Below, one piece after another: positions 1 to 64,000 of a stretch of DNA of 64,000 nt (the first letter of the stretch is position 1; each line of letters opens with the position of its first letter). The stretch covers positions 36,866-100,865 of the forward strand of contig NZ_MJGO01000007.1 in assembly GCF_001864895.1 (NCBI RefSeq). Reading direction: 5' to 3'. Source of the stretch: Curtobacterium sp. MCBA15_009. GTDB taxonomy: Bacteria; Actinomycetota; Actinomycetes; Actinomycetales; Microbacteriaceae. The notes under the pieces are model-generated. The model was not told where the DNA came from, did not search any database, and saw only the letters and a list, made by a program, of their open reading frames with translations. The position numbers and the translations under genes were made by a program.

Positions 1-31
1 ACCCACTACCCACTACCCACCACCCGCCACC
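1..31. repeat. short CCCACTA/CCCACC tandem tract
   Basis: The window opens with a degenerate tandem of 7-8 bp units (CCCACTA, CCCACTA, CCCACCA, CCCGCCA). It lies upstream of the carboxypeptidase gene and is cut by the window edge. No function is evident. Confidence 0.4.
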
Positions 32-109
32 CAGCGCCCCGGTCGGGAGGCCCGTCCCGCCTTCTCCACACCGGCGGCGGTTCCCCGGGTGGCCGGTCCC
101 GCACACCGC

Positions 110-115
110 TACGCT
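110..115 (+). promoter_or_regulatory. leaderless -10 box TACGCT
   Basis: TACGCT ends 8 nt before the GTG at 124, so transcription should begin at or next to the start codon. No Shine-Dalgarno sequence lies between. Confidence 0.55.
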
Positions 116-123
116 CTGGTGCC

Positions 124-1356
124 GTGTCACGAGTCGTCCGCCGCCCCCGCTCCGCCGTCCGGAGGCCGGTGACGATCACGGTCCTCGCCGTCCTCGTCCT
201 GGCGATCGGCTACCTGGTGGCCGCGGCCGTCGTGCCGTTCGCCCCGGCGAGCGCCACGACCACCACGTACTCGGCGCCGACGTCGAGCGTGCCCGCGCTG
301 CGGTTCCCGGGCTACGGTGCGACGGCGGTGCAGGCGACGGGGTTCCCGGAGAGCCTGCGGACGAGCGGTGACGAGCAGCCGCGCTCCATCGCGAGCATCA
401 CGAAGGTGGTGACGGCGCTCGTCGTCCTCGACGAGAAGCCGCTCGAGCGCGGGCAGTCCGGTCCGGCGATCCGCTTCACGGAGCAGATGCAGGGGCTCTA
501 CGCGAAGTACCTCGCACAGAACGGCGAGGTCGCGCCGATGCCGGCCGGGCTGCGGCTGACGGAGCACCAGGTGTTCCAGGTCATGCTCATGAAGTCGGCG
601 AACAACTACGCCGGGGCCCTCGCGCTGTGGGCGTTCGGGTCCATGGACGCCTACGAGCAGGCCGCGGACCGCTGGCTCGACGCGCACGGTCTCGACGACA
701 CGACGATCCACGAGCCGACCGGGCTCGACCCGGCGAACACGTCCACCGCGACCGACCTGGTCGAGCTCGGCCGGCTCGCCCTGGCGGACCCGGTGGTGCG
801 GGAGATCGTCGGCACGAAGGACGTCACCATCCCGACGGTCGGGCCGATCGAGAACTCGAACAAGCTGCTGGGGCTCGACGGCATCGAGGGGATCAAGACC
901 GGCACCCTCGACGAGGCCGGCGCCTGCCTGCTGTTCGCGGCGACGTACGAGCGCGGCGGACGCGACGTCACGGTGATCGGCGTCATGCTCGGCGGGGTCG
1001 ACCACGACTCGCTCGACGCGGACGTGCAGCGCCTGCTCCGGTCGGTGGCCGACAACTTCCAGGTGGTGACGCTCACCCACGCCGGACAGACCTTCGGGAC
1101 CTTCTCGACGCCGTGGCACGACGAGGCCGACGCGGTCACGGCGAAGGCGTCCGAGGTCCTGGTCTGGGGCCGCACGAAGGTCCGCGCGAAGGCGCACCTC
1201 GACGAGGTCACCCTGGGCACGGAGGGCGAGCGGGTGGGGACGGTCCGCTTCACCGTCACGGACCACGACCCGGTGACGGTCCCGCTCGTGCTCGAGCGGA
1301 CCATCGACGACCCGGGTGTCTGGTGGCGGTGGACGAACCCGTTCCAGGGAGCCTGA
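124..1356 (+). CDS. D-alanyl-D-alanine carboxypeptidase (penicillin-binding protein, S11 family)
   Basis: Predicted extracytoplasmic serine peptidase that trims the terminal D-Ala from peptidoglycan stem peptides. The 410-aa product has a basic N-terminus and one hydrophobic anchor or signal at residues 17-38. The three penicillin-binding motifs are in order: SITK at 91-94 (nucleophile S91, K94), SAN at 158-160 and KTG at 258-260. A C-terminal region of about 110 residues follows, as in DacA-type enzymes. The GTG start has a TACGCT -10 box 8 nt upstream and no ribosome binding site, so it is probably leaderless. The next gene is another penicillin-recognising-fold hydrolase on the same strand. 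Which dac paralogue this is cannot be decided. Confidence 0.9.
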   Translation: MSRVVRRPRSAVRRPVTITVLAVLVLAIGYLVAAAVVPFAPASATTTTYSAPTSSVPALRFPGYGATAVQATGFPESLRTSGDEQPRSIASITKVVTALVVLDEKPLERGQSGPAIRFTEQMQGLYAKYLAQNGEVAPMPAGLRLTEHQVFQVMLMKSANNYAGALALWAFGSMDAYEQAADRWLDAHGLDDTTIHEPTGLDPANTSTATDLVELGRLALADPVVREIVGTKDVTIPTVGPIENSNKLLGLDGIEGIKTGTLDEAGACLLFAATYERGGRDVTVIGVMLGGVDHDSLDADVQRLLRSVADNFQVVTLTHAGQTFGTFSTPWHDEADAVTAKASEVLVWGRTKVRAKAHLDEVTLGTEGERVGTVRFTVTDHDPVTVPLVLERTIDDPGVWWRWTNPFQGA

Positions 1357-1376
1357 CGCCGCGGCCCGGCAGGCCG

Positions 1377-1382
1377 TAGGGT
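1377..1382 (+). promoter_or_regulatory. leaderless -10 box TAGGGT
   Basis: TAGGGT ends 7 nt before the GTG at 1390. It lies in the 33-nt gap after the carboxypeptidase stop codon, so the second gene can be transcribed independently. Confidence 0.5.
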
Positions 1383-1389
1383 CGGATCC

Positions 1390-2730
1390 GTGACGACGAC
1401 GTTCCCGCGCAGCTCCCCGTCCGCCCTCGGCATCGACGCCCGCGGTGTCGACGCCCTCGTCGACGCGCTGGAGCGCACACCCGGCGTCGAGCCGCACGGT
1501 CTCGTGCTGCTCCGCCACGGGCAGGTCGCCGCGCAGGGCTGGTGGGCGCCGTACGGCCCGGACCGCGTGCACTTGCTGTACTCGCTGAGCAAGAGCTTCA
1601 CGGCAGCCGCCGTGGGGATCGCGGTCCGCGAGGGGCTCGTCGACCTCGACGCGACCGCCCTGTCGTACTTCCCGGAGTTCGACGCCGACGTCACGGACGA
1701 CCGCAGCCGCCGCATCCGGGTCCGGCACCTGCTCGCGATGGCGAGCGGTCACCGCGAGGAGACGCTCGACCGGGCCCGTGCCGCCGACGCGACCAACACC
1801 GTCCGGGGCTTCCTGCTCACCCCGCCGGACGAGGAGCCCGGGTCGGTCTTCGCCTACAACCAGCCGTGCACGTACACGCTCGCAGCCATCGTCCGGCGGG
1901 TGAGCGGCGGGTCGCTCGTCGAGTACCTGCGGCCGCGGCTGCTCGACCCGCTCGGCATCGACGACCTCGCGTGGCGGCGCGACGACACCGGCGCCGAGCT
2001 CGGCTTCAGCGGCTGCTACGCCCCGACCTCCGCGATCGCGGCCCTCGGCCAGCTGTACCTGCAGCGCGGCGTGTGGGACGGCGAACGGATCCTCGACGAG
2101 GACTGGGTCGCCGCTGCCACCTCGACCCAGGTCGAGAACCCGGGCGAGGAGAACCCGGACTGGTCCCAGGGCTACGGCTTCCAGTTCTGGATGGCCCGGC
2201 ATGGCTTCCGCGGCGACGGCGCCTACGGCCAGTTCTGCGTCGTCCTGCCGGAACAGGACGTCGTCCTCGCGATGACCGGGCAGAGCCTCGACATGCAGGC
2301 GGTCCTCGATGCGGTCTGGCAGCTCCTGCTGCCCGCCGTCGGCGGCACGACGGACACGGTTGCGGACGCCGCCCTGGCGGCACGACTCGCCGCCCTGGGG
2401 CTGCCGGCGGTCGTCGGCGGCCCGCTCACGGGCACCGCGGACCTCGGCCCGTTGGCGCACGACGACGCCGGGTGGCGGCTGACGCTCGACGTCGACGGCG
2501 GGACGCTGTCCGTGCCGGTCGGCGACGGGGAGTGGGCGGTCGAGGGGGCGCTGGCGGCGAGCGGCGCCGTCGCGGCGGACGGCCGGACCGTGCTCGTCGA
2601 CGTGCGGTTCGTCGAGACCCCGCACCTGCTGCACGTCCGGGTGGACCGGTCGACGGGCGACACCGCGACGGCGTGGAAGACCGTGCCGCTGCACGACGGT
2701 CCGCTCACGCTGCGCCGCCCCGCGGACTGA
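1390..2730 (+). CDS. serine hydrolase, beta-lactamase class C / esterase-like (S12 fold)
   Basis: The 446-aa protein has the class C beta-lactamase fold motifs: SLSK at 65-68 (nucleophile S65, base K68) and a YN pair at 156-157 in FAYNQ. The C-terminal region of about 120 residues is beta-rich and resembles the lipocalin-like tails of S12 esterases. No signal peptide or membrane segment is visible, so it is probably cytoplasmic. The substrate may be an ester, a small amide or a D-amino acid peptide and cannot be told from sequence. A true antibiotic beta-lactamase is unlikely without an export signal. The GTG start is set by the TAGGGT box. Confidence 0.8.
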   Translation: MTTTFPRSSPSALGIDARGVDALVDALERTPGVEPHGLVLLRHGQVAAQGWWAPYGPDRVHLLYSLSKSFTAAAVGIAVREGLVDLDATALSYFPEFDADVTDDRSRRIRVRHLLAMASGHREETLDRARAADATNTVRGFLLTPPDEEPGSVFAYNQPCTYTLAAIVRRVSGGSLVEYLRPRLLDPLGIDDLAWRRDDTGAELGFSGCYAPTSAIAALGQLYLQRGVWDGERILDEDWVAAATSTQVENPGEENPDWSQGYGFQFWMARHGFRGDGAYGQFCVVLPEQDVVLAMTGQSLDMQAVLDAVWQLLLPAVGGTTDTVADAALAARLAALGLPAVVGGPLTGTADLGPLAHDDAGWRLTLDVDGGTLSVPVGDGEWAVEGALAASGAVAADGRTVLVDVRFVETPHLLHVRVDRSTGDTATAWKTVPLHDGPLTLRRPAD

Positions 2731-2762
2731 GCGACCCCACACGCTACCGCCCCCGCACACGA

Positions 2763-2786
2763 CGCGCCCCGGTTCCTCGGGGCGCG
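2763..2786. terminator. bidirectional hairpin between convergent genes
   Basis: The stem is CGCGCCCCG paired with CGGGGCGCG, a perfect 9 bp with a 6-nt loop. It lies between the 3' ends of the serine hydrolase (+) and the SGNH hydrolase (-). There is no T-tract, as is common at high-GC terminators. Confidence 0.6.
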
Positions 2787-2829
2787 ACGACCGTGCAGGG
2801 CGCGTCGGTCGGCACCCGTCGACCGACGC

Positions 2830-3624
2830 CTAGGGCGTGTCGGACCGGTGCTCGACGACGTCCTGCAGCTCGGGGCGCTTGGCGGAGACCCCGTCGCCGG
2901 AGGACGTGTGCCGGATGCGCCGGACGACCCACGGCACCAGGTACTCCCGTGCCCAGCCGAGGTCCTCGGCGCGGGCCTCGCGCCAGGGCCTCGCCTCGAG
3001 CGGTTCCGGGTTGAACGGTTCGAGTCCGTGCGCGACACCGAGGGTGTCGAGGACCGCGGCGGCGACGGTGGCGTGCCCGGTCGGGGAGTGGTGCAGTCGG
3101 TCCGGCGCCCACATCCGCGGGTCGCGGAGCACGCGGAGCGCCCACATGTCGGCGACGAGCGCCCCGTGCTTCAGGGCGATCGCGTGCAGGTTCTCGTTGT
3201 AGATCGCGGTCTTGCCGCGGACCATGCCGAGCACGGGGGTCATGCCGACGTCCGGCCCGGTGAAGAGCACGACCGTGGCCCCGTCGCTCCGCAGCCGGGC
3301 GACCATCGCGTCGACCCGCTCCGCGAGCTCGTCCGGGTCGGAGCCCGGGCGGATGATGTCGTTCCCGCCGGCGGAGACCGTCACCAGGTCCGGGCGGAGC
3401 GCGAGCGCCGGCTCCACCTGCTCGTCGACGATCTGCTGCAGCAGGCGGCCGCGGATCGCCAGGTTCGCGTAGGCGAAGTCGTCGGACCCGTGCGCCAGGA
3501 CCTCGGCGACGCGGTCCGCCCAGCCCCGGTTGCCCCCGGGCACGGTCGGGTCGGGGTCGCCGATCCCCTCGGTGAACGAGTCACCGATCGCGACGTACCT
3601 GGACCACGGATGACGAGCTGACAC
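2830..3624 (-). CDS. SGNH/GDSL-family hydrolase (lipase/esterase-like)
   Basis: Predicted serine esterase of the SGNH fold, 264 aa. Block I is AIGDSFTEG near the N-terminus (catalytic Ser), block III is GGND, and block V is D-x-x-H in DRLHHSPTGH near the C-terminus (catalytic Asp and His). There is no signal peptide. I chose the GTG at 3624 over the ATG at 3654 because AAGG stands 8 nt upstream of it and the core begins soon after. The ATG would overlap the divergent acyl-CoA dehydrogenase gene. The natural substrate is unknown. Its promoter must lie inside the divergent neighbour, whose start codon is only 23 bp away. Confidence 0.85.
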   Translation of the reverse strand: MSARHPWSRYVAIGDSFTEGIGDPDPTVPGGNRGWADRVAEVLAHGSDDFAYANLAIRGRLLQQIVDEQVEPALALRPDLVTVSAGGNDIIRPGSDPDELAERVDAMVARLRSDGATVVLFTGPDVGMTPVLGMVRGKTAIYNENLHAIALKHGALVADMWALRVLRDPRMWAPDRLHHSPTGHATVAAAVLDTLGVAHGLEPFNPEPLEARPWREARAEDLGWAREYLVPWVVRRIRHTSSGDGVSAKRPELQDVVEHRSDTP

Positions 3625-3635
3625 GATCGGGACCT

Positions 3636-3641
3636 TAGTCT
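3636..3641 (+). promoter_or_regulatory. leaderless -10 box TAGTCT
   Basis: TAGTCT ends 6 nt before the ATG at 3648, in the 23-bp gap between two divergent start codons. Confidence 0.5.
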
Positions 3642-3647
3642 CGTGCC

Positions 3648-4811
3648 ATGACATCGGCCACCAGGGACGCAGTCGGCTGGACCCCGCCGGAGGACCTCCT
3701 CGCCCGCATCGCGGCGCGTGCCCCCGGGTACGACGCGGCCAACGCGTTCTGCGTCGAGGACCTCGACGAACTGCGCACGGCGGGGTACCTGCGCATCGGC
3801 GTGCCCGCGGAGCAGGGCGGCTCCGACCTCGGCCTCCGGGCGACGACGGTGGTGCAGCGCACGCTCGCCCGGGCCGCGCCGGCGACGGCGCTCGGCCTGG
3901 GGATGCACCAGGTCTGGGTGCAGGCGGCCCGGGCCGTGTCCACGCGGGGTGGGGCGTTCCTCCAGTCCGTCACGGACCACGCGGCGGACGACCACCTGCT
4001 CGCCTTCGGGGTGAGCGAACCCGGCAACGACGCGGTGCTGTTCGACTCGTCGACGACGGCGGAGCCGGACGGCGACGGCGGGTACCGCTTCACCGGGACG
4101 AAGGTGTCCACCTCGCTCGCACCGGCGTGGGACGTCCTCAGCGTGTTCGGCCGCGACGACTCCGGGCCGGAGCCGCGGCTCGTGCACGGGTTCGTGCTCC
4201 GGTCCGACGAGCACGTCGAGCAGGGGGACGAGTGGGACACGCTCGGCATGCGGGCGACGCAGAGCCACGGGACCCGGCTGCTCGGGGTGCACGTGCCCGC
4301 GGAGCGGATCGTGCGGGTGCTGCCGGTCGGGCCGAACCAGGACCCGCTGGTCTTCGGCGTGTTCGCGGCGTTCGAGCTGCTCGTCGCGTCGGTGTACGTC
4401 GGGATCGCCGAGCGCGCGCTGGACCTCGCGGTGTCGGCGGTCACCCGTCGCGTGGCGGCCGACGGGTCGTCGCGCGCCCAGGACCCGGACGTGCGTCGGG
4501 CGATCGCGGACGTGCGCGGTGCGGTGGACGCCGTGTCGATGCAGGTGGACTCGCTGGCTCGCTCGGTCGACGAGGGCGACGACCTCGGCGCCCGGTGGTT
4601 CCCGCTGCTCGTCGGCACGAAGGCACGGACGGTGGACGCGGCGCAGCACGCGGTCGACGAGGCGATGCGGATCGCCGGCGGCTCGGCGTTCCGGTCGACG
4701 AGCGAACTGGCGCGGCTCGCGCGGGACGTGCGGGCGGGGCAGTACCACCCTTCCACCCGGGACTCCGCGGCCCGGACCATCGCCGCGTCGGTGCTCGGAC
4801 CGCTGCCGTGA
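3648..4811 (+). CDS. acyl-CoA dehydrogenase family flavoprotein
   Basis: The 387-aa protein has the layout of acyl-CoA dehydrogenases: an N-terminal helical domain, a central beta domain with FGVSEPGND and FTGTKVSTSLAPAWD (FAD and substrate contacts) and a C-terminal four-helix domain with GGSAFRSTSELARLARDVRAG. Such enzymes oxidise acyl-CoAs, or act as related FAD/FMN monooxygenases such as DszC-like proteins. The catalytic Glu position of fatty acyl-CoA dehydrogenases is not clear here, so the substrate is left open. It stands alone, without other beta-oxidation genes nearby. Confidence 0.8.
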   Translation: MTSATRDAVGWTPPEDLLARIAARAPGYDAANAFCVEDLDELRTAGYLRIGVPAEQGGSDLGLRATTVVQRTLARAAPATALGLGMHQVWVQAARAVSTRGGAFLQSVTDHAADDHLLAFGVSEPGNDAVLFDSSTTAEPDGDGGYRFTGTKVSTSLAPAWDVLSVFGRDDSGPEPRLVHGFVLRSDEHVEQGDEWDTLGMRATQSHGTRLLGVHVPAERIVRVLPVGPNQDPLVFGVFAAFELLVASVYVGIAERALDLAVSAVTRRVAADGSSRAQDPDVRRAIADVRGAVDAVSMQVDSLARSVDEGDDLGARWFPLLVGTKARTVDAAQHAVDEAMRIAGGSAFRSTSELARLARDVRAGQYHPSTRDSAARTIAASVLGPLP

Positions 4812-4840
4812 CGGTCCGCCGCGCGCACGGGGCCGCTCCG

Positions 4841-4863
4841 GTGTCGGTGGCACCTGGCATCAT
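4841..4863 (+). promoter_or_regulatory. RecA-NDp / PafBC-type DNA-damage promoter of dinB
   Basis: GTGTCGGTG at 4841-4849, then exactly 8 nt, then CATCAT at 4858-4863. The mycobacterial RecA-independent damage promoter is tTGTCRgtg-N8-TAnnnT. Two positions differ: G for T at the first base of the upstream element, and C for T at the first base of the -10. The -10 ends 6 nt before the GTG of dinB, which predicts a leaderless transcript. That PafBC acts here is inference. Confidence 0.6.
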
Positions 4864-4869
4864 CGCCAC

Positions 4870-6114
4870 GTGAGCAAGCAGGACGGCAGCAACCGGCTCG
4901 TCTCGGACACCCCCGTCGACGACGTGTCGGCGACGGTGCTGCACGTCGACATGGACGCCTTCTTCGCCTCCGTCGAGCTCCTCGACCGTCCCGACCTGCA
5001 GGGGCTGCCGGTGATCGTCGGCCACGACTCCGACCGGTCGGTGGTCACCGCCGCCACGTACGAGGCCCGGCGCTACGGCGTGAACTCGGCGATGCCGATG
5101 GCGATCGCCAAGCGGCGCTGCCCGAACGCCGTCATCGTCGAACCGCACTTCGAGAAGTACCGCGCGAAGTCCGCCGCAGTCATGGCCGTCTTCGACCGCT
5201 TCACCCCACGGGTCGAACGACTCGGCATCGACGAGGCCTTCCTCGACGTCGCCGGCGCACTCCGCCTGTACGGCACGCCTTGGCAGATCGGGCAGGCGAT
5301 CCGTCGCGCCGTCCACGCCGAGACCGGCCTGCACTGCTCCGTGGGGGCGGCGTCGACGAAGTTCGTCGCGAAGCTCGCCTCCAGCCGCGCCAAACCGGCC
5401 GGGCTGCTCGTCGTGCCGGCCGCCGACACCATCGCGTTCCTGCACCCGCAGCCGGTCTCCGCGCTCTGGGGCGTCGGTGGCAAGACGCAGGAGACCCTCG
5501 AGCGTCGGGGGATCCGCACCGTCGGCGACCTCGCCCGGACGCCGCTCGGGTCCCTGGTGTCCGCGCTCGGGCCGGCCGGCGGCCAGAAGCTGCACGACCT
5601 GTCCTGGGGTCGCGACCCGCGCGTCGTGGACACCGGCGTCAGCGAGAAGTCGATCGGGCACGAGGTCACCTTCGGACACGACCTGACCGACCGCGACGAC
5701 GTCGCACGCGAACTCCTCCGCCTGGCCGACAAGGTCGCCGTCCGGCTGCGGCACGCCGACGTGCAGGCACGCACCGTTGCCCTGAAGGTCCGGTACACCG
5801 ACTTCACCACGCTCACCCGGTCCCGCACCCTCGCCGAGCCCACGGACGTCGCCAAGCGGCTGCACCGCGAGGCCGTCGAGCTGTACGACGTCCTGCACCG
5901 GCCCGGCAACCGCATCCGACTCATCGGCGTCCGCGGCGAGAACCTCGTGCCGGCGGCCGCCAGCAACGCCCTGTGGGACGACGACGCGCCGTGGCGCGAG
6001 ACCGAGACGACCGTCGACGCCGTGGCCGCGCGCTTCGGCGCCGGCGTGCTGCGGCCGGCATCGCTCGTCCGGGGGACCCGCGACGGGCACGCCCCGCACG
6101 CCAGGCAGGACTGA
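4870..6114 (+). CDS. dinB: DNA polymerase IV (Y-family translesion polymerase)
   Basis: Translesion DNA polymerase, 414 aa. It carries the Y-family motifs VDMDAFFASVE (metal-binding Asp and steric-gate region), YEARRYGV in the fingers, and GIDEAFLDV with the catalytic D-E pair. A helix-hairpin-helix thumb follows (WGVGGKTQETLERRGIRTVGD, split around its GVGGKT core), then the little-finger domain. The length fits DinB. The GTG at 4870 is supported by the damage-type promoter just upstream; upstream in-frame codons would run into the preceding gene. PafB and PafC, the likely activator, are encoded at 20.0-22.0 kb. Confidence 0.92.
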   Translation: MSKQDGSNRLVSDTPVDDVSATVLHVDMDAFFASVELLDRPDLQGLPVIVGHDSDRSVVTAATYEARRYGVNSAMPMAIAKRRCPNAVIVEPHFEKYRAKSAAVMAVFDRFTPRVERLGIDEAFLDVAGALRLYGTPWQIGQAIRRAVHAETGLHCSVGAASTKFVAKLASSRAKPAGLLVVPAADTIAFLHPQPVSALWGVGGKTQETLERRGIRTVGDLARTPLGSLVSALGPAGGQKLHDLSWGRDPRVVDTGVSEKSIGHEVTFGHDLTDRDDVARELLRLADKVAVRLRHADVQARTVALKVRYTDFTTLTRSRTLAEPTDVAKRLHREAVELYDVLHRPGNRIRLIGVRGENLVPAAASNALWDDDAPWRETETTVDAVAARFGAGVLRPASLVRGTRDGHAPHARQD

Positions 6115-6123
6115 GCGTGGCGG

Positions 6124-6129
6124 TAGGAT
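6124..6129 (+). promoter_or_regulatory. leaderless -10 box TAGGAT
   Basis: TAGGAT ends 8 nt before the GTG at 6138, in the short gap after dinB. Confidence 0.5.
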
Positions 6130-6137
6130 CAGGTCCA

Positions 6138-8084
6138 GTGAGCGCAGCGGAGTACGACGACCAGCAGCCCGCCACGCTGTGGGCCGAAGCCGGGGACGAC
6201 CGGGCCGGCGACGGTGGTGCGGTACCGGCACACACCGACCAGACCGCGACGGCCGGGGCGACTGCAGCACGTGACGAGGCCGACGCCGCGGCGCTGGCCG
6301 AGGCGGCCGGCAACTCCGCCGTCCAGCACCTCTCCCCGGCCTTCCCCGACCGTGCCGCGTGGGGGACCGCGTCGAAGCTCCGTGCCTGGCAGGTCGAGGC
6401 GCTGACGAAGTACTTCGAGACCGAACCGCGTGACTTCCTCACCGCGGCCACGCCCGGCGCCGGCAAGACCACGTTCGCGCTGCGCCTCGCCACCGAGCTC
6501 CTGGCCCGGGGCACCGTCGACCGCATCGTGGTCGTCGCGCCGACCGAGCACCTCAAGCGCCAGTGGGCCGACTCGGCCGACCGGGTCGGCATCCGCATCG
6601 ACCCGATGTTCAAGAACGGCGACGGCATGTTCGGCCGCCACTACCAGGGCGTCGCGATCACGTACGCCCAGGTCGGCATGAACCCCGAGGTGCACCAGCG
6701 GATCACCGCGAGCGGCAAGACCCTCGTGATCCTCGACGAGGTCCACCACGGCGGCGACGCACTGACCTGGGGCGACGGCATCAGAGAGGCGTTCTCCGGG
6801 GCCACCCGCCGCCTGTCGCTGTCCGGCACGCCCTTCCGCTCGGACACCGCGCCGATCCCGTTCGTGCAGTACGCCCCCGACGAGCAGGGCATCCGCACCT
6901 CGATCTCCGACTACAACTACGGCTACGGCCGCGCGCTCAAGGACGGCGTCGTCCGACCGGTGCTCTTCATGGCCTACGCCGGGCAGATGCGCTGGAAGAC
7001 CCGGATGGGCGACGAGATGTCGGCCTCGCTCGGTGAGCAGGTCACGAAGGACATCACCGCGCAGGCCTGGCGCACGGCGCTCTCGCCCGAGGGCGAGTGG
7101 ATGCCCGCCGTGCTCTCCGCCGCCGACAAGCGCCTGACCGAGGTCCGTCGTGGCGTGCCGGACGCGGGCGGCCTGGTCATCGCGACCGACACCACGACCG
7201 CGCGCGCCTACGCCCGGATCCTGCAGCAGATCACCGGCGAACGCCCGACCGTCGTCCTGTCCGACGAGGCCGCTGGGTCGAGCCGGATCAGCGCGTTCGC
7301 CGAGGACACCTCGCGCTGGATGGTCGCCGTCCGGATGGTGTCCGAGGGCGTCGACGTCCCGCGCCTGTGCGTCGGCGTCTACGCCACGAGCGCGAGCACG
7401 CCGCTGTTCTTCGCCCAGGTGATCGGCCGCTTCGTGCGTGCCCGCCGGCGCGGCGAGACGGCGAGCGTCTTCCTGCCGAGCGTGCCCGGGCTGATGGCAC
7501 TGGCGGCGTCCCTCGAGCTCGAACGCGACCACGCGCTCGACCGCCCGAAGGACACCGACGACGGGTTGTACAACCCCGAGGACGCCATGGTCGCCGAGGC
7601 CAACAAGGAGGACCGCGCGTCCGAGAGCCTGCTCGAGGTCCAGCCGTTCGAGGCGCTCGACTCGCAGGCGTCGTTCGACCGCGTCCTCTACGACGGCGGC
7701 GAGTTCGGCACCGGGGGAGAGGTCGGCTCGCTCGAGGAACTCGACTTCATCGGCATCCCCGGGCTCCTCGAGCCCGACCAGGTGCGCGACCTGCTGCGTG
7801 CCCGGCAGGCCACCCAGGCCAAGCGCTCGAAGGGCCGGACCGTCAAGGACGGCCAGCCCAAGCCCGCCGAACCGGACCGCCCGATGTACATGACGATCAA
7901 GGAGCAGCGCACCGAGCTCGCCCGGCTCGTGTCGATCTGGTCACGCCACTCGAACGAGCCGCACGGCGCGATCCACGCCGAACTCCGGCGGATCAGCGGC
8001 GGTCCGGCCGTGGCGCAGGCGAGCATCGAGCAGATCCAGAAGCGCATCGACGTGCTGCGCTCCCGCATCGGTGGGCGACGGTGA
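6138..8084 (+). CDS. superfamily 2 DEAD/DEAH-type helicase
   Basis: ATP-dependent nucleic-acid helicase of 648 aa. After an acidic, Ala-rich N-terminal stretch of about 65 residues come motif I (ATPGAGKTTF), motif II as DEVH (LDEVHHGGD), motif III (LSGTPFR) and, in the second RecA lobe, MVSEGVDVP (motif V) and QVIGRFVRARR (motif VI). It resembles the RadD/XPB-like helicases used in DNA repair and processing. The GTG start is placed by the TAGGAT box 8 nt upstream. It follows dinB closely and the next small ORF overlaps its 3' end. A role in DNA repair is inference from family and neighbour. Confidence 0.88.
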   Translation: MSAAEYDDQQPATLWAEAGDDRAGDGGAVPAHTDQTATAGATAARDEADAAALAEAAGNSAVQHLSPAFPDRAAWGTASKLRAWQVEALTKYFETEPRDFLTAATPGAGKTTFALRLATELLARGTVDRIVVVAPTEHLKRQWADSADRVGIRIDPMFKNGDGMFGRHYQGVAITYAQVGMNPEVHQRITASGKTLVILDEVHHGGDALTWGDGIREAFSGATRRLSLSGTPFRSDTAPIPFVQYAPDEQGIRTSISDYNYGYGRALKDGVVRPVLFMAYAGQMRWKTRMGDEMSASLGEQVTKDITAQAWRTALSPEGEWMPAVLSAADKRLTEVRRGVPDAGGLVIATDTTTARAYARILQQITGERPTVVLSDEAAGSSRISAFAEDTSRWMVAVRMVSEGVDVPRLCVGVYATSASTPLFFAQVIGRFVRARRRGETASVFLPSVPGLMALAASLELERDHALDRPKDTDDGLYNPEDAMVAEANKEDRASESLLEVQPFEALDSQASFDRVLYDGGEFGTGGEVGSLEELDFIGIPGLLEPDQVRDLLRARQATQAKRSKGRTVKDGQPKPAEPDRPMYMTIKEQRTELARLVSIWSRHSNEPHGAIHAELRRISGGPAVAQASIEQIQKRIDVLRSRIGGRR

Positions 8085-8289
8085 CCGCGGCGTGATCGAG
8101 CCGGTCGACGACCGCACCTGGTACGTCAAGCGCGACGCCGAGTCCTCACCCGAGGCGATCATCGACCGCTTCGGCGGCGGCTACCGGCTCCGACGGTTCT
8201 CGCTCACCGAGTCCCGGCGCACCCCGCACGGTGTGTACACCGGTGTGGAGCTCGCCGAGACCGCCTGGTGGCGGCTGAAGCGACGCTGA
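8071..8289 (+). CDS. small conserved-looking hypothetical protein
   Basis: A 72-aa ORF overlapping the helicase stop by 14 nt. An internal GTG at 8092 gives 65 aa with no overlap. The sequence is mixed basic/aromatic (RTWYVKRD, FGGGYRLRRFSLTESRR, ending AWWRLKRR) with no Cys and no membrane segment, and it looks like a small beta-rich domain. Translational coupling to the helicase suggests a partner, but I do not recognise the family. Confidence 0.6.
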   Translation: MGDGDRGVIEPVDDRTWYVKRDAESSPEAIIDRFGGGYRLRRFSLTESRRTPHGVYTGVELAETAWWRLKRR

Positions 8290-8336
8290 TTCCCGCCAGA
8301 GGCGCGGCGCTGGTGACGTTGACGGCCGTCATCCGG

Positions 8337-8342
8337 TAGACC
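8337..8342 (+). promoter_or_regulatory. -10 box TAGACC before ndh
   Basis: TAGACC ends 6 nt before the ATG at 8349, the spacing seen at leaderless genes here. A GGAGG lies only 2 nt before the ATG, too close to serve as a normal ribosome binding site. Confidence 0.4.
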
Positions 8343-8348
8343 GGAGGA

Positions 8349-9677
8349 ATGGCAGACTCGATCCCTCACGTCCTCGTCCTCGGCGGCGGCTCCGCTGGCT
8401 ACTCCACCGTCAAGCAGCTGCAGAAGCACGCGGCCACCGTGCCGATGCGGATCACACTGGTGGACCAGAACACCTACTACACGTACCTGCCGTTCCTGCC
8501 CGAGGTCGCGGGCGGTCACATCGCCCCGAAGGACGTGACGGTCGAACTCCGTCGTGCCCTGCGCAAGACCCGGGTCATCCAGGGCAAGGTCACCGCGATC
8601 TCCTCGGCCGACAAGACCGTCTCGATCGCGACCGCCGGCGGTGACGACCGCACGCTCGGCTACGACCAGCTCGTCGTCGCCCTCGGTTCCGTCACGCGCA
8701 CCTTCCCGACCCCCGGGCTCGAGGAGTACGGCGTCGGCTTCAAGAGCGTCGAGGAGGCCGCCTACGTCCGCTCCAAGCTCCTCGACAACATCGCGAAGGC
8801 CGCGGCCACCCGCGACGAGGACGAGCGTCGTCGTCTGCTCACGAGCGTCTTCGTCGGCGGTGGCTACACCGGCGTCGAGGCCATCGGCGAACTGTTCGAC
8901 GTCTCGCAGGCCGCCATCGCGACCTACCCGTCGCTCGCCGGCGAGCAGCCCCGCTGGATCCTCATCGACGCGCTCGACCGCGTCGCGCCCGAGGTCGGCC
9001 CGGAGCTGTCGAAGTGGACCCTCGAGTCGCTCCGCGCCCGCGGCATCGACGTCCGGCTGAAGACCACCATGCCGAGCGCCGAGGGCGGCGTCGTCACGCT
9101 GTCCGACGGCGACGAGATCCCCACCGGGCTGCTCGTCTGGACCGCCGGCGTCAAGCCGAACCCGCTCCTCGACGCCTCCGACCTGCCGCGCGGCCCGAAG
9201 GGGCACCTCGCCGCCAACGCGAAGCTCCAGGTCGAGGCCGAGGACACCCACGAGGTCGTCGACGGCGTCTGGGGCCTCGGTGACGTGGCCCAGGTCCCCG
9301 ACCTGACCGCCGACAAGCAGCCGGCGTTCTACCCGCCGAACGCGCAGAACGCCGTGCGTCAGGCCGTCGTCGCCGCCGACAACATCGTGGCGACGATCAC
9401 GGGCAAGCCGCTCGAGGAGTACCGCCACCCCTCGATCGGCACCGTCGCCTCGTACGGCGTCGGCAAGGGTGCCGCGAACATCAAGGGCATCAAGATGACC
9501 AACGTGCTCGCCTGGCTCGCCCACCGCGCCTACCACGTGTACGCGATGCCGACCCTGAACCGCAAGGTCCGGATCGTCATCGGCTGGGTCACCGGCGCCG
9601 TCTCCGGACGCGACGCGACCTCCCTCATCAAGGAGACCGACCCGCGCCGCAACTTCGTCGAGGCGTCGAAGAGCTGA
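8349..9677 (+). CDS. ndh: type II NADH dehydrogenase-like FAD/NAD(P) oxidoreductase
   Basis: Single-subunit flavoprotein of 442 aa, predicted to pass electrons from NADH to menaquinone without proton pumping. It has two Rossmann folds: the N-terminal FAD fold VLVLGGGSAGYST and the NAD fold VFVGGGYTGVEAIGEL near residues 160-175. An FAD/quinone-contacting segment follows (VWTAGVKPNP, then GDVAQVPD). The C-terminal region has no transmembrane helix but carries the amphipathic segment typical of peripheral Ndh. Related Ndh-fold enzymes include sulfide:quinone reductases; the Cys pair those need is not seen. Confidence 0.85.
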   Translation: MADSIPHVLVLGGGSAGYSTVKQLQKHAATVPMRITLVDQNTYYTYLPFLPEVAGGHIAPKDVTVELRRALRKTRVIQGKVTAISSADKTVSIATAGGDDRTLGYDQLVVALGSVTRTFPTPGLEEYGVGFKSVEEAAYVRSKLLDNIAKAAATRDEDERRRLLTSVFVGGGYTGVEAIGELFDVSQAAIATYPSLAGEQPRWILIDALDRVAPEVGPELSKWTLESLRARGIDVRLKTTMPSAEGGVVTLSDGDEIPTGLLVWTAGVKPNPLLDASDLPRGPKGHLAANAKLQVEAEDTHEVVDGVWGLGDVAQVPDLTADKQPAFYPPNAQNAVRQAVVAADNIVATITGKPLEEYRHPSIGTVASYGVGKGAANIKGIKMTNVLAWLAHRAYHVYAMPTLNRKVRIVIGWVTGAVSGRDATSLIKETDPRRNFVEASKS

Positions 9678-9703
9678 CGCAGAGCTGACGCAGAGCGGAC
9701 GCA
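9671..9703. repeat. three 11-bp tandem repeats across the ndh stop codon
   Basis: Units GAGCTGACGCA, GAGCTGACGCA and GAGCGGACGCA follow one another. The TGA of ndh lies in the first unit. Slippage here would extend or shift only the extreme C-terminus. Confidence 0.6.
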
Positions 9704-9713
9704 CCGACAGGGC

Positions 9714-9755
9714 GGACAGGAGGCGCGGTGCCGGCTGGCACCGCGCCTCCCGTCC
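9714..9755. terminator. strong hairpin of the GGAGGCGCGGTGC type
   Basis: The 19-nt arms of a near-perfect inverted repeat (one A-C mismatch) flank a 4-nt loop. The core is GGAGGCGCGGTGCC paired with GGCACCGCGCCTCC. It lies 37 nt after ndh. The same core recurs at 38817-38857. Confidence 0.75.
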
Positions 9756-9838
9756 GTCCGGTGGTCGCGCCGACGCGCCCGGTGCGGCAGACTGACTCCC
9801 TCGGTGCTGCTGCACGGAGGTCCCGGAAGAGGCCACAC

Positions 9839-11296
9839 GTGACCACCACCTCCTGCACCCGGTGCGGCGCTGCGCGACGCACGACCGGTCTCCACCGGTG
9901 CCCCGGCCCCACCGACCCGGCACGTGCGCTGGGCGTCGGTACGGCCGTCGACGCCGTCCTCGTGGCGCTCGGCAGCGTCGGGCGCCCGTTCCTGGTCGGC
10001 GGCGTGGTCCGCGACGCCCTGTTGCGGTCGGCCGGGCGTGCGGTCCCGGAGGACGACGACCACGACGTCGACGTCGAGGTCCACGGCGCGGACACGGTCT
10101 CGGTCGTGGACGCCCTGCGTGCTGCGGGCGCGGTCGTCGTGACGACCGGCCGGCGGTTCGAGGTGCTCCGGGTCGTGCTCGACGACGTGCACGTCGACGT
10201 CGCCGTGGTCCCGGGGACCGGCGACGACGACGCCCTCGCCGACGCCGCCGCGCGTCGCGACTTCACCGTCGACGCGGTCGCGTGGGACCCGGCGACGAAC
10301 GAGTACGTCGACGCGTCCGGCGGCATCGACGACGCCGCTCGGGGCGTGCTCCGGCACACGTCCGAACGGTTCGGCGACGATCCGTTGCGGGTCCTGCGCG
10401 CGGTGCAGCTCGTGGCGCGGTTCGACCTCGCCGTCCACCCGTCGACGGTCGACCTCGCGCGTTCGCTCGCGGACGCCTACCCGTCGATCGCGCCGGAGCG
10501 GGTGTGGCCGGAGATCCGGAAGGCGGCCGGGGGCGACCACCAGTCGCACGCGCTCCAGGTCCTCCACGACACCGGGTGGGAGCGGCACTTCCCGGAGCTC
10601 GCCGCCGTCCGGGACGTCCCGCAGGACCCCCGGTGGCACCCCGAGGGGCCGGTGCACGTGCACCTGGGACTCGCGGCGGACGCGGCTGCTGCCGCGTGCA
10701 CGGCCGACGGGGTGACCGGGGAGGACCGCACCGTCGTGGTGCTCGGGGCCCTCCTGCACGACCTCGGCAAGGCCGGCGACGGCACGCAGACGGTCCGGGG
10801 TGACGACGGCACCGTCCGGATCCGCAGTCTCGGGCACGAGGTCTCCGGAGCACGGGCCGCCCGCGACCTGCTGCGGCGGATCGGCGCGCCCCGGACCGTG
10901 ACCGACCGCATCGGCGCCGTCGTGCGCGAGCACATGGTGGTGCACTCGACGGACGGTGCGGCGCCCTCGGTGCCCGCAGCGCGCCGGCTGCTGCGCCGCC
11001 TGGGCGGATCGGTCGCGATCGCCGAGTGCTGGGCACGGGTGTGCGAGGCGGACTCGCAGGGGCGGGGTCCGGCGTCCTCGGCCTCGGCGGCTGGGGCGTG
11101 GCTCGCGGTGGTGCGCGCGGACGCCGCCGTGCGTCGCGTCCGCCTGGTGACCGGGCGGGACCTCATCGCGTCGGGACTCACCCCGGGGCCCCGGTTCCGC
11201 GAGGTCCTCGACGCCGCCGCTGCGGCACAGGACGACGGCCTGTTCGAGGACGCCGAGGGTGCACGCGCCTGGCTGTCGGAGCAGCTCGGCGACTGA
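9839..11296 (+). CDS. CCA tRNA nucleotidyltransferase-like protein with HD domain
   Basis: The 485-aa protein has a nucleotidyltransferase head with FLVGGVVRDALL (the GG signature), an acidic D-x-D motif in DHDVDVEV, and RRDFTVDAVA, matching the RRDFTxNA motif of CCA-adding enzymes. An HD phosphohydrolase domain follows (LGALLHDLGKAGD). The N-terminus has C-x2-C and a third Cys within 25 residues, an unusual addition. The GTG at 9839 is chosen because GAAGAGG stands about 7 nt before it. It may add CCA to tRNAs or be a divergent paralogue. The housekeeping CCA gene of actinobacteria usually lies elsewhere, near the origin. Confidence 0.75.
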   Translation: MTTTSCTRCGAARRTTGLHRCPGPTDPARALGVGTAVDAVLVALGSVGRPFLVGGVVRDALLRSAGRAVPEDDDHDVDVEVHGADTVSVVDALRAAGAVVVTTGRRFEVLRVVLDDVHVDVAVVPGTGDDDALADAAARRDFTVDAVAWDPATNEYVDASGGIDDAARGVLRHTSERFGDDPLRVLRAVQLVARFDLAVHPSTVDLARSLADAYPSIAPERVWPEIRKAAGGDHQSHALQVLHDTGWERHFPELAAVRDVPQDPRWHPEGPVHVHLGLAADAAAAACTADGVTGEDRTVVVLGALLHDLGKAGDGTQTVRGDDGTVRIRSLGHEVSGARAARDLLRRIGAPRTVTDRIGAVVREHMVVHSTDGAAPSVPAARRLLRRLGGSVAIAECWARVCEADSQGRGPASSASAAGAWLAVVRADAAVRRVRLVTGRDLIASGLTPGPRFREVLDAAAAAQDDGLFEDAEGARAWLSEQLGD

Positions 11297-11306
11297 CCCG
11301 CCAGGA

Positions 11307-11337
11307 AATGCCCCCGGGCCACTGGCCTGGGGGCATT
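11307..11337. terminator. intrinsic terminator with T-rich tail
   Basis: AATGCCCCCGGGCC pairs with GGCCTGGGGGCATT across a 3-nt loop, with one G-T wobble. A T-rich stretch follows. It lies between the CCA-like gene (+) and tRNA-Leu (-) and can serve both. Confidence 0.8.
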
Positions 11338-11366
11338 CCTTGTCTTCGTGTCGTTCGTGTTTCTTG

Positions 11367-11452
11367 TGTCCGAGGGGGGACTTGAACCCCCACGCCCTAA
11401 TACGGGCACTAGCACCTCAAGCTAGCGCGTCTACCAATTCCGCCACCCGGAC
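11367..11452 (-). tRNA. tRNA-Leu (anticodon GAG)
   Basis: On the minus strand the sequence begins GTCCGGGTGGCGGAA. The 7-bp acceptor stem has its 3' half CTCGGAC and discriminator A. The anticodon stem CTAGC/GCTAG encloses the loop TTGAGGT, giving anticodon GAG, which reads CUC and CUU. A long variable arm of the class II type and the T loop GGGGGTTCAAGTCCCCC follow. CCA is not encoded in the gene. Confidence 0.95.
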
Positions 11453-11601
11453 AGGGTGTCTGGTGTCTGTTTCCCGAGTGCAACCCGGCGTTCCTGCCGA
11501 GAGAAGACACTAGCACGGCTCCGAGGGCACGCTGCACACGGGCGTGCATCCCGGGCGCGTCCCGGGTCGCGGGCCCTCCTGTCGGGGTCGGTGCGGCCCG
11601 G

Positions 11602-11607
11602 TAGCGT
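11602..11607 (+). promoter_or_regulatory. leaderless -10 box TAGCGT
   Basis: TAGCGT ends 6 nt before the ATG at 11614, with no Shine-Dalgarno between. Confidence 0.55.
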
Positions 11608-11613
11608 GGAGCC

Positions 11614-12930
11614 ATGACGAACCCGGAGCCGACCGTGCCCGAGCTCGAGGCCACGGCGGCGATCGCCCGCGACCTCATCCGCATCGACACCACGAACTGG
11701 GGCGAGGGCAAGTCCCGCGGCGAGACCGAGGCGGCGCACTACGTCGAGGCCGAACTGCGTCGCCTGGGGCTCGAGCCGCAGCTGTTCGAGTCCGAGCCGG
11801 ACCGCGTCAGCGTCGTGGCGCGGGTACCGGGCCGCGACCGCGACAAGCCGGCCCTCGTCGTGCACGGCCATCTCGACGTCGTGCCGGCGGACCCCGCCAA
11901 CTGGACGGTCGACCCGTTCGGCGGGGTCGTGCGGGACGGTTCGCTGTGGGGTCGCGGCGCCGTGGACATGAAGAACATGGACGCGATGATGCTCACGTCC
12001 CTGGCGGACGTCATCGCGGCGCAGGGGGCGCCCGAGCGCGACCTGGTCATCGCCTACTTCGCCGACGAGGAAGCCGGGGGAGTCCTCGGCTCGCACCACG
12101 TCGTCGAGCACCACCCCGAGGTCTTCGCCGGCGCGACCGCCGCGATCAGCGAGGTCGGCGGGTACTCCATCACCCTCGGCGACCGGCGGGCCTACCTGCT
12201 GCAGACCGGCGAGAAGGCGCTCATGTGGGTGAAGCTCGTCGCGCGCGGCACGGCGGCGCACGGCTCGCACGTCATCCGCGACAACGCCGTCACGAAGCTC
12301 GCCGCCGCGGTCGCCCGCATCGGCAGCGAGGAGTGGCCGGTGCGCCTCTCCGCCACGACCGACGCCATGGTCGCCGAGGTCGCCCGGTTCCTCGGCGTCG
12401 ACCCGGCGGTGACCGGCCCGGACGAGGTCGCCCTGGCCACCGGGTCCGCGTCGCGGTTCATCCACGCGGCACTGCACACCACGTCCAACCCGACGGTGCT
12501 CACCGCCGGGTACAAGCACAACGTCATCCCGGACACCGCCGAGGCCCTGGTGGACATCCGCTGCCTGCCCGGCGACGAGGACGCCGTGCTCGCGCGCGTC
12601 CGCGAACTGGCCGGCGACGAGGTCGAGGTCGTGACCTCGTTCCGCGACGTCGGCCTCGAGCAGGACTTCGGCGGCCCCCTGGTCGACGCCGTCCGCGACG
12701 TCCTCGGCCGGCACGACCCCGGGGCGCCGGTGCTGCCGTACCTGCTGTCCGGCGGCACCGACAACAAGGCCCTGTCGACCCTCGGCATCGCGGGCTACGG
12801 CTTCGTCCCGCTGAAGCTGCCCGCCGGTGTCGACTTCCCGGCGATGTTCCACGGCGTCGACGAGCGGGTGCCGCTCGATGCGCTCGCGTTCGGGCGGCGC
12901 GTCCTCGGCGACCTCTTCGCCACGTACTGA
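11614..12930 (+). CDS. M20/M25/M40-family metallopeptidase (ArgE/DapE/CPG2-like)
   Basis: Zinc-dependent amidohydrolase or peptidase of 438 aa, cytoplasmic. The VVHGHLDVVPADP segment holds the first metal ligands (H-x-D). GRGAVDMKNMDAMM carries the bridging Asp, and FADEEAGGVLGS carries the catalytic Glu and a Glu ligand. A lid domain with the substrate-binding His follows, and the C-terminal GGTDNKAL and MFHGVDERVP carry the last His ligand. It could be a dipeptidase, deacylase or carboxypeptidase; the motifs do not choose. The likely leaderless ATG start follows TAGCGT. Confidence 0.88.
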   Translation: MTNPEPTVPELEATAAIARDLIRIDTTNWGEGKSRGETEAAHYVEAELRRLGLEPQLFESEPDRVSVVARVPGRDRDKPALVVHGHLDVVPADPANWTVDPFGGVVRDGSLWGRGAVDMKNMDAMMLTSLADVIAAQGAPERDLVIAYFADEEAGGVLGSHHVVEHHPEVFAGATAAISEVGGYSITLGDRRAYLLQTGEKALMWVKLVARGTAAHGSHVIRDNAVTKLAAAVARIGSEEWPVRLSATTDAMVAEVARFLGVDPAVTGPDEVALATGSASRFIHAALHTTSNPTVLTAGYKHNVIPDTAEALVDIRCLPGDEDAVLARVRELAGDEVEVVTSFRDVGLEQDFGGPLVDAVRDVLGRHDPGAPVLPYLLSGGTDNKALSTLGIAGYGFVPLKLPAGVDFPAMFHGVDERVPLDALAFGRRVLGDLFATY

Positions 12931-12991
12931 TATCTTGCATGGTCGCCTCCGGGCGGTGTCCTGATCCACTGCACCCCGAAAGGCCCGTGCG

Positions 12992-13822
12992 ATGCACATC
13001 CTCGAGGCGATCTTCCTCGGCTTCGTCCAGGGGCTCACCGAGTTCCTGCCGGTCTCGTCCAGCGCCCACCTGCGCATCGTCGGGCTGTTCCTGCCCGACG
13101 CGAAGGACCCCGGGGCGGCCTTCACCGCGGTGACGCAGCTCGGCACCGAGACCGCGGTGCTCATCTACTTCTGGAAGGACATCACCCGGATCATCGGGCG
13201 GTGGTTCCGCTCGCTGTTCCGACGAGACGTGCCGAAGGGCGACCCGGACGTCCGGCTCGGCTGGCTGGTGATCATCGGCACCATCCCGATCGGCGTCGCC
13301 GGGTTGCTGCTCAAGGACTCCATCGAGACCACCTTCCGGTCGCTCTGGATCGTCGCGATCGTGCTCATCGTCTTCGGCGTCGTGCTCGGCGTGCTCGACC
13401 GCGTCGGCCGCAAGGAACGCCGCATCGAGCACATGACGTTCGGCGGGGGCGTGCTCATCGGCCTGGCGCAGGTGCTCGCGCTCGTCCCCGGCGTCTCGCG
13501 GTCCGGCGCCACCGTGTCGATGGGCCTCGCACTCGGCTACACCCGGCCGGCCGCCGCTCGGTTCGCGTTCCTGCTCGCCGTGCCCGCCGTGTTCCTGTCC
13601 GGCCTGTACGAGGCCGCGACGAGCCTCGGTGACACCGGCGCGCCGTTCGGCATCGCCGACACGCTCATCGCGACGGTGGTGGCGTTCCTCGTCGGCTTCG
13701 TCGTCATCGCGGCGTTCATGAACTACATCAGCAAGCGGAGCTTCATGCCCTTCGTGGTCTACCGGATCGCACTGGGTATCGTTCTGATCGTGTTGTTGTC
13801 GCTCGGAGTGATCCAGCCGTGA
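12992..13822 (+). CDS. uppP: undecaprenyl-diphosphatase UppP (BacA)
   Basis: Integral membrane phosphatase that turns C55-PP into the C55-P carrier lipid for peptidoglycan and wall polymer synthesis; this family also confers low-level bacitracin resistance. The 276-aa protein has both signatures: [14 protein letters not shown] near residue 15 (catalytic Glu and Ser-rich loop) and [14 protein letters not shown] near 165. About seven to eight hydrophobic segments are visible. GAAAGG lies about 10 nt before the ATG. Its stop overlaps the start of mshC by 4 nt, so the two are translationally coupled. Confidence 0.95.
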
Positions 13823-15063
13823 GGGCCTGGCAGGCCCCTTCCCTTCCCGACGTCGCCGGTGCGGCGCCGCGACCCGTCGTCCACGACACGGCCACCGGCA
13901 AGCCGGTCGACCCGAGCCGTGGCGAGGACCGCGCGGCGCTCTACGTGTGCGGGATCACCCCCTACGACGCGACCCACCTCGGGCACGCGGCGACCTACCT
14001 GGCGTTCGACACGCTCGGCCGCGCCTGGCGCGACGCCGGGCTCGACGTCGAGTACGCGCAGAACGTCACGGACGTCGACGACCCGCTGCTCGAGCGCGCC
14101 GCCCGCGACGGCGTCGACTGGCGCGAGCTCGCCGCCTCGCAGATCGACCTGTTCCGACGCGACATGGAGTCGCTCCGGATCCTGCCACCCGACGACTTCG
14201 TGGCCGTCACCGACCAGGTCGACCGCGTCGCCGAGGCCGTCTCGTTCCTGCAGGAGACCGGCTACGCCTACGAGGTGCCGACCGACGGCGCCGAGGGCGA
14301 CGACCTGTACTTCGACGTGAACCGCCCGACCGAGTCGTGGAAGCTCGGCGACGAGAGCGGTCTCGACCGCGACACCATGCTGGCACTCGCAGCCGAGCGC
14401 GGCGGCGACCCGGAGCGCCCCGGCAAGCGGGACCCGCTCGACCCACTGCTCTGGCGCGCCGCGCGCGAGGGCGAACCGTCCTGGGACACCGAGATCGGCC
14501 CCGGACGCCCCGGCTGGCACATCGAGTGCAGCGTCATCGCCGGTGACCGCCTCGGCCTGCCGATCAGCGTGCAGGGCGGCGGCAGTGACCTCGTCTTCCC
14601 GCACCACGAGATGAGCGCCGGCCACGCCGCCGCGCTCGCGCACCAGCCCCTCGCGCATGCCTACGTGCACACCGGCATGATCGCGTACCAGGGCACGAAG
14701 ATCTCGAAGTCGCTCGGCAACCTCGTCACCGTGCGCGGGCTGCTCGACGACGGTGCGGACCCCCGGGCGATCCGCCTCGCACTGCTCTCGCACAAGTACT
14801 CCGACGACTGGGAGTGGTTCGACACCGAGCTCACGAGCGCCACCACGCGGCTCGCGGGCTGGGACGCCTGGGCCTCCGGCTCGGCCGCGGGACACGCCGA
14901 CGACGCCGCTGACGTGGCGGCCCGCATCCGCGCACGCGTCTCAGACGACCTCGACACCCCGGGAGCCGTCGCCGCGGTCGACACCGCGATCGCGGGCGGC
15001 ACCGCGGTCACGCCCGAGCTCGTCGACCTGGTCGACGCCCTGCTCGGCATCCGCCTGGGCTGA
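13819..15063 (+). CDS. mshC: cysteine--1-D-myo-inosityl-2-amino-2-deoxy-alpha-D-glucopyranoside ligase
   Basis: The ATP-dependent ligase that joins cysteine to GlcN-inositol in mycothiol synthesis, the actinobacterial low-molecular-weight thiol pathway. The 414-aa protein is a class I cysteinyl-tRNA synthetase relative, with the HIGH-type motif [10 protein letters not shown] near residue 53 and the KMSKS-type motif TKISKSLGN near 295. Zinc-site residues [13 protein letters not shown] and the second Cys in HIECSV are present. It lacks the anticodon-binding domain of CysS, which fits MshC. The GTG start overlaps uppP by 4 nt. Confidence 0.95.
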
Positions 15064-15190
15064 CGGTCGGACGGACGGAAGGCCCGGGACGGCTCCGCCG
15101 CGCGCGTCCCGTCCGGCAGCCGTCCGGCTCCGTCGGTCCTCCGTCCGGCTCCTTCCCGCCGAGTGGCCGCGACGCGCCGCGTGCCGGTCG

Positions 15191-15249
15191 CCGAGGTCGC
15201 GCAAGGTGACGCCCGCCGGCGCCGCACGCGACAGTTCGTGCGACCTCGG
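15191..15249. repeat. 59-bp inverted-repeat core, copy A
   Basis: It begins CCGAGGTCGCGCAA and ends TTCGTGCGACCTCGG, so the termini pair over about 14 bp with one or two mismatches. The GC-rich interior contains GCCGGCGCCG. Confidence 0.75.
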
Positions 15250-15408
15250 CGGTGGCCGGCGCGCGTGGAGGCGGCGTGCACGGAGCCGGTGCGCGCGGAG
15301 CCGGTGCGCGGAGCCGGTGCGCGCCGAGCATCGGGCGGGAGGCCCGTGTCGCCTCCCGTCGGGCGCCTCCCGCCCGCCGAGTGGTCACGACGCGCCGCCT
15401 GCGTACCG

Positions 15409-15467
15409 CCGAGATCGCGCAAGGTGCCGCCTGCCAGCGCCGCAGGCGACAGTTCGTGCGACCTCGG
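15409..15467. repeat. 59-bp inverted-repeat core, copy B
   Basis: Same length as copy A. The left terminus is CCGAGATCGCGCAA and the right is TTCGTGCGACCTCGG. The interior differs at several positions but keeps its palindromic character. Confidence 0.75.
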
Positions 15468-15598
15468 CGCATGCCGGCGCGCGTGCCCGGCGGCGGGCCT
15501 GCCTGCCGGCGTGCGATGAGCGTCGGGCGGGAGGCCCCGGTCGCCCCCGTCAAGCGCTTCCCGCCCGCGAGTGGTCCCGACGCGCCGCGTGCTGGTCG

Positions 15599-15657
15599 CC
15601 GAGATCGCGCAACGTGTCGCCCGCCGGCGCCGCACGCGACAGTTCGTGGGACCTCGG
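15599..15657. repeat. 59-bp inverted-repeat core, copy C
   Basis: Left terminus CCGAGATCGCGCAA, right terminus TTCGTGGGACCTCGG. A half copy follows 23 bp later. Confidence 0.75.
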
Positions 15658-15680
15658 CGGTGGCCGGCGCGCGTGGAGGC

Positions 15681-15709
15681 GCTGTAGGCGACAGTTCGTG
15701 CGACCTCGG
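15681..15709. repeat. half copy (right end only) of the 59-bp element
   Basis: Only the right half is present (GGCGACAGTTCGTGCG then ACCTCGG). The left terminus is missing, so this copy is truncated. Confidence 0.6.
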
Positions 15710-15813
15710 CGCCCGCCGGCGCCCGCGCGCCGAGCTTCGGGTGGGAGGCCCGGGCTACGCCCATCGGGCGCCTCCCGCCCGCCGAGTGGGCACGACGTGC
15801 CGCACGCGTGCCA

Positions 15814-15872
15814 CCGAGGTCGCGCAAGGTGCCGCCCGCCGGCGCCGCGGGCGGCAGTTCGTGCGACCTCGG
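15814..15872. repeat. 59-bp inverted-repeat core, copy D
   Basis: The termini match copy A (CCGAGGTCGCGCAA and TTCGTGCGACCTCGG). It is again 59 bp. Confidence 0.75.
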
Positions 15873-15909
15873 CGCCCGCCAGCGCCGGATGGCGCGCCGC
15901 CGGCACCGG

Positions 15910-15966
15910 TGAGATCGCAATTCGGCCCGGATCGAGCAGCCGGATGGGGGCCGAAGTGCGACCTCA
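15910..15966. repeat. variant inverted-repeat element next to the PAC2 3' end
   Basis: TGAGATCGCAATTCGGCCC pairs with GGGGGCCGAAGTGCGACCTCA (in two parts around one extra G), enclosing about 18 nt. The termini resemble the 59-bp cores but the interior does not. It ends 24 bp from the PAC2 stop and may act as its terminator. Confidence 0.6.
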
Positions 15967-15989
15967 GCCCCGGCCGGCTGCCCCTCGCC

Positions 15990-16922
15990 CTACTGCGGGG
16001 GCTGCGGCGGGCGCCAGGGGCCCTCGCCGCCGGCGGTGCCGCCGTCCTTGCCGTCCTTGCGCTCGCGCCGACGGAGGTACTGCTCGAACTCCTGCGCGAT
16101 GGCGTCGCCCGAGGCCTCGGGCGAGTCGACGGTGTCCCGCGCCTGCTCGAGCTGGCCGATGTACGAGGCCATGTCCTCGTCGTCGGCGGCGAGGGCGTCG
16201 ATGCCCTCCTCCCACTCCGTCGCGTCGTCGAGCAGGGACCCGCGCGGCACGGTGACGTCCGTGAGCTCCTCGATCTTGTCGAGCAGCGAGAGCGTCGCCT
16301 TGGGCGAGGGTGAGTTGTGCACGTAGTGCGGCACCGACGCCCAGAGGGACAGGGTGGTGAGCCCGGCCTTGTCCATCGCGTCGGCGAGGACGCCGAGGAT
16401 GCCGGTCGGGCCCTCGTACGACGAGCGGTCGACGTCGAACGCCGCACGGACGCCGGCGTCCTCGCTCGACACGAACACCGAGATCGGACGGGTGTGCGGG
16501 ACGTCGGCGAGCATCGCACCGACGAAGACCACGGCGTCGATCGAGTACACGTCGGCCAGGTCGATGATCTCGGCGCAGAATCCGCGCCAGGTGCGCGAGG
16601 GCTCCGGGCCGACGAGCACGAAGACGTCGCGGTCGGTGGGGGAGCCGGTCGCACCGATCACGGGGCGGCCCTCGGCGCCGGGGCCGTGCAGCACGATGCG
16701 CGGCCACTGGACGCCGCGGTCGCCGTTCTCGTCGGGACCGACGGTCGGCCGGTTGAACTGGTAGTCGACGTACCGCTCGCCGTCGAGTTCACGCAGCTCG
16801 TCGAGGTCGAGCGACTCGACGATGCGTCGGGCGAGTCCGCTCGCGGCCTCGCCGGCGTCGTTCCAGCCCTCGAAGGCGACGACGAGCAGTCGACCGTCGC
16901 TGAAGGGTGAGTGCTGTGGCAC
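15990..16922 (-). CDS. PAC2 family protein (proteasome assembly chaperone 2-like)
   Basis: A 310-aa cytoplasmic protein of the PAC2 family. Features are the N-terminal LVVAFEGWNDAGEAASG, VGPEPSRTWRGF, and the central VVFVGAMLADVPHTRP followed by YEGPTGI and LWASVPHYV, which are typical of bacterial PAC2 proteins. The C-terminus is acidic then basic and rich in Gly/Pro. The biochemical role in bacteria is not established. I chose the GTG at 16922 because AGGAGG lies 8 nt upstream; a longer frame would add 21 residues. It sits between mshC and the HAD/trmI pair. Confidence 0.85.
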   Translation of the reverse strand: MPQHSPFSDGRLLVVAFEGWNDAGEAASGLARRIVESLDLDELRELDGERYVDYQFNRPTVGPDENGDRGVQWPRIVLHGPGAEGRPVIGATGSPTDRDVFVLVGPEPSRTWRGFCAEIIDLADVYSIDAVVFVGAMLADVPHTRPISVFVSSEDAGVRAAFDVDRSSYEGPTGILGVLADAMDKAGLTTLSLWASVPHYVHNSPSPKATLSLLDKIEELTDVTVPRGSLLDDATEWEEGIDALAADDEDMASYIGQLEQARDTVDSPEASGDAIAQEFEQYLRRRERKDGKDGGTAGGEGPWRPPQPPQ

Positions 16923-17058
16923 GGAGCGGACCTCCTGGTGGTGGCGCGGAGCGGGGCGGGGCGACGGGCGCTCCCGGCCGGACACGATTCAGGCATCCAC
17001 TGTAGGCCCAGGCGTCCCGCCCGGCCGCGTGCGTCCGCGCCCAGCGGAACGCCCCCGG

Positions 17059-17064
17059 TAGACT
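17059..17064 (+). promoter_or_regulatory. leaderless -10 box TAGACT
   Basis: TAGACT ends 8 nt before the GTG at 17073, which decides the start of the HAD gene. Confidence 0.55.
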
Positions 17065-17072
17065 CGTCGCCC

Positions 17073-18979
<1,907 letters not shown>

Positions 18980-19021
18980 GCTGACGGCGTGCCCGTCCTG
19001 CATCGAACGGAAAGAGGGTCC

Positions 19022-19945
19022 GTGCGCACCATCCCCGCACTCCTGGTCACCATCGGTCTCGCGGTCTCGCTGACGGCGTGCGCCTCGAACGGCGCCGGCA
19101 CCACCCCCTCGAGCTGTGCCGCTCCCGGCGACGCCTCCGCGGCCGTGACGGCGACGGGCGCGTTCGGCAAGGAGCCGAAGGTGTCGATCCCGAACGGCCT
19201 CACCACGAAGGGCACGCAGGTGTCCGTCCTCCGCCACGGCGACGGCCGCCAGGTCGACGAGGGCACCCCGGTGCAGATCGCGTACACGATCCTCGACGGC
19301 AAGAACGGCGAGGTCGCCTCGACGAGCGGCTACACGAACCAGGTGGCACCGATCACCGCGGGTGCGAGCACGTACGGCGCGCTCGGCGAGGCCGTCGAGT
19401 GCGCGCACGTCGGTGACCGGCTCGCCGTCGCGCTGCCGAAGAGCGCGGTGAACAACCCGGCGAACGGTGCCCCGGCGACGTCGACCGGCAAGGCGGAGTC
19501 CGCCGCGATCGCCGTCATCGACGTGCAGCGCGCCTTCGACGCCCGCGCGACCGGCACCCCGCAGCTCGCCGGTGACCGCATGCCGGCCGTCGTCCTCGCC
19601 CCCTCGGGCGCCCCGGGCGTGACGATCCCGTCGTGGGACGCCCCGACCTCGGACGAGGTCCACCTGCTGCGCAAGGGCTCGGGCAAGGTGCTCACCGAGA
19701 AGGACAACGCGGTGATCAAGGCCCTGGTCGTCCCGTGGACCGTCGGCGCCGACGCCACGGGCTCGAGCTGGACCGGCGGCGCGGGTGCGCAGGTCGTCTC
19801 GCTCGCCAAGGGCCAGCTCAACCCCGAGGGCGTCCGGAAGGCCCTCGTCGGCCACCGTGTCGGGGACCAGGTCCTGGCCGTCGTGCACGAGCAGGGCGCC
19901 GTCGACGTGTACGTCATCGACCTGCTCGGATCGCTGTCGAACTGA
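19022..19945 (+). CDS. FKBP-type peptidyl-prolyl isomerase-like lipoprotein
   Basis: A 307-aa predicted lipoprotein with signal VRTIPALLVTIGLAVSLTAC: a short basic start, hydrophobic core and lipobox LTAC, giving the lipidated Cys. Two FKBP-like halves follow (roughly residues 55-160 and 200-305), each with VSVLRHGDG or VHLLRKGSG openings and a VGDR(L/V)A-type strand. The usual aromatic active-site residues are not all obvious, so activity is uncertain. I chose the GTG at 19022 (AAAGAGGG upstream) over 18989 because it gives a clean signal peptide. It is placed between trmI and pafB, where actinobacterial proteasome loci also carry FKBP genes. Confidence 0.78.
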   Translation: MRTIPALLVTIGLAVSLTACASNGAGTTPSSCAAPGDASAAVTATGAFGKEPKVSIPNGLTTKGTQVSVLRHGDGRQVDEGTPVQIAYTILDGKNGEVASTSGYTNQVAPITAGASTYGALGEAVECAHVGDRLAVALPKSAVNNPANGAPATSTGKAESAAIAVIDVQRAFDARATGTPQLAGDRMPAVVLAPSGAPGVTIPSWDAPTSDEVHLLRKGSGKVLTEKDNAVIKALVVPWTVGADATGSSWTGGAGAQVVSLAKGQLNPEGVRKALVGHRVGDQVLAVVHEQGAVDVYVIDLLGSLSN

Positions 19946-19971
19946 CCCGTCCGCACCGTCCACCGACCGCG

Positions 19972-19999
19972 GCGCGGGTGCACTCCGGTGCACCCGCGC
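19972..19999. terminator. hairpin terminator after the FKBP lipoprotein
   Basis: GCGCGGGTGCAC pairs perfectly (12 bp) with GTGCACCCGCGC across the tetraloop TCCG. The -10 box of pafB starts 5 nt further on. Confidence 0.7.
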
Positions 20000-20004
20000 T
20001 GCCG

Positions 20005-20010
20005 TAGGAT
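20005..20010 (+). promoter_or_regulatory. leaderless -10 box TAGGAT of pafB
   Basis: TAGGAT ends 6 nt before the GTG at 20017 and directly follows the hairpin, so pafB-pafC has its own promoter. Confidence 0.55.
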
Positions 20011-20016
20011 CGGCTC

Positions 20017-21057
20017 GTGCCAGCGACCCGTGTGCCCCGTGTGCCCGCCGAGGAGCGGCTGTTCAGCCTCGTGCTCGCGCTGCTCTCGACGGAGTCGGGG
20101 CTGACCAAGGGCGAGATCCTGGCGAACGTGCAGGGCTACCGGCAGCGCTTCACCGCCGGCGGCGACAACGCCTCGCTCGAGCGCCAGTTCGAGCGCGACA
20201 AGGACGACGTCCGCGAGCTCGGCATCCCGCTCGAGACGATCGAGACCCCCGGCGCGGCGGGCAACAACCAGACGCTGCGCTACCGGATCCCGAAGGGCGA
20301 GTACGACCTGCCCGTCGACGTCCGCTTCACCCCCGACGAGTCGGCTCTGTTGTCGCTCGCGGCGATGGCGTGGCGCGAGGGCGCGCTCTCCGCCGACTCG
20401 CGCCGCGGGCTGCTCAAGGTGCGGTCGGCCGGTGCCGAGGACGACGACGGCGCACTCCAGCTCGGCGTCGACGCCTACGCGCCCCGGCTCCGCGCCCGCG
20501 ACGCCGCGTTCGAACCGCTGCGCTCCGCACTCGACCGCGCCGCGGCCGTCCGCTTCGACTACATCACCCCCGGCCAGCACGCCGCACGTCGGCGCGACGT
20601 CGCCCCGCTCGCCCTCGTGCAGCACGGCGGCCGCTGGATGCTCGCGGCGCACGAGTTCGCGACCGACTCGGACAAGAACTACCTGCTCTCGCGGATCGTC
20701 GGACCAGTCTCCCAGTACGCCGTCGGGCAGCACACCGCCCCGGCCGGCGCGGCGGAACGCACCCTCGCCGGGCTCGAGCGCATCTGGGCGACCCGCACGG
20801 CGCGGATCGCGGTGACCCCCGGGTCGGACGCCGAACGCCGCCTCACCCGACGACGGGACACCGAGACCGACGCGGACGGCTCGCTCGTGCTCCACCACGT
20901 CGACCCGCAGATCCTCGCCGAGGAGCTCGCCGCCTTCGGGCCCGAGGTCCGGGTGCTCGAACCCGACGACCTGCGCGCACGCGTGCTCGACCGGCTCCGC
21001 GCCCTCGTCGACGACCACGCGACCCCCGATGCCGGAGAGGAACCCGCCCGTGGCTGA
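20017..21057 (+). CDS. pafB: WYL-domain transcriptional regulator PafB
   Basis: A 346-aa regulator with an N-terminal winged helix (FSLVLALLSTESGLTKGEIL...), a central WYL domain (VRFDYITPGQHAARRRDVAPL, GRWMLAAHEF...KNYLLSRI) and a C-terminal WCX extension. In mycobacteria PafB and PafC form a complex that activates RecA-independent DNA-damage genes. The gene is directly followed by its partner, with an 8-nt overlap. The GTG start has the TAGGAT box 6 nt upstream. A near match to the PafBC promoter stands before dinB in this window. Confidence 0.88.
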   Translation: MPATRVPRVPAEERLFSLVLALLSTESGLTKGEILANVQGYRQRFTAGGDNASLERQFERDKDDVRELGIPLETIETPGAAGNNQTLRYRIPKGEYDLPVDVRFTPDESALLSLAAMAWREGALSADSRRGLLKVRSAGAEDDDGALQLGVDAYAPRLRARDAAFEPLRSALDRAAAVRFDYITPGQHAARRRDVAPLALVQHGGRWMLAAHEFATDSDKNYLLSRIVGPVSQYAVGQHTAPAGAAERTLAGLERIWATRTARIAVTPGSDAERRLTRRRDTETDADGSLVLHHVDPQILAEELAAFGPEVRVLEPDDLRARVLDRLRALVDDHATPDAGEEPARG

Positions 21058-22021
21058 CGCCCAGCCCCTGCAGGCGCAGGACAAGCTCGCGTTCCTGCTG
21101 TCCCTCGTGCCGTACCTGATCGACCGCGAGCGTGTCTCCGTCGCCGAGGCCGCCCGCCACTTCGGGGTGCCCGAGTCCCGCATCCGCCGTGCGGTCGAGC
21201 TCATCGCGGTGTCCGGCGTGCCCGGCGAGACGATGCAGTACCAGCACGGCGACCTGTTCGACATCGCCTGGGACGACTTCGACCAGAACGACATGATCGT
21301 GCTGACGAACCTCGTCGCGATCGACGACTCGCCGCGGCTCTCCGCCCGCGAGGCCTCCGCCCTCATCGCCGGCCTGCAGTACCTCTCTGCCCTGCCCGAG
21401 GCCGCCGACCGCGACGCCATCCGCGCCCTCATGGCCAAGCTGTCCCGCGGTGCCGGCGGTGCCACGTCGACCGTCGCCGTCGGCCAGGACCTGCACGACG
21501 TCGCACTCGCCACCATCCGACGGGCGATGGCCGACGGCAAGGGGCTCTCGTTCGAGTACGTCGGACCGCGCTCCCGCGGCGGCACCCGCCGCGTGGACCC
21601 GCTCCGGGTCGAGTCCATCGACACCGACTGGTACCTCCGCGCGTGGGACCTCGACCGCCAGGCGCTCCGCACCTTCCGGCTCGACCGGATGTCCGCCGTG
21701 CAGGTCGACGACCGTGCGGTGGAGAAGACCGTCGACCAGGTCGTCATGCCGGACACGCTCTTCCAGCAGTCCGCCGAGGACGTCATCGTGACGGTCGAGC
21801 TCGACTCGTCCTCGCTGCCCCTGGTGGCGGACTTCCTTGCCGACACCGCGGACGCCCCCGACGCCGACGGCCGGGTCCGCATCCGCCTCGCGGCGTCGCA
21901 CGGGTTCGACGGGGTGGTGCGGCTCGTGGCGGGGCTGCCCGGCCGCGCGGTGGTCCTCGACCCGCCGGCCGCCCGCGCCGCCGTGCGCGACTTCGCGGCC
22001 GCGGCGCTCGACGCGGGCTGA
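21050..22021 (+). CDS. pafC: WYL-domain transcriptional regulator PafC
   Basis: The 323-aa second subunit of the PafBC activator. It has the same order as PafB: N-terminal helix-turn-helix (LVPYLIDRERVSVAEAARHFGVPESRIRRAVE), WYL domain (LSFEYVGPRSRGGTRRVDPL, DWYLRAWDLDRQALRTFRLDRM) and WCX domain. The GTG at 21050 was chosen because GAGAGG lies 9 nt upstream and it gives the short 8-nt overlap with pafB; the ATG at 21029 would add 7 residues. In many actinobacteria tatA comes next, but here a repeat array does. Confidence 0.88.
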   Translation: MADAQPLQAQDKLAFLLSLVPYLIDRERVSVAEAARHFGVPESRIRRAVELIAVSGVPGETMQYQHGDLFDIAWDDFDQNDMIVLTNLVAIDDSPRLSAREASALIAGLQYLSALPEAADRDAIRALMAKLSRGAGGATSTVAVGQDLHDVALATIRRAMADGKGLSFEYVGPRSRGGTRRVDPLRVESIDTDWYLRAWDLDRQALRTFRLDRMSAVQVDDRAVEKTVDQVVMPDTLFQQSAEDVIVTVELDSSSLPLVADFLADTADAPDADGRVRIRLAASHGFDGVVRLVAGLPGRAVVLDPPAARAAVRDFAAAALDAG

Positions 22022-22713
22022 GGTTCTGGCTCTTCGGGACAGTTTTGCGCGTTGAAGGTCGTTCCGCGCGTGGAAAGCAGTTCCGCGCGTAGGAGGTCCC
22101 GAGTTCCTGCTCACCACGCGCGATCCCGCTTCCTACTGCGCGCGCAATGGGAAGGACCGTCGGGCCGCGCGGCACTTGTGGTGGCGAAGACAGGTGCCGC
22201 CGGGCGCGGGGCTGCTCGCCGCGGGTGGTCGTTGCGCGCGTGGGGAGCAGTTCCGCGCGTAGGAGGTCTTGAATTCCTGCTCACCACGCGCGATTCCGCT
22301 TCCCACTCCACGTGCGATGGGAAGGACCGTCGGGCTGCGCGGCACTCGTGGTCTCGAACACCGGTGCCGCCAGGCGCGGGGCTGCTCGCCGCGGAGTGGT
22401 CGTTGCTTGCGGGTGGTCGTTCCGCGCGTAGGGAGCAGTTCCGCGCATAGGAAGTTCCGAGTTCCTGCCCACTACGCGCAATCCCGCCTCCCACTCCACG
22501 TGCGATGGGAAGGAATCCCGGGCCCGGTGCCGGAGCGGCTCCTGCCCACCAGACACGAAACTTCCCTCCACGCGCGAAACAGCACACCTCGCGCAGAACA
22601 GCACACCACCGCACCACCGCACACCCGCACATCTGCACACCGGCACCACCGCACACCCGCGCACGCCCGCCCCGCCGAGGGTCCCATGTGCGTTCCCACC
22701 GAGCGCGCCGGAC

Positions 22714-22727
22714 TGTCGGTCCCGACA
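22714..22727. promoter_or_regulatory. 14-bp palindrome TGTCGG-TC-CCGACA before tatC
   Basis: Perfect 6-bp arms around TC end 3 nt upstream of the -10 box TAAGAT, over the -35 region. It could be an operator. Alternatively CTGTCGGTC with a 9-nt spacer to TAAGAT is a weaker relative of the PafBC promoter seen at dinB. Confidence 0.45.
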
Positions 22728-22730
22728 CCG

Positions 22731-22736
22731 TAAGAT
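22731..22736 (+). promoter_or_regulatory. leaderless -10 box TAAGAT of tatC
   Basis: TAAGAT ends 6 nt before the ATG at 22743, with no ribosome binding site. Confidence 0.55.
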
Positions 22737-22742
22737 CGACGC

Positions 22743-23564
22743 ATGGCTTCGACGACCGCGCGCGGGCGAGCGAAGCGGCAGGGGCGCCAGCAGACCGACG
22801 CCGAAGGCCGCATGTCGCTCGGGCAGCACCTCATCGAGCTGCGCAACCGGCTGTTCCGCGCCGTCGTCGCAGTGGTCGCCGCCGCGATCGGTGGGTGGTT
22901 CCTCACGCCGTTCGTGCTCGACGCGCTGCGCGCCCCGGTCACCCAGCTGGCCGAGGTCGGCGGGCACACGGCCGAGCTGAACTTCCCGATGATCACCGGG
23001 GCCTTCGACCTGCGGTTGCAGATCGCGATCACGATCGGTGTCGTCATCTCGAGCCCGGTGTGGCTGTACCAGATCTGGGCGTTCATCGTGCCGGCACTGG
23101 TCCGGCGCGAAAAGCAGTACGTGTGGGGCTTCCTCGGCACCGCGATCCCGCTGTTCTTCGGCGGGTGCTTCTTCGGGTGGTACATCCTGCCGCACGTGGT
23201 CACGATCCTCGGCAGCTTCGTGTCGACGCAGGACACCTCGATCGTCGACGCGAAGGCCTACTACGACTTCGTCATCAAGCTCATCGTGGCGGTCGGCATC
23301 GCGTTCGTGCTGCCGGTCTTCCTCGTCCTGCTCAACTTCGTCGGGGTACTCAGCGCGAAGGCCATCCTGAAGTCGTGGCGCATCGCGATCATCTGCATCC
23401 TGGTGTTCTGCGCGATCGTCACGCCGAGCGCCGACCTCATCTCGATGTTCCTGCTGGCGATCCCGATGACGGTGCTGTACCTCGCCGCGTGTGCCATCAC
23501 GTGGATCCACGACCGTCGGCTCGCGAAGCGGCAGGCCAAGCTCGACGAGGAGTACGGCCTGTGA
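22743..23564 (+). CDS. tatC: Sec-independent protein translocase subunit TatC
   Basis: Receptor subunit of the twin-arginine translocase, which exports folded proteins. The 273-aa protein has six predicted membrane helices. The N-terminal LGQHLIELRNRLFRAV carries the conserved Glu of the signal-peptide site, and later FFGWYILPHVVTILGSF and PVFLVLLNFVGVLSAK are typical. The stop overlaps the helicase start (GTGA), so the two are coupled. No tatA or tatB precedes it in this window, where related genomes have tatA. Confidence 0.95.
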   Translation: MASTTARGRAKRQGRQQTDAEGRMSLGQHLIELRNRLFRAVVAVVAAAIGGWFLTPFVLDALRAPVTQLAEVGGHTAELNFPMITGAFDLRLQIAITIGVVISSPVWLYQIWAFIVPALVRREKQYVWGFLGTAIPLFFGGCFFGWYILPHVVTILGSFVSTQDTSIVDAKAYYDFVIKLIVAVGIAFVLPVFLVLLNFVGVLSAKAILKSWRIAIICILVFCAIVTPSADLISMFLLAIPMTVLYLAACAITWIHDRRLAKRQAKLDEEYGL

Positions 23565-26005
23565 CCGCCGCCGAGCTCAGCGCCGCCGAGCGCTTCGCTG
23601 CGGCGAAGGTGCGCAACCGGTCCCGCAACCTCGAACTGTTCCGCTCCGACCTGCGGTTCGACCTCGACCCGTTCCAGTTCGCCGCCTGCGACTCGCTCGA
23701 CCAGGGCCGGAGCGTGCTGGTGGCCGCGCCGACCGGTGCGGGCAAGACCATCGTCGCCGAGTTCGCCATCTGGCTCGCGATGCGGCAGCCGACGGCGAAG
23801 GTGTTCTACACGACGCCGATGAAGGCGCTGAGCAACCAGAAGTACGCCGAGCTCGTCGAGGAGTACGGCGAGACCGAGGTCGGGCTGCTCACCGGTGACA
23901 CGAACGTCAACCCGCGGGCCCGCGTCGTGGTGATGACCACCGAGGTCCTCCGCAACATGATCTACGCGGACTCCGACCTGCTCGACGACCTGGCGTGGGT
24001 GGTCCTCGACGAGGTCCACTACCTGGCCGACCGGTTCCGCGGTGCGGTGTGGGAAGAGGTGATCCTGCACCTCCCGACCGAGGTCCGGCTCGTCTCGCTC
24101 AGCGCGACGGTGTCCAACGCCGAGGAGTTCGGCGACTGGCTGCAGACCGTCCGCGGCGAGACCGACGTGATCGTGTCCGAGGACCGTCCGGTGCCGCTCG
24201 AGCAGCACGTGCTCGTGGGGTCGAAGATGGTCGACCTGTTCGACTCGAGCGGCGCCGCGGCGACGAACCGGGTGAACCCGGAGCTGCTCCGGCTGGTCGG
24301 CGGTGCCTCGCGCAGCGAGCGGCACGGCGGCGGACACCGCGGGGGCCGGGGCCGCGGCGGCTACCACGACCGCCGTGGGCCGCGGACCGAGAAGCTGCAC
24401 CGCGAGCGCATCGCGCACATGCTCGACGAGCGGATGCTGCTGCCCGCGATCTTCTTCGTGTTCAGTCGCGCCGGGTGCGACCAGGGCGTCCGGAACGTCC
24501 TGCGCTCCGGGCTGTCGCTCACCACGCTGCCGGAGCGCAACGAGATCCGCGAGACCGCGGAGTACCACTGCCGCACCCTGCCCGACGAGGACCTCGCCGT
24601 CCTCGGCTACTGGGAGTTCCTCGAGGGGCTCGAGCGCGGGGTCGCCGCGCACCACGCCGGCATGCTCCCGGCGTTCAAGGAGGTCGTCGAGAACCTCTTC
24701 CAGCGCAAGCTGCTCAAGGTCGTCTTCGCGACCGAGACCCTGGCGCTCGGCGTGAACATGCCGGCTCGCACCGTCGTGCTCGAGAAGCTCGAGAAGTTCA
24801 ACGGCGAGGCCCGGGTGCCGATCACGCCGGGGGAGTACACGCAGCTCACCGGTCGCGCCGGCCGCCGCGGCATCGACGTCGAAGGGCACTCGGTCATCCA
24901 GTGGACCGACGGGCTCGACCCGCAGGCCGTCGCCTCGCTCGCCAGCCGGCGGACGTACCCGCTCAACTCGTCGTTCAAGCCGACGTACAACATGGCCGTC
25001 AACCTGATCGACCAGTTCGGACGGCAGCGCACGCGCGAGGTGCTCGAGACCTCGTTCGCGCAGTTCCAGGCCGACCGGTCCGTGGTGGACCTGGCCCGCA
25101 AGGTGCGGTCGCAGCAGGAGTCGCTCGAGGGCTACCGCGAGGCGATGCAGTGCCACCTCGGCGACTTCACCGAGTACGCGGCGCTCCGTCGCGAGCTCTC
25201 CGACCTCGAGCGCTCGAACGTGCCCGGTGGGCGCGAGGCCTCGCACGGTGCGCGCCAGGAGCGGCAGGCCGCGATCACCGAGGTCCGCCGCAAGATGCAG
25301 CGGCACCCCTGCCATGCCTGCCCCGACCGCGAGGCGCACGCCCGGTGGGCCGAGCGCTGGTGGAAGCTCAAGCGCGTCAACGACAAGCTGGTCCAGCAGA
25401 TCCGGTCCCGCACCGGTGCCGTGGCGACCACGTTCGACCGGGTCACCGACGTGCTCCTGCAGCTCGGGTACCTGGTCGACGCCGGCAACGGCGAGGCCAC
25501 GGTCGCCGCGGGCGGCCGTCGTCTGCAGCGCATCTACGGTGACCGCGACCTGCTCGTCGCCGAGTGCCTCGAGGCGGGGGTCTGGAAGGACCTCACGCCG
25601 GCGCAGCTCGCCGCGATGGCCGCCACGATCATCTACCAGCCCCGTCGCGACGACGCCCCCGGTACTGAGCACGCCCTGCCGCGTGGTGCCTTCCGTCCGG
25701 CGCTCGACGAGACCCTGACGATCTGGTCGCGCCTCGACGACATCGAGCGCGACGCCCGCCTGGCGGGCTCGCAGCCGCCCACCCCGGCGATGGCGGTCGG
25801 CATGTTCCGCTGGGCGTCCGGCTCGGCCCTCGACGACGTCCTGCGCACCCTCGACCTGCCCGCCGGTGACTTCGTCCGCTGGTCGAAGCAGGTCATCGAC
25901 CTGCTCGACCAGATCCGGAACGCCGGTGACGACGACCTCGCCCAGACCGCCCGACGTGCGACCGACGCGGTGCGCCGCGGCATCGTCGCCTACGCAGCGG
26001 TCTGA
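23561..26005 (+). CDS. helY: Ski2-like DEAD/DEAH-box RNA helicase HelY
   Basis: Large superfamily 2 helicase of 814 aa. It has motif I VAAPTGAGKTIVAEF, motif II as DEVH (VVLDEVHYLAD), motif III LSATVSN, and in lobe two FATETLALGVNMP and QLTGRAGRRGID. A charged Gly/His/Arg-rich linker sits near residues 250-275. The long C-terminal helical region includes two Cys (HPCHACPDREAH), as in Ski2/Mtr4-like proteins. It probably acts in RNA processing or decay. The order tatC-helY is conserved in actinobacteria. Confidence 0.9.
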   Translation: MTAAELSAAERFAAAKVRNRSRNLELFRSDLRFDLDPFQFAACDSLDQGRSVLVAAPTGAGKTIVAEFAIWLAMRQPTAKVFYTTPMKALSNQKYAELVEEYGETEVGLLTGDTNVNPRARVVVMTTEVLRNMIYADSDLLDDLAWVVLDEVHYLADRFRGAVWEEVILHLPTEVRLVSLSATVSNAEEFGDWLQTVRGETDVIVSEDRPVPLEQHVLVGSKMVDLFDSSGAAATNRVNPELLRLVGGASRSERHGGGHRGGRGRGGYHDRRGPRTEKLHRERIAHMLDERMLLPAIFFVFSRAGCDQGVRNVLRSGLSLTTLPERNEIRETAEYHCRTLPDEDLAVLGYWEFLEGLERGVAAHHAGMLPAFKEVVENLFQRKLLKVVFATETLALGVNMPARTVVLEKLEKFNGEARVPITPGEYTQLTGRAGRRGIDVEGHSVIQWTDGLDPQAVASLASRRTYPLNSSFKPTYNMAVNLIDQFGRQRTREVLETSFAQFQADRSVVDLARKVRSQQESLEGYREAMQCHLGDFTEYAALRRELSDLERSNVPGGREASHGARQERQAAITEVRRKMQRHPCHACPDREAHARWAERWWKLKRVNDKLVQQIRSRTGAVATTFDRVTDVLLQLGYLVDAGNGEATVAAGGRRLQRIYGDRDLLVAECLEAGVWKDLTPAQLAAMAATIIYQPRRDDAPGTEHALPRGAFRPALDETLTIWSRLDDIERDARLAGSQPPTPAMAVGMFRWASGSALDDVLRTLDLPAGDFVRWSKQVIDLLDQIRNAGDDDLAQTARRATDAVRRGIVAYAAV

Positions 26006-26016
26006 CGGGAGGCACG

Positions 26017-27609
26017 GTGCGGGTTCCGGAGACCGGTGTGCGCGGGGTGCGTGCTCGCCTCGGCCGCGGGGCGGTCGCGGACGGTCCGTTCGCCGCGCTG
26101 CCGCTCGGTTCGGCGCTGCCGCTCGCCGTCATCGGTGGGCTGCTGTTCGCGCTGTCGTTCCCGTCGCCGGGCTGGTGGTTCCTCACCTACCCGGCGCTCG
26201 CCTGCCTGCTGCTCGCGGCGATGGGCCAGCGTGCCCGCCGGGCCGCCTGGCTCGGGTACGTCGCCGGCGCCGCGTTCTTCGTCCCCGCGATCTCGTGGGC
26301 CGGGCGGTACCTGGGGCCGGTCCCGTGGCTCGCGCTGGCGCTCTTCGAGGCGGCGTTCTTCGCCCTCGGCATCGTGGCCATCGCCCTCGCGTACCGGTGG
26401 GTCGCCCGCGTGGTGACCTCGTCCGCCGGGCGTGTGTGGGGCCTCCCGGCCGTCGTCGCCGCACTGTGGACCGGACGCGAGTGGTTCTCGGGGAGCTGGC
26501 CGTACGGCGGTTTCGCGTGGGGACGGGTCGGACTGTCGCAGTCGCAGGGTCCCTTCACGCACCTTGCTGCCTGGGTCGGGATCCTCGGGTTGAGCTTCGT
26601 CGTGGTGTACTGCGTCGCCGTCGTGGTGTCGCTCGCCCTCGTCGTGCCGCGCACGCCCGGGGCGCGGGTGCGCGTGCCGGTGCGGGTGGCCACGGCCGGG
26701 CTGCTGGTCGCGGCCGTGCTCGCCGTGCCGGCTTGGCCTGCGACGACCGACGGCACCATCCGGGTCGAGGCCGTGCAGGGGAACGGGCCGGCCGGGTACT
26801 TCGACCGAGCGGAGCCGGGCGACGTGCTGGCGTCGCAGGTCGCCGCCACGGACATCGAGGCCCGGGGCGTCGACGTCGTCGTCTGGCCGGAGGCGTCCGC
26901 CGAGTACGACCCGCGGCGCGAGCCGGTCATCGCGTCGGCGCTCGACTCGGTGGTCGACTCCGTGGGTGCGCCGATCGTCGCCGGTGCGATCACCCAGACG
27001 TCCTCGGGGGTGCTGCACAACACCTCGTTCGTGTGGACCGCGGACGGTTGGCAGTCGTCCTACGACAAGAAGCGTCCCGTGCCGTTCGGCGAGTACGTGC
27101 CGGACCGGTGGTTCTTCTCGAAGCTCGCGCCCTCGCTGATCGGGCTGCTGCAGCGTGACTACACCCCGGGGACGAAGCCGAACGTGTTGTCCGTCGCCGG
27201 TGTCCGTGCGGGCATCGCGATCTGCTTCGACGTCGTCGACGACGGGCTCGCCACGGACATGGTGCGCGGGGGAGCGCAGGTGATCTTCGCGCAGACGAAC
27301 AACGCGGACTTCTCCGGGACGGACGAGAACCTGCAGCAGCTCGAGATCGCCCGCATGCGCGCGGTCGAGACCGGACGCTCGCTCGTCAACATCTCGACGG
27401 TGGGTGCCTCGCAGGTCATCGACCCGACCGGTCGCACCATCGACCGGGTGCCCGCGTACACCGCGACGTCGATGATCACGGACGTGCCCCTCGGCACCTC
27501 GACGACGCCGGCGTCGCTCGCGTCGGGTTCGATCGCGTTGCTGCTCTCACTCGGCGGGCTGCTCGTCCTGCTCGCCTGCGCCCCGTGGGGTCGTCGCCTC
27601 CGCCGCTGA
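26017..27609 (+). CDS. lnt: apolipoprotein N-acyltransferase
   Basis: Membrane enzyme that adds the third acyl chain to the N-terminal Cys of lipoproteins. The 530-aa protein has a hydrophobic N-terminal half with about six to seven membrane helices, then an extracytoplasmic nitrilase-fold domain. The nitrilase triad is visible: Glu in VVVWPEAS, Lys in YDKKRPVPFGEYVPD and Cys in GIAICFDVV. A final membrane helix closes the protein. The start has GGGAGG 7 nt upstream. It lies between helY and rbpA, a layout like the mycobacterial lnt-ppm1/rbpA neighbourhood. Confidence 0.92.
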   Translation: MRVPETGVRGVRARLGRGAVADGPFAALPLGSALPLAVIGGLLFALSFPSPGWWFLTYPALACLLLAAMGQRARRAAWLGYVAGAAFFVPAISWAGRYLGPVPWLALALFEAAFFALGIVAIALAYRWVARVVTSSAGRVWGLPAVVAALWTGREWFSGSWPYGGFAWGRVGLSQSQGPFTHLAAWVGILGLSFVVVYCVAVVVSLALVVPRTPGARVRVPVRVATAGLLVAAVLAVPAWPATTDGTIRVEAVQGNGPAGYFDRAEPGDVLASQVAATDIEARGVDVVVWPEASAEYDPRREPVIASALDSVVDSVGAPIVAGAITQTSSGVLHNTSFVWTADGWQSSYDKKRPVPFGEYVPDRWFFSKLAPSLIGLLQRDYTPGTKPNVLSVAGVRAGIAICFDVVDDGLATDMVRGGAQVIFAQTNNADFSGTDENLQQLEIARMRAVETGRSLVNISTVGASQVIDPTGRTIDRVPAYTATSMITDVPLGTSTTPASLASGSIALLLSLGGLLVLLACAPWGRRLRR

Positions 27610-27673
27610 ACCGACCTGTGCCGGGCCGTCGCCGCGCCCACCCACTGGGAACGGACTGTGAATGCGCCGGGTC

Positions 27674-27700
27674 GGGAACGACCCCGCGTGGGACAGTGTT
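27674..27700 (+). promoter_or_regulatory. SigR/SigH-type ECF promoter of rbpA
   Basis: GGGAAC at 27674-27679, an 18-nt spacer and GTT at 27698-27700 match the GGAAT/C-N18-GTT form of actinobacterial SigR/SigH thiol-stress promoters. The rbpA ATG is 34 nt downstream and has GAGGAG before it. In Streptomyces rbpA is a SigR target. No sigma factor gene is in the window. Confidence 0.65.
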
Positions 27701-27733
27701 GTGGAGGGGTAGACGAGCGAGAGGAGCACACAC

Positions 27734-28084
27734 ATGGCTGATCGGAGTCTCCGCGGCATGCGGCTCGGGAGTCAGAGCCTCCAGAGCGAAGAGGGCGTCG
27801 AGCTCTCGGATCGCAAGCGCGCGGTCTACCAGACGGAATCGGGGGAGACGTTCGACATCGTCTTCTCCGCCGACGCGGACGTCCCGCAGACCTGGTCGGA
27901 GCCGCGCTCGGGTCGCGAGGGCCGGCTGCTCGGTGACGACGGCATCCCCGTCGAGGTCGCCGCAGAGGACGTCAAGGCACCTCGTACCCACTGGGACATG
28001 CTGCTCGAACGGCGTTCGCGCGAGGAACTCGAGGAGCTCCTCGAGGAGCGGTTGCAGTTCCTCCGCGCCCGACGCGGCGCCTGA
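27734..28084 (+). CDS. rbpA: RNA polymerase-binding protein RbpA
   Basis: Actinobacterial transcription factor that binds RNA polymerase and the principal sigma factor and stabilises open complexes. The 116-aa protein has a flexible N-terminal tail (MADRSLRGMRLGSQSL), a core domain (YQTESGETFDIVFSADADVPQTWSEPRSG), a basic linker and the C-terminal sigma-interacting helices (HWDMLLERRSREELEELLEERL). It has no Cys, so the zinc site known in some Streptomyces RbpA is absent, as in mycobacteria. GAGGAG lies 8 nt before the ATG. The SigR-like promoter upstream suggests induction by disulfide stress. Confidence 0.95.
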   Translation: MADRSLRGMRLGSQSLQSEEGVELSDRKRAVYQTESGETFDIVFSADADVPQTWSEPRSGREGRLLGDDGIPVEVAAEDVKAPRTHWDMLLERRSREELEELLEERLQFLRARRGA

Positions 28085-28093
28085 CCACACCAC

Positions 28094-28136
28094 ACGACGA
28101 CGCCCGCTCCGGTTCGACCGGGGCGGGCGTCGTCGT
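28094..28136. terminator. bidirectional terminator between rbpA and the SPFH gene
   Basis: ACGACGACGCCCGC pairs with GCGGGCGTCGTCGT, and the inner CCGGT/ACCGG continues the stem. It lies between two convergent 3' ends, 9 nt after the rbpA stop. Confidence 0.8.
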
Positions 28137-28148
28137 TCGTGCACGGGG

Positions 28149-29384
28149 TCAGCGGCGACCGGACCCGTCGCTGGTGCGGTGACCGGAGGCGTCGTCGGCC
28201 GAGCTGGCCGCGGTGCCCGGGGCGTCGGCGGGCTTGTCGAGCGTGACGTCGGTCTGCTGGGCGGTTGCGTCGTCGGCGGCCGCCAGGTGCGCGTCGACGC
28301 TGCGGTTCGACTCGGCGAGCCGGGCGTCGAGGTCGGACTCGGGCACGATGTCCGCCGCGGTGGCGTCGGCCCGCGGCATGGCGGCGTCCGCGCTGGCTGC
28401 TGCCGTCGTGTTCGCCAGGCTCTCGTTCGCGAGCTTCGAGATGCGCGACAGGAAGTCGGAGCCACCCGCACCACCCGCAGCGGACCCACCACCGGTCCGA
28501 CCGGTGCTGAAGCCCTTGGCGATGCCGGAGAGCGCCTCGGTGAACTCGCTCGGGATCATCCAGAGCTTGTTCGCGGTGCCCTCGGCGATCTTCGGCAGGG
28601 TCTGCAGGTACTGGTAGGACAGCAGCTTCTCGTCGGGGTCACCGGTGTGGATCGCCTCGAAGACGGTCGCGATCGCCTGGGCCTCTCCCTCGGCGCGCAG
28701 GACCTGTGCCTTCGCGTCACCCTCGGCCGCGAGGATGGCGGCCTGCCGCTGGCCCTCGGCCTCGAGGATCTGCGACTGCTTCGTGCCCTCGGCCTGCAGG
28801 ATCGCGGCACGACGGCTGCGCTCGGCACGGAGCTGCTGCTCCATGGCGTCCTGGATGGACACGGGCGGCTCGATCGCCTTGAGCTCGACACGACCGACGC
28901 GGATGCCCCACTTGCCGGTCGCCTCGTCGAGGACGACGCGCAGCTGGCCGTTGATGTTGTCGCGGCTCGTCAGGGCCTCTTCGAGGTTGAGGCCACCGAC
29001 GACGTTGCGGAGCGTGGTGGTCGTGAGCTGCTCGACGGCACCGAGGTAGTTCGCGATCTCGTACGTCGCGGCGCGGGCGTCGGTCACCTGGAAGTACACG
29101 ACGGTGTCGATGGAGACGACCAGGTTGTCCTCGGTGATCACCGGCTGCGGCGGGAACGAGACGACCTGCTCACGCATGTCGAGCAGCGGGCGGAGCCGGT
29201 CGATGAAGGGGACCAGGAGGTTCAACCCTGGGTTGAGGGTCTTGTGGTACTTGCCGAGTCGCTCGACGATGCCCGCGGACGCCTGCGGCACGATGCGGAT
29301 CGCGCGGGACAGGACGACGATCACGAAGATGACGACGACCAGGATGAGGACGAGCAGAGCGATCGTCCCGGCTGAGATGGTCAC
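28149..29384 (-). CDS. SPFH/Band 7 domain membrane protein (stomatin/slipin-like)
   Basis: A 411-aa protein with one N-terminal membrane helix (IALLVLILVVVIFVIVV) and an SPFH domain (VPQASAGIVERLGKYHKTLNPG, LNLLVPFIDR..., PQPVITEDNLVVSIDTVVYFQV). A long Ala/Glu/Gln-rich coiled coil follows (repeated ILxAEGxxQ). The disordered Ala/Asp-rich tail of about 110 residues is longer than in stomatin. Such proteins build membrane microdomain scaffolds. The GTG at 29384 overlaps the upstream nfeD-like gene by 4 nt (GTGA), the usual SPFH-NfeD pairing. Confidence 0.88.
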   Translation of the reverse strand: MTISAGTIALLVLILVVVIFVIVVLSRAIRIVPQASAGIVERLGKYHKTLNPGLNLLVPFIDRLRPLLDMREQVVSFPPQPVITEDNLVVSIDTVVYFQVTDARAATYEIANYLGAVEQLTTTTLRNVVGGLNLEEALTSRDNINGQLRVVLDEATGKWGIRVGRVELKAIEPPVSIQDAMEQQLRAERSRRAAILQAEGTKQSQILEAEGQRQAAILAAEGDAKAQVLRAEGEAQAIATVFEAIHTGDPDEKLLSYQYLQTLPKIAEGTANKLWMIPSEFTEALSGIAKGFSTGRTGGGSAAGGAGGSDFLSRISKLANESLANTTAAASADAAMPRADATAADIVPESDLDARLAESNRSVDAHLAAADDATAQQTDVTLDKPADAPGTAASSADDASGHRTSDGSGRR

Positions 29385-29854
29385 GAGGTGGCCCTTTCTC
29401 CGAGGCGGACGACGGCTGTCGACCCCTCGATCGACTCGACGACCACAGGGGTCCCGAGCGGCGGTGTGCGGTCGGTGGCGTCGGCGGCGATGCGGGCGCT
29501 CCAGGTCTCGCCGTTGGCCAGGCGGACCTGGCCGGGAGCGGACGCGGTGAAGGCCACGGCGACGGTGCCGGGGAGTCCGATGAGGCCGTCCACGTTCGTG
29601 CGGTGCGGGTCCGCACCGCGACCGAGCGCGAGCAGCAGGCGGGGGCGCACGAGCGAGAGCAGCACGAGGGCCAGCACGGCGGCGATGACGGCGGAGAGCC
29701 ACCACGGGGCGCCGAGCAGTGCGGCCACGAGCCCGCCGGCGGCACCGGCCGCGAGCATGATGAAGACGAAGTCGAGCGTGAAGATCTCGACCACCCCCAG
29801 CAGCAGCACGAGTCCGATCCAGACGGTGCTCTGGATCCAATCGATCCCGTTCAC
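29381..29854 (-). CDS. NfeD-like membrane protein with OB-fold domain
   Basis: The 157-aa partner of the SPFH protein. It has three hydrophobic segments at about residues 10-75, then an NfeD C-terminal OB-fold (NVDGLIGLPGTVAVAFTA... then LANGETWSARIAADA). It lacks the serine protease domain of long NfeD, so this is the short type. It is first in a two-gene operon and coupled to the SPFH gene by a 4-nt overlap. NfeD proteins are thought to anchor or stabilise the SPFH assembly. Confidence 0.85.
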   Translation of the reverse strand: MNGIDWIQSTVWIGLVLLLGVVEIFTLDFVFIMLAAGAAGGLVAALLGAPWWLSAVIAAVLALVLLSLVRPRLLLALGRGADPHRTNVDGLIGLPGTVAVAFTASAPGQVRLANGETWSARIAADATDRTPPLGTPVVVESIEGSTAVVRLGERATS

Positions 29855-30007
29855 GCGATCTCCCTCCCTCGGTCGCGCGCAGCGGCTCGCAGCGTCGCGA
29901 CGGCCGGTACAACTCCGTTCAACATATCAGGGGCGTCTGACAGCCGTGCGGGCCGTTGGTAGGCTCGGTGCGCCCGACCGCCGGAAACCCACCAGGAGAA
30001 CACGACT

Positions 30008-30769
30008 GTGAGCAACCCCCTCGCCCCCGGATCCCTCGCCGACACGCGCGCCGTCGTCACCGGCTCGTCGCGTGGCATCGGTGCCGACACCGTCGGCTAC
30101 CTGGCCGAGGCCGGCGCCAAGGTCGTCGTGAACTACCGCAACAAGGCGAAGCGCGCCGAGCAGATCGCGGAGAAGATCGTCGCCGACGGGGGATCGGCCC
30201 TCGCCGTGGGCGCGGACCTCACCGACCACGACTCGGTGCAGGGACTCGTCGAGACGGTCGTCCGCGAGTGGGGCGGCATCGACCTGCTCGTCCTGAACGC
30301 CTCGGGCGGCATGGAGTCCGGCCTCGGCGAGGACTACGCGCTGCGCCTGAACCGCGACGCACAGGTCGACATGCTGCAGGCCGCGGTGCCGCACATGCCC
30401 GTGGGGTCCCGCGTCGTGTTCGTCACGAGCCACCAGGCGCACTTCATCGAGACCGCCGAGACGATGGACGAGTACGTCCCGGTGGCGAAGAGCAAGCGCG
30501 CCGGTGAGCTCGCCCTGCGCGAACTCATCCCGCAGCTCGAGGCCGCCGGCATCGAGTTCGTCGTCGTCTCCGGCGACATGATCGAGGGCACGATCACCGC
30601 GACGCTGCTCAACCGGCTCAACCCGGGTGCCATCGAGGGGCGCCGCGAAGAGGTCGGCAAGCTCTACAGTGTCTCCGAGTTCGCCGCCGAGATCGCCCTG
30701 GCCGCCGTCGAGCCGATCCCGGCGGACCACACGAAGCTCGTCGGTGACGTCAGCGGCTTCACCCGCTAG
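30008..30769 (+). CDS. short-chain dehydrogenase/reductase (SDR)
   Basis: NAD(P)-dependent oxidoreductase of 253 aa. The Rossmann motif is VTGSSRGIGADTVGYLAEAG (residues about 17-36), followed by VVVNYRNKAKRAE, which suggests NADPH preference, and LVLNASGG in place of NNAG. The catalytic segment is unusual: VTSHQAHFIETAETMDEYVPVAKSK has the Ser, and the Tyr (Y) and Lys (K) are spaced Y-x4-K (YVPVAK) instead of Y-x3-K, so I cannot assign the triad firmly. AGGAG lies 9 nt before the GTG. The substrate is unknown. Confidence 0.8.
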   Translation: MSNPLAPGSLADTRAVVTGSSRGIGADTVGYLAEAGAKVVVNYRNKAKRAEQIAEKIVADGGSALAVGADLTDHDSVQGLVETVVREWGGIDLLVLNASGGMESGLGEDYALRLNRDAQVDMLQAAVPHMPVGSRVVFVTSHQAHFIETAETMDEYVPVAKSKRAGELALRELIPQLEAAGIEFVVVSGDMIEGTITATLLNRLNPGAIEGRREEVGKLYSVSEFAAEIALAAVEPIPADHTKLVGDVSGFTR

Positions 30770-30772
30770 CGT
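30767..30772 (+). promoter_or_regulatory. leaderless -10 box TAGCGT
   Basis: TAGCGT overlaps the SDR stop codon and ends 6 nt before the ATG of the Nudix gene at 30779. Confidence 0.5.
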
Positions 30773-30778
30773 CGGCGG

Positions 30779-31234
30779 ATGACCGCGACGCCCGGCCTCC
30801 GCCGAACCTCACGCATCCTGCTCCTCGACCCGGCGGGCCGGGTGTTCCTGATGGACACCAACGCGCCGTCGTCGGACGGGTTCCACCGGTGGATCACGCC
30901 CGGCGGCGGCGTCGACCCGGGGGAGAGCCACCAGGACGCGGCGATCCGGGAGCTCCGCGAGGAGACCGGCATCGTCATCGACGAGCCGGGGGAGTCGGTC
31001 TGGTCGTGGGACTTCGCGGTGGACTGGGACCAGGCCGACCACGACCGGGGCCACTCCGAGTTCTACGTGGTGCACACCACGGGCTTCACGCTGTCCGACG
31101 CCGGGTGGACGGACGACGAGCGGGTCGACATCCTCGGGGCCCGGTGGTGGACCGCCGACGAGCTCGAGACGACGACGGAGCCGTTCGAGCCCGCAGAACT
31201 GCCGGAACTCGTGCGTCAGCACGGCGGGACCTGA
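30779..31234 (+). CDS. Nudix hydrolase
   Basis: Predicted hydrolase of nucleoside-diphosphate-linked substrates, 151 aa. The full Nudix box fits G-x5-E-x7-R-E-U-x-E-E-x-G-U: it begins GGGVDPGESHQD and ends REEREETGI-like as IRELREETGI, near residues 42-65. Acidic, Trp-rich surroundings (SVWSWDFAVDWDQ) resemble the MutT/DR1025-like groups. The substrate cannot be predicted. A likely leaderless ATG follows TAGCGT. Confidence 0.88.
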   Translation: MTATPGLRRTSRILLLDPAGRVFLMDTNAPSSDGFHRWITPGGGVDPGESHQDAAIRELREETGIVIDEPGESVWSWDFAVDWDQADHDRGHSEFYVVHTTGFTLSDAGWTDDERVDILGARWWTADELETTTEPFEPAELPELVRQHGGT

Positions 31235-31352
31235 GCCAGGGGACAGGAAACCCGTCCGAAACTGAACGTTCGCCGTGTTCGCGGTCTAGCCTGGTTGAGA
31301 CGTCACCGATCGGCCGCCCGGTCGCTCCGGGCGTCCTGATCGAAGGAGTCTC

Positions 31353-31619
31353 ATGTCCAGCAACGGCAACGCGCCCGTCCAGACGAACGCCATGGGGATC
31401 GCGTCCCTGGTGCTGGGAGTCGTCGGGGTCGCCGGCGGGTTCTTCCTCGCCATCATCGGCGTCCTCGCCGGCATCGTCGGTCTCGTGCTCGGGCTCGTCG
31501 CGCGGCGACGCTCCGGCGGCCGCGGGGTCGTCCTCGCCGGCATCATCCTGTCGGTGATCGCCATCGTCGTCGGGATCATCGGGTACGTGCTGGTGGCCGT
31601 CAACCCGCCGACGGTCTGA
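31353..31619 (+). CDS. small DUF4190-like membrane protein
   Basis: An 88-aa protein of the DUF4190 type. A short polar N-terminus with the motif NAMGIASLVLGVVGV leads to two or three membrane helices (about residues 17-47 and 58-82) separated by the basic loop ARRRSGGRG. The function of the family is unknown. GAAGGAG stands 6 nt before the ATG, and TAGCCT at about 31287 may be its -10 box, giving a leader of about 60 nt. Confidence 0.75.
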   Translation: MSSNGNAPVQTNAMGIASLVLGVVGVAGGFFLAIIGVLAGIVGLVLGLVARRRSGGRGVVLAGIILSVIAIVVGIIGYVLVAVNPPTV

Positions 31620-31752
31620 CGTCAGCGGGCCGCACGGCGGCCGAGGACGGACGGTCGGGCCGCGCGAGCGACCCGGCCGTTCGTCGTGTTCCCGGCCGTT
31701 CGTCGTGTTCCTCGGCGTCGACGTTCCGCGGACGTCTCCAGGCGGGCGCGCG

Positions 31753-31758
31753 TAGCGT
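31753..31758 (+). promoter_or_regulatory. leaderless -10 box TAGCGT of the 51-aa ORF
   Basis: TAGCGT ends 7 nt before the ATG at 31766, the same form and spacing as at known genes here. Confidence 0.5.
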
Positions 31759-31765
31759 CCGCCGC

Positions 31766-31921
31766 ATGAGCTACAGCCAGCCTGACCCAGCCGAAGAGAC
31801 CACGCAGAGCGAGACGCCCGAGCAGCCGGACACCGACCAGGACGACCTGCACGAGCAGGACGTCGAGTCGCCGTCGCTCGAGATCAAGTCCGAGGACGTG
31901 CCGACCGAACCGGCGGACTGA
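31766..31921 (+). CDS. 51-aa highly acidic small protein
   Basis: A short ORF beginning MSYSQPDPAEE and ending DVPTEPAD. About a third of its residues are Asp or Glu, with only one Lys and no Arg or Cys, so it is probably disordered. It is supported by the TAGCGT box 7 nt before the ATG, by a start codon that fits the leaderless pattern and by a 29-nt hairpin after the stop. I do not recognise a family. Similar short acidic ORFs occur in related genomes to my knowledge only as unannotated hypotheticals, so function is open. Confidence 0.6.
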   Translation: MSYSQPDPAEETTQSETPEQPDTDQDDLHEQDVESPSLEIKSEDVPTEPAD

Positions 31922-31952
31922 CCGTCCCGTTCGGAACGAGACAGCACGACGC

Positions 31953-31981
31953 TGGTCGAGTGGGCGTGATCCACTCGACCA
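31953..31981. terminator. perfect hairpin after the 51-aa ORF
   Basis: TGGTCGAGTGG pairs with CCACTCGACCA (11 bp, no mismatch) across a 7-nt loop, 31 nt after the small ORF stop. TCGTCTTCC follows. Confidence 0.65.
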
Positions 31982-32023
31982 TCGTCTTCCACCAGCCACT
32001 TCCGGCCCGTCGGCGGAGCGCCG

Positions 32024-32037
32024 ATAATGCATATTAT
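32024..32037. promoter_or_regulatory. orphan AT-rich operator-like site ATAAT-GCAT-ATTAT
   Basis: ATAAT and ATTAT are complementary arms around GCAT, in a genome otherwise almost free of such AT runs. The pattern resembles GntR/FCD-family operator half-sites. No start codon follows: the nearest genes on both sides end toward it. Confidence 0.35.
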
Positions 32038-32060
32038 GTCAACTCAGGTTCGCCCGGGCG

Positions 32061-32639
32061 CTACCCCAGCGCCGCCGTCGCGACCCGGAGTTCCTCCAGC
32101 GCCGCGATGACGTGGTGCTCGAGATCACCCTCGGTGCCGTCCGGGGCGTCCGTCCACGCCGTGTAGCCGCGTTCGAACGCGAGTACGCCGAGCTCCGCGG
32201 CGACCCGCGCCGTCGTCGGCGTCGTCCCCCTGGCCTCGAGCGCGTCGGACAGCGCCACGGCGAGCCCGGCGCTCTTGAGCATGCTGCGCTCCCGGAGCTC
32301 GGCGTTCGCGGCGATCGCCGCGGCGATGCTCGGACCGAGTGCGCGGTTCCACGGTTGCATCGCCGACGAGGCTCGGCGGAGCCCGGACGCCACGGCCTGC
32401 ATCGGCGTCGCGGACTCCCCTGCGTCCGCCACCCCCTCGGCCAGCAGTGCGCTGAGGGTCGCCTGGCCGGCGACGAGGATCTCGCGCTTGTCCGGGAAGT
32501 GCCGGAACAGCGTGCTCTTCGTCACGCCGGCGCGTTCCGCGATCTGCGTCACGGTGGTCTCGTCGTAGCCGTGCTCGGCGAAGAGCTCAGCAGCGGCCAC
32601 CACGAGACGCTCTCGTGCCCCGGGTTCCCATCGCGCCAT
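32061..32639 (-). CDS. TetR/AcrR-family transcriptional regulator
   Basis: A 192-aa repressor-like protein. The N-terminal helix-turn-helix is plain (LVVAAAELFAEHGYDETTVTQIAERAGVTKSTLFRHFPDKREIL, split around TVTQIAERAGVTKSTLFRHF). The C-terminal ligand domain is Ala-rich. I place the start at ATG 32639 (MARWEPGARERL), because the ATG at 32672 lies in the divergent promoter region. It is divergent from the NAD(P)-binding epimerase-like gene, with a palindrome between them, so it likely represses that gene and itself. Confidence 0.85.
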   Translation of the reverse strand: MARWEPGARERLVVAAAELFAEHGYDETTVTQIAERAGVTKSTLFRHFPDKREILVAGQATLSALLAEGVADAGESATPMQAVASGLRRASSAMQPWNRALGPSIAAAIAANAELRERSMLKSAGLAVALSDALEARGTTPTTARVAAELGVLAFERGYTAWTDAPDGTEGDLEHHVIAALEELRVATAALG

Positions 32640-32656
32640 GGATCGATCATACCGAC

Positions 32657-32670
32657 GGGACAATGGTCCC
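32657..32670. promoter_or_regulatory. candidate TetR operator GGGAC-AATG-GTCCC
   Basis: Five-base arms around AATG. On the + strand GGGACA would also be a -35 element, 17 nt from the -10 box TACCGT at 32680-32685. A repressor bound here would block the promoter of the NAD(P)-binding gene. Confidence 0.5.
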
Positions 32671-32728
32671 ATAGAGTGCTACCGTGATGCGACAACAGTC
32701 CCATCACATTCGAGCACTGGAGCAGGAC

Positions 32729-33610
32729 ATGCAGGTCTTCATCACCGGCGGCACCGGACTCGTCGGCACCGCCGTCGTCCGCGAACTCACGACCCACGGG
32801 CACCGCGTCACCGGGCTCGCCCGCTCCGACCGGGCCGCCGCCGTCCTCGCCGAGCACGGTGCGGAGAGCATCCGGGGCGACCTCGGCGACCTGGACGGCA
32901 TCCGCCGAGCAGCATCCACCGCCGACGGGGTCGTCCATCTGGCCTTCCGGAACGACTTCGGCTCCGCCGGTGCCCTCGACGCCGCGATCGCCGAGGAGAC
33001 CGCCGCGATCGAGGCGATCGGGGCGACGCTGCGCGGCACCGGCAAGCCGTTCGTCGTGGTGTCCGGCACCCCGTGGATCGCCGGTCGCGCGTCGACCGAG
33101 ACGGATCCGCTGCCGGTCGACGGACCGGTCGGCGGTCGGGGCCGCACGGTGCAGGCCGCGCTCGGTCTGGCGGAGGACGGGGTCCGGGTGAGCGCCGTCC
33201 GACTCCCCCGCACCGTGCACGCGGACGGCCAGGGCGGCTTCGCCGGCCTGCTCACCGGGATGGCCCGTGACGCCGGTGTGTCCGGCTACCCCGGCGACGG
33301 CACCCAGCGGTGGCCGGCCGTCCACGCACGGGACGCCGCGGTGCTCTTCCGGCTCGCACTCGAGGCAGCGCCGGCCGGCACGGCGTGGCACGCGGTCGCG
33401 GACGAGGGCGACGCGGTCCGCGACATCGCCGCCGTCATCGGTCGTCGGCTCGGACTGCCGGTCGAGTCCGTGCCGGTCGAGCGCTTCGGCCCCATCGGCC
33501 CGGTGTTCGCCATGGACCAGCCCGCCTCGAGTGCCCGGACCCGCGCCGAGCTCGGCTGGGAGCCGTCCCACCCGTCGCTGCTGGCGGACCTGGAGCGCCT
33601 CGAACCCTGA
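32729..33610 (+). CDS. NAD(P)-binding epimerase/NmrA-like extended SDR protein
   Basis: A 293-aa extended-SDR protein. The fold starts immediately: MQVFITGGTGLVGTAVVREL, then GLARSD, IRGDLGDLDGIRRAA and VVHLAFRNDF. The catalytic Tyr-Lys pair of active epimerases is not evident, so it may be atypical. The ATG at 32729 fits the fold start and has GGAGCAGGA just upstream; codons further up are in the promoter. It is probably controlled by the divergent TetR regulator. Substrate unknown. Confidence 0.82.
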   Translation: MQVFITGGTGLVGTAVVRELTTHGHRVTGLARSDRAAAVLAEHGAESIRGDLGDLDGIRRAASTADGVVHLAFRNDFGSAGALDAAIAEETAAIEAIGATLRGTGKPFVVVSGTPWIAGRASTETDPLPVDGPVGGRGRTVQAALGLAEDGVRVSAVRLPRTVHADGQGGFAGLLTGMARDAGVSGYPGDGTQRWPAVHARDAAVLFRLALEAAPAGTAWHAVADEGDAVRDIAAVIGRRLGLPVESVPVERFGPIGPVFAMDQPASSARTRAELGWEPSHPSLLADLERLEP

Positions 33611-33675
33611 ACCGGACCGAACCCGTCCGAACTCGTCCGGACCGAACCGGTCCAGACGGCCCCGTCGGCTGCGGG

Positions 33676-34380
33676 CTACTCGCCGAAGCCGGACCGGACG
33701 AGCTCCGCGAGCGCGTCCACCGCGTCCTGCGCGTCCGCGCCGGAGGCGGCGATCGTGACGACGGCGCCCTTCGGCAACGCGAGCGCCATGATGCCGAGCA
33801 GGCTCTTGGCGTCCACGCCGTCGACGCGGACGTCGGCCTCGAAGCGGGCGGCCGTCTTCACGAACTCGGCCGCCGGGCGGGCGTGCAACCCGGACTCGTT
33901 GACGAGCTCGGCGGTGGTGGACGCGGCCACCCCGTCGACCGGGGCGGTCGACGCGACCGGTGCCGGGCCTCCTGGCAGGGGCGACTCCCCCGCGTCGGGA
34001 GCCGCCGTCGCCGACGCGGCGGCTGCCAGGACGGCGTCGACGTCGCCGCCGGTCTGGGCGGCCACCGCTGCGGCGACCGCACCCTCGACGAGCGGCGCCG
34101 GCGAGACGTGCACCCGTGCGCGGTCGTCGTCGTCCAGGAAGTCGAGCGCGGTGTCGGTGGTGAGGTAGGCGGAGCCGAGGTCGCAGAGCACGACGACCGC
34201 GTCGGCGGGCCGGAGCTCCTCGATGCCCGCGGTGATGGCGTCGAACGACGTGCCGATGCCACCGTCGTCGGTGCCGCCCGCGGCGACCATCGGCACGTCC
34301 GCGGCCATCTGCCGGGCGAGCTCGACGGTCCCGGTGGCGATCGCGGCGCTGTGCGAGACGACGAGCAGTCCGACGGTCAC
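33676..34380 (-). CDS. dhaM: PTS-dependent dihydroxyacetone kinase phosphotransfer subunit DhaM fused to HPr
   Basis: Passes phosphate from the PTS to the ADP held by DhaL. In the 234-aa protein, residues 1-125 are an EIIA(Man)-like DhaM domain with the active His in VVSHSAAIA (H9 or so). An Ala/Pro linker at about 125-150 leads to an HPr domain whose phospho-His lies in NESGLHARPAAEFVK, with the Ser site in DAKSLLGIMALAL. There is no enzyme I domain, so PtsI must come from elsewhere. The GTG start overlaps the dhaL stop by 4 nt. It is last in the dhaK-dhaL-dhaM operon. Confidence 0.9.
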   Translation of the reverse strand: MTVGLLVVSHSAAIATGTVELARQMAADVPMVAAGGTDDGGIGTSFDAITAGIEELRPADAVVVLCDLGSAYLTTDTALDFLDDDDRARVHVSPAPLVEGAVAAAVAAQTGGDVDAVLAAAASATAAPDAGESPLPGGPAPVASTAPVDGVAASTTAELVNESGLHARPAAEFVKTAARFEADVRVDGVDAKSLLGIMALALPKGAVVTIAASGADAQDAVDALAELVRSGFGE

Positions 34381-35003
34381 GCTGCGTCCACCGCTGCGCG
34401 CAGGAGGTACGCCGACGACTGCGCGCCCGGGTCCCGGTGGCCGATCGCGCGCTCACCCAGGTAGCTCGCACGGCCCTTGCGGGCGACGAGCGGGTCGGTC
34501 GACTCGGCACCGGTGGCGGCGGCGTCGGCGGCCGCTTCGAGCACGCGCTCGGGAGACTCCCCCGCGGTGGCCGCGGTCGCGGCGGCGTCGACGGCCGCGC
34601 TCCAGGCGTCCACCATGGTCTTGTCGCCGACCTCGGCCTTGCCGCGCGACACGATGCCGTCGCGGGCGGCGGTGAGGACGGCGACCAGCGTGTCGCTGTC
34701 GAGCTCGGACGCGTCACCGGCGGCCTGTGCGGCCTTCAGGTAGGCGGTGCCGAACAGCGGCCCCGCGGCCCCGCCGACCGTGGAGATGAGCTTCGTCGCG
34801 ACGGTCTTGAAGACGGCGCCGGGGGTGTCGAAGGACCCGGCGTCGACGGCCTCGACCACGGCACGGAAGCCCCGGTCGAGGTTCTCACCGTGGTCGCCGT
34901 CGCCGATCTCGCGGTCGAGCGTGACGAGCTCCGCCCGGTGCTCGTCGATCGTCGCGGCGGTGCGGCGTACCCAGTCGATGGCCCATGCGGTGTCGAGCGC
35001 CAA
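34377..35003 (-). CDS. dhaL: dihydroxyacetone kinase ADP-binding subunit DhaL
   Basis: Carries tightly bound ADP, which DhaM phosphorylates, and transfers the phosphate to dihydroxyacetone on DhaK. The 208-aa all-helical protein has the Mg-ADP motif DREIGDGDHGENLDRGF near residue 29, GGAAGPLFGTAYLKAA, and the DPGAQS-type C-terminus. The start codon is TTG, supported by GAAGGGA 6 nt upstream and the fold start MALDTAWAIDW. It is the middle gene of the operon. Confidence 0.93.
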   Translation of the reverse strand: MALDTAWAIDWVRRTAATIDEHRAELVTLDREIGDGDHGENLDRGFRAVVEAVDAGSFDTPGAVFKTVATKLISTVGGAAGPLFGTAYLKAAQAAGDASELDSDTLVAVLTAARDGIVSRGKAEVGDKTMVDAWSAAVDAAATAATAGESPERVLEAAADAAATGAESTDPLVARKGRASYLGERAIGHRDPGAQSSAYLLRAAVDAA

Positions 35004-35058
35004 TGCGGTTCCCTTCGTGTGTCCGGCCCGGACGGGCTCGGTGTCGTGGTGCGGTGGG

Positions 35059-36060
35059 TCAGCGCCCCCAGCGCAGTGCCGGGGTGTCCACCGGGGCGTC
35101 CCAGAGGGCGATCAGGTCGTCGTCGAGCACCGTGACGGTGATCGAGAAGCCCTGCATCTCGAGGGACGTGACGTAGTCCCCGACCAGGCTACGCGCGACC
35201 TCGTACCCGCGGTCCGCCAGGACCTCGGCGGCGCGTCGGTACGCGATGTAGAGCTCGGACAGCGGCGTGCCGCCCATGCCGTTCACGAACAGCAGCAAAC
35301 GCGACCCCGCCGGTGCGTCGAGGTCCGTGAGCACGGGTTCGAGCACGCGGTCGACCAGCTCGTCCGCCGGCGCGAGCGGGATCCGCTCACGGCCCGGTTC
35401 GCCGTGGATGCCGATGCCGAGCTCGACCTCGTCGTCGCCGAGCGTGAAGGACGGCTCCCCCGCGTGCGGCACGGTGCCGGGCGCGAGTGCGAGCCCCATC
35501 GAGCGGGTCACCTGGTTGACGTGGCGCGCGACCGCCACGACCGCGTCGAGGTCGTCGCCGCGCTCGGCGGCGGCACCGGCACACTTCTCCACGACGACGG
35601 TCCCCGCGACACCGCGGCGACCGGCCGTGTACAGCGAGTCCTGCACGGCGACGTCGTCGTCCACCACGACGGACTCGACGCGGATGCCCTCGACCTCGGC
35701 GAGCTCGGCGGCGGTCTCGAAGTTGAGCACGTCGCCGGTGTAGTTCTTCACGATGTGCAGGACGCCGGCACCCGCGTCGACGGCCTGGGTGGCGGCGACG
35801 ATCGGGTCGGGCGTCGGGCTGGTGAACACCGGGCCGGGCACCGCGGCGTCGAGCATGCCGGGTCCGACGAACCCGGCGTGCAGTGGCTCGTGACCGCTCC
35901 CGCCACCGCTGACCAGACCGACCTTGCCCGCGATCGGTGCGTCCGTGCGGTGCAGGTGGACCGGGTCCTCGACGAGCACGACGCGGTCCGCGTGGGCGGC
36001 CGCGAAACCCCGCACCGACTCGGTGACGACGTCGTGCGGGTCGTTGATGAGCTTCTTCAT
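35059..36060 (-). CDS. dhaK: dihydroxyacetone kinase substrate-binding subunit DhaK
   Basis: Binds dihydroxyacetone through a hemiaminal bond to a His. The 333-aa protein has [21 protein letters not shown] at the N-terminus (in two parts), [20 protein letters not shown] near residue 50 with the substrate His, and [13 protein letters not shown]. It is first in dhaK-dhaL-dhaM. GGAAGG precedes the ATG by about 9 nt. A TACGCT -10 box on this strand lies at 36134-36129 and a 14-bp palindrome sits about 37-50 bp upstream of the expected transcription start. Confidence 0.94.
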
Positions 36061-36128
36061 GGCGGAGCCTTCCGGGTCGGCGGGACCGGGGACGCCTGCA
36101 CACCGCCGACGTCGTCCGGAGTCGGCTC

Positions 36129-36134
36129 AGCGTA
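36129..36134 (-). promoter_or_regulatory. -10 box TACGCT of dhaKLM
   Basis: Reads TACGCT on the minus strand. The expected start of transcription is near 36122, giving a leader of about 60 nt to dhaK. Confidence 0.45.
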
Positions 36135-36158
36135 CCTCGGCCGGGCGTGCCCCCAGCC

Positions 36159-36172
36159 TGCACGTTCGTGCA
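36159..36172. promoter_or_regulatory. operator palindrome TGCACG-TT-CGTGCA, site 1
   Basis: Perfect 6-bp arms around TT, identical to site 2. It lies about 37-50 bp upstream of the predicted dhaK transcription start. Confidence 0.7.
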
Positions 36173-36223
36173 CCGGGCTGCTGCCCCGGGGTGGTCGCGG
36201 GAGGGTGTGGCGCACACTGCTGA

Positions 36224-36237
36224 TGCACGTTCGTGCA
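36224..36237. promoter_or_regulatory. operator palindrome TGCACG-TT-CGTGCA, site 2
   Basis: Exact copy of site 1, 65 bp away centre to centre. It lies about 64-77 bp upstream of the predicted glpF start of transcription. Confidence 0.7.
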
Positions 36238-36288
36238 GTTCGGCCGGGATCGCGTTCGTCCGCATCGCCCCCAGCGAAAACCCAGCAG

Positions 36289-36294
36289 TATGCT
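36289..36294 (+). promoter_or_regulatory. -10 box TATGCT of glpF
   Basis: TATGCT fits TANNNT. Transcription from about 36301 would give a 65-nt leader with GGAGG before the glpF ATG. Confidence 0.4.
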
Positions 36295-36365
36295 CGCCCC
36301 AATCACTCGATGGGGAGTGCCCGAGCAGCAGCGGGGCCCCCAACCAGCACACCTGGAGGTCACCG

Positions 36366-37091
36366 ATGGACGACATCGGCGTCAAGTTCATGTCAGAGCT
36401 CGTCGGCACCGCGATGCTCATCATCCTGGGTGGCGGTGTCGTCGCCGCCGTCTCGCTCACGAAGTCCAAGGGCTTCGGCGCCGGCTTCCTCATGGTCACG
36501 ATCGGATGGGGCTTCGCGGTCTTCGCCGGTGTCACGGTCTCGTACAAGTCCGGCGGCCAGCTCAACCCGGCCGTCAGCCTGGCGCAGGCGATCCTCGGCA
36601 ACATCAGCGTCGGCGAGATGTTCCTGTTCTGGCTCGCGCAGCTCATCGGTGCCGTGATCGGTGCCGTCATCGTCTGGCTCGCCTACAAGCAGCACTTCGA
36701 CGAGGAGCCCGACGCCGCCGCGAAGCTCGGCGTGTTCTCGACCGGCCCGGCCATCCGCTCGTACGGCTGGAACCTCGTCACCGAGATCATCGGCACCTTC
36801 GTCCTCGTCTTCGTGGTCCTCGCCTTCACGAACGGCCAGACCCCGTCGGAGCTCGGCGCCATCCCCGTCGCCTTCCTCGTGATCGCGATCGGTGTCTCGC
36901 TCGGTGGCCCCACCGGCTACGCCATCAACCCGGCCCGTGACCTCGGCCCGCGTCTCGCGCACGCCTTCCTGCCGATCAAGGGCAAGGGCTCGAGCGACTG
37001 GGCCTACGCCTGGGTGCCGGTCGTCGGCCCCCTGCTCGGCGGTGCCATCGCGGCCGGTCTGTCGACCGTCCTGCTGCCCGTCGTCTCCTGA
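36366..37091 (+). CDS. glpF: glycerol uptake facilitator (aquaglyceroporin)
   Basis: Membrane channel of the MIP family, 241 aa. Six membrane helices and two half-helices carry the NPA boxes: LNPAVSLAQ near residue 63 and INPARDLGPR near 190. The Asp after the second NPA-R is the mark of glycerol-conducting members. The ATG at 36366 was chosen because GGAGG lies 6 nt upstream; the open frame extends further up but crosses the regulatory palindromes. It is followed by glpK after a 190-bp gap with tandem repeats, and divergent from dhaKLM. Confidence 0.94.
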   Translation: MDDIGVKFMSELVGTAMLIILGGGVVAAVSLTKSKGFGAGFLMVTIGWGFAVFAGVTVSYKSGGQLNPAVSLAQAILGNISVGEMFLFWLAQLIGAVIGAVIVWLAYKQHFDEEPDAAAKLGVFSTGPAIRSYGWNLVTEIIGTFVLVFVVLAFTNGQTPSELGAIPVAFLVIAIGVSLGGPTGYAINPARDLGPRLAHAFLPIKGKGSSDWAYAWVPVVGPLLGGAIAAGLSTVLLPVVS

Positions 37092-37173
37092 CGCGAGCCC
37101 ACCGCGACGGCCGGACCGACCACCGCACGCACACGACGCGACGGTCCGACCGGCACCAGCACGCACGACCCCG

Positions 37174-37219
37174 CGACGGTCGGCCCCACCGACGGGGCCG
37201 ACCGCAGCACCGAACACCC
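37174..37219. repeat. tandem repeat unit 1 with hairpin, between glpF and glpK
   Basis: A 46-bp unit with 50-bp period. It contains the perfect stem CGGCCCC/GGGGCCG with the loop ACCGAC. Confidence 0.8.
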
Positions 37220-37223
37220 CTCA

Positions 37224-37269
37224 CGACGGCCGGTCCCACCGACGGGGCCGACCGCAGCACCGAACACCC
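37224..37269. repeat. tandem repeat unit 2 with hairpin, ending before the glpK ribosome binding site
   Basis: Differs from unit 1 at two positions. The stem becomes CGGTCCC/GGGGCCG; the change is C to T opposite G, so RNA pairing is kept as a U-G wobble. The glpK signal GTAAGGAG follows directly. Confidence 0.8.
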
Positions 37270-37282
37270 GTAAGGAGCACCC

Positions 37283-38794
37283 ATGGCCGACTACATCGTC
37301 GCCATCGACCAGGGCACGACCAGCACCCGAGCGATCGTCTTCGATCACGCCGGTTCGATCGTGTCGACCGGACAGAAGGAGCACGAGCAGATCTTCCCGC
37401 GTGCCGGTTGGGTCGAGCACGACCCGTCCGAGATCTGGGACAACACCCGCGAGGTCATCGGCCAGGCACTGTCCCGCGCCGACATCACGCGGCACGACGT
37501 CGCGGCGGTCGGCATCACCAACCAGCGCGAGACCGCGGTGGTTTGGGACAAGAACACCGGCAAGCCGGTCTACAACGCGATCGTGTGGCAGGACACCCGC
37601 ACGCAGGCGATCGTCGACAAGCTCGCCGACGGCGACACCGACCGCTACAAGTCCATCGTCGGACTCCCCCTGGCGACGTACTTCGCCGGCACGAAGATCA
37701 TGTGGATCCTCGAGAACGTCGAGGGCGCCCGCGAGAAGGCGGAGGCCGGGGACCTGCTCTTCGGCACCACCGACACCTGGGTCCTCTGGAACCTGACCGG
37801 CGGCACCGACGGCGGCGTGCACAAGACCGACGTCACGAACGCGTCCCGCACGCTGTTCATGGACCTCGAGACGCTGCAGTGGCGCGACGACATCCTCGCC
37901 GACTTCGGCGTGCCGAAGGCCATGCTCCCCGAGATCGTCAGCTCGTCCGAGGTCTACGGCCACGTCGAGTCCTCGAGCCTGCTCCGCGAGGTGCCGATCG
38001 CCGGCATCCTCGGCGACCAGCAGGCCGCGACCTTCGGCCAGGCCGCCTTCGACAAGGGCGAGTCGAAGAACACGTACGGCACCGGCAACTTCCTCATCTT
38101 CAACACCGGCACGGACATCGTGCGGTCGGAGAACGGCCTGCTCACCACCGTCGGCTACAAGCTCGGCGACCAGGAGACGCACTACGCGCTCGAGGGCTCG
38201 ATCGCCGTCACGGGTTCGCTCATCCAGTGGCTGCGCGACAACCTCGGCCTCATCGGCAGCGCCCCGGAGGTCGAGGCCCTGGCCAAGACCGTCGAGGACA
38301 ACGGCGGCGTGTACTTCGTGCCGGCGTTCTCCGGGCTCTTCGCGCCGTACTGGCGTCCGGACGCCCGCGGCGCCATCGTCGGCCTCACCCGCTACGTCAA
38401 CAAGGGCCACATCGCACGTGCCGCCCTCGAGGCGACGGCGCTGCAGACCCGCGAGGTCCTCGACGCCGTCAACGCCGACTCGGGCGTCGACCTGACGGAG
38501 CTCAAGGTGGACGGCGGCATGACCGCCAACAACGAGCTCATGCAGTTCCAGGCCGACATCCTCGACGTGCCGGTCGTCCGCCCGGTGGTCGCCGAGACGA
38601 CCGCGCTCGGCGCGGCCTACGCGGCGGGCCTCGCGGTCGGCTTCTGGGCCAACCTCGACGAGCTCCGTGCCAACTGGCAGGAGGACCAGCGCTGGGAGCC
38701 GCAGCTCGACGCCGCCGAGCGCGACCGCACGCTGCGCCTGTGGAAGAAGGCCGTCACGAAGACCTTCGACTGGGTCGACGAGGACGTCCAGTAG
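37283..38794 (+). CDS. glpK: glycerol kinase
   Basis: Phosphorylates glycerol to sn-glycerol 3-phosphate with ATP, trapping it after GlpF uptake. The 503-aa FGGY-family protein opens [18 protein letters not shown] (phosphate-1 loop). It has [10 protein letters not shown] and IVWQDTRT (glycerol contacts), [12 protein letters not shown], and the FGGY C-terminal signature with [19 protein letters not shown] in two parts. Full length. AAGGAG is 7 nt before the ATG. It forms a unit with glpF. Confidence 0.96.
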
Positions 38795-38816
38795 TCCGCT
38801 GCTGACGTGACCGCCT

Positions 38817-38857
38817 GGAGGCGCGGTGCGGGTCCGACGGACCCGCACCGCGCCTCC
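38817..38857. terminator. 41-bp perfect palindromic terminator after glpK
   Basis: GGAGGCGCGGTGCGGGTCCG and its exact complement flank one base. It serves convergent glpK (+) and trpD (-). It shares its first 13 bases (GGAGGCGCGGTGC) with the hairpin after ndh at 9714-9755. Confidence 0.85.
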
Positions 38858-38930
38858 GGGCCGTTGCGGTGGGCGCGGGGCGCCCGCCCCGACCCACGCT
38901 GCCCCCGGTCCCCGGCTCGCAGGACCCTGC

Positions 38931-38943
38931 GGAACCTGGTTCC
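38931..38943. repeat. 13-bp palindrome GGAACCTGGTTCC, copy 1
   Basis: Six-base perfect arms GGAACC/GGTTCC around T. An identical copy lies exactly 21 bp downstream, about two helical turns. It sits in the glpK/trpD convergent gap. Confidence 0.7.
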
Positions 38944-38951
38944 GACCTGCC

Positions 38952-38964
38952 GGAACCTGGTTCC
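38952..38964. repeat. 13-bp palindrome GGAACCTGGTTCC, copy 2
   Basis: Identical to copy 1 with 21-bp period. It ends 28 bp before the 3' end of trpD. Confidence 0.7.
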
Positions 38965-38992
38965 GCCGGACCGTTGTCGCGGCGGAGCGGGG

Positions 38993-40048
38993 TCAGGCGG
39001 CGGGGGCGGTGCCGACCCATTCGGCGAGCTTGCGTGCGGCGGCGCCGGAGTCGACCGCCTCGGCGGCGACGAGGAGCTGCTCGCGGAACCGGTGCAGGAT
39101 CGGCCGGTCGGCCTCTGCGGGGTCCTGCGCGAGACGGAACGCCACGAGGCCTGCCGCTGCGTTGAGCAGCACGATGTCGCGGACGGGGCCGGTCTCCCCC
39201 GCCAGCACCCGGTGCACGACCGCGGCGTTGTGCTCCGGCTCGCCGCCGAGCAGGTCCGACGTCTGCGCGCGGGCGATGCCGAGGTCGCGCGGATCGAGGT
39301 CGTGCTCGATGACCCGGCCGCCGGTGACCTCCCAGATGTGGCTGTGACCGGTCGTGGTGAGCTCGTCGAGGCCGTCGTCGCCGCGGAAGACGAGCGCGGT
39401 CGCACCACGGGTCTGGAACACGCCCGTGATGATCGGCACGAGGCCGAGCTGCGCCACGCCCACCGCGTTCGCCTCGCACCGCGCGGGGTTCACGAGCGGC
39501 CCGAGGAAGTTGAAGACGGTCGGCACGCCGAGCTCGCGGCGGACCGGGGCGGCGTGGGCGAACCCGGGGTGGAAGGCGTTCGCGAAGGCGAAGGTCAGAC
39601 CGACACGCCGGAACGTGTCCGCGACGCGCACCGCGTCCATCGTGAGGTCGAGTCCGAGTGCGGCGAGGACGTCACTCGATCCGGACTTCGACGAGCTCGC
39701 CCGGTTGCCGTGCTTGACGACCGGGACCCCGGCGCCCGCGATGACGATCGCGGCCATCGTCGAGACGTTCACGGTGCCGACCACGTCGCCGCCGGTGCCG
39801 ACGATGTCGAGCGCCATCGGGTCCACGTCCAGCGGGACGGCGGCATCGAGGATCGCGTCGCGGAAGCCGACGACCTCGTCGACGGTCTCGCCCTTCGCGC
39901 GGAGCGCCACCGCGAACGCGGCGATCTGGGCGGCGGTGGCGCGCCCGGTGACGATCTGCTCCATGGCCCATGTCGACTGCCTGATCGTCAGGTCCGTGCG
40001 GGCCATGAGCGCGCTGATGACGGTGGGCCAGGTGAGAGCGTCGAGCAT
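38993..40048 (-). CDS. trpD: anthranilate phosphoribosyltransferase
   Basis: Second step of tryptophan synthesis: anthranilate plus PRPP. The 351-aa protein shows the family signatures DIVGTGGDVVGTVNVSTMAA (PRPP/Mg site, in two parts), VVKHGNRASSSKSGSSDVL and FLGPLVNPA. It stands apart from other trp genes and is divergent from ctaE, a layout known in other actinobacteria. I chose ATG 40048: the minus-strand TACGAT -10 box ends 6 nt upstream, and longer frames run into ctaE. Confidence 0.95.
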   Translation of the reverse strand: MLDALTWPTVISALMARTDLTIRQSTWAMEQIVTGRATAAQIAAFAVALRAKGETVDEVVGFRDAILDAAVPLDVDPMALDIVGTGGDVVGTVNVSTMAAIVIAGAGVPVVKHGNRASSSKSGSSDVLAALGLDLTMDAVRVADTFRRVGLTFAFANAFHPGFAHAAPVRRELGVPTVFNFLGPLVNPARCEANAVGVAQLGLVPIITGVFQTRGATALVFRGDDGLDELTTTGHSHIWEVTGGRVIEHDLDPRDLGIARAQTSDLLGGEPEHNAAVVHRVLAGETGPVRDIVLLNAAAGLVAFRLAQDPAEADRPILHRFREQLLVAAEAVDSGAAARKLAEWVGTAPAA

Positions 40049-40054
40049 GCCCCG

Positions 40055-40060
40055 ATCGTA
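40055..40060 (-). promoter_or_regulatory. leaderless -10 box TACGAT of trpD
   Basis: Reads TACGAT on the minus strand, 6 nt before the ATG at 40048. Confidence 0.55.
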
Positions 40061-40114
40061 GTGAATTCGAGAGACCCGCCAGTGTCCTGCGAAAACACTG
40101 TCTGGGGTTTCGGC

Positions 40115-40120
40115 CATAAT
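40115..40120 (+). promoter_or_regulatory. leaderless -10 box CATAAT of ctaE
   Basis: CATAAT ends 7 nt before the GTG at 40128. It drives the ctaE-qcrCAB cluster. Confidence 0.5.
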
Positions 40121-40127
40121 GGGTGAC

Positions 40128-40757
40128 GTGACTAGCACCTCTCTCTCCAGAACCGCCAGCGGTCCGGCCCTGAACAGGCCGAACGCCGTTGCCGTGGGGA
40201 CGATCGTGTGGCTGGGCAGCGAGGTCATGTTCTTCGCCGGCCTGTTCGCGATCTACTTCACGCTGCGCAGCACGTCCCCCGAGCTCTGGGCGACCGAGAC
40301 CGCCAAGCTCGAGGTGCCGTTCGCCTCCGTGAACACGATCATCCTGGTGCTGTCGAGCTTCGCCTGCCAGTTCGCGGTCTTCGCCGCCGAGCGCTTCCAG
40401 GTGCACCGCACGAGCTGGAGCCCCTTCAAGTGGGGCATGACCGAGTGGTTCTTCGTCACCTACGCGATGGGCGCGATCTTCGTCTGCGGCCAGATCTTCG
40501 AGTACGCCAACCTCTGGCACGAGGGCGTCACGCTCTCCTCGAGCGCGTACGGCTCGGCGTTCTACATGACCACCGGCTTCCACGGCCTGCACGTCACGGG
40601 TGGCCTCATCGCCTTCCTGCTGACCCTCGGCCGCGGCTTCGCCGCCAAGAACTTCGGTCACAAGGAAGCGACCACCGCGATCGTCGTGTCGTACTACTGG
40701 CACTTCGTCGACGTGGTCTGGATCTTCCTCTTCTTCGTCATCTACCTTCTCAAGTAG
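40128..40757 (+). CDS. ctaE: cytochrome c oxidase (aa3) subunit III
   Basis: Membrane subunit of the terminal oxidase, 209 aa with five predicted helices. Typical segments are [21 protein letters not shown] (in two parts), [19 protein letters not shown] and [20 protein letters not shown], the last near the proton-path region. The GTG at 40128 is favoured by the CATAAT box; an ATG 9 nt upstream is in frame but would overlap the promoter spacing. It heads the cluster with the bc1 genes, matching the bc1-aa3 supercomplex of actinobacteria. Confidence 0.94.
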
Positions 40758-40778
40758 GAACTGGACACCCCTCAGCAC

Positions 40779-41588
40779 ATGTTCAACAGGACCAAGTCCA
40801 AGAAGGGCCGCCGTTCACCGATGGCGACCGTGTCGCTCATCGTCGTCGGTCTCATGACCACGGGCGGCGCCTACGCGCTGTTCAGCTCCTCGGCGAACGC
40901 GGACGACAGCACGAGCACCATCGCGGCCACGAGCCAGTCGAAGGTGAACGAAGGACAGAAGCTCTTCGCCTCGAACTGCGCCACCTGCCACGGCCTGTCC
41001 GCGCAGGGCACCGGCGAGGGCCCGTCCCTCATCGGTGTCGGCGCCGCGTCGGTCGACTTCCAGGTCGGCACCGGTCGCATGCCGATGGCAGCCCAGGGCC
41101 CCCAGGCCGAGGAGAAGCCCGCGCAGTTCACGGACGAGCAGGTCGACGCCCTCGCCGAGTACGTCGCGTCGCTCGGCCCCGGCCCGGCGGTCCCCTCGAC
41201 CGAGCTGACCGACGGCCAGGACGGCGACGCCGCCGAGGGCGCGGAGCTCTTCCGGATCAACTGCGCGATGTGCCACAACGTCGCCGGTGCCGGTGGCGCC
41301 CTGACCGAGGGGAAGTACGCCCCGAACCTCTCCACGGTCTCCGGCAAGCACATCTACGAGGCGATGCAGACCGGCCCGCAGAACATGCCGGTCTTCAACG
41401 ACCTGAACCTGACGCCGGACCAGAAGGCCGACATCATCACGTACCTCAAGTACGTGCAGGACAACAAGTCGCCGGGCGGGTTCGCACTCGGCTCCCTCGG
41501 CCCGGTGGCAGAGGGTCTGTTCATCTGGATCTTCGGACTCGGTGCGGTCGTCGCGATGACCGTCTGGCTGACCGCGAAGTCCAACTGA
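40779..41588 (+). CDS. qcrC: cytochrome bc1 complex diheme cytochrome c subunit
   Basis: Passes electrons from the Rieske centre to the aa3 oxidase. The 269-aa protein has an N-terminal hydrophobic segment (about residues 16-36), two heme-c sites CATCH (in SNCATCHGLS) and CAMCH (in NCAMCHNVAG), and a C-terminal membrane helix (LFIWIFGLGAVVAMTVWLT). The diheme form replaces separate soluble cytochrome c in actinobacteria. Starts 21 nt after ctaE. Confidence 0.95.
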   Translation: MFNRTKSKKGRRSPMATVSLIVVGLMTTGGAYALFSSSANADDSTSTIAATSQSKVNEGQKLFASNCATCHGLSAQGTGEGPSLIGVGAASVDFQVGTGRMPMAAQGPQAEEKPAQFTDEQVDALAEYVASLGPGPAVPSTELTDGQDGDAAEGAELFRINCAMCHNVAGAGGALTEGKYAPNLSTVSGKHIYEAMQTGPQNMPVFNDLNLTPDQKADIITYLKYVQDNKSPGGFALGSLGPVAEGLFIWIFGLGAVVAMTVWLTAKSN

Positions 41589-41621
41589 TCGTCCGTGTCG
41601 AACGACACTGAAGGGAACACC

Positions 41622-42686
41622 ATGGCAGAGCACGACGACGAGACGCTGAACTCGTCCTCGGCTGTCGAGAAGCACGGCACGACCAGCTCCCCCGGGATCG
41701 CGGTGCTGCCCACCGACCCGTTCGAGAACCCGGGCGAGCCCCCGCACCGCCCCCGCCGCACCGACGTCGACCCGAAGAAGCAGCGTCTGGCCGAGCGCCA
41801 GGTCGCGACCTTCTTCTACGTCTCGATCGTCGGCAGCGTGCTGTCGATCGCCGCGTACATCGCCTTCCCGATCGACTCGAACGACTTCGGCACGGTCCGC
41901 TCCGCGAACCTCTTCCTCGGTCTCTCGATCGCCCTGGCGCTCATCGCCCTGGGCCTCGGCGCCGTCTACTGGTCGAAGTCGCTCGTCGTCGACCGCGAGA
42001 TCACCGAGCTCCGGCACGGCACCCGCGGCACCGACGCGACACGCGCGAAGGCTGTCGAGGCCTTCCAGCTCGCCGACAAGGAGTCGGGCTTCAGCCGTCG
42101 CAAGCTGATCCGCAACTCGATGATCGGTGCACTGGCCGCCTTCCCGCTGCCCGGCATCGTCCTCGTCCGTGACCTCGCCCCGGCGGAGGACCCGAACGAG
42201 CTGCTCCGGCACACCTTCTGGAAGCAGGGCCTGCGCCTGACGAAGGACCCGACGGGTCTGCCGATCAAGGCCTCCGACGTCACCATCGGCTCGGTCTTCC
42301 ACGTCATCCCCGACGGGATGCTCGACTCCGAGCACATGCTGGAGGAGAAGGCCAAGGCCTCCGTCCTGCTCATGCGTCTCGACCCGAAGGACCTCAACCC
42401 CGCCAAGGGCCAGGAGAACTGGGGCTACGACGGCATCGTCGCGTACTCCAAGATCTGCACCCACGTCGGCTGCCCGGTCGCGCTCTACGAGCAGCAGACG
42501 CACCACCTGCTGTGCCCGTGCCACCAGTCCACCTTCGACGTCGCGAACAACTGCGAGGTCATCTTCGGTCCGGCCGCACGCCCCCTCCCCCAACTTCCGA
42601 TCGCGATCGACGACGACGGCTACCTGGTTGCCCGGAGCGACTTCCACGAGCCGGTCGGACCGTCCTTCTGGGAGCGTGAACGCTGA
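41622..42686 (+). CDS. qcrA: cytochrome bc1 complex Rieske iron-sulfur subunit
   Basis: Takes electrons from menaquinol. The 354-aa protein has three membrane helices in its first half (about residues 60-85, 95-120 and 160-180), as in actinobacterial QcrA. The C-terminal Rieske domain has the 2Fe-2S ligands in CTHVGCP and LCPCHQS (two Cys, two His). The ATG at 41622 is preferred over the GTG at 41595 because GAAGGG lies 6 nt upstream. The stop overlaps qcrB by one base (TGATG). Confidence 0.95.
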   Translation: MAEHDDETLNSSSAVEKHGTTSSPGIAVLPTDPFENPGEPPHRPRRTDVDPKKQRLAERQVATFFYVSIVGSVLSIAAYIAFPIDSNDFGTVRSANLFLGLSIALALIALGLGAVYWSKSLVVDREITELRHGTRGTDATRAKAVEAFQLADKESGFSRRKLIRNSMIGALAAFPLPGIVLVRDLAPAEDPNELLRHTFWKQGLRLTKDPTGLPIKASDVTIGSVFHVIPDGMLDSEHMLEEKAKASVLLMRLDPKDLNPAKGQENWGYDGIVAYSKICTHVGCPVALYEQQTHHLLCPCHQSTFDVANNCEVIFGPAARPLPQLPIAIDDDGYLVARSDFHEPVGPSFWERER

Positions 42687-44383
42687 TGACCAGCACCACC
42701 ACCACCACGACCACGAACGCGCCGGGCGCGGCCACCCGGCCCGCCCCGCAGCGCGGATCCCGCATCATCGGCGGCGTGTCGAACTACATCGACGAGCGCA
42801 CCAGCATCTCCGGCCTCGTCAAGGAGGTCGGCCGCAAGATCTTCCCGGACCACTGGAGCTTCATGCTCGGCGAGGTGGCGCTGTACAGCTTCGTCGTCGT
42901 GCTGCTCTCCGGGACCTTCCTGACGTTCTTCTTCCAGGCGTCCATGTCCGAGGTCGTCTACGACGGCACCTACGTGCCGCTCAAGGGCGTCGAGATGTCG
43001 ACCGCTCTGCAGTCGACGCTCAACATCTCGTTCGACATCCGCGGCGGGCTCTTCGTCCGCCAGGTCCACCACTGGGCAGCCCTGCTGTTCGTGGCGTCGA
43101 TCATGCTGCACATGGCCCGCGTCTTCTTCACGGGCGCGTTCCGCAAGCCCCGCGAACTCAACTGGGTCTTCGGCTTCCTGCTCTGGGTCCTCGCCATGGG
43201 TGAGGGCTTCACGGGCTACTCGCTCCCCGACGACCTGCTCTCCGGCAACGGTCTGCGCATCATCGTCGGCATGATCGAGGGCGTCCCGGTGATCGGCGTC
43301 TGGATCGCCTACCTGCTGTTCGGCGGCGAGTTCCCGGGCACCGACATCGTCGGCCGCCTGTACACGCTGCACATCCTGCTGCTGCCCGCGATCCTGGTCG
43401 CCGTGCTCGGTGTGCACCTCGTGCTCGTCGTCATCAACAAGCACACGCAGTTCGCCGGCCCGGGCAAGACGAACGAGAACGTCGTCGGTGTCCCGATCCT
43501 CCCGGCGTTCGCAGCCAAGGCCGGTGGGTTCTTCTTCATCGTCGCCGGCATCATCGCCCTCATCGCGGCCACGTTCACGATCAACCCGATCTGGAACTAC
43601 GGCCCGTACGACCCCTCCCCGGTCTCCGCCGGTACCCAGCCCGACTGGTACATCGGCTTCGCCGACGGCGCGCTCCGTCTGGTGCCGCCGCACTGGGAGG
43701 TCGTGTGGTTCGGCTACACGGTGTCGTTCAACATCCTGGCGCCGATCGCGGTCCTGGTGGCGCTCATCCTGGCGATCTTGCTCTACCCCTTCATCGAGGG
43801 TTGGATCACCGGTGACAAGCGCGAGCACCACATCCTCGACCGCCCGCGCAACGCCCCGACGCGCACCGCGATCGGCGCGGCCGGCATCACGCTCTACGCG
43901 AGCCTCTGGGCCGCCGCCTCGTCGGACATCATCGCGACGCACTTCCTGGTGTCGATCGAGCACGTGATCCACGTGATCCAGGCCACGACGGTCCTCGGCC
44001 CGTTCGTCGCCTTCTGGATCACGAAGCGTGTGTGCCTCGCCCTGCAGAAGAAGGACCGCGAGATCGTCCTGCACGGGTACGAGTCCGGGCGCATCGTCCG
44101 ACTCCCCCACGGCGAGTACATCGAGGTGCACGAGCAGCTCGACGAGTACGAGCGCTGGAAGCTCCTGCAGTTCAATGAGTACAAGCCGCTGATGATCCGC
44201 CCGAACGCCCAGGGCAAGATCACCGCCGTGCAGAAGGTCCGCGCGAACGTCTCGCGGTTCTTCTTCGAGGACCGCATCGAGCCGGTGTCGAAGGCGGAGC
44301 TCGAGGCAGCGCACGCCGCGCACCACGGTCCGGACCTCGAGGGCAGCCACCAGGCCCCGCAGGTCGGCCCCGGAGTGAAGTAA
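42686..44383 (+). CDS. qcrB: cytochrome bc1 complex cytochrome b subunit
   Basis: Holds the quinone sites and two b hemes. The 565-aa protein carries the heme-ligand His pairs on helices two and four (VHHWAALLFVASIMLHMAR and LHILLLPAILVAVLGVHLV). It also has the Qo-site region NPIWNYGPYDPSPVSAGTQPDWYIGF (in parts), where the PEWY of mitochondria is PDWY. About nine membrane helices. The long C-terminal tail of more than 100 residues is the actinobacterial type. Last gene of ctaE-qcrC-qcrA-qcrB. Confidence 0.96.
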   Translation: MTSTTTTTTTNAPGAATRPAPQRGSRIIGGVSNYIDERTSISGLVKEVGRKIFPDHWSFMLGEVALYSFVVVLLSGTFLTFFFQASMSEVVYDGTYVPLKGVEMSTALQSTLNISFDIRGGLFVRQVHHWAALLFVASIMLHMARVFFTGAFRKPRELNWVFGFLLWVLAMGEGFTGYSLPDDLLSGNGLRIIVGMIEGVPVIGVWIAYLLFGGEFPGTDIVGRLYTLHILLLPAILVAVLGVHLVLVVINKHTQFAGPGKTNENVVGVPILPAFAAKAGGFFFIVAGIIALIAATFTINPIWNYGPYDPSPVSAGTQPDWYIGFADGALRLVPPHWEVVWFGYTVSFNILAPIAVLVALILAILLYPFIEGWITGDKREHHILDRPRNAPTRTAIGAAGITLYASLWAAASSDIIATHFLVSIEHVIHVIQATTVLGPFVAFWITKRVCLALQKKDREIVLHGYESGRIVRLPHGEYIEVHEQLDEYERWKLLQFNEYKPLMIRPNAQGKITAVQKVRANVSRFFFEDRIEPVSKAELEAAHAAHHGPDLEGSHQAPQVGPGVK

Positions 44384-44402
44384 GACTCCTCGGCAAGCTC
44401 TC

Positions 44403-44439
44403 GAGCACCCCTCGTCCACTCTGTGGGCGGGGGGTGTTC
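44403..44439. terminator. terminator of the ctaE-qcrCAB cluster
   Basis: A 17-bp stem with a 3-nt loop, starting GAGCACCCCTCG and ending GGGGGGTGTTC, with four G-T wobbles. It begins 20 nt after the qcrB stop. Confidence 0.8.
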
Positions 44440-44560
44440 CCGTTGGGTGCCACAACACGCCGCCCCCAGTTCACGGCTGGTTCACCGACACGTGCTGGAC
44501 TCGTCCAGGACGGTGTGGCAACGTGTTGCACCACGCATCCGCCAACGGAATGAGACCCCA

Positions 44561-45520
44561 TTGGACAGCCGGACGGCCGAACACCCCAGGCCGAACCACT
44601 TCCTGCTCCACCTCAGTGACACCCACCTCGTGGCCGGTGACGGCGACCTGTACGGGGACGTCGACTCCGCCGCACGACTCGGCGAGATCATCGCCGACAT
44701 CGAAGCCTCGGGCACCCGGCCGGAAGCGATCGTCGTCACCGGCGACGTGGCCGACAAGGGCGAGCCCGGCGCGTACGCCCGCGTCCGCGAGATCGTCGAA
44801 CCGGCCGCTCGCCGGATCGGTGCCCAGGTCATCTGGGCCATGGGCAACCACGACGAGCGCGGTGCCTTCCGCCAGGAGCTCTTCGGCCTGCAGCCCACCG
44901 ACCGCCCCGTCGACTTCGTCTACGACGTCAACGGACTGCGTGTGATCACCCTCGACACGAGCGTGCCGGGGCACCACCACGGCGAGGTCTCCCCCGAGCA
45001 GCTCGACTGGCTCGCCGAGGTCCTGTCCGAGGCGGCGCCGCACGGCACCATCCTTGCGATGCACCACCCGCCGGTGCCGAGCGTGCAGGACCTGACCGTC
45101 CTCGTCGAGCTCCGCGACCAGCAGGCCCTGGCCGAGGTCGTCGAGGGCAGCGACGTATTGGCGATCATCGCCGGACACCTGCACTACTCGACGAGTGCGG
45201 TCTTCGCCGGCGTCCCGGTGTCTGTCGCGAGTGCCACGTGCTACACGCAGGACCTCACCGAGTACCAGGGCGGCACGCGCGGACGGGACGGTGCCCAGTC
45301 GTTCAACCTCGTCCACGTCTACGGCCGGAACGTCGTGCACTCGGTGGTGCCGATCGGTCACTACTCGACGGTCGGCCAGCCGGTCACCGCAGCCGAGACG
45401 GAAGCACGGCTCGCAGCCGCCGGCGTCCGCATCCCGCCCGCGGTCGAGCCGGCCCCGGTGACGTCGAGCATCCCGGTGTTCACGCTCGACACCGTTCCCG
45501 TCTCCCCCGTGCACCGGTAG
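44561..45520 (+). CDS. metallophosphoesterase, Rv0805-like cyclic nucleotide phosphodiesterase
   Basis: Predicted class III phosphodiesterase with a dimetal centre, 319 aa. All metal motifs are present: [17 protein letters not shown] (D-x-H), [30 protein letters not shown] and GHLHYST. Long stretches match my memory of mycobacterial Rv0805, including [10 protein letters not shown] and [13 protein letters not shown]. Rv0805 hydrolyses cAMP weakly and 2',3'-cyclic nucleotides better. The TTG start at 44561 is the best in-frame codon near the fold, but has only a weak GGAA upstream, so it is uncertain. The gene stands alone, followed by a hairpin array. Confidence 0.88.
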
Positions 45521-45533
45521 GTCGCCACACTTC

Positions 45534-45584
45534 GTGAGCAGCAATGGTCGGGTCCGCGGTGCGGACCCGACCATTCGTGCTCAC
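45534..45584. repeat. long hairpin element 1 (family I)
   Basis: A 51-bp inverted repeat. Outer arms are GTGAGCA/TGCTCAC, the middle is AATG/CATT and the inner stem is GTCGGGTCCGC/GCGGACCCGAC with loop GGT. One 2-nt mismatch bulge. It starts 13 bp after the phosphodiesterase stop. Confidence 0.85.
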
Positions 45585-45647
45585 CATCCGTGGTGGGGGC
45601 ATGTGGACGGGAGGCGCGTGGTGGCTCCCGTCCGTTCGCCGCGCTTC

Positions 45648-45698
45648 GTGAGCAGCAATGGTCGGGTCCGCGGTGCGGACCCGACCATTCGTGCTCAC
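45648..45698. repeat. long hairpin element 2 (family I)
   Basis: Identical to element 1 and 114 bp downstream. The surrounding 100 bp are also nearly identical, so this is a tandem duplication. Each copy is followed by a smaller GGGAGG hairpin (for example 45721-45756). Confidence 0.85.
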
Positions 45699-45836
45699 CA
45701 TCCGTGGTGGAGGCGTGCGGACGGGAGGCGCGTGGCGGGTCCGCCACGGGCCTCCCGGGACGCCGTCATCGCGCAGATCGCGTGCCTGGGCTCAGTCGCC
45801 GGGCTCGCTGTCTCTCCCCCTAGGTCACCCAACTCC

Positions 45837-45890
45837 ACTGAGCAGAAGACGTCGGGTCCGACATGGCGACTCGACATCTTCTGCTCACTC
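45837..45890. repeat. long hairpin element 3 (family II)
   Basis: Outer arms TGAGCAG/CTGCTCA, middle AAGAC/ATCTT (one mismatch), inner GTCGGGTC/GACTCGAC with a G-T wobble. Same architecture as family I with a different middle segment. Confidence 0.8.
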
Positions 45891-45928
45891 GGCGATGCGC
45901 GGTCGGCGGGCGACACTCGGACCCACCT

Positions 45929-45985
45929 CGAGTGAGCAGAAGACGTCGGGTCCGAGGTACGGACTCGACGTCTTCTGCTCACTCG
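45929..45985. repeat. long hairpin element 4 (family II)
   Basis: A 57-bp element with 26-bp arms, broken only by one G-T wobble, and loop AGGTA. It begins CGAGTGAGCAGAAGAC and ends with the complement. It is the most perfect of the four. About 80 bp separate it from the 3' end of the Stealth gene. Confidence 0.85.
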
Positions 45986-46067
45986 ACGGCCGCGCACCCT
46001 GCGGCAGGTCGGATGGGAGGCTCGAGGGGACGCTGCCACGGGCCCTCCAGCAGGACGCTGGCGCGTC

Positions 46068-47621
46068 CTATGCGCTGTCGCGCTCCCACGGCGCCGGGAA
46101 GGGGAAGTACCGCTCCAGGAAGTCCGTGACGCGCTGCGTCCGCTCCTCGTCGCTGACCTCGGGGAAGCTGCCGTCGTTCAGGCAGAAGAAGTCGACGTTC
46201 CGCTTCTTGAGCAGCTCGTCCAGGGTGCGGAGGCCGGACTGCATCGTCGTGTCGATGTACTTGACCGGCGCGTTCTCCTGCACGATCGCCCGACCGGTGA
46301 GCAGGGCGTAGTAGTGGTACAGCGAGTTCGTCACCGAGATGTTGTCCGCTGCGCGGAACCGCGAGGCGGCCGTCGCGCGGAATTCGTCGGCGAACTCGTG
46401 CTCCATCTCGGTCATGATCGAGGAGCGCAGGGGCGTCGGCGCGTGCTCGAGGTGCCGCGTCGTCACCGCACCGAAGCGCTGCTGCAGGAGTCGTCGGTTC
46501 ACCCGGGCCGAGTTCTCGAAGCCGCTCCGTGCCGGGTGGTTCGACCCGAGCCCGATGCGAGTGTCGGCGAGGATGAACTTCGTCACGGAGCCCGGGCTGA
46601 AGAACACCGACGGGTCGACGAGCCGCCCGAAGAACATGTCGTCGTTCGAGTAGATGAAGTGCTCGCTGATGCCCGGGATGTGGTGCAGCTGCGACTCGAC
46701 GGCCTGCGAGTTGTGCGTCGGCAGGACCGAGGGGTCGGCGAAGAACTCCTCGCTCCGGACGATGCGCACCTTCGGGTGGTCGGCCAGCCAGTGCGGCGCC
46801 GGCGAGTCCGTGGCGATGTAGATCTGGCGGATCCACGGCGCGAACGTGTGCACCGAGCGGAGCGCGTACTTCAGCTCGTCGATCTGCCGGAACCGGGCGG
46901 GGGCGTCGTCGCCCTCACCGAGCACCGCGGTCGACTGGGCGGCCTGCCGGGCGCGCTGGTACTCGATGGCGTTGCCGTCCACCCACGAGAAGACGATGTC
47001 GATCGGGAACCGGATGTCCGACACGTGGTCGTCGAACATGTGCTCGACGGTGCGCCAGGTGCGGCCGTAGCGCTCGATGTCGACGAGCACGAACTCGTCG
47101 ATCGGCAGGCTGCGACGCATGAGGGCGTTCTCGACGGGCGCCAGGACCTCGGTGTCGGTGACGCGCCAGAACTCGAGCTGGACGCTGGTCTCCGCGCCGT
47201 AGCGCAGGCGGCCGAGCGGCTCGAGGCGGGGCCGGAAGACCCGCAGGACGGGTTCGTCGACGTGGCCGAGGCCGTCGTCGGTCACGAGCACGGCGGGCTC
47301 GCCCGGGGGCTTCGCGTAGAACGGTTCGTTGACGGCCGCGGCCATCACGGCGCTCTCGGCTCGCTGGCGGTCGCGTTCGTCGATCGCGATGACGGGCCGC
47401 TGGTCGTTGCCGCGGATGAGCAGGTGGTCGACGTCACCGGCGGTGAGTGCGTCATCGAGGAACAGCAGGTCCTCGATCATCGACTGCTGCGGCGTCAGGT
47501 GGCCGTTGAGCAACGTCAGGCGGCCCTTGCGGACCACGACGTCGGATCGGTCGAGACCGCCGGAGGACGGTCGAGGGGTCAGCAGAGGACTCTCGGTCAC
47601 CGGCTCGGTCTCGTCGTTCAT
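46068..47621 (-). CDS. Stealth-family sugar phosphotransferase (capsular polysaccharide phosphotransferase)
   Basis: Predicted to transfer a hexose 1-phosphate group during surface polysaccharide synthesis. The 517-aa protein holds the four Stealth regions: CR1 IDIVFSWVDGNAIEYQ, CR2 RFRQIDELKYALRSVHTFAPW then IYIATD (in parts), CR3 THNSQAVESQLHHIPGISEHFIYSNDDMFFG (in parts) and CR4 VKYIDT. There is no membrane helix. It stands without other capsule genes, so the polymer it serves is unknown. The start is ATG at 47621; the N-terminal 40 residues look less conserved and the true start could be slightly later. Confidence 0.9.
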   Translation of the reverse strand: MNDETEPVTESPLLTPRPSSGGLDRSDVVVRKGRLTLLNGHLTPQQSMIEDLLFLDDALTAGDVDHLLIRGNDQRPVIAIDERDRQRAESAVMAAAVNEPFYAKPPGEPAVLVTDDGLGHVDEPVLRVFRPRLEPLGRLRYGAETSVQLEFWRVTDTEVLAPVENALMRRSLPIDEFVLVDIERYGRTWRTVEHMFDDHVSDIRFPIDIVFSWVDGNAIEYQRARQAAQSTAVLGEGDDAPARFRQIDELKYALRSVHTFAPWIRQIYIATDSPAPHWLADHPKVRIVRSEEFFADPSVLPTHNSQAVESQLHHIPGISEHFIYSNDDMFFGRLVDPSVFFSPGSVTKFILADTRIGLGSNHPARSGFENSARVNRRLLQQRFGAVTTRHLEHAPTPLRSSIMTEMEHEFADEFRATAASRFRAADNISVTNSLYHYYALLTGRAIVQENAPVKYIDTTMQSGLRTLDELLKKRNVDFFCLNDGSFPEVSDEERTQRVTDFLERYFPFPAPWERDSA

Positions 47622-47713
47622 CCATGCCCTTCGGGTGCGGTGCCGGGTCCTGCACCCGACTGACCGATCCTACCGTCCGGCGGACCCCGATGCCGCACGC
47701 GGCCGTGCGACGG

Positions 47714-48145
47714 TCAGGAGGCCCGTGGTGCGTCCGCCTCGCGGGGCACCTTCACGACGAGGCCGACCACCACGAAGAGTGCGGCCGCCACGAGCTGCAG
47801 CGCCGCCCAGACCTCGTCGGGGATCGGCACGGTGATCAACGGGTTCCAGCAGACCGCGACGGCCGTCATGAGCACGGCGGCCCACCAGGTCCGCCCGCGG
47901 ACGGCGAACACGAGCACGATGAGCGCGAGGACGGTCACGCCCCACCGGGCGAAGACGAAGCCCGACGAGTCGACGATCGCGACGCACGCCAGCAGCACGA
48001 CGGCGGCGATCATCGACGGTGCGAGCGCAGGGCGGGTGAATCCCGGCGTCTCGCGGGCGGGCGTGGTGCGTGCCGCGGGGGCGGCCCGGGTGGGTACGCC
48101 GGTCTGGGACGACCCCACCGGGGGCCGCCCCTTCCGTGCGGCCAT
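47714..48145 (-). CDS. small hypothetical membrane protein
   Basis: A 143-aa protein. About 40 basic/polar residues (MAARKGRPPVGSS...) are followed by four predicted membrane helices with PSMIAAVVLLACVAIV, FARWGVTVLALIVLVFAV, WWAAVLMTAVAVCWNPLI and ALQLVAAALFVVVGLVV. I recognise no family with certainty; the order of helices resembles the DUF6804 type. Its ATG overlaps the stop of the SGNH gene (TGATG), so it is the third gene of an operon. Confidence 0.7.
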   Translation of the reverse strand: MAARKGRPPVGSSQTGVPTRAAPAARTTPARETPGFTRPALAPSMIAAVVLLACVAIVDSSGFVFARWGVTVLALIVLVFAVRGRTWWAAVLMTAVAVCWNPLITVPIPDEVWAALQLVAAALFVVVGLVVKVPREADAPRAS

Positions 48146-48729
48146 CAGTCCGCGTCCTCGCCGAGGTCGATCGCCTGGATCGAGCGGGACATCGGCGGCA
48201 GGCCGCGGACCCGTTCGAGCGCGGGGACGAGTTCGGCCACGTACGCGCGGTAGCCCTCCTCGGTCAGGTGCAGGCCGTCGTCGGTGAAGCGTTCGTCGAG
48301 CCGGTCGCCGTCGGCCAGCGCCGGCCACGCGTCGAGGTACTGCGCGTGGCACGTGGCGACGAACTGCCGGAGGTGGCGGTTCGCCTCCTCGATCTTCGCC
48401 GCGTGGTCCGCCTGGCGGGGCAGGATCGACACGAGCAGCAGCCGCACACCGGGCAGTTCGCGGCGCAGGGTGACGAGGATCGTCTCGACGTTGCGGACGA
48501 CGTGCTCGGCGCTCGCCCGGTGGTTGCCGAAGTCGTTCGTGCCGATGAGCAGCACGATCACCTCGGGCTGTTCGGCGACGACGGCGTCGAGGCGTCCGAG
48601 CACCCCGTCGGTCGTGTCGCCGCCGATCCCCTGGTTCAGGGTGTGCTCGTCGGGGAGCCACGTGTCCCACGCGCCCTGTTCGGTGATGCTGTCCCCCAGG
48701 AAGAGGACGGGGCTGCGGTCGTCGGTCAT
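48145..48729 (-). CDS. SGNH/GDSL hydrolase (lysophospholipase L1-like)
   Basis: A 194-aa esterase-fold protein. Block I FLGDSITEQGAWDTW holds the catalytic Ser, then NQGIGGDTTDGVLGRL (oxyanion Gly), LLIGTNDFGNHRA (block III, Asn) and block V DGLHLTEEGY with the Asp-His pair. There is no signal peptide. The start overlaps the stop of the SDR-DUF2867 gene by 4 nt. The substrate is not predictable; acyl esters of sugars or lipids are common for this type. Confidence 0.88.
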   Translation of the reverse strand: MTDDRSPVLFLGDSITEQGAWDTWLPDEHTLNQGIGGDTTDGVLGRLDAVVAEQPEVIVLLIGTNDFGNHRASAEHVVRNVETILVTLRRELPGVRLLLVSILPRQADHAAKIEEANRHLRQFVATCHAQYLDAWPALADGDRLDERFTDDGLHLTEEGYRAYVAELVPALERVRGLPPMSRSIQAIDLGEDAD

Positions 48730-50258
48730 GCTGCCTCCTCGTGCGCCGGCTCAGGGGTCCCATTGTGCTGGGTCCGGTTGCGCTGCGTCGACTCGGTGTT
48801 GTCGGACTCCCGCTCGGCGGCCGCCGTGATGCGCTCGACCATGCCCGGGAAGATGATGCCGTGGAAGGGCAGGATGCCGTACCAGTACAGGCGCCCGGCG
48901 AGCCCCTGCGGGAAGTAGATCGCCCGCTGGTGGTAGTCGCTGCCGCCGTCCGGCGTCGGGGTGACGGTCATCTCGAGCCAGGCGCGACCCGGCGACTTGA
49001 ACTCGGCGCGGAGCCGCAGGTAGTGCCCGCGCTCGAGGCGTTCGACGCGCCACCAGTCGAGCGCGTCACCCTGCTCGAGCCGCTGCTGGTCGCGTCGACC
49101 ACGGCTCAGGCCGACGCCGCCGGCGACCTTGTCCATCCAGCCGCGCGCCACCCAGGCGAGTGGGAACGAGTACCAGCCGTTCTCGCCGCCGATCGACTCG
49201 ACGACGCGCCAGACGTCGGCCGCCGATGCGTTCGAGTGGCGCTTCCGGTCGTCGACGTAGACGGTGTGACCCGCCCAGTCGGGGTCGCTCGGCATCGGGT
49301 CGGCCGAGGCGCTCGAGAGCGTCGCGCTCCGCCAGCTCGTCTCGACCTGGCCCGACCGCATCTTGTTGAGCGCCAGGCGCACGGCCCCGCGGTACGAGGT
49401 GAGCCCGCCCTCGGGCTGCGGCACGACGTCGTCGATGTCGTGCTCGCGCTGGACGCACTCGAACTGCAGCGACTCGATGATTGGTGTCGCGAGCTTGCGC
49501 GGGATCGGTGTCACCGCGTTGAACCAGTGCGCGGCGAGGCGCGGGGTGAGCACCGGCAGCACCGTGATCGGGCGCTGCGGCAGCTTCGCCTCGACCGCGT
49601 AGCCGTTGAGCATCTGGCCGTAGCGGAGCACGTCGGGGCCGCCGATGTCGAAGGTGCGGTTGGTGTCGGCGGGGACGTCGAGTGCCGCGACCAGGTAGTA
49701 CAGGACGTCGCGGACGGCGATCGGTTGGATCCGGTTGCGGACCCAGCGCGGTGCCGGCATCCAGGGCAGGACGTCGGTGAGGTGTCGGATCATCTCGAAC
49801 GAGGTGCTGCCGGAGCCGATGACGACGCCGGCCTGGTACGCCACCGTCGGGACGCCGGAGCCGAGCAGGATGTCACCGACCTCCTTGCGGCTGCGCAGGT
49901 GCTTCGACAGTTCGCCGTCCGGGTGCAGCCCGCCGAGGTAGACGAAGCGGCTGACGCCGGCGGCCTTCGCCTCGTGCGCCATGGTCTCGGCGGCCTCGCG
50001 CTCGGCGGCCTCGAAGTCGCCGTCGGCGCCCATCGCGTGGGCGAGGTAGTAGACCGCCTCGACACCGTCGACGGCGGCGCGCACCGCCTCGGCGTCCTGC
50101 AGGTCGCCCTCGGCGACGTCGACGTCACCGCTCCACGGGACGTCCTGGAGCTTGCGGGGGTTGCGGACGAACACGCGCACGGCGTGTCCGGCCTCGAGGA
50201 GACGGGGGACGAGACGACCGCCGATGTAGCCGGTGGCACCGGTGACGAGGACCTGCAT
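48726..50258 (-). CDS. NAD(P)-binding SDR protein with C-terminal DUF2867
   Basis: A 510-aa two-domain protein. Residues 1-300 are an atypical extended SDR (MQVLVTGATGYIGGRLVPRL, then DVDVAEGDLQDAEAVRAAVDG and VYYLAHAMG, and SRFVYLGGLHP). Residues about 320-500 are DUF2867, a START-like fold (WWRVERLERGHYLRLRAEFK, GRLYWYGILPFHGIIFPGM, in parts). The role is unknown. I start at ATG 50258 because a minus-strand TAGCGT box lies 7 nt upstream. First gene of the operon with the SGNH hydrolase and the membrane protein; divergent from deoC. Confidence 0.88.
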   Translation of the reverse strand: MQVLVTGATGYIGGRLVPRLLEAGHAVRVFVRNPRKLQDVPWSGDVDVAEGDLQDAEAVRAAVDGVEAVYYLAHAMGADGDFEAAEREAAETMAHEAKAAGVSRFVYLGGLHPDGELSKHLRSRKEVGDILLGSGVPTVAYQAGVVIGSGSTSFEMIRHLTDVLPWMPAPRWVRNRIQPIAVRDVLYYLVAALDVPADTNRTFDIGGPDVLRYGQMLNGYAVEAKLPQRPITVLPVLTPRLAAHWFNAVTPIPRKLATPIIESLQFECVQREHDIDDVVPQPEGGLTSYRGAVRLALNKMRSGQVETSWRSATLSSASADPMPSDPDWAGHTVYVDDRKRHSNASAADVWRVVESIGGENGWYSFPLAWVARGWMDKVAGGVGLSRGRRDQQRLEQGDALDWWRVERLERGHYLRLRAEFKSPGRAWLEMTVTPTPDGGSDYHQRAIYFPQGLAGRLYWYGILPFHGIIFPGMVERITAAAERESDNTESTQRNRTQHNGTPEPAHEEAA

Positions 50259-50265
50259 GGACCGC

Positions 50266-50271
50266 ACGCTA
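50266..50271 (-). promoter_or_regulatory. leaderless -10 box TAGCGT
   Basis: Reads TAGCGT on the minus strand, 7 nt before the ATG at 50258. Confidence 0.55.
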
Positions 50272-50289
50272 CGCGGTGTGCCTGACGGC

Positions 50290-50295
50290 TAGGAT
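50290..50295 (+). promoter_or_regulatory. leaderless -10 box TAGGAT of deoC
   Basis: TAGGAT ends 6 nt before the GTG at 50302. The two divergent start codons are only 43 bp apart, each with its own -10 box. Confidence 0.55.
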
Positions 50296-50301
50296 TGCCC
50301 G

Positions 50302-51033
50302 GTGGACAACGCAGCCTTCCCCGTCACGACCGACGCCGTCCGCGGCCTCATCGACCACGCGATCCTCAAGCCGGAGCTCACCCGCTCGGACGTGGACGCC
50401 CAGCTCGACGAAGCCGCCGCGTACCGGGTCTTCAGCGTGTGCGTGCGCCCGGGCGACGTCACCCACGCCGTCGCCCGGCTGCAGGGCACCGGCGTCGGCG
50501 TCGGCACCGTGATCGGCTTCCCGCACGGCACCACCTCGACCGAGGCGAAGGTCGCCGAGTCGCTGCAGGCCCTGGCCGACGGCGCCTTCGAGCTCGACAT
50601 GGTGCAGGACATCGGCGCGGCGAAGTCCGGCGACTGGGAGCGCGTCGAGCGCGACGTCCGCGCGGTCGTCGACGCCGCTGGCTCCACCGTGGTCAAGGTG
50701 ATCCTCGAGACCGCGTTCCTCACCGACGACGAGATCGTCGCGGCATCGCGTGCCGCGCAGTCCGCCGGCGCCGCCTTCGTGAAGACCTCGACCGGCTTCG
50801 CCGGCGGCGGCGCGACGGCCGAGCACATCGCCCTCATGCGGCGCACCGTCGGTGCCGACACCGGCGTGAAGGCCTCCGGTGGCGTCCGCGGCCTCGACAC
50901 CCTGCTCGAGATGGTGCAGGCCGGTGCGGACCGCATCGGCACGAGCGCCTCCGCCCGCATCCTCGACGAGGTCGCCCACCGCGTCGAGACCGGTGCCGCG
51001 TCGTCGCTCGGCGACGACACCTCGTCGTACTGA
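50302..51033 (+). CDS. deoC: deoxyribose-phosphate aldolase
   Basis: Splits 2-deoxyribose 5-phosphate into acetaldehyde and glyceraldehyde 3-phosphate in deoxynucleoside breakdown. The 243-aa class I aldolase has IDHAILKPELTRSDVD, GFPHGTTSTEAKV, the Lys before VILETAFL (proton relay) and the Schiff-base Lys in FVKTSTGFAGGGAT. The GTG start follows the TAGGAT box. Other deo genes are not nearby. Confidence 0.95.
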   Translation: MDNAAFPVTTDAVRGLIDHAILKPELTRSDVDAQLDEAAAYRVFSVCVRPGDVTHAVARLQGTGVGVGTVIGFPHGTTSTEAKVAESLQALADGAFELDMVQDIGAAKSGDWERVERDVRAVVDAAGSTVVKVILETAFLTDDEIVAASRAAQSAGAAFVKTSTGFAGGGATAEHIALMRRTVGADTGVKASGGVRGLDTLLEMVQAGADRIGTSASARILDEVAHRVETGAASSLGDDTSSY

Positions 51034-51154
51034 CCGGCGAACAGCACCCGACCCCGACGACCCGACCCATCCCCGCACCAGGCCGGTGACCGCCGGACGC
51101 GACGTCGCGTCCACAGGCCGCACCGGGCCTCCAGACCGCCGCATCGGAGCGCGC

Positions 51155-52108
51155 ATGTCCAGCACCGCACCCCTGTCCACCACCCTGGCCCTCGCCGTCG
51201 ACCTCGGCGGGACGAAGGTCGAGGCGGCGCTCGTCACCGACCAGGGTGTCGTGCTGCCGGCCACCCGCTTCCGCAGCCCGACGGGCCCGGAGCGGACGTC
51301 GGACGAGCTGCAGGCCGCGGTCGACGAGGTCGTGACCGCCGCCCTCGCGACCCTGCCCGCCGACGCGACGCTCGTCGGTGTCGGCATCGGGTCCGCCGGC
51401 CCGGTCGACGAGGAGCACGGGCTCGTCTCGCCGCTCAACATGCCGGTGTGGCGCGGTCACCCGCTCCGCGACCGCATCGCCGCCCTCGTGCCCGCCGGCG
51501 TCCCGGTGACGCTGCGCATGGACGGCCTCGCGATCACGCTCGCCGAGCACTGGGTCGGCGCCGCGCAGGGTTCGGACCACGTGATGGGCATGATCGTCTC
51601 GACGGGCGTCGGCGGCGGCCTGATCCTGCACGGCCGCACCGTCAGCGGTCCCACCGGGAACGCCGGGCACATCGGCCACGTCGAGTGCGGCGGGTACGAC
51701 GACCCCTGCGCCTGCGGCGGCACCGGCTGCCTCGAGGCGATCGCCAGCGGACCGAAGACCGTCGCGTGGGCGCGCGGGCAGGGCTTCGCCGGCACGACCG
51801 GCGAGGAGCTCTCGGCCGCCTACGCCGCCGGCGACGAGATCGCCGTCGCGGCGGTGCGCCGGAGCGGTCGGGCCCTCGGGCAGGCGATCGCAGCCGCCAC
51901 GAGCCTGGTCGACCTCGAGGTGGTCGCGATCGGCGGCGGCTTCTCGCACGTCACGCTGGACCTGTTCGAGTACGCCCGCCAGGCCGTCGCGGAGCGCGTC
52001 GAGTTCGGGTTCGTGACCAAGGTGCGGATCGTGCCGACCGCCCTGTCGCAGGACGGCCCGCTCATCGGGGCCGCCGCCCTGGTGCACCGGGCCGACGTCC
52101 TGCGCTGA
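51155..52108 (+). CDS. ROK-family sugar kinase-like protein
   Basis: A 317-aa ASKHA-fold protein. The phosphate loop is AVDLGGTKVEAAL, and the ROK zinc signature is present as GHIGHVECGG followed by CACGGTGCLEAIASG (three Cys and the His). No N-terminal helix-turn-helix is present, so it is a kinase-type and not a regulator-type ROK. Glucose, fructose or N-acylhexosamine are possible substrates. The start at ATG 51155 fits the fold; only a weak GGAG lies upstream. It lies 121 nt after deoC. Confidence 0.85.
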   Translation: MSSTAPLSTTLALAVDLGGTKVEAALVTDQGVVLPATRFRSPTGPERTSDELQAAVDEVVTAALATLPADATLVGVGIGSAGPVDEEHGLVSPLNMPVWRGHPLRDRIAALVPAGVPVTLRMDGLAITLAEHWVGAAQGSDHVMGMIVSTGVGGGLILHGRTVSGPTGNAGHIGHVECGGYDDPCACGGTGCLEAIASGPKTVAWARGQGFAGTTGEELSAAYAAGDEIAVAAVRRSGRALGQAIAAATSLVDLEVVAIGGGFSHVTLDLFEYARQAVAERVEFGFVTKVRIVPTALSQDGPLIGAAALVHRADVLR

Positions 52109-52179
52109 GGGCCGGCGAGAGGCCCTGCGCCCGGTCGGTCTGCTCTCCACAGGGGCCGGACGCCGACGTGCTGGTCGGG

Positions 52180-52185
52180 CAGGAT
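52180..52185 (+). promoter_or_regulatory. candidate -10 box CAGGAT
   Basis: CAGGAT differs from TAGGAT at one base and ends 6 nt before the GTG at 52192. Confidence 0.35.
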
Positions 52186-52191
52186 GACGGG

Positions 52192-52743
52192 GTGCCCCGG
52201 TCCCGTCTCGTCACCACGGACGACTGGCCGGAGGCCGAGCTCCGCGGTGCTGTCCTCGCCGGTGAGCTCGTCGCGGTCGGACCGTGCTGGGCCTCCCCCG
52301 CCACGCCGCAGGACCCGTCGCTGCGGGCCGAGGCGGCTGCCTGGGTGCTCCGCGACCCGCGGATCACCGCCGCCGGACGGACGGCGGCCTGGATCTGGGG
52401 AGCGTTGTCACGCCCGCCCGAACCGATGGACGCCAGCGTCTCCCCGCGGGTGCGGCTGACCGCCGGTCCGGCCGTCCGGCTGCGCGAGGTCACGCTGCAC
52501 GACGACGACGTGGTCCGCGTGGGCGAGCAGCGCGTCCCGGTCACGACCCCGATCCGCACCGCCCTCGACCTGCTCCGGACACCGGGACCGCCGTCGGGCC
52601 CGCGGTCCGACGCCGTCGTCGGGCTGCTCGCCACCGGTGCCGTGACCGCGGAGGAGCTCCACGAGCGGTTGCGCGGCCTCGGGACGATCCCGATGGCCCG
52701 GCAGGCCGAGCGGCGCCTGCGCGACCTGCTCAGCCCGCGCTGA
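52192..52743 (+). CDS. hypothetical protein, AbiEi-like C-terminal pattern
   Basis: A 183-aa protein with no membrane segment. The segment RAEAAAWVLRDPRITAAGRTAAWIWGAL then VRLREVTLHDDDVV and RVPVTTPIRTALDLLR resembles the C-terminal half of actinobacterial AbiEi-like proteins (typically RTxLDLA after a VTT). There is no N-terminal winged helix and no toxin gene beside it, so I do not call it an antitoxin. Its last 14 nt overlap the relA 3' end tail to tail. The start is chosen from the CAGGAT box. Confidence 0.55.
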   Translation: MPRSRLVTTDDWPEAELRGAVLAGELVAVGPCWASPATPQDPSLRAEAAAWVLRDPRITAAGRTAAWIWGALSRPPEPMDASVSPRVRLTAGPAVRLREVTLHDDDVVRVGEQRVPVTTPIRTALDLLRTPGPPSGPRSDAVVGLLATGAVTAEELHERLRGLGTIPMARQAERRLRDLLSPR

Positions 52744-55054
52744 CCCGGTAGACGTCGTAGACGGCGTCGATGCGCCGGACGGCGTTGAGCACGCGGTCCA
52801 GGTGGATCGTGTCACCCATCTCGAACACGAAGCGGCTGAGGGCCAGGCGGTCCGAGGACGTCGAGACCGTCGCGGACAGGATGTTCACGTGGTGGTCGGT
52901 CAGCACCCGGGTGACGTCGCTGAGCAGCCCGGACCGGTCGAGGGCCTCGATCTGGATCTGGACCAGGAACACCGACTTCGACGACGGCGCCCACTCGACC
53001 TCGATCATGCGGTCGGGCTCGTTCATCAGGGACTTCACGTTGGTGCAGGACGACTGGTGCACCGAGACGCCCTGACCGCGGGTGATGAACCCGACGATCT
53101 GGTCACCGGGGACCGGGGTGCAGCACTTCGCGAGCTTCACCAGGATGTCGGGGGCACCACGGACGAGGACGCCGCTGTCGCTGGTGCGGAGCTGCCGGCT
53201 CGTGACCTGCCGCGGGAACGACAGCTCGGTCTCGTCGGTCTCGGTCTCGGTCTGGACGCTGCCGAGGACCTTCTCGATCACCGACTGCGTGGACACGTGG
53301 CCCTCGCCGATCGCTGCGTACAGGGCGGAGACGTCCTCGTACCGCATCGACGACGCGATCTCGGCGATGGTGTCCTGGCTCATCAGGCGCTGGAGCGGCA
53401 GGTTCTGCTTGCGCATCGCACGGGCGATGGCGTCGCGGCCCTGCTCGATCGCCTCTTCGCGGCGCTCCTTGGTGAACCACTGCTTGATCTTGTTCCGCGC
53501 CCGGGGGCTGCGGACGAACTGCAGCCAGTCCTGGCTCGGGCCGGAGTCCGGGTTCTTCGACGTGAAGATCTCGACGACGTCGCCGCTCGACAGCTGGCTC
53601 TCGAGCGGCACGAGCCGGCCGTTCACCTTCGCGCCCATCGTGCGGTGGCCGATCTCGGTGTGCACGGCGTACGCGAAGTCGACCGGGGTGGCGCCGGACG
53701 GCAGGCCGATGACCTTGCCCTGCGGCGTGAAGACGTACGTCTCCTTCGCGCCGATCTCGTAGCGGAGCGAGTCGAGGAACTCCCCCGGGTCGCTCGTCTC
53801 GGCCTGCCAGTCCGTGATGTGGGCGAGCCACGCCATGTCCTGGTCGTCGGTCGTCGACGAGGCACCGACGTCACGACCGGCCGCACGCTGCTTGTACTTC
53901 CAGTGCGCGGCGACACCGAACTCGGCGCGCTGGTGCATCTCGTGCGTGCGGATCTGGATCTCGACGGCGCGACCCTGGGGCCCGAGCACCGAGGTGTGCA
54001 GCGACTGGTACAGGTTGAACTTCGGCGTCGCGATGTAGTCCTTGAAGCGGCCGGGCAACGGGGTCCAGCGCGCGTGCACCGACCCGAGCATCGCGTAGCA
54101 GTCGCGCACGGTCGGCACGAGCACCCGGATGCCGACGAGGTCGTAGATCTCCTCGAACTCACGCCCGCGCACGATCATCTTCTGGTAGATCGAGTAGTAC
54201 TGCTTCGGTCGGCCCATGACCTCGCCGCGGATCTTCGCGGCCTTCAGGTCCTTCTTGAGCGTGCCGATGACGGTCTGCACGAACTGCTCGCGCTTCGGCT
54301 GGCGTTCCTTCACCAGGCTGTCGATCTCGACGTAGAGCTTCGGGTGCAGGACCGCGAAGGACAGGTCCTCGAGCTCGAGCTTGATCATCTGGATGCCGAG
54401 CCGGTGCGCGAGGGGCGCGTAGATCTCGAGCGTCTCCTTCGCCTTGCGCGTGGCGGAGGCGGACTCGACGAAGCCCCAGGTGCGGGCGTTGTGCAGGCGG
54501 TCGGCGAGCTTGATGACGAGCACGCGGATGTCCTTCGACATCGCGATGACCATCTTGCGGACGGTCTCGGCCTGGGCGCTGTCGCCGTACTTGACCTTGT
54601 CGAGCTTCGTGACGCCGTCGACGAGCATCGCGATCTCGTCGCCGAAGTCGATGCGCAGCTGGTCGAGCTGGTAGTCGGTGTCCTCGACCGTGTCGTGCAG
54701 CAGCGCGGCGGCGATGGTGATCGCGCCGATACCGAGGTCGGCGAGGATCTGGGCGACGGCGACGGGGTGCGTGATGTACGGCTCACCGGACTTGCGCTTC
54801 TGCCCGTCGTGGGCACGCTCGGCCACCGAGTACGCCCGCTCGATGAGCGTGACGTCGGCCTTCGGGTGGTGCGACCGGACCGTGCGGATGAGCGTGTCCA
54901 CCGCGCCGGCCGGCTGCGCCCGCGAGAACAGGCGTGGCAGCAGGGAGCGGAGCGAGCCGAGGTTGCCGGTGGTGTTCGGCCCGATCGGACTCGAGGGCCG
55001 CGGGGCGGAACCGGGGCGGCTCGGCGCGGACGGCTCTTCGCGGGTGTCCGTCAT
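52730..55054 (-). CDS. relA: bifunctional (p)ppGpp synthetase/hydrolase RelA/SpoT
   Basis: Makes and degrades the alarmone (p)ppGpp. The 774-aa Rel protein has an N-terminal HD hydrolase domain (YITHPVAVAQILADLGIG, AALLHDTVEDTDY), then the synthetase (GRPKQYYSIYQKMIVRGREF in parts, GSVHARWTPLPGRFKDYI, PKFNLYQSLHTSVLGPQG). A TGS domain (VFTPQGKVIGLPSGATPVDFAY in parts), a helical region, a Zn-finger-like CCTPVPGDQIVGF and a C-terminal ACT domain follow. The intact HD motif suggests a working hydrolase. GGGAGG lies 6 nt before the ATG. It is last in the yebC-to-relA chain. Confidence 0.95.
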   Translation of the reverse strand: MTDTREEPSAPSRPGSAPRPSSPIGPNTTGNLGSLRSLLPRLFSRAQPAGAVDTLIRTVRSHHPKADVTLIERAYSVAERAHDGQKRKSGEPYITHPVAVAQILADLGIGAITIAAALLHDTVEDTDYQLDQLRIDFGDEIAMLVDGVTKLDKVKYGDSAQAETVRKMVIAMSKDIRVLVIKLADRLHNARTWGFVESASATRKAKETLEIYAPLAHRLGIQMIKLELEDLSFAVLHPKLYVEIDSLVKERQPKREQFVQTVIGTLKKDLKAAKIRGEVMGRPKQYYSIYQKMIVRGREFEEIYDLVGIRVLVPTVRDCYAMLGSVHARWTPLPGRFKDYIATPKFNLYQSLHTSVLGPQGRAVEIQIRTHEMHQRAEFGVAAHWKYKQRAAGRDVGASSTTDDQDMAWLAHITDWQAETSDPGEFLDSLRYEIGAKETYVFTPQGKVIGLPSGATPVDFAYAVHTEIGHRTMGAKVNGRLVPLESQLSSGDVVEIFTSKNPDSGPSQDWLQFVRSPRARNKIKQWFTKERREEAIEQGRDAIARAMRKQNLPLQRLMSQDTIAEIASSMRYEDVSALYAAIGEGHVSTQSVIEKVLGSVQTETETDETELSFPRQVTSRQLRTSDSGVLVRGAPDILVKLAKCCTPVPGDQIVGFITRGQGVSVHQSSCTNVKSLMNEPDRMIEVEWAPSSKSVFLVQIQIEALDRSGLLSDVTRVLTDHHVNILSATVSTSSDRLALSRFVFEMGDTIHLDRVLNAVRRIDAVYDVYRVSAG

Positions 55055-55123
55055 GATGCGCCTCCCAGGACTCGGTCCGAGAGCTCGATCCGAGCTCGAT
55101 CCGACAAGACTACGCGTGTCCGG

Positions 55124-55471
55124 TCAGTGCTCGTGACGGGGTTCGCCCTGGGCGTCGCGGACGACCGGCTCCCCCGACTGCTCCCAGGCGACCATCCCGC
55201 CGGCCAGGCTCACCGCGGGGACACCGGACTGCTCGAGGGCCGCCACGACACGGGCGGAACGGACGCCGGAGTGGCACACGACGACGGCCGGCTCGCCGCC
55301 GCCGTCGATCTCCTGCCACCGGTCGACCAGGGCGGACATCGGCACGAGCGTCGCCTCGGCGGCGTGCACCTCGTCCCACTCCCCCTGCTCGCGGACGTCG
55401 AAGAGCCGGGCGCCGGCGTCGAGGCGGCGACGCGCCTCGGCGACGTCGATCTCGTGCACGTCGATCGGCAT
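55124..55471 (-). CDS. rhodanese-like domain protein
   Basis: A 115-aa single-domain rhodanese. The features are VAEARRRLDAGARLFDVREQGEWD and the active-site loop VVVCHSGVRSARV, in which the Cys would carry the persulfide. The loop C-H-S-G-V-R fits sulfurtransferase-like proteins, not phosphatases. The start overlaps the secF stop (TGATG), so it is translated with secF. The role may be sulfur transfer or redox; unknown in this context. Confidence 0.9.
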   Translation of the reverse strand: MPIDVHEIDVAEARRRLDAGARLFDVREQGEWDEVHAAEATLVPMSALVDRWQEIDGGGEPAVVVCHSGVRSARVVAALEQSGVPAVSLAGGMVAWEQSGEPVVRDAQGEPRHEH

Positions 55472-56475
55472 CAGACGTCCGCCGTCGCCGCGTCGACCTC
55501 GCGCTGGCGCTTCTCCGCAGCGGCGGTCTTCTTCGCGTCGGCCTGCTTCACCTTCGGCTCGTTCTCGCGCAGGTGCGCGTACATCGGCGAGGCGATGAAG
55601 ATCGTCGAGTAGGTGCCGACGATGATGCCGATGAACAGGGCGAGCGAGATGTCGCGCAGGGTGCCGGCGCCGAGCACGTACGACCCGATGAAGAGGATCG
55701 CCGCGACGGGCAGCAGCGCGACGACCGAGGTGTTGATCGAGCGCACCAGGGTCTGGTTGACCGCCAGGTTCACCGACTGCACGAAGGTGCGGTGGGATTC
55801 CTGGCTCGTGTTCTCGCGGACCTTGTCGAACACCACGACGGTGTCGTACAGCGAGTAGCCGAGGATCGTCAGGAAGCCGATCACCGCGGCGGGGGTGACC
55901 TCGAGGCCGACGATGCCGTAGACGCCCGCCGTGATGAGCAGGTCGTGCAGCAGCGCGACCATCGCGGAGAGCGACATCTTCCAGGTGCGGAAGTACAGCG
56001 CCATCACGACGGCGGCGAGGGCGAGGAAGATCACCAGGCCGCGGATGGCCTGGGCGAGCACGTCGGCGCCCCACGTGGCACCGATGAACGTCGCGGCGAC
56101 CTGCTCGTCGGGCACGTCGTACGCCTTCGCGAGGGCGTCCCGCACCTCGGTGGTCTCACGGTCGGTCAGCTGACCGGTCTGCACGCGGAGCCCGTGCGTG
56201 CCGAGCTGCGAGACGCGCGGGATGCCCTCGGGGACGATCTCCTCGACGGTGTCCGTCGCGATGCTCTGGTCGGTGTTCCGGACGTCGGAGAGGGTGAACT
56301 CGGAGCCGCCGGTGAACTCGATGCCGAGCTGGTAGCCCCCGCGGAGCCACGGCACGGCGAGCGAGACCACGATCGCGATGACCGCGATGAGGTACCACGT
56401 CTTGCGGCGCCCGACGATGTCGTACGAGCGCTTGCCCGTGTAGAGGTCGCTGCCGAACTGGCTGAAGCTGGCCAT
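55471..56475 (-). CDS. secF: protein translocase subunit SecF
   Basis: With SecD and YajC it uses the proton motive force to help complete Sec export. The 334-aa protein has six membrane helices. The first periplasmic loop holds IEFTGGSEFTLS, and later segments are GYSLYDTVVVFDKVREN and FIGSYVLGAGTLRDISLALFIGIIVGTYSTIF (in parts), with the conserved Asp/Arg. The start overlaps the secD stop by one base (TGATG). Confidence 0.95.
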   Translation of the reverse strand: MASFSQFGSDLYTGKRSYDIVGRRKTWYLIAVIAIVVSLAVPWLRGGYQLGIEFTGGSEFTLSDVRNTDQSIATDTVEEIVPEGIPRVSQLGTHGLRVQTGQLTDRETTEVRDALAKAYDVPDEQVAATFIGATWGADVLAQAIRGLVIFLALAAVVMALYFRTWKMSLSAMVALLHDLLITAGVYGIVGLEVTPAAVIGFLTILGYSLYDTVVVFDKVRENTSQESHRTFVQSVNLAVNQTLVRSINTSVVALLPVAAILFIGSYVLGAGTLRDISLALFIGIIVGTYSTIFIASPMYAHLRENEPKVKQADAKKTAAAEKRQREVDAATADV

Positions 56476-58226
56476 CAGTCGTCCTTCCCGTCCGGCGTGG
56501 TGCCGTCCTGCCCGGAGGCCTGCTGGGCCTTCCGCTCCGCGATGGTCTGGCGGCGCTGGGCCTCGCCCGCGCTGCGCTGGCGCTTGCCGTCCACGACGGG
56601 CGCGCGGAACTGTGCGCGACCGCGGTAGACCGCGCCGAGGGCGGCGGGGTCGAGTCCGCTGAACCGGTGGCCCTCGCCGAAGAACCGGCTGCGGGCGATG
56701 AGCTGCATCATCGGGTGCGTGAAGAGCACGACGACGACCACGTCGATCAGGGTGGTCAGCAGCAGGGTGAACGCGAAGCCCTTCACGTCGCTGACCGCGA
56801 GCACGTAGAGCACGACCGCGGCCAGGAAGTTGATCGAGTCCGACGCCAGGATCGTGCGGAGGGCACGCTTCCATCCGGCCTCCACCGCGCTCTCCAGGCC
56901 ACGTCCGTCGCGCAGTTCGTCGCGGATGCGCTCGAAGTACACGATGAACGAGTCCGCTGTGATGCCGATGGCCACGATCAGACCGGCGACCCCCGCCAGC
57001 GAGAGGCGGTAGTCGACGCGCCAGGACATGATGGCGATCACCAGGTAGGTCAGCACGGCGGCGACGCCGAGCGACAGGACGGTGACGAACGCGAGCGCCC
57101 GGTACTGGATGAGCGAGTAGATGATCACGAGGATCAGACCGATGAGGCCGGCGACGAGACCGCCGACGAGCTGCGCGGTGCCGAGGGTCGCCGAGATGTT
57201 CTCGTTCGACTGCACCTGGAAGTTGATCGGCAGCGCGCCGTACTTCAGCTGGTCGGCGAGGGTCTTCGCGGAGTCGGCGGTGAAGTTGCCGCTGATCTGC
57301 GCCTTGCCGTTCGGGATCGCGACGTTCGTGGTCGGCGCGCTGATCACCGAGCCGTCGAGCACGATCGCGAACTGGTTCTGCGGCTGCTGCAGCTTGACGA
57401 GGCGGTTCGTGACCGTCCCGAAGTCCTTCGTGCCGGTGCCGTCGAACGTCAGGTTGACGACCCACTGGCCCGTCGAGGTGCCCTGCGAGTCGGTGCCGAG
57501 GCCGGAGGTCGCGTTGCTGATGTTCGCACCGGAGACCTCGACCGGACCGAGGATGTACTTGCCGGCGCCGTCCTGGTCGCAGGTGACGAGCGGCTCGTCG
57601 TCGGGCGCCGTCGTGACGTCGTCCGGGGCCGAGCAGTCGTAGTTGGTGTACAGGTCCTGCAGCTTGGGCGTGACCCAGGCGAGGTCGCTCGCGTTCGTCG
57701 GCTTCGTGCTCGGCGTCGCGGCGAGCGAGGCGGGCGGCGAGTACGGCGTCGGCGAGGCGCTGGACGAACCGGCGTCACCGACGGACGAGTTCGTCGCGGC
57801 CTGGGTGTACAGGACCGGGCGGAACGTCAGCTTCGCCGCGGCTTCGATCCGGTCGATCGTCGCCTGGTCCGGCTTGCCCGGGATCGACACGACGATGTTG
57901 TTCGTGCCCTGCGTGTTGATCTGGGACTCGGAGACGCCGGTCGCGTTGATGCGCTGTCGGATGATCTCGACGGCCTGGTCGAGCTGCTGCCGCGTGACGG
58001 AGCCACCCTCGGTGTTCTGCGCCGCCAGGGTCAGCTGCGTGCCGCCCTGCAGGTCGAGCGCCAGCTCGGGGACCCAGCTCGCACCCTGGTACCACTTGTC
58101 GGTGTCGTCCTTCGAGGAGCCGGCGAGGACCGACGCGGCGGTGTTCAGGCCGGCGAGGATCGCCATCAGGATCACCAACCAGGTGAGCGAGCGAAGCGCC
58201 TTCTTGACGGGTGTCGATCGTGCCAC
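56475..58226 (-). CDS. secD: protein translocase subunit SecD
   Basis: Large partner of SecF, 583 aa. After the first membrane helix comes the P1 head region (ALDLQGGTQLTLAAQ, QAVEIIRQRINATGVSESQI in parts), with a Ser/Thr/Ala-rich insert near residues 165-230 that carries two Cys. Five more membrane helices follow, with GITADSFIVYFERIRDELR. A C-terminal tail of about 60 residues is longer than in E. coli and basic, as in other actinobacteria. It starts 90 nt after yajC. Confidence 0.95.
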   Translation of the reverse strand: MARSTPVKKALRSLTWLVILMAILAGLNTAASVLAGSSKDDTDKWYQGASWVPELALDLQGGTQLTLAAQNTEGGSVTRQQLDQAVEIIRQRINATGVSESQINTQGTNNIVVSIPGKPDQATIDRIEAAAKLTFRPVLYTQAATNSSVGDAGSSSASPTPYSPPASLAATPSTKPTNASDLAWVTPKLQDLYTNYDCSAPDDVTTAPDDEPLVTCDQDGAGKYILGPVEVSGANISNATSGLGTDSQGTSTGQWVVNLTFDGTGTKDFGTVTNRLVKLQQPQNQFAIVLDGSVISAPTTNVAIPNGKAQISGNFTADSAKTLADQLKYGALPINFQVQSNENISATLGTAQLVGGLVAGLIGLILVIIYSLIQYRALAFVTVLSLGVAAVLTYLVIAIMSWRVDYRLSLAGVAGLIVAIGITADSFIVYFERIRDELRDGRGLESAVEAGWKRALRTILASDSINFLAAVVLYVLAVSDVKGFAFTLLLTTLIDVVVVVLFTHPMMQLIARSRFFGEGHRFSGLDPAALGAVYRGRAQFRAPVVDGKRQRSAGEAQRRQTIAERKAQQASGQDGTTPDGKDD

Positions 58227-58316
58227 CGGTCGTCTCGTCTTTCTGTCAGGACCGTCGGCACAGCGTGCGACGGCGTCGGAGGGCCGCCGGGTCAGTCGAC
58301 CCGGCGGTCGAGGGCG

Positions 58317-58718
58317 TCAGTCGTCGGACTTGCGCTTCGTGGGGTCGGTGTCCTCGACCCGCTCGCCGTAGACCGGCTCGCCGTTCAGTTCGACCACGCC
58401 GGGCTCGGCCGGCGTCGTCGCCTCGGCCTCGGGCGTCGCGGTGGTCACGACGTCGTTCGCGGTGTCGTCGACCACGCGGGACAGCGTCTGCCGGTGCACG
58501 GTCACGACGGTGCCCGGGGCGATCTCGACGTCGGCGGTGACCTTCTCGTCGTCGACGGAGAGCAGGGTGCCGTAGAGGCCGAAGGAGAGCATGACCTTGG
58601 CACCGGGGACCATCTTGTCGGCGATCTCGGCCTGCTGCTTCTTGCGCTTGCGGCTGCTGTAGAACATGAAGGCCGCGAACGCCACGATGATGACGATGAG
58701 GATGACGGATTGGTCCAT
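58317..58718 (-). CDS. yajC: preprotein translocase subunit YajC
   Basis: A 133-aa small membrane partner of SecDF. One N-terminal helix (VILIVIIVAFAAFMFYSSRKRKKQ, in parts) precedes the conserved beta domain (MVPGAKVMLSFGLYGTLLSVDDEKVTADVEIAPGTVVTVHRQTLSRVV, in parts). The Thr/Glu-rich tail is variable. It lies between ruvB and secD, the usual actinobacterial order. Confidence 0.92.
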   Translation of the reverse strand: MDQSVILIVIIVAFAAFMFYSSRKRKKQQAEIADKMVPGAKVMLSFGLYGTLLSVDDEKVTADVEIAPGTVVTVHRQTLSRVVDDTANDVVTTATPEAEATTPAEPGVVELNGEPVYGERVEDTDPTKRKSDD

Positions 58719-58808
58719 GGTGCGATGCCTTCTCTGGTATTTCGGTTTCGGGCCGTAGCAGTCTAGGGCACGGCACTGGACGCGGTGTGTCGGTCCGGTG
58801 ATCCGCCG

Positions 58809-59852
58809 TCAGTCCGTGGCGTCCTGGTCGTCGAACAGCGCCGGGGTGGCCACGGCGCCCTGCCCGGGGGTCAGTCCGAGGTGGCGCCAGGCGAGCGGCG
58901 TGGCGATGCGACCGCGGGGGGTCCGGGTGACGAGACCGACGCGGACGAGGAAGGGCTCGACGACCGACTCGACCGTCTCGGACTCCTCGCCCACGGACAC
59001 CGCGAGCGTGTTCAGCCCGACGGGCCCGCCGTCGAAGCGGGTCAGCATCGTCTCGACGACGGCGCGGTCGAGCCGGTCGAGTCCGAGCTCGTCGACGTCG
59101 TACAGGTCGAGTGCGCCCTGCACCGCGGCCATGCCGTCGGTGGTGCGGTGCACGAGGGCGTAGTCGCGGACCCGTCGGAGCAGTCGGTTCGCGATGCGCG
59201 GCGTGCCGCGGGAGCGCCCGGCGATCTCGCGCAGGGCCGTGCGGTCGATGTCGAGTTCGAGCAGGTGGGCCGCGCGGATGAGGACCTGCTCGAGTTCGTC
59301 CTTCTCGTAGAACTCGAGGTGGGCGGTGAAGCCGAAGCGGTCACGGAGCGGGTTCGGCAGCAGGCCGGCGCGGGTGGTCGCCCCGACGAGGGTGAACGGC
59401 GCGAGGTCGAGCGGGATGCTCGTCGCGCCGGCTCCCTTGCCGACCATCACGTCGATGCGGAAGTCCTCCATGGCCAGGTAGAGCATCTCCTCTGCCGAGC
59501 GGGCCATGCGGTGGATCTCGTCGATGAACAGGACCTCGCCGGGCACGAGCGAGGAGAGCACGGCGGCGAGGTCGCCGGCGTGCTGGATGGCGGGTCCGCT
59601 CGACATGCGCAGGGGCCGACCGGACTCGTGCGCGACGATCATCGCGAGCGTCGTCTTGCCGAGACCGGGCGGGCCGGCCATCAGGATGTGGTCGGGGGTG
59701 CGGTCCTGCAGCGCGGCCGCCTTGAGGAGCAGGTCGAGCTGCCCGCGGACCTTGCGCTGGCCGACGAACTCGTCGAGCGACTTCGGTCGCAGCGCGCCCT
59801 CGAACGCGAGTTCCTCCGGGGACTCGGCACCGGCGGCGGTGATGCCGCTCAC
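58809..59852 (-). CDS. ruvB: Holliday junction branch migration ATPase RuvB
   Basis: Hexameric motor that drives branch migration with RuvA. The 347-aa AAA+ protein has [18 protein letters not shown], Walker [12 protein letters not shown], Walker B FIDEIHRM, sensor 1 [18 protein letters not shown] with the arginine finger, and a winged-helix C-terminus ([13 protein letters not shown]). The GTG start at 59852 overlaps the ruvA stop by 4 nt (GTGA). Confidence 0.95.
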
Positions 59853-60466
59853 CGGCCGGCACCGGCGGGCCGCAGGGCGCCCAGCGCGGCGCGCAGGAGC
59901 GCCTGGGTGCCCATCGCGGCGACGCCCGGCTCGGTCGCGACGGTGTCGTCGACGGCACGCTGGGCGGCGTCCTCGCGCCAGCCGAGACCGACCAGGGCGG
60001 CGACGACGTCGACGGCGGCGGGGTGCGCGGTGCCGGACACGGTCGCGGCGGTCGGCGCGTGCTCGAAGGCGGCGAGCTTGCCGGAGAGCGCGACGATGAT
60101 GAGCTTGGCGGTCTTCGGGCCGATGCCGGAGACCTTGCGGAAGGCGCCGTCGTCCTCGGACGCGACGGCGTTCGCGACCTGTGCGGGTTCCATGTGCGCC
60201 AGGACGCCCATCGCCGACTTCGGTCCGACCCCGGAGACGCCGCGGAGCAGGTCGAACACCTGCAGCGCGTCGGTCGAGGCGAACCCGAACAGCAGGTGCT
60301 CGTCCTCGCGCACGATCATGGCCGTGCGGACGAACACCTCGGAACCGTGGCGCATCGTCAGCGCGTGTGCGGGCGTCACCGTGACGGCGTACCCGACTCC
60401 CCCGGCCTCGATCACCACGACCGAGCCGGCGATGTCGATGCAGGTGCCCCGGAGACTCGCGATCAT
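59849..60466 (-). CDS. ruvA: Holliday junction branch migration protein RuvA
   Basis: Holliday-junction-binding tetramer subunit, 205 aa. Domain I is the OB fold ([30 protein letters not shown], in parts). Domain II has the two helix-hairpin-helix motifs [13 protein letters not shown] and [13 protein letters not shown], and domain III is the small helical RuvB-binding end ([17 protein letters not shown]). The start overlaps the ruvC stop by 4 nt. Confidence 0.95.
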
Positions 60467-61110
60467 GCTCCGAGCCTAGGGCCGCCCACCGACGACGCCG
60501 ACCTGCCACGCTGCGGCCGGGCGGCCGCGGCGGCGGCCCGCGCGAGCGGGGTGTCGGCTGTGCCGGCCTGCGCATCCCGCCAGGCGCGCTGGGCGGGGGT
60601 GAGGTTCGTCGGACGCGAGCCGGCGACGTCCGGTGACCCGAGCCTCCAGGCATGGCACACGGCCAGCGCCAGCGCGTCGGCGGCGTCGGCCGGCTTCGGG
60701 GCCTCGTCGAGCCCGAGCACCCGCGCGATCATGGTCTGCACCTGCCGCTTGTCGGCGTTGCCGTAGCCGGTGACGGCGGCCTTGACCTCGGACGGGGTGT
60801 GCAGCCCGACCGGCAGGCCGCGCGCCGCTGCTGCGTGCAGCGCGAGCCCGGCCGCCTGCGCGGTGCCCATCACGGTGCGGACGTTCGCCTGCGCGAAGAC
60901 CCGCTCGACGGCGACCGCGTCGGGGCGGTGCTCGTCGATCTCGGCGGCGATGCCGTCGGCGATCCGGAGCAGCCGCTGCTCGAGCGGCATGTCCGGCGGG
61001 GTGCGCACGACCGTCACGTGGACGAGTCGTGCGCGCCGGTTCGGTGCGACCTCGACGACGCCGACGCCGCACCGGGTGAGCCCGGGGTCCACCCCGAGCA
61101 CACGGAGCAC
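60463..61110 (-). CDS. ruvC: crossover junction endodeoxyribonuclease RuvC
   Basis: Resolves Holliday junctions by paired nicking. The 215-aa RNase H-fold nuclease begins [19 protein letters not shown] (first catalytic Asp). It also has [22 protein letters not shown] (catalytic Glu) and the C-terminal [14 protein letters not shown] (catalytic Asp pair). The C-terminal 40 residues are extra compared with E. coli. I chose the GTG at 61110, 2 nt after the yebC stop; a second GTG at 61103 is out of frame with the fold. Confidence 0.94.
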
Positions 61111-61112
61111 GG

Positions 61113-61880
61113 CTACTCGCCCTCGTCCTCGTCGAGCTCGGCCTGGACGTCCGCGGGGATGTCGAAGTTCGAGTAGACGTTCTGCACGTCGTCGGAGTCC
61201 TCGAGCGCGTCGATCAGGCGGAACACCTTGCGGGCGGTGTCGGCGTCGACCGGGACCTTGAGGCCGGGGACGAACTCGGCGTCCGCCGAGTCGTAGTCGA
61301 TGCCGGCGTCCTGCAGGGCGGTGCGTGCGGCGACCAGGTCGCTCGCCTCGGTGATGATCTCGAAGCCGCCGCCCTGGTCGACGACGTCCTCGACGCCGGC
61401 GTCCAGCACCGCGGTCATCACGGTGTCCTCGTCGAGGCCGTCGGTCTTCGTGACCGAGATGACGCCCTTGCGCGAGAAGTTGTAGGCGACGCTGCCCGGG
61501 TCGGCCATGGTGCCGCCGTTGCGGGACATCGCGGTCCGGACCTCGGCTGCAGCACGGTTCTTGTTGTCCGTGAGGCACTCGATGAGCATCGCGACGCCGT
61601 TCGGGCCGTAGCCCTCGTACATGATCGTCGTGTACTCGATGGTCTCGCCCGTGAGACCCGCACCGCGCTTGACGGCGCGGTCGATGTTGTCGTTGGGGAC
61701 CGAGGTCTTCTTGGCCTTCTGCACGGCGTCGACCAGGGTCGGGTTGCCGGACATGTCGGCACCGCCCATCTTCGCGGCGACCTCGATGTTCTTGATCAGC
61801 TTGGCGAACGACTTGGCACGGCGCTGGTCGATGACCGCCTTCTTGTGCTTGGTCGTTGCCCACTTGGAATGCCCGGACAC
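61113..61880 (-). CDS. yebC: YebC/PmpR-family protein
   Basis: A 255-aa conserved protein, first of the yebC-ruvCAB chain. It shows the family start [22 protein letters not shown] (in parts), [30 protein letters not shown], and [21 protein letters not shown] (in parts). YebC proteins have been described as transcriptional regulators and, more recently, as factors that help ribosomes pass proline-rich stretches. GTG start with AGGAGA 5 nt upstream. A TAAAGT box about 40 nt upstream may be the chain's promoter. Confidence 0.94.
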
Positions 61881-62046
61881 GGTTCTCCTTGCGTATTGCG
61901 GAACGTGCCGCCCACTTTAGCGGTCCACGGGCCGTCCACCGGCCTGGAGGCACGGCGCGGCTCCGTCACGCCGGTGCGGACCCGGCGGTCGGTCGCGTCC
62001 ACCGCCCTACGATGGTGCGGCAGGGAACGAACCACCAGGGGGACGC

Positions 62047-63375
62047 ATGACCGATCCGTTGTCCGCACTCGCCGCGGCCGTCGCCGCGCTGCCCGAGGAC
62101 CGCGCGCTGCGCCTGCGGTACGCCGAACTGCTCGCCGACGCCGGACGGCACGGCGAGGCGATCGAGCAGGCGGGCACCGTGCTGCAGCAGGCACCGGACG
62201 ACGCGCAGGCCGCCGGGATCGTGCGGGCGTCCGCCCTGGCCGCCGCTGCGGCGCCAGCTGTCGGTGCGGACGGCCCCGGTGCGGCGGACTCCGGTTCGGA
62301 GGGCCCCGGTTCGGCCGCCGGCGGGGCCGGGAGCGGTGGGCCGACGGCGGGCCCGGCGACGTCCGCGCAGGGCGACGGCATCGACTGGTCGGCGCTCGAG
62401 CGGTCGATCGCCGACCCGACCGAGCCGCCGTTCCTCGAGCGGGCGGTGACCGAGGACGGCGAGGCGGTCGCCGCCGTGCCCGAGGACGCCGACCCCGTGG
62501 TCGAGGTCCGGCGCGAGACCGTCCGGCTCGCCGACGTCGGCGGCCTCGAGGTCGTGAAGCGCCGCATCGACGAGTCCTTCCTGCAGCCGATGGCGCACCC
62601 GGAGATCGCGGCCGCGTTCGGCAAGCAGCTCCGCGGGGGCCTGCTGCTGTACGGGCCGCCCGGGTGCGGCAAGACGTTCCTGGCCCGTGCGATCGCCGGC
62701 GAACTCGGAGCGCACTTCCTGTCCGTGACGCTGACGGACGTGCTCGACAAGTTCATCGGCGAGAGTGAGAAGAACGTGCACCGCGTCTTCCGCGAGGCAC
62801 GGCGCCACGCCCCGGCGGTGCTGTTCTTCGACGAGATGGACGCGATCGGCGGCAAGCGCAGCGGCAACACCTCGTCGTCGTTCCGGAACGTCGTGAACCA
62901 GCTCCTCGTCGAGATGGACGGCGTCGACTCGCAGAACGACGGCGTCTACGTGCTCGCCGCGACGAACCACCCGTGGGACGTCGACGCCGCGCTGAAGCGC
63001 CCGGGCCGGTTCGACCGGATGGTCCTGGTGCGCCCGCCGGACGAGGACGCCCGCGAGGCGATCCTCCGCGGCCACCTGCGGAAGCGCCCGATCGAGGGCA
63101 TCGACCTCGACGACCTCGTCCGACGGACCCGCGGGTTCTCCGGCGCCGACCTCGAGCACCTCGTCACGACCGCGGCCGAGAAGGCCATGACCGACTCGAT
63201 CCGCTCCGGCGCCGTGCGACCGGTGCGGATGCCCGACCTGCGCGACGCCCTCAAGGAGGTCAAGCCCTCCATCGGCCCGTGGGTACAGGCCGCCCGCAAC
63301 GTGGCGGAGTACTCGAACAGCAGCGGCGAGTACGACGACATGGCCGAGTGGCTGCGCGAGGAGCGCGAGCTCTGA
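62047..63375 (+). CDS. AAA+ ATPase with N-terminal TPR-like region
   Basis: A 442-aa protein. Residues 1-60 form a helical repeat (ALRLRYAELLADAGRHGEAIEQAGTVLQQAPD, in parts) like a TPR pair. A Gly/Ala-rich linker follows, then a classic AAA domain: VGGLEVVKRRIDESFLQP, Walker A GPPGCGKTFLA, Walker B VLFFDEMDAIGGKRSG, sensor AATNHPWDVD and RPGRFDRM with arginine finger. The lid holds GFSGADLEHLVTTAAEKAM. There is no membrane helix and no protease domain. It resembles FtsH/Vps4-like classical AAA proteins. The stop overlaps the next TPR gene (TGATG), implying a joint role. AGGGGGA lies before the ATG. Confidence 0.85.
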   Translation: MTDPLSALAAAVAALPEDRALRLRYAELLADAGRHGEAIEQAGTVLQQAPDDAQAAGIVRASALAAAAAPAVGADGPGAADSGSEGPGSAAGGAGSGGPTAGPATSAQGDGIDWSALERSIADPTEPPFLERAVTEDGEAVAAVPEDADPVVEVRRETVRLADVGGLEVVKRRIDESFLQPMAHPEIAAAFGKQLRGGLLLYGPPGCGKTFLARAIAGELGAHFLSVTLTDVLDKFIGESEKNVHRVFREARRHAPAVLFFDEMDAIGGKRSGNTSSSFRNVVNQLLVEMDGVDSQNDGVYVLAATNHPWDVDAALKRPGRFDRMVLVRPPDEDAREAILRGHLRKRPIEGIDLDDLVRRTRGFSGADLEHLVTTAAEKAMTDSIRSGAVRPVRMPDLRDALKEVKPSIGPWVQAARNVAEYSNSSGEYDDMAEWLREEREL

Positions 63376-64000
63376 TGCCGGACGCCGTCGACGTCGTCGT
63401 CGAACGCGCGGACGCCCTGCTCGGGTTCGGGCGCCCCGACGAAGCCAGGACGGTCCTCGCGGCGGCGGTCGCCAGCGCGCCGGACGACGTGCGGCTCTGG
63501 GCGACGCTCGCCCGAGCGGAACGGGCACGGCACGACCACACGGCGAGCCGGGTCGCCGCGGAACGCGCACTGGCGATCGACCCCGAGCACGCCGGCGCGA
63601 TGTGGACCCGACTCAACGCGCTCCTCAACACGAACGAGCGGCTCGAGGCGAAGCGCGCGGCCGACCGGCTGCTCGACCGCAGCCCCGACTGGGCGCAGGC
63701 GCACCTGCTCTGGGCCTTCGCGCACACCCGGTGGTCTCGGGCCAAGCGCACCATCACCGAGGAGCAGATCTGGCCGCTCGCCGACGTGCCGCGGGCCGCG
63801 GCCGCCCTCGACCGGGCACTCGAACTGGCCCCGCACGACGCCGTGCTCCTCGCCGACGCCGCCGGGTGCTACCGCGCCCTGTCCTGGACGGACGAGACCT
63901 ACCGGCCGCAGGCGACGGCCGCCCTCGACCGCGCCCTCGAACTCGACCCGAACAACGAGTGGGTGATGCTCGCGGCGGGATCGGCGATGCACGCACCGGG
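63375..64000 (+). CDS. TPR-repeat protein, cut by the window end
   Basis: Begins MPDAVDVVVERADALLGFGR and runs open to the last base, at least 208 aa. Repeats of the TPR pattern are clear (LGFGRPDEARTVLAAAVASAPDD, AERALAIDPEHAGAMW, LDRALELAPHDAVLLADAAG, LDRALELDPNNEW, each in parts). It is coupled to the AAA ATPase by a one-base stop/start overlap. The C-terminus, which may hold membrane helices or a catalytic domain, is outside the window. Confidence 0.8.
   Translation, partial: MPDAVDVVVERADALLGFGRPDEARTVLAAAVASAPDDVRLWATLARAERARHDHTASRVAAERALAIDPEHAGAMWTRLNALLNTNERLEAKRAADRLLDRSPDWAQAHLLWAFAHTRWSRAKRTITEEQIWPLADVPRAAAALDRALELAPHDAVLLADAAGCYRALSWTDETYRPQATAALDRALELDPNNEWVMLAAGSAMHAP

Follow-up and report, generated by a model that had tools for sequence, protein, structure and literature searches.

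Candidate duplex-DNA sites at gene ends in Curtobacterium: 49-bp palindromes whose paired changes fall mostly in their fastest-evolving part

What produces matched base changes on the two arms of long palindromes that follow one another between two genes? This question is raised by an array at positions 45534-45986 of the window (the whole stretch of 64,000 nucleotides of Curtobacterium sp. MCBA15_009 DNA that was analyzed), in which four 49-bp palindromes are flanked by the 3' ends of two convergent genes, a calcineurin-like phosphoesterase gene (44561-45520, + strand, PF00149) and a Stealth-family gene (46068-47621, - strand, PF11380, PF17102, and PF17103). A reading made from the letters only (hereafter, the sequence-only reading) had described this arrangement as four inverted repeats of 49 to 57 bp between convergent genes, and both the repeats, with 49-bp cores that reach 49 to 59 bp when paired extensions are included, and the arms common to all four were found again on re-examination. 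The palindromes themselves have no strand. Element 1 (45535-45583) starts 14 bp past the end of the + strand gene and has CAATG as its left block; element 2 (45649-45697) is its tandem duplicate; element 3 (45839-45887) carries the block AAGAC on the left and AAGAT on the right; and element 4 (45933-45981) carries the block AAGAC, with pairing that reaches 45928-45986. The tandem duplication of 114 bp that had been reported for elements 1 and 2 (45522-45742, no strand) consists of copies at 45522-45628 and 45636-45742, which share 107 nucleotides at 93% identity with a spacing of 114. The 3 paired changes noted previously are exact when elements 1 and 4 are compared (position 10, A-T to G-C; position 11, T-A to A-T; position 12, G-C to C-G); position 8 also differs on both arms between these elements, but elements 1 and 2 have a C/C mismatch there. 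The window has 5 matches to the pattern TGAGCA-N30..58-TGCTCA, where shuffled sequence predicts 0.02; the match at 23829, outside the array, is without the inner arms. The RNA folding z-scores of the four palindromes on the + strand range from -5.9 to -10.7. The same array also holds a palindrome (45722-45757, no strand) that is similar to another family found across the genus, family B (GGGAGGC...GCCTCCC).

Absence of further copies had been named as the outcome that would speak against a repeat family, and this was not what we found: the host genome contains 93 copies at 3 mismatches or fewer (backwards control, 0), which form a genome-wide palindromic repeat family. A variable-length pattern search of the host genome that allowed 42 to 70 bp gave 92 matches (backwards control, 14); among the 50 matches listed, 47 have a length of exactly 49 bp and the other 3 (53, 59, and 63 bp) all lack the inner arms. 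The detailed host set consists of 84 elements in 488 kb including the window, from regions chosen around elements. Their numbers of mismatches (0, 1, 2, and 3 in 59, 22, 1, and 2 elements, and 4 in none) do not form a decay continuum, and for 141 of the 143 exact single arms in the 488 kb of host DNA the mate is present at the fixed position. Almost no variation is present in columns 1-7, 9, 13-16, 18, and 19 (the common letter is kept in 78 to 84 of the 84 elements; TGAGCAG.A...GTCG.GT); columns 8, 10-12, and 17 are variable, and columns 20-30 are mixed. Part of this invariance is ascertainment because the searches used conserved letters, with columns 9, 18, and 19 left free in the host search pattern. 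A weaker extension lies outside the 49 bp (G at -1 in 81/84 and C at -7 in 74/84). The conserved features are the arm motif KGAGCAG-N5-GTCGGGT and the 49-bp length. The two discrete hairpin families proposed by the sequence-only reading are ruled out, because the 168 arms of the 84 host elements contain 31 block types and most elements carry two differing blocks. Named database matches to one exact form (9 stretches) are all from Curtobacterium (two strains of flaccumfaciens, aurantiacum, oceanosedimentum, pusillum, and sp. VKM Ac-1393). In the accessible part of the open literature on Curtobacterium palindromic or intergenic repeats we found nothing on these elements, and the open literature gave no match on Microbacteriaceae inverted-repeat terminator hairpins or on actinobacterial REP/RAYT palindromes.

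Two side observations concern individual copies and their arrangement. The spacings of host arrays (94 to 190 bp) cluster near 94, 104, 114, 126, 147, and 168 bp, which suggests a helical repeat of approximately 10.5 bp (p = 0.003, and 0.049 on unique spacings), a post hoc and weak signal. A 19-kb IMG/VR contig (L230) is the sole contig of the viral collection with an exact TGA element, and could be the host flank of a prophage; a phage origin was considered on this match and set aside.

The family extends beyond the host. A first search with the TGA letters scored it as present in 21 of 60 genus genomes, whereas a relaxed core at 1 mismatch or fewer gave at least 9 matches on both strands in 26 of the 60 (controls, at most 5 per strand). 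Since the first search was tied to the TGA letters, the absence that it had suggested was withdrawn for several genomes and a patchy presence is no longer proposed. Among genomes that had initially been credited with no more than 2 copies, G043, G027, and G040 have 35, 30, and 22 matches to GGAGCAG...CTGCTCC at 3 mismatches or fewer; 5 of the 12 genomes that were re-searched with this GGA form still gave zero. Pair 1 is G-C instead of T-A in nearly all copies examined from GGA-type genomes: in the fetched stretches, GGA is on both arms in 20/20 G040 and 22/26 G043 elements, and TGA is at pair 1 in 76/82 host elements. At six orthologous slots a GGA-type copy stands opposite a TGA-type copy. 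This pair-1 dialect is upheld, but a genome-wide dialect of the block was dropped, the difference in block identity within and between genomes being small (mean 0.654 versus 0.592; left-arm difference 0.025, with a permutation maximum of 0.042). As a separate observation, the GGA-type genome G043 contains two pure TGA-type elements in tandem (G043:C47:32363-32607, L191), with two TGA/GGA hybrids elsewhere in this genome; horizontal transfer or a remnant of the older dialect is possible.

The TGA form was found in 3 of 299 genomes of the family, which we take to be Microbacteriaceae from taxonomy and the Curtobacterium matches, and all 3 are Curtobacterium. Restriction to this genus is true for the TGA form only, as the core recurs in other genera. 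Among 120 family genomes, 117 of them from outside the genus, the exact core GCAG-N5-GTCG-N17-CGAC-N5-CTGC was matched 16 times, in 7 genomes that represent 6 other genera (control, 4 matches in those 117). The geometry of the element, in a core of 43 bp, recurs in other genera of the family, with the outer arms being genus-specific; G110 has its own outer arm in 6/6 copies. In 340 kb from five such genomes there are 21 copies at 2 mismatches or fewer, 16 of which are called convergent with gene calls that are rough because they come from a Curtobacterium model. As these copies were ascertained by the core, independent support comes only from the outer arms, the extra nearby copies, and the placement.

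The elements are mostly found shortly after stop codons, and above all where genes converge. The 84 host elements comprise 53 between convergent genes, 27 between codirectional genes, 2 between divergent genes, 1 within a gene, and 1 at a contig edge; in terms of slots, for which intergenic intervals of 60 bp or more in the regions chosen around elements were counted, 32/58 convergent, 21/117 codirectional, and 2/69 divergent host slots are filled (convergent versus divergent, Fisher p = 6e-12). The 63 elements from other genomes divide into 36 convergent, 16 codirectional, 7 divergent, 3 at an edge, and 1 intragenic. Some of these 7 divergent elements represent one orthologous slot, and some divergent placements are kept between species, which is a point against a pure terminator. 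The nearest stop codon is a median of 56 nt away for host elements and 21 nt for those of other genomes. Long palindromes of any family fill 36/51 convergent, 28/105 codirectional, and 4/62 divergent slots in the window together with 160 kb of G001 and 155 kb of G005, the latter two being orthologous stretches picked because both hold elements.

This position past stop codons and the any-family bias towards convergent slots are what would be expected of RNA hairpins that work from either convergent gene as two-way terminators or mRNA 3'-end stabilisers. The strong predicted RNA folds (mean energies of -31 to -39 kcal/mol in four genomes) agree with this, and where G005 has a non-shared element at 203996, the G001 sequence is another one that looks hairpin-like by eye. 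However, a U-tract (4 T in 6) was found in 0 of 133 downstream 12-mers and terminator-like sites in the array numbered 0, the few conserved divergent placements do not suit a terminator, and a terminator needs neither a fixed length of 49 bp nor sequence-specific arms. Rfam 15 at gathering score detected nothing but a tRNA in the window; in the array there were 10 sub-threshold matches, 8 of them to microRNA models. Separate short hairpins that look by eye like canonical terminators are also present in the host genome.

Other palindromes were seen alongside the 49-bp family. Family B (CGGACGGGAGGC...GCCTCCCGTCCG) is 44 bp long in 20 of 23 host copies examined and was detected in 59/60 genus genomes with up to 130 matches per strand; among the matches listed for some genomes, one identical core is present at many dispersed places. 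Variants of this family lie in the window at 9707-9762, 38810-38864, and in the array described above, with copies also at L117, L097, and others. A third family (GAGATCGCANTTCGG...CCGAANTGCGATCTC), 55 bp long in all matches listed, is present in 4/60 genus genomes (G034, G018, G053, and G057), and a diverged copy of it lies in the window (15910-15966). A further palindrome (CCGAGGTCGCGCAAGGTG...CAGTTCGTGCGACCTCGG) has two window copies approximately 600 bp apart (15189-15251 and 15814-15872). Finally, three 62-bp palindromes of the host genome with the ends CGCAC...GTGCG (L104:8113, L116:8027, and L095:13286) are perhaps another fixed-length family.

We then turn to orthologous copies and the origin of the paired changes. 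At the phosphoesterase locus, 11 of 29 other genus genomes have a hairpin of this 49-bp family at the same place, with an exact TGAGCAG arm on both sides in five and variant outer letters in the rest, and several of the 11 carry a different block on both arms; the remaining genomes have other hairpins or none. In the G001 stretch 8/8 elements have a counterpart in G005, which has 2 extra elements. Orthologous copies whose loops match show paired changes across species (e.g., AAATG/CATTT to AAGAG/CTCTT), and the covariation among homologous loci of relatives on which the sequence-only reading depended is hence present. Divergence of the parts of the element was measured in 7 G001-G005 pairs and in 18 other pairs. 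The conserved arms differ at 3/196 (1.5%) and 8/504 (1.6%) positions, respectively, the flanks at 103/1018 (10%) and 507/2508 (20%), the loops at 6/77 (8%) and 47/198 (24%), and the block at 12/56 (21%) and 53/144 (37%); block and flank divergence differ with p = 0.013 and 8e-6, values that are rough because pairs and genomes are related. A third set of 58 pairs from the phosphoesterase locus gave 6.8% for arms, 19% for flanks, 27% for loops, and 44% for the block. These rates use 83 of 197 flank-based comparisons, leaving out the window's duplicate locus, further array members, and pairs with more than 5/11 loop differences, which lowers the loop rate; flank rates omit gap columns and include some coding DNA. 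The paired changes are mostly in the 5-bp block (positions 8-12), which evolves approximately twice as fast as the flanking DNA. Altogether, the divergence rates indicate that the paired block is the fastest part of the element.

How the block changes is illustrated by the copies 582008 and 248809, in which the block of one arm differs at 5/5 positions and the remainder of the element is identical: scattered point mutations do not account for this, which is either a copied-in block or a pair of compensating indels. To this we add the sense-strand mismatches of 43 codirectional elements, 13 G.T and 19 A.C (host, 9 and 11), which depart from a 3:1 excess of G.T (p = 4e-5) and are thus without G-U preference. 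The lack of a G.T excess argues that block pairing is not maintained by pairing in RNA. It bears mainly on the block and is compatible with an RNA role for the invariant stems, which offer no test of G-U preference, and with the points on placement and terminators given above it leaves RNA hairpins as a somewhat unlikely account of the elements. Template switching is described in other organisms as homogenising the arms of inverted repeats (PMC8794818 and PMC8604942). The paired changes of the block are most simply accounted for by template switching between arms. Inversion of the loop was set aside as a mark of template switching, because inverting the loop brings it closer to its orthologue by more than 2 in only 12/197 flank-based comparisons, many of which repeat one locus, and independent loci are too few. 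Among single loci, the loops of L040 (G011) and L150 (G003) resemble their orthologues more closely in inverted form, an outcome that template switching could produce.

In a further account, which follows the sequence-only reading, the folded DNA itself (cruciform or hairpin) is under selection. In its favor, covariation at positions 8 and 10-12 is present in seven of seven TGA-type genomes, with the exception of position 12 in G031 (p = 0.21), and at position 11 of the TGA type 218 copies are paired versus 115.5 after shuffling; per position, covariation is strong in the host. In some TGA-type genomes pairing reaches past the block (positions 17 and 22 in G001). The host showed no covariation at positions 17, 18, and 20-24, and G003 likewise none at 17. 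In the three GGA-type genomes (G040, G043, and G027), covariation is much weaker with the arms intact. Pooled, it amounts to 46 paired versus 36.2 shuffled at position 11 (p = 0.001) and 54 versus 51.0 at position 12 (p = 0.14), with p = 0.02 at position 9 and 0.04 at position 8, which is weak but above zero. The block is fully paired in 21/74 GGA-type elements versus 150/288 in the seven TGA-type genomes (p = 3e-4); for the host alone (32/79) the difference from the GGA group is not significant (p = 0.13). Positions 13-16 are fully matched in the G040 and G043 copies, although the search required them with one mismatch allowed. Weak block pairing with invariant arms indicates that tight folding of the block is no constant requirement and that sequence and spacing are. 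We consider a selected DNA fold very unlikely. The previous conclusion that covariation means a fold that is "selected or copied" divides accordingly: selection fares poorly in view of the fastest-evolving block, the missing G-U preference, and the weak GGA pairing, and copying fits better, in the form of copying from arm to arm.

Could the elements instead be REP-like repeats, non-autonomous or domesticated, that were spread as folded single-stranded DNA by a non-RAYT enzyme and are tolerated at gene ends? REPs lie mostly between codirectional or convergent genes and their GT pairing supports transcription, according to PMC3733652 (PMC8266576 is another REP paper). The 49-bp elements have the same placement, with many extragenic copies that are mostly convergent or codirectional, and a GT pairing signal was not seen; their dispersion, tandem arrays, and lineage variants also resemble REPs, and presence of the TGA form is clustered on a one-gene tree of 30 genomes (4 changes; shuffled mean, 10.2). 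Against such an origin, the Y1-type tyrosine transposase domain PF01797 was detected in 0/60 genus genomes at E <= 0.001 in a search that was positive in 5/14 controls, so that the earlier remark that no RAYT gene is seen nearby extends to the whole genus sample, host included, and that on transposases agrees with 0 of 6 neighboring proteins scanned. A GTAG tag was found within 10 nt on either side of 0/84 host elements (CGTC is on the left in 11/84 and its complement on the right in 12/84), and direct repeats of 3 to 6 nt at offsets 0 to 9, as a target-site duplication would leave, never exceeded the highest of 300 shuffles. At the two G005-only elements, G001 has no clean empty site in the compared stretch, and at single orthologous loci the arms are far more conserved than the flanks, unlike dead copies. 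We consider this origin unlikely but, like RNA hairpins, a serious alternative. An integron attC-like site, to which the bipartite arm layout had pointed, was rejected on anatomy alone, no cassette pattern being seen.

The reading that we favor, tentatively and with less than even confidence, is that the elements are duplex-DNA sites for a putative sequence-specific factor at gene ends, and that their paired changes arise by template-switch homogenisation. The conserved motif with fixed spacing is what a protein site would show, and the fixed length over a free center, the sequence-specific arms, and the coordinated difference at pair 1 suit a protein site better than an RNA hairpin. Each element would be a rigid palindromic duplex site of 49 bp, made of two inverted copies of K-GAGCAG/5 bp/GTCGGGT at fixed spacing, to which the putative protein would bind, probably at both half-sites. 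The bound site could then be a barrier in both directions, at which converging transcription is stopped or insulated. The palindrome may at the same time make the locus prone to template switching during replication, which would copy one arm onto the other and yield paired, seemingly compensatory changes in the uncontacted block; such changes would need no selection on folding. Several observations stand against a protein site: the pairing beyond the block in G001, as folding selection would give; the covariation that the GGA group retains (pooled p = 0.001 for position 11); the palindromes of other sequence that fill the same type of slot, which suits a hairpin as such; the predicted RNA folding of the elements, which is still good; the weakness of the array phasing; the share of ascertainment in the arm invariance; and the 7/63 divergent calls outside the host. 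On a larger scale, there could be a Microbacteriaceae-wide, protein-dependent boundary system, in which a putative dedicated protein on core sites at gene 3' ends would form a two-way roadblock and protein and site would co-evolve into dialects (e.g., pair 1 in GGA-type genomes), although we regard this as unlikely.

Textbook covariation alone is no proof of a selected fold, as the paired positions here are those that change fastest, and in related genomes pairing of the block loosens while the arms stay fixed. The elements constitute a large class of fixed-length gene-end sites in a genus common on plants and in soil; related sites exist in further genera, and RAYT, the enzyme that accounts for REPs, is missing. 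Two questions become testable, namely what the mark at these gene ends is and how approximately 90 dispersed sites have come to carry one and the same base-pair difference between lineages.

Compared with known systems, the elements share with REP/REPIN sequences and their RAYT (TnpA-REP) that they are short, high-copy, extragenic palindromes with convergent or codirectional placement, arrays, and lineage-specific types, but they differ in having neither a RAYT in the genus nor a GTAG tag, and in being symmetric, exactly 49 bp long, and conserved in their arms at orthologous loci. Like intrinsic (Rho-independent) bidirectional terminators, they place a hairpin past the stop codons of convergent genes, but without a U-tract and with a fixed length and a conserved stem sequence. 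The multi-base paired changes in the arms of an inverted repeat are those of quasipalindromes corrected by template switching, here atop a genome-wide, sequence-constrained family. Finally, although their approximately 90 copies lie at gene 3' ends and not at promoters, they have in common with operator or architectural sites of DNA-binding proteins a palindromic bipartite motif, a fixed spacing, and lineage-specific letters.
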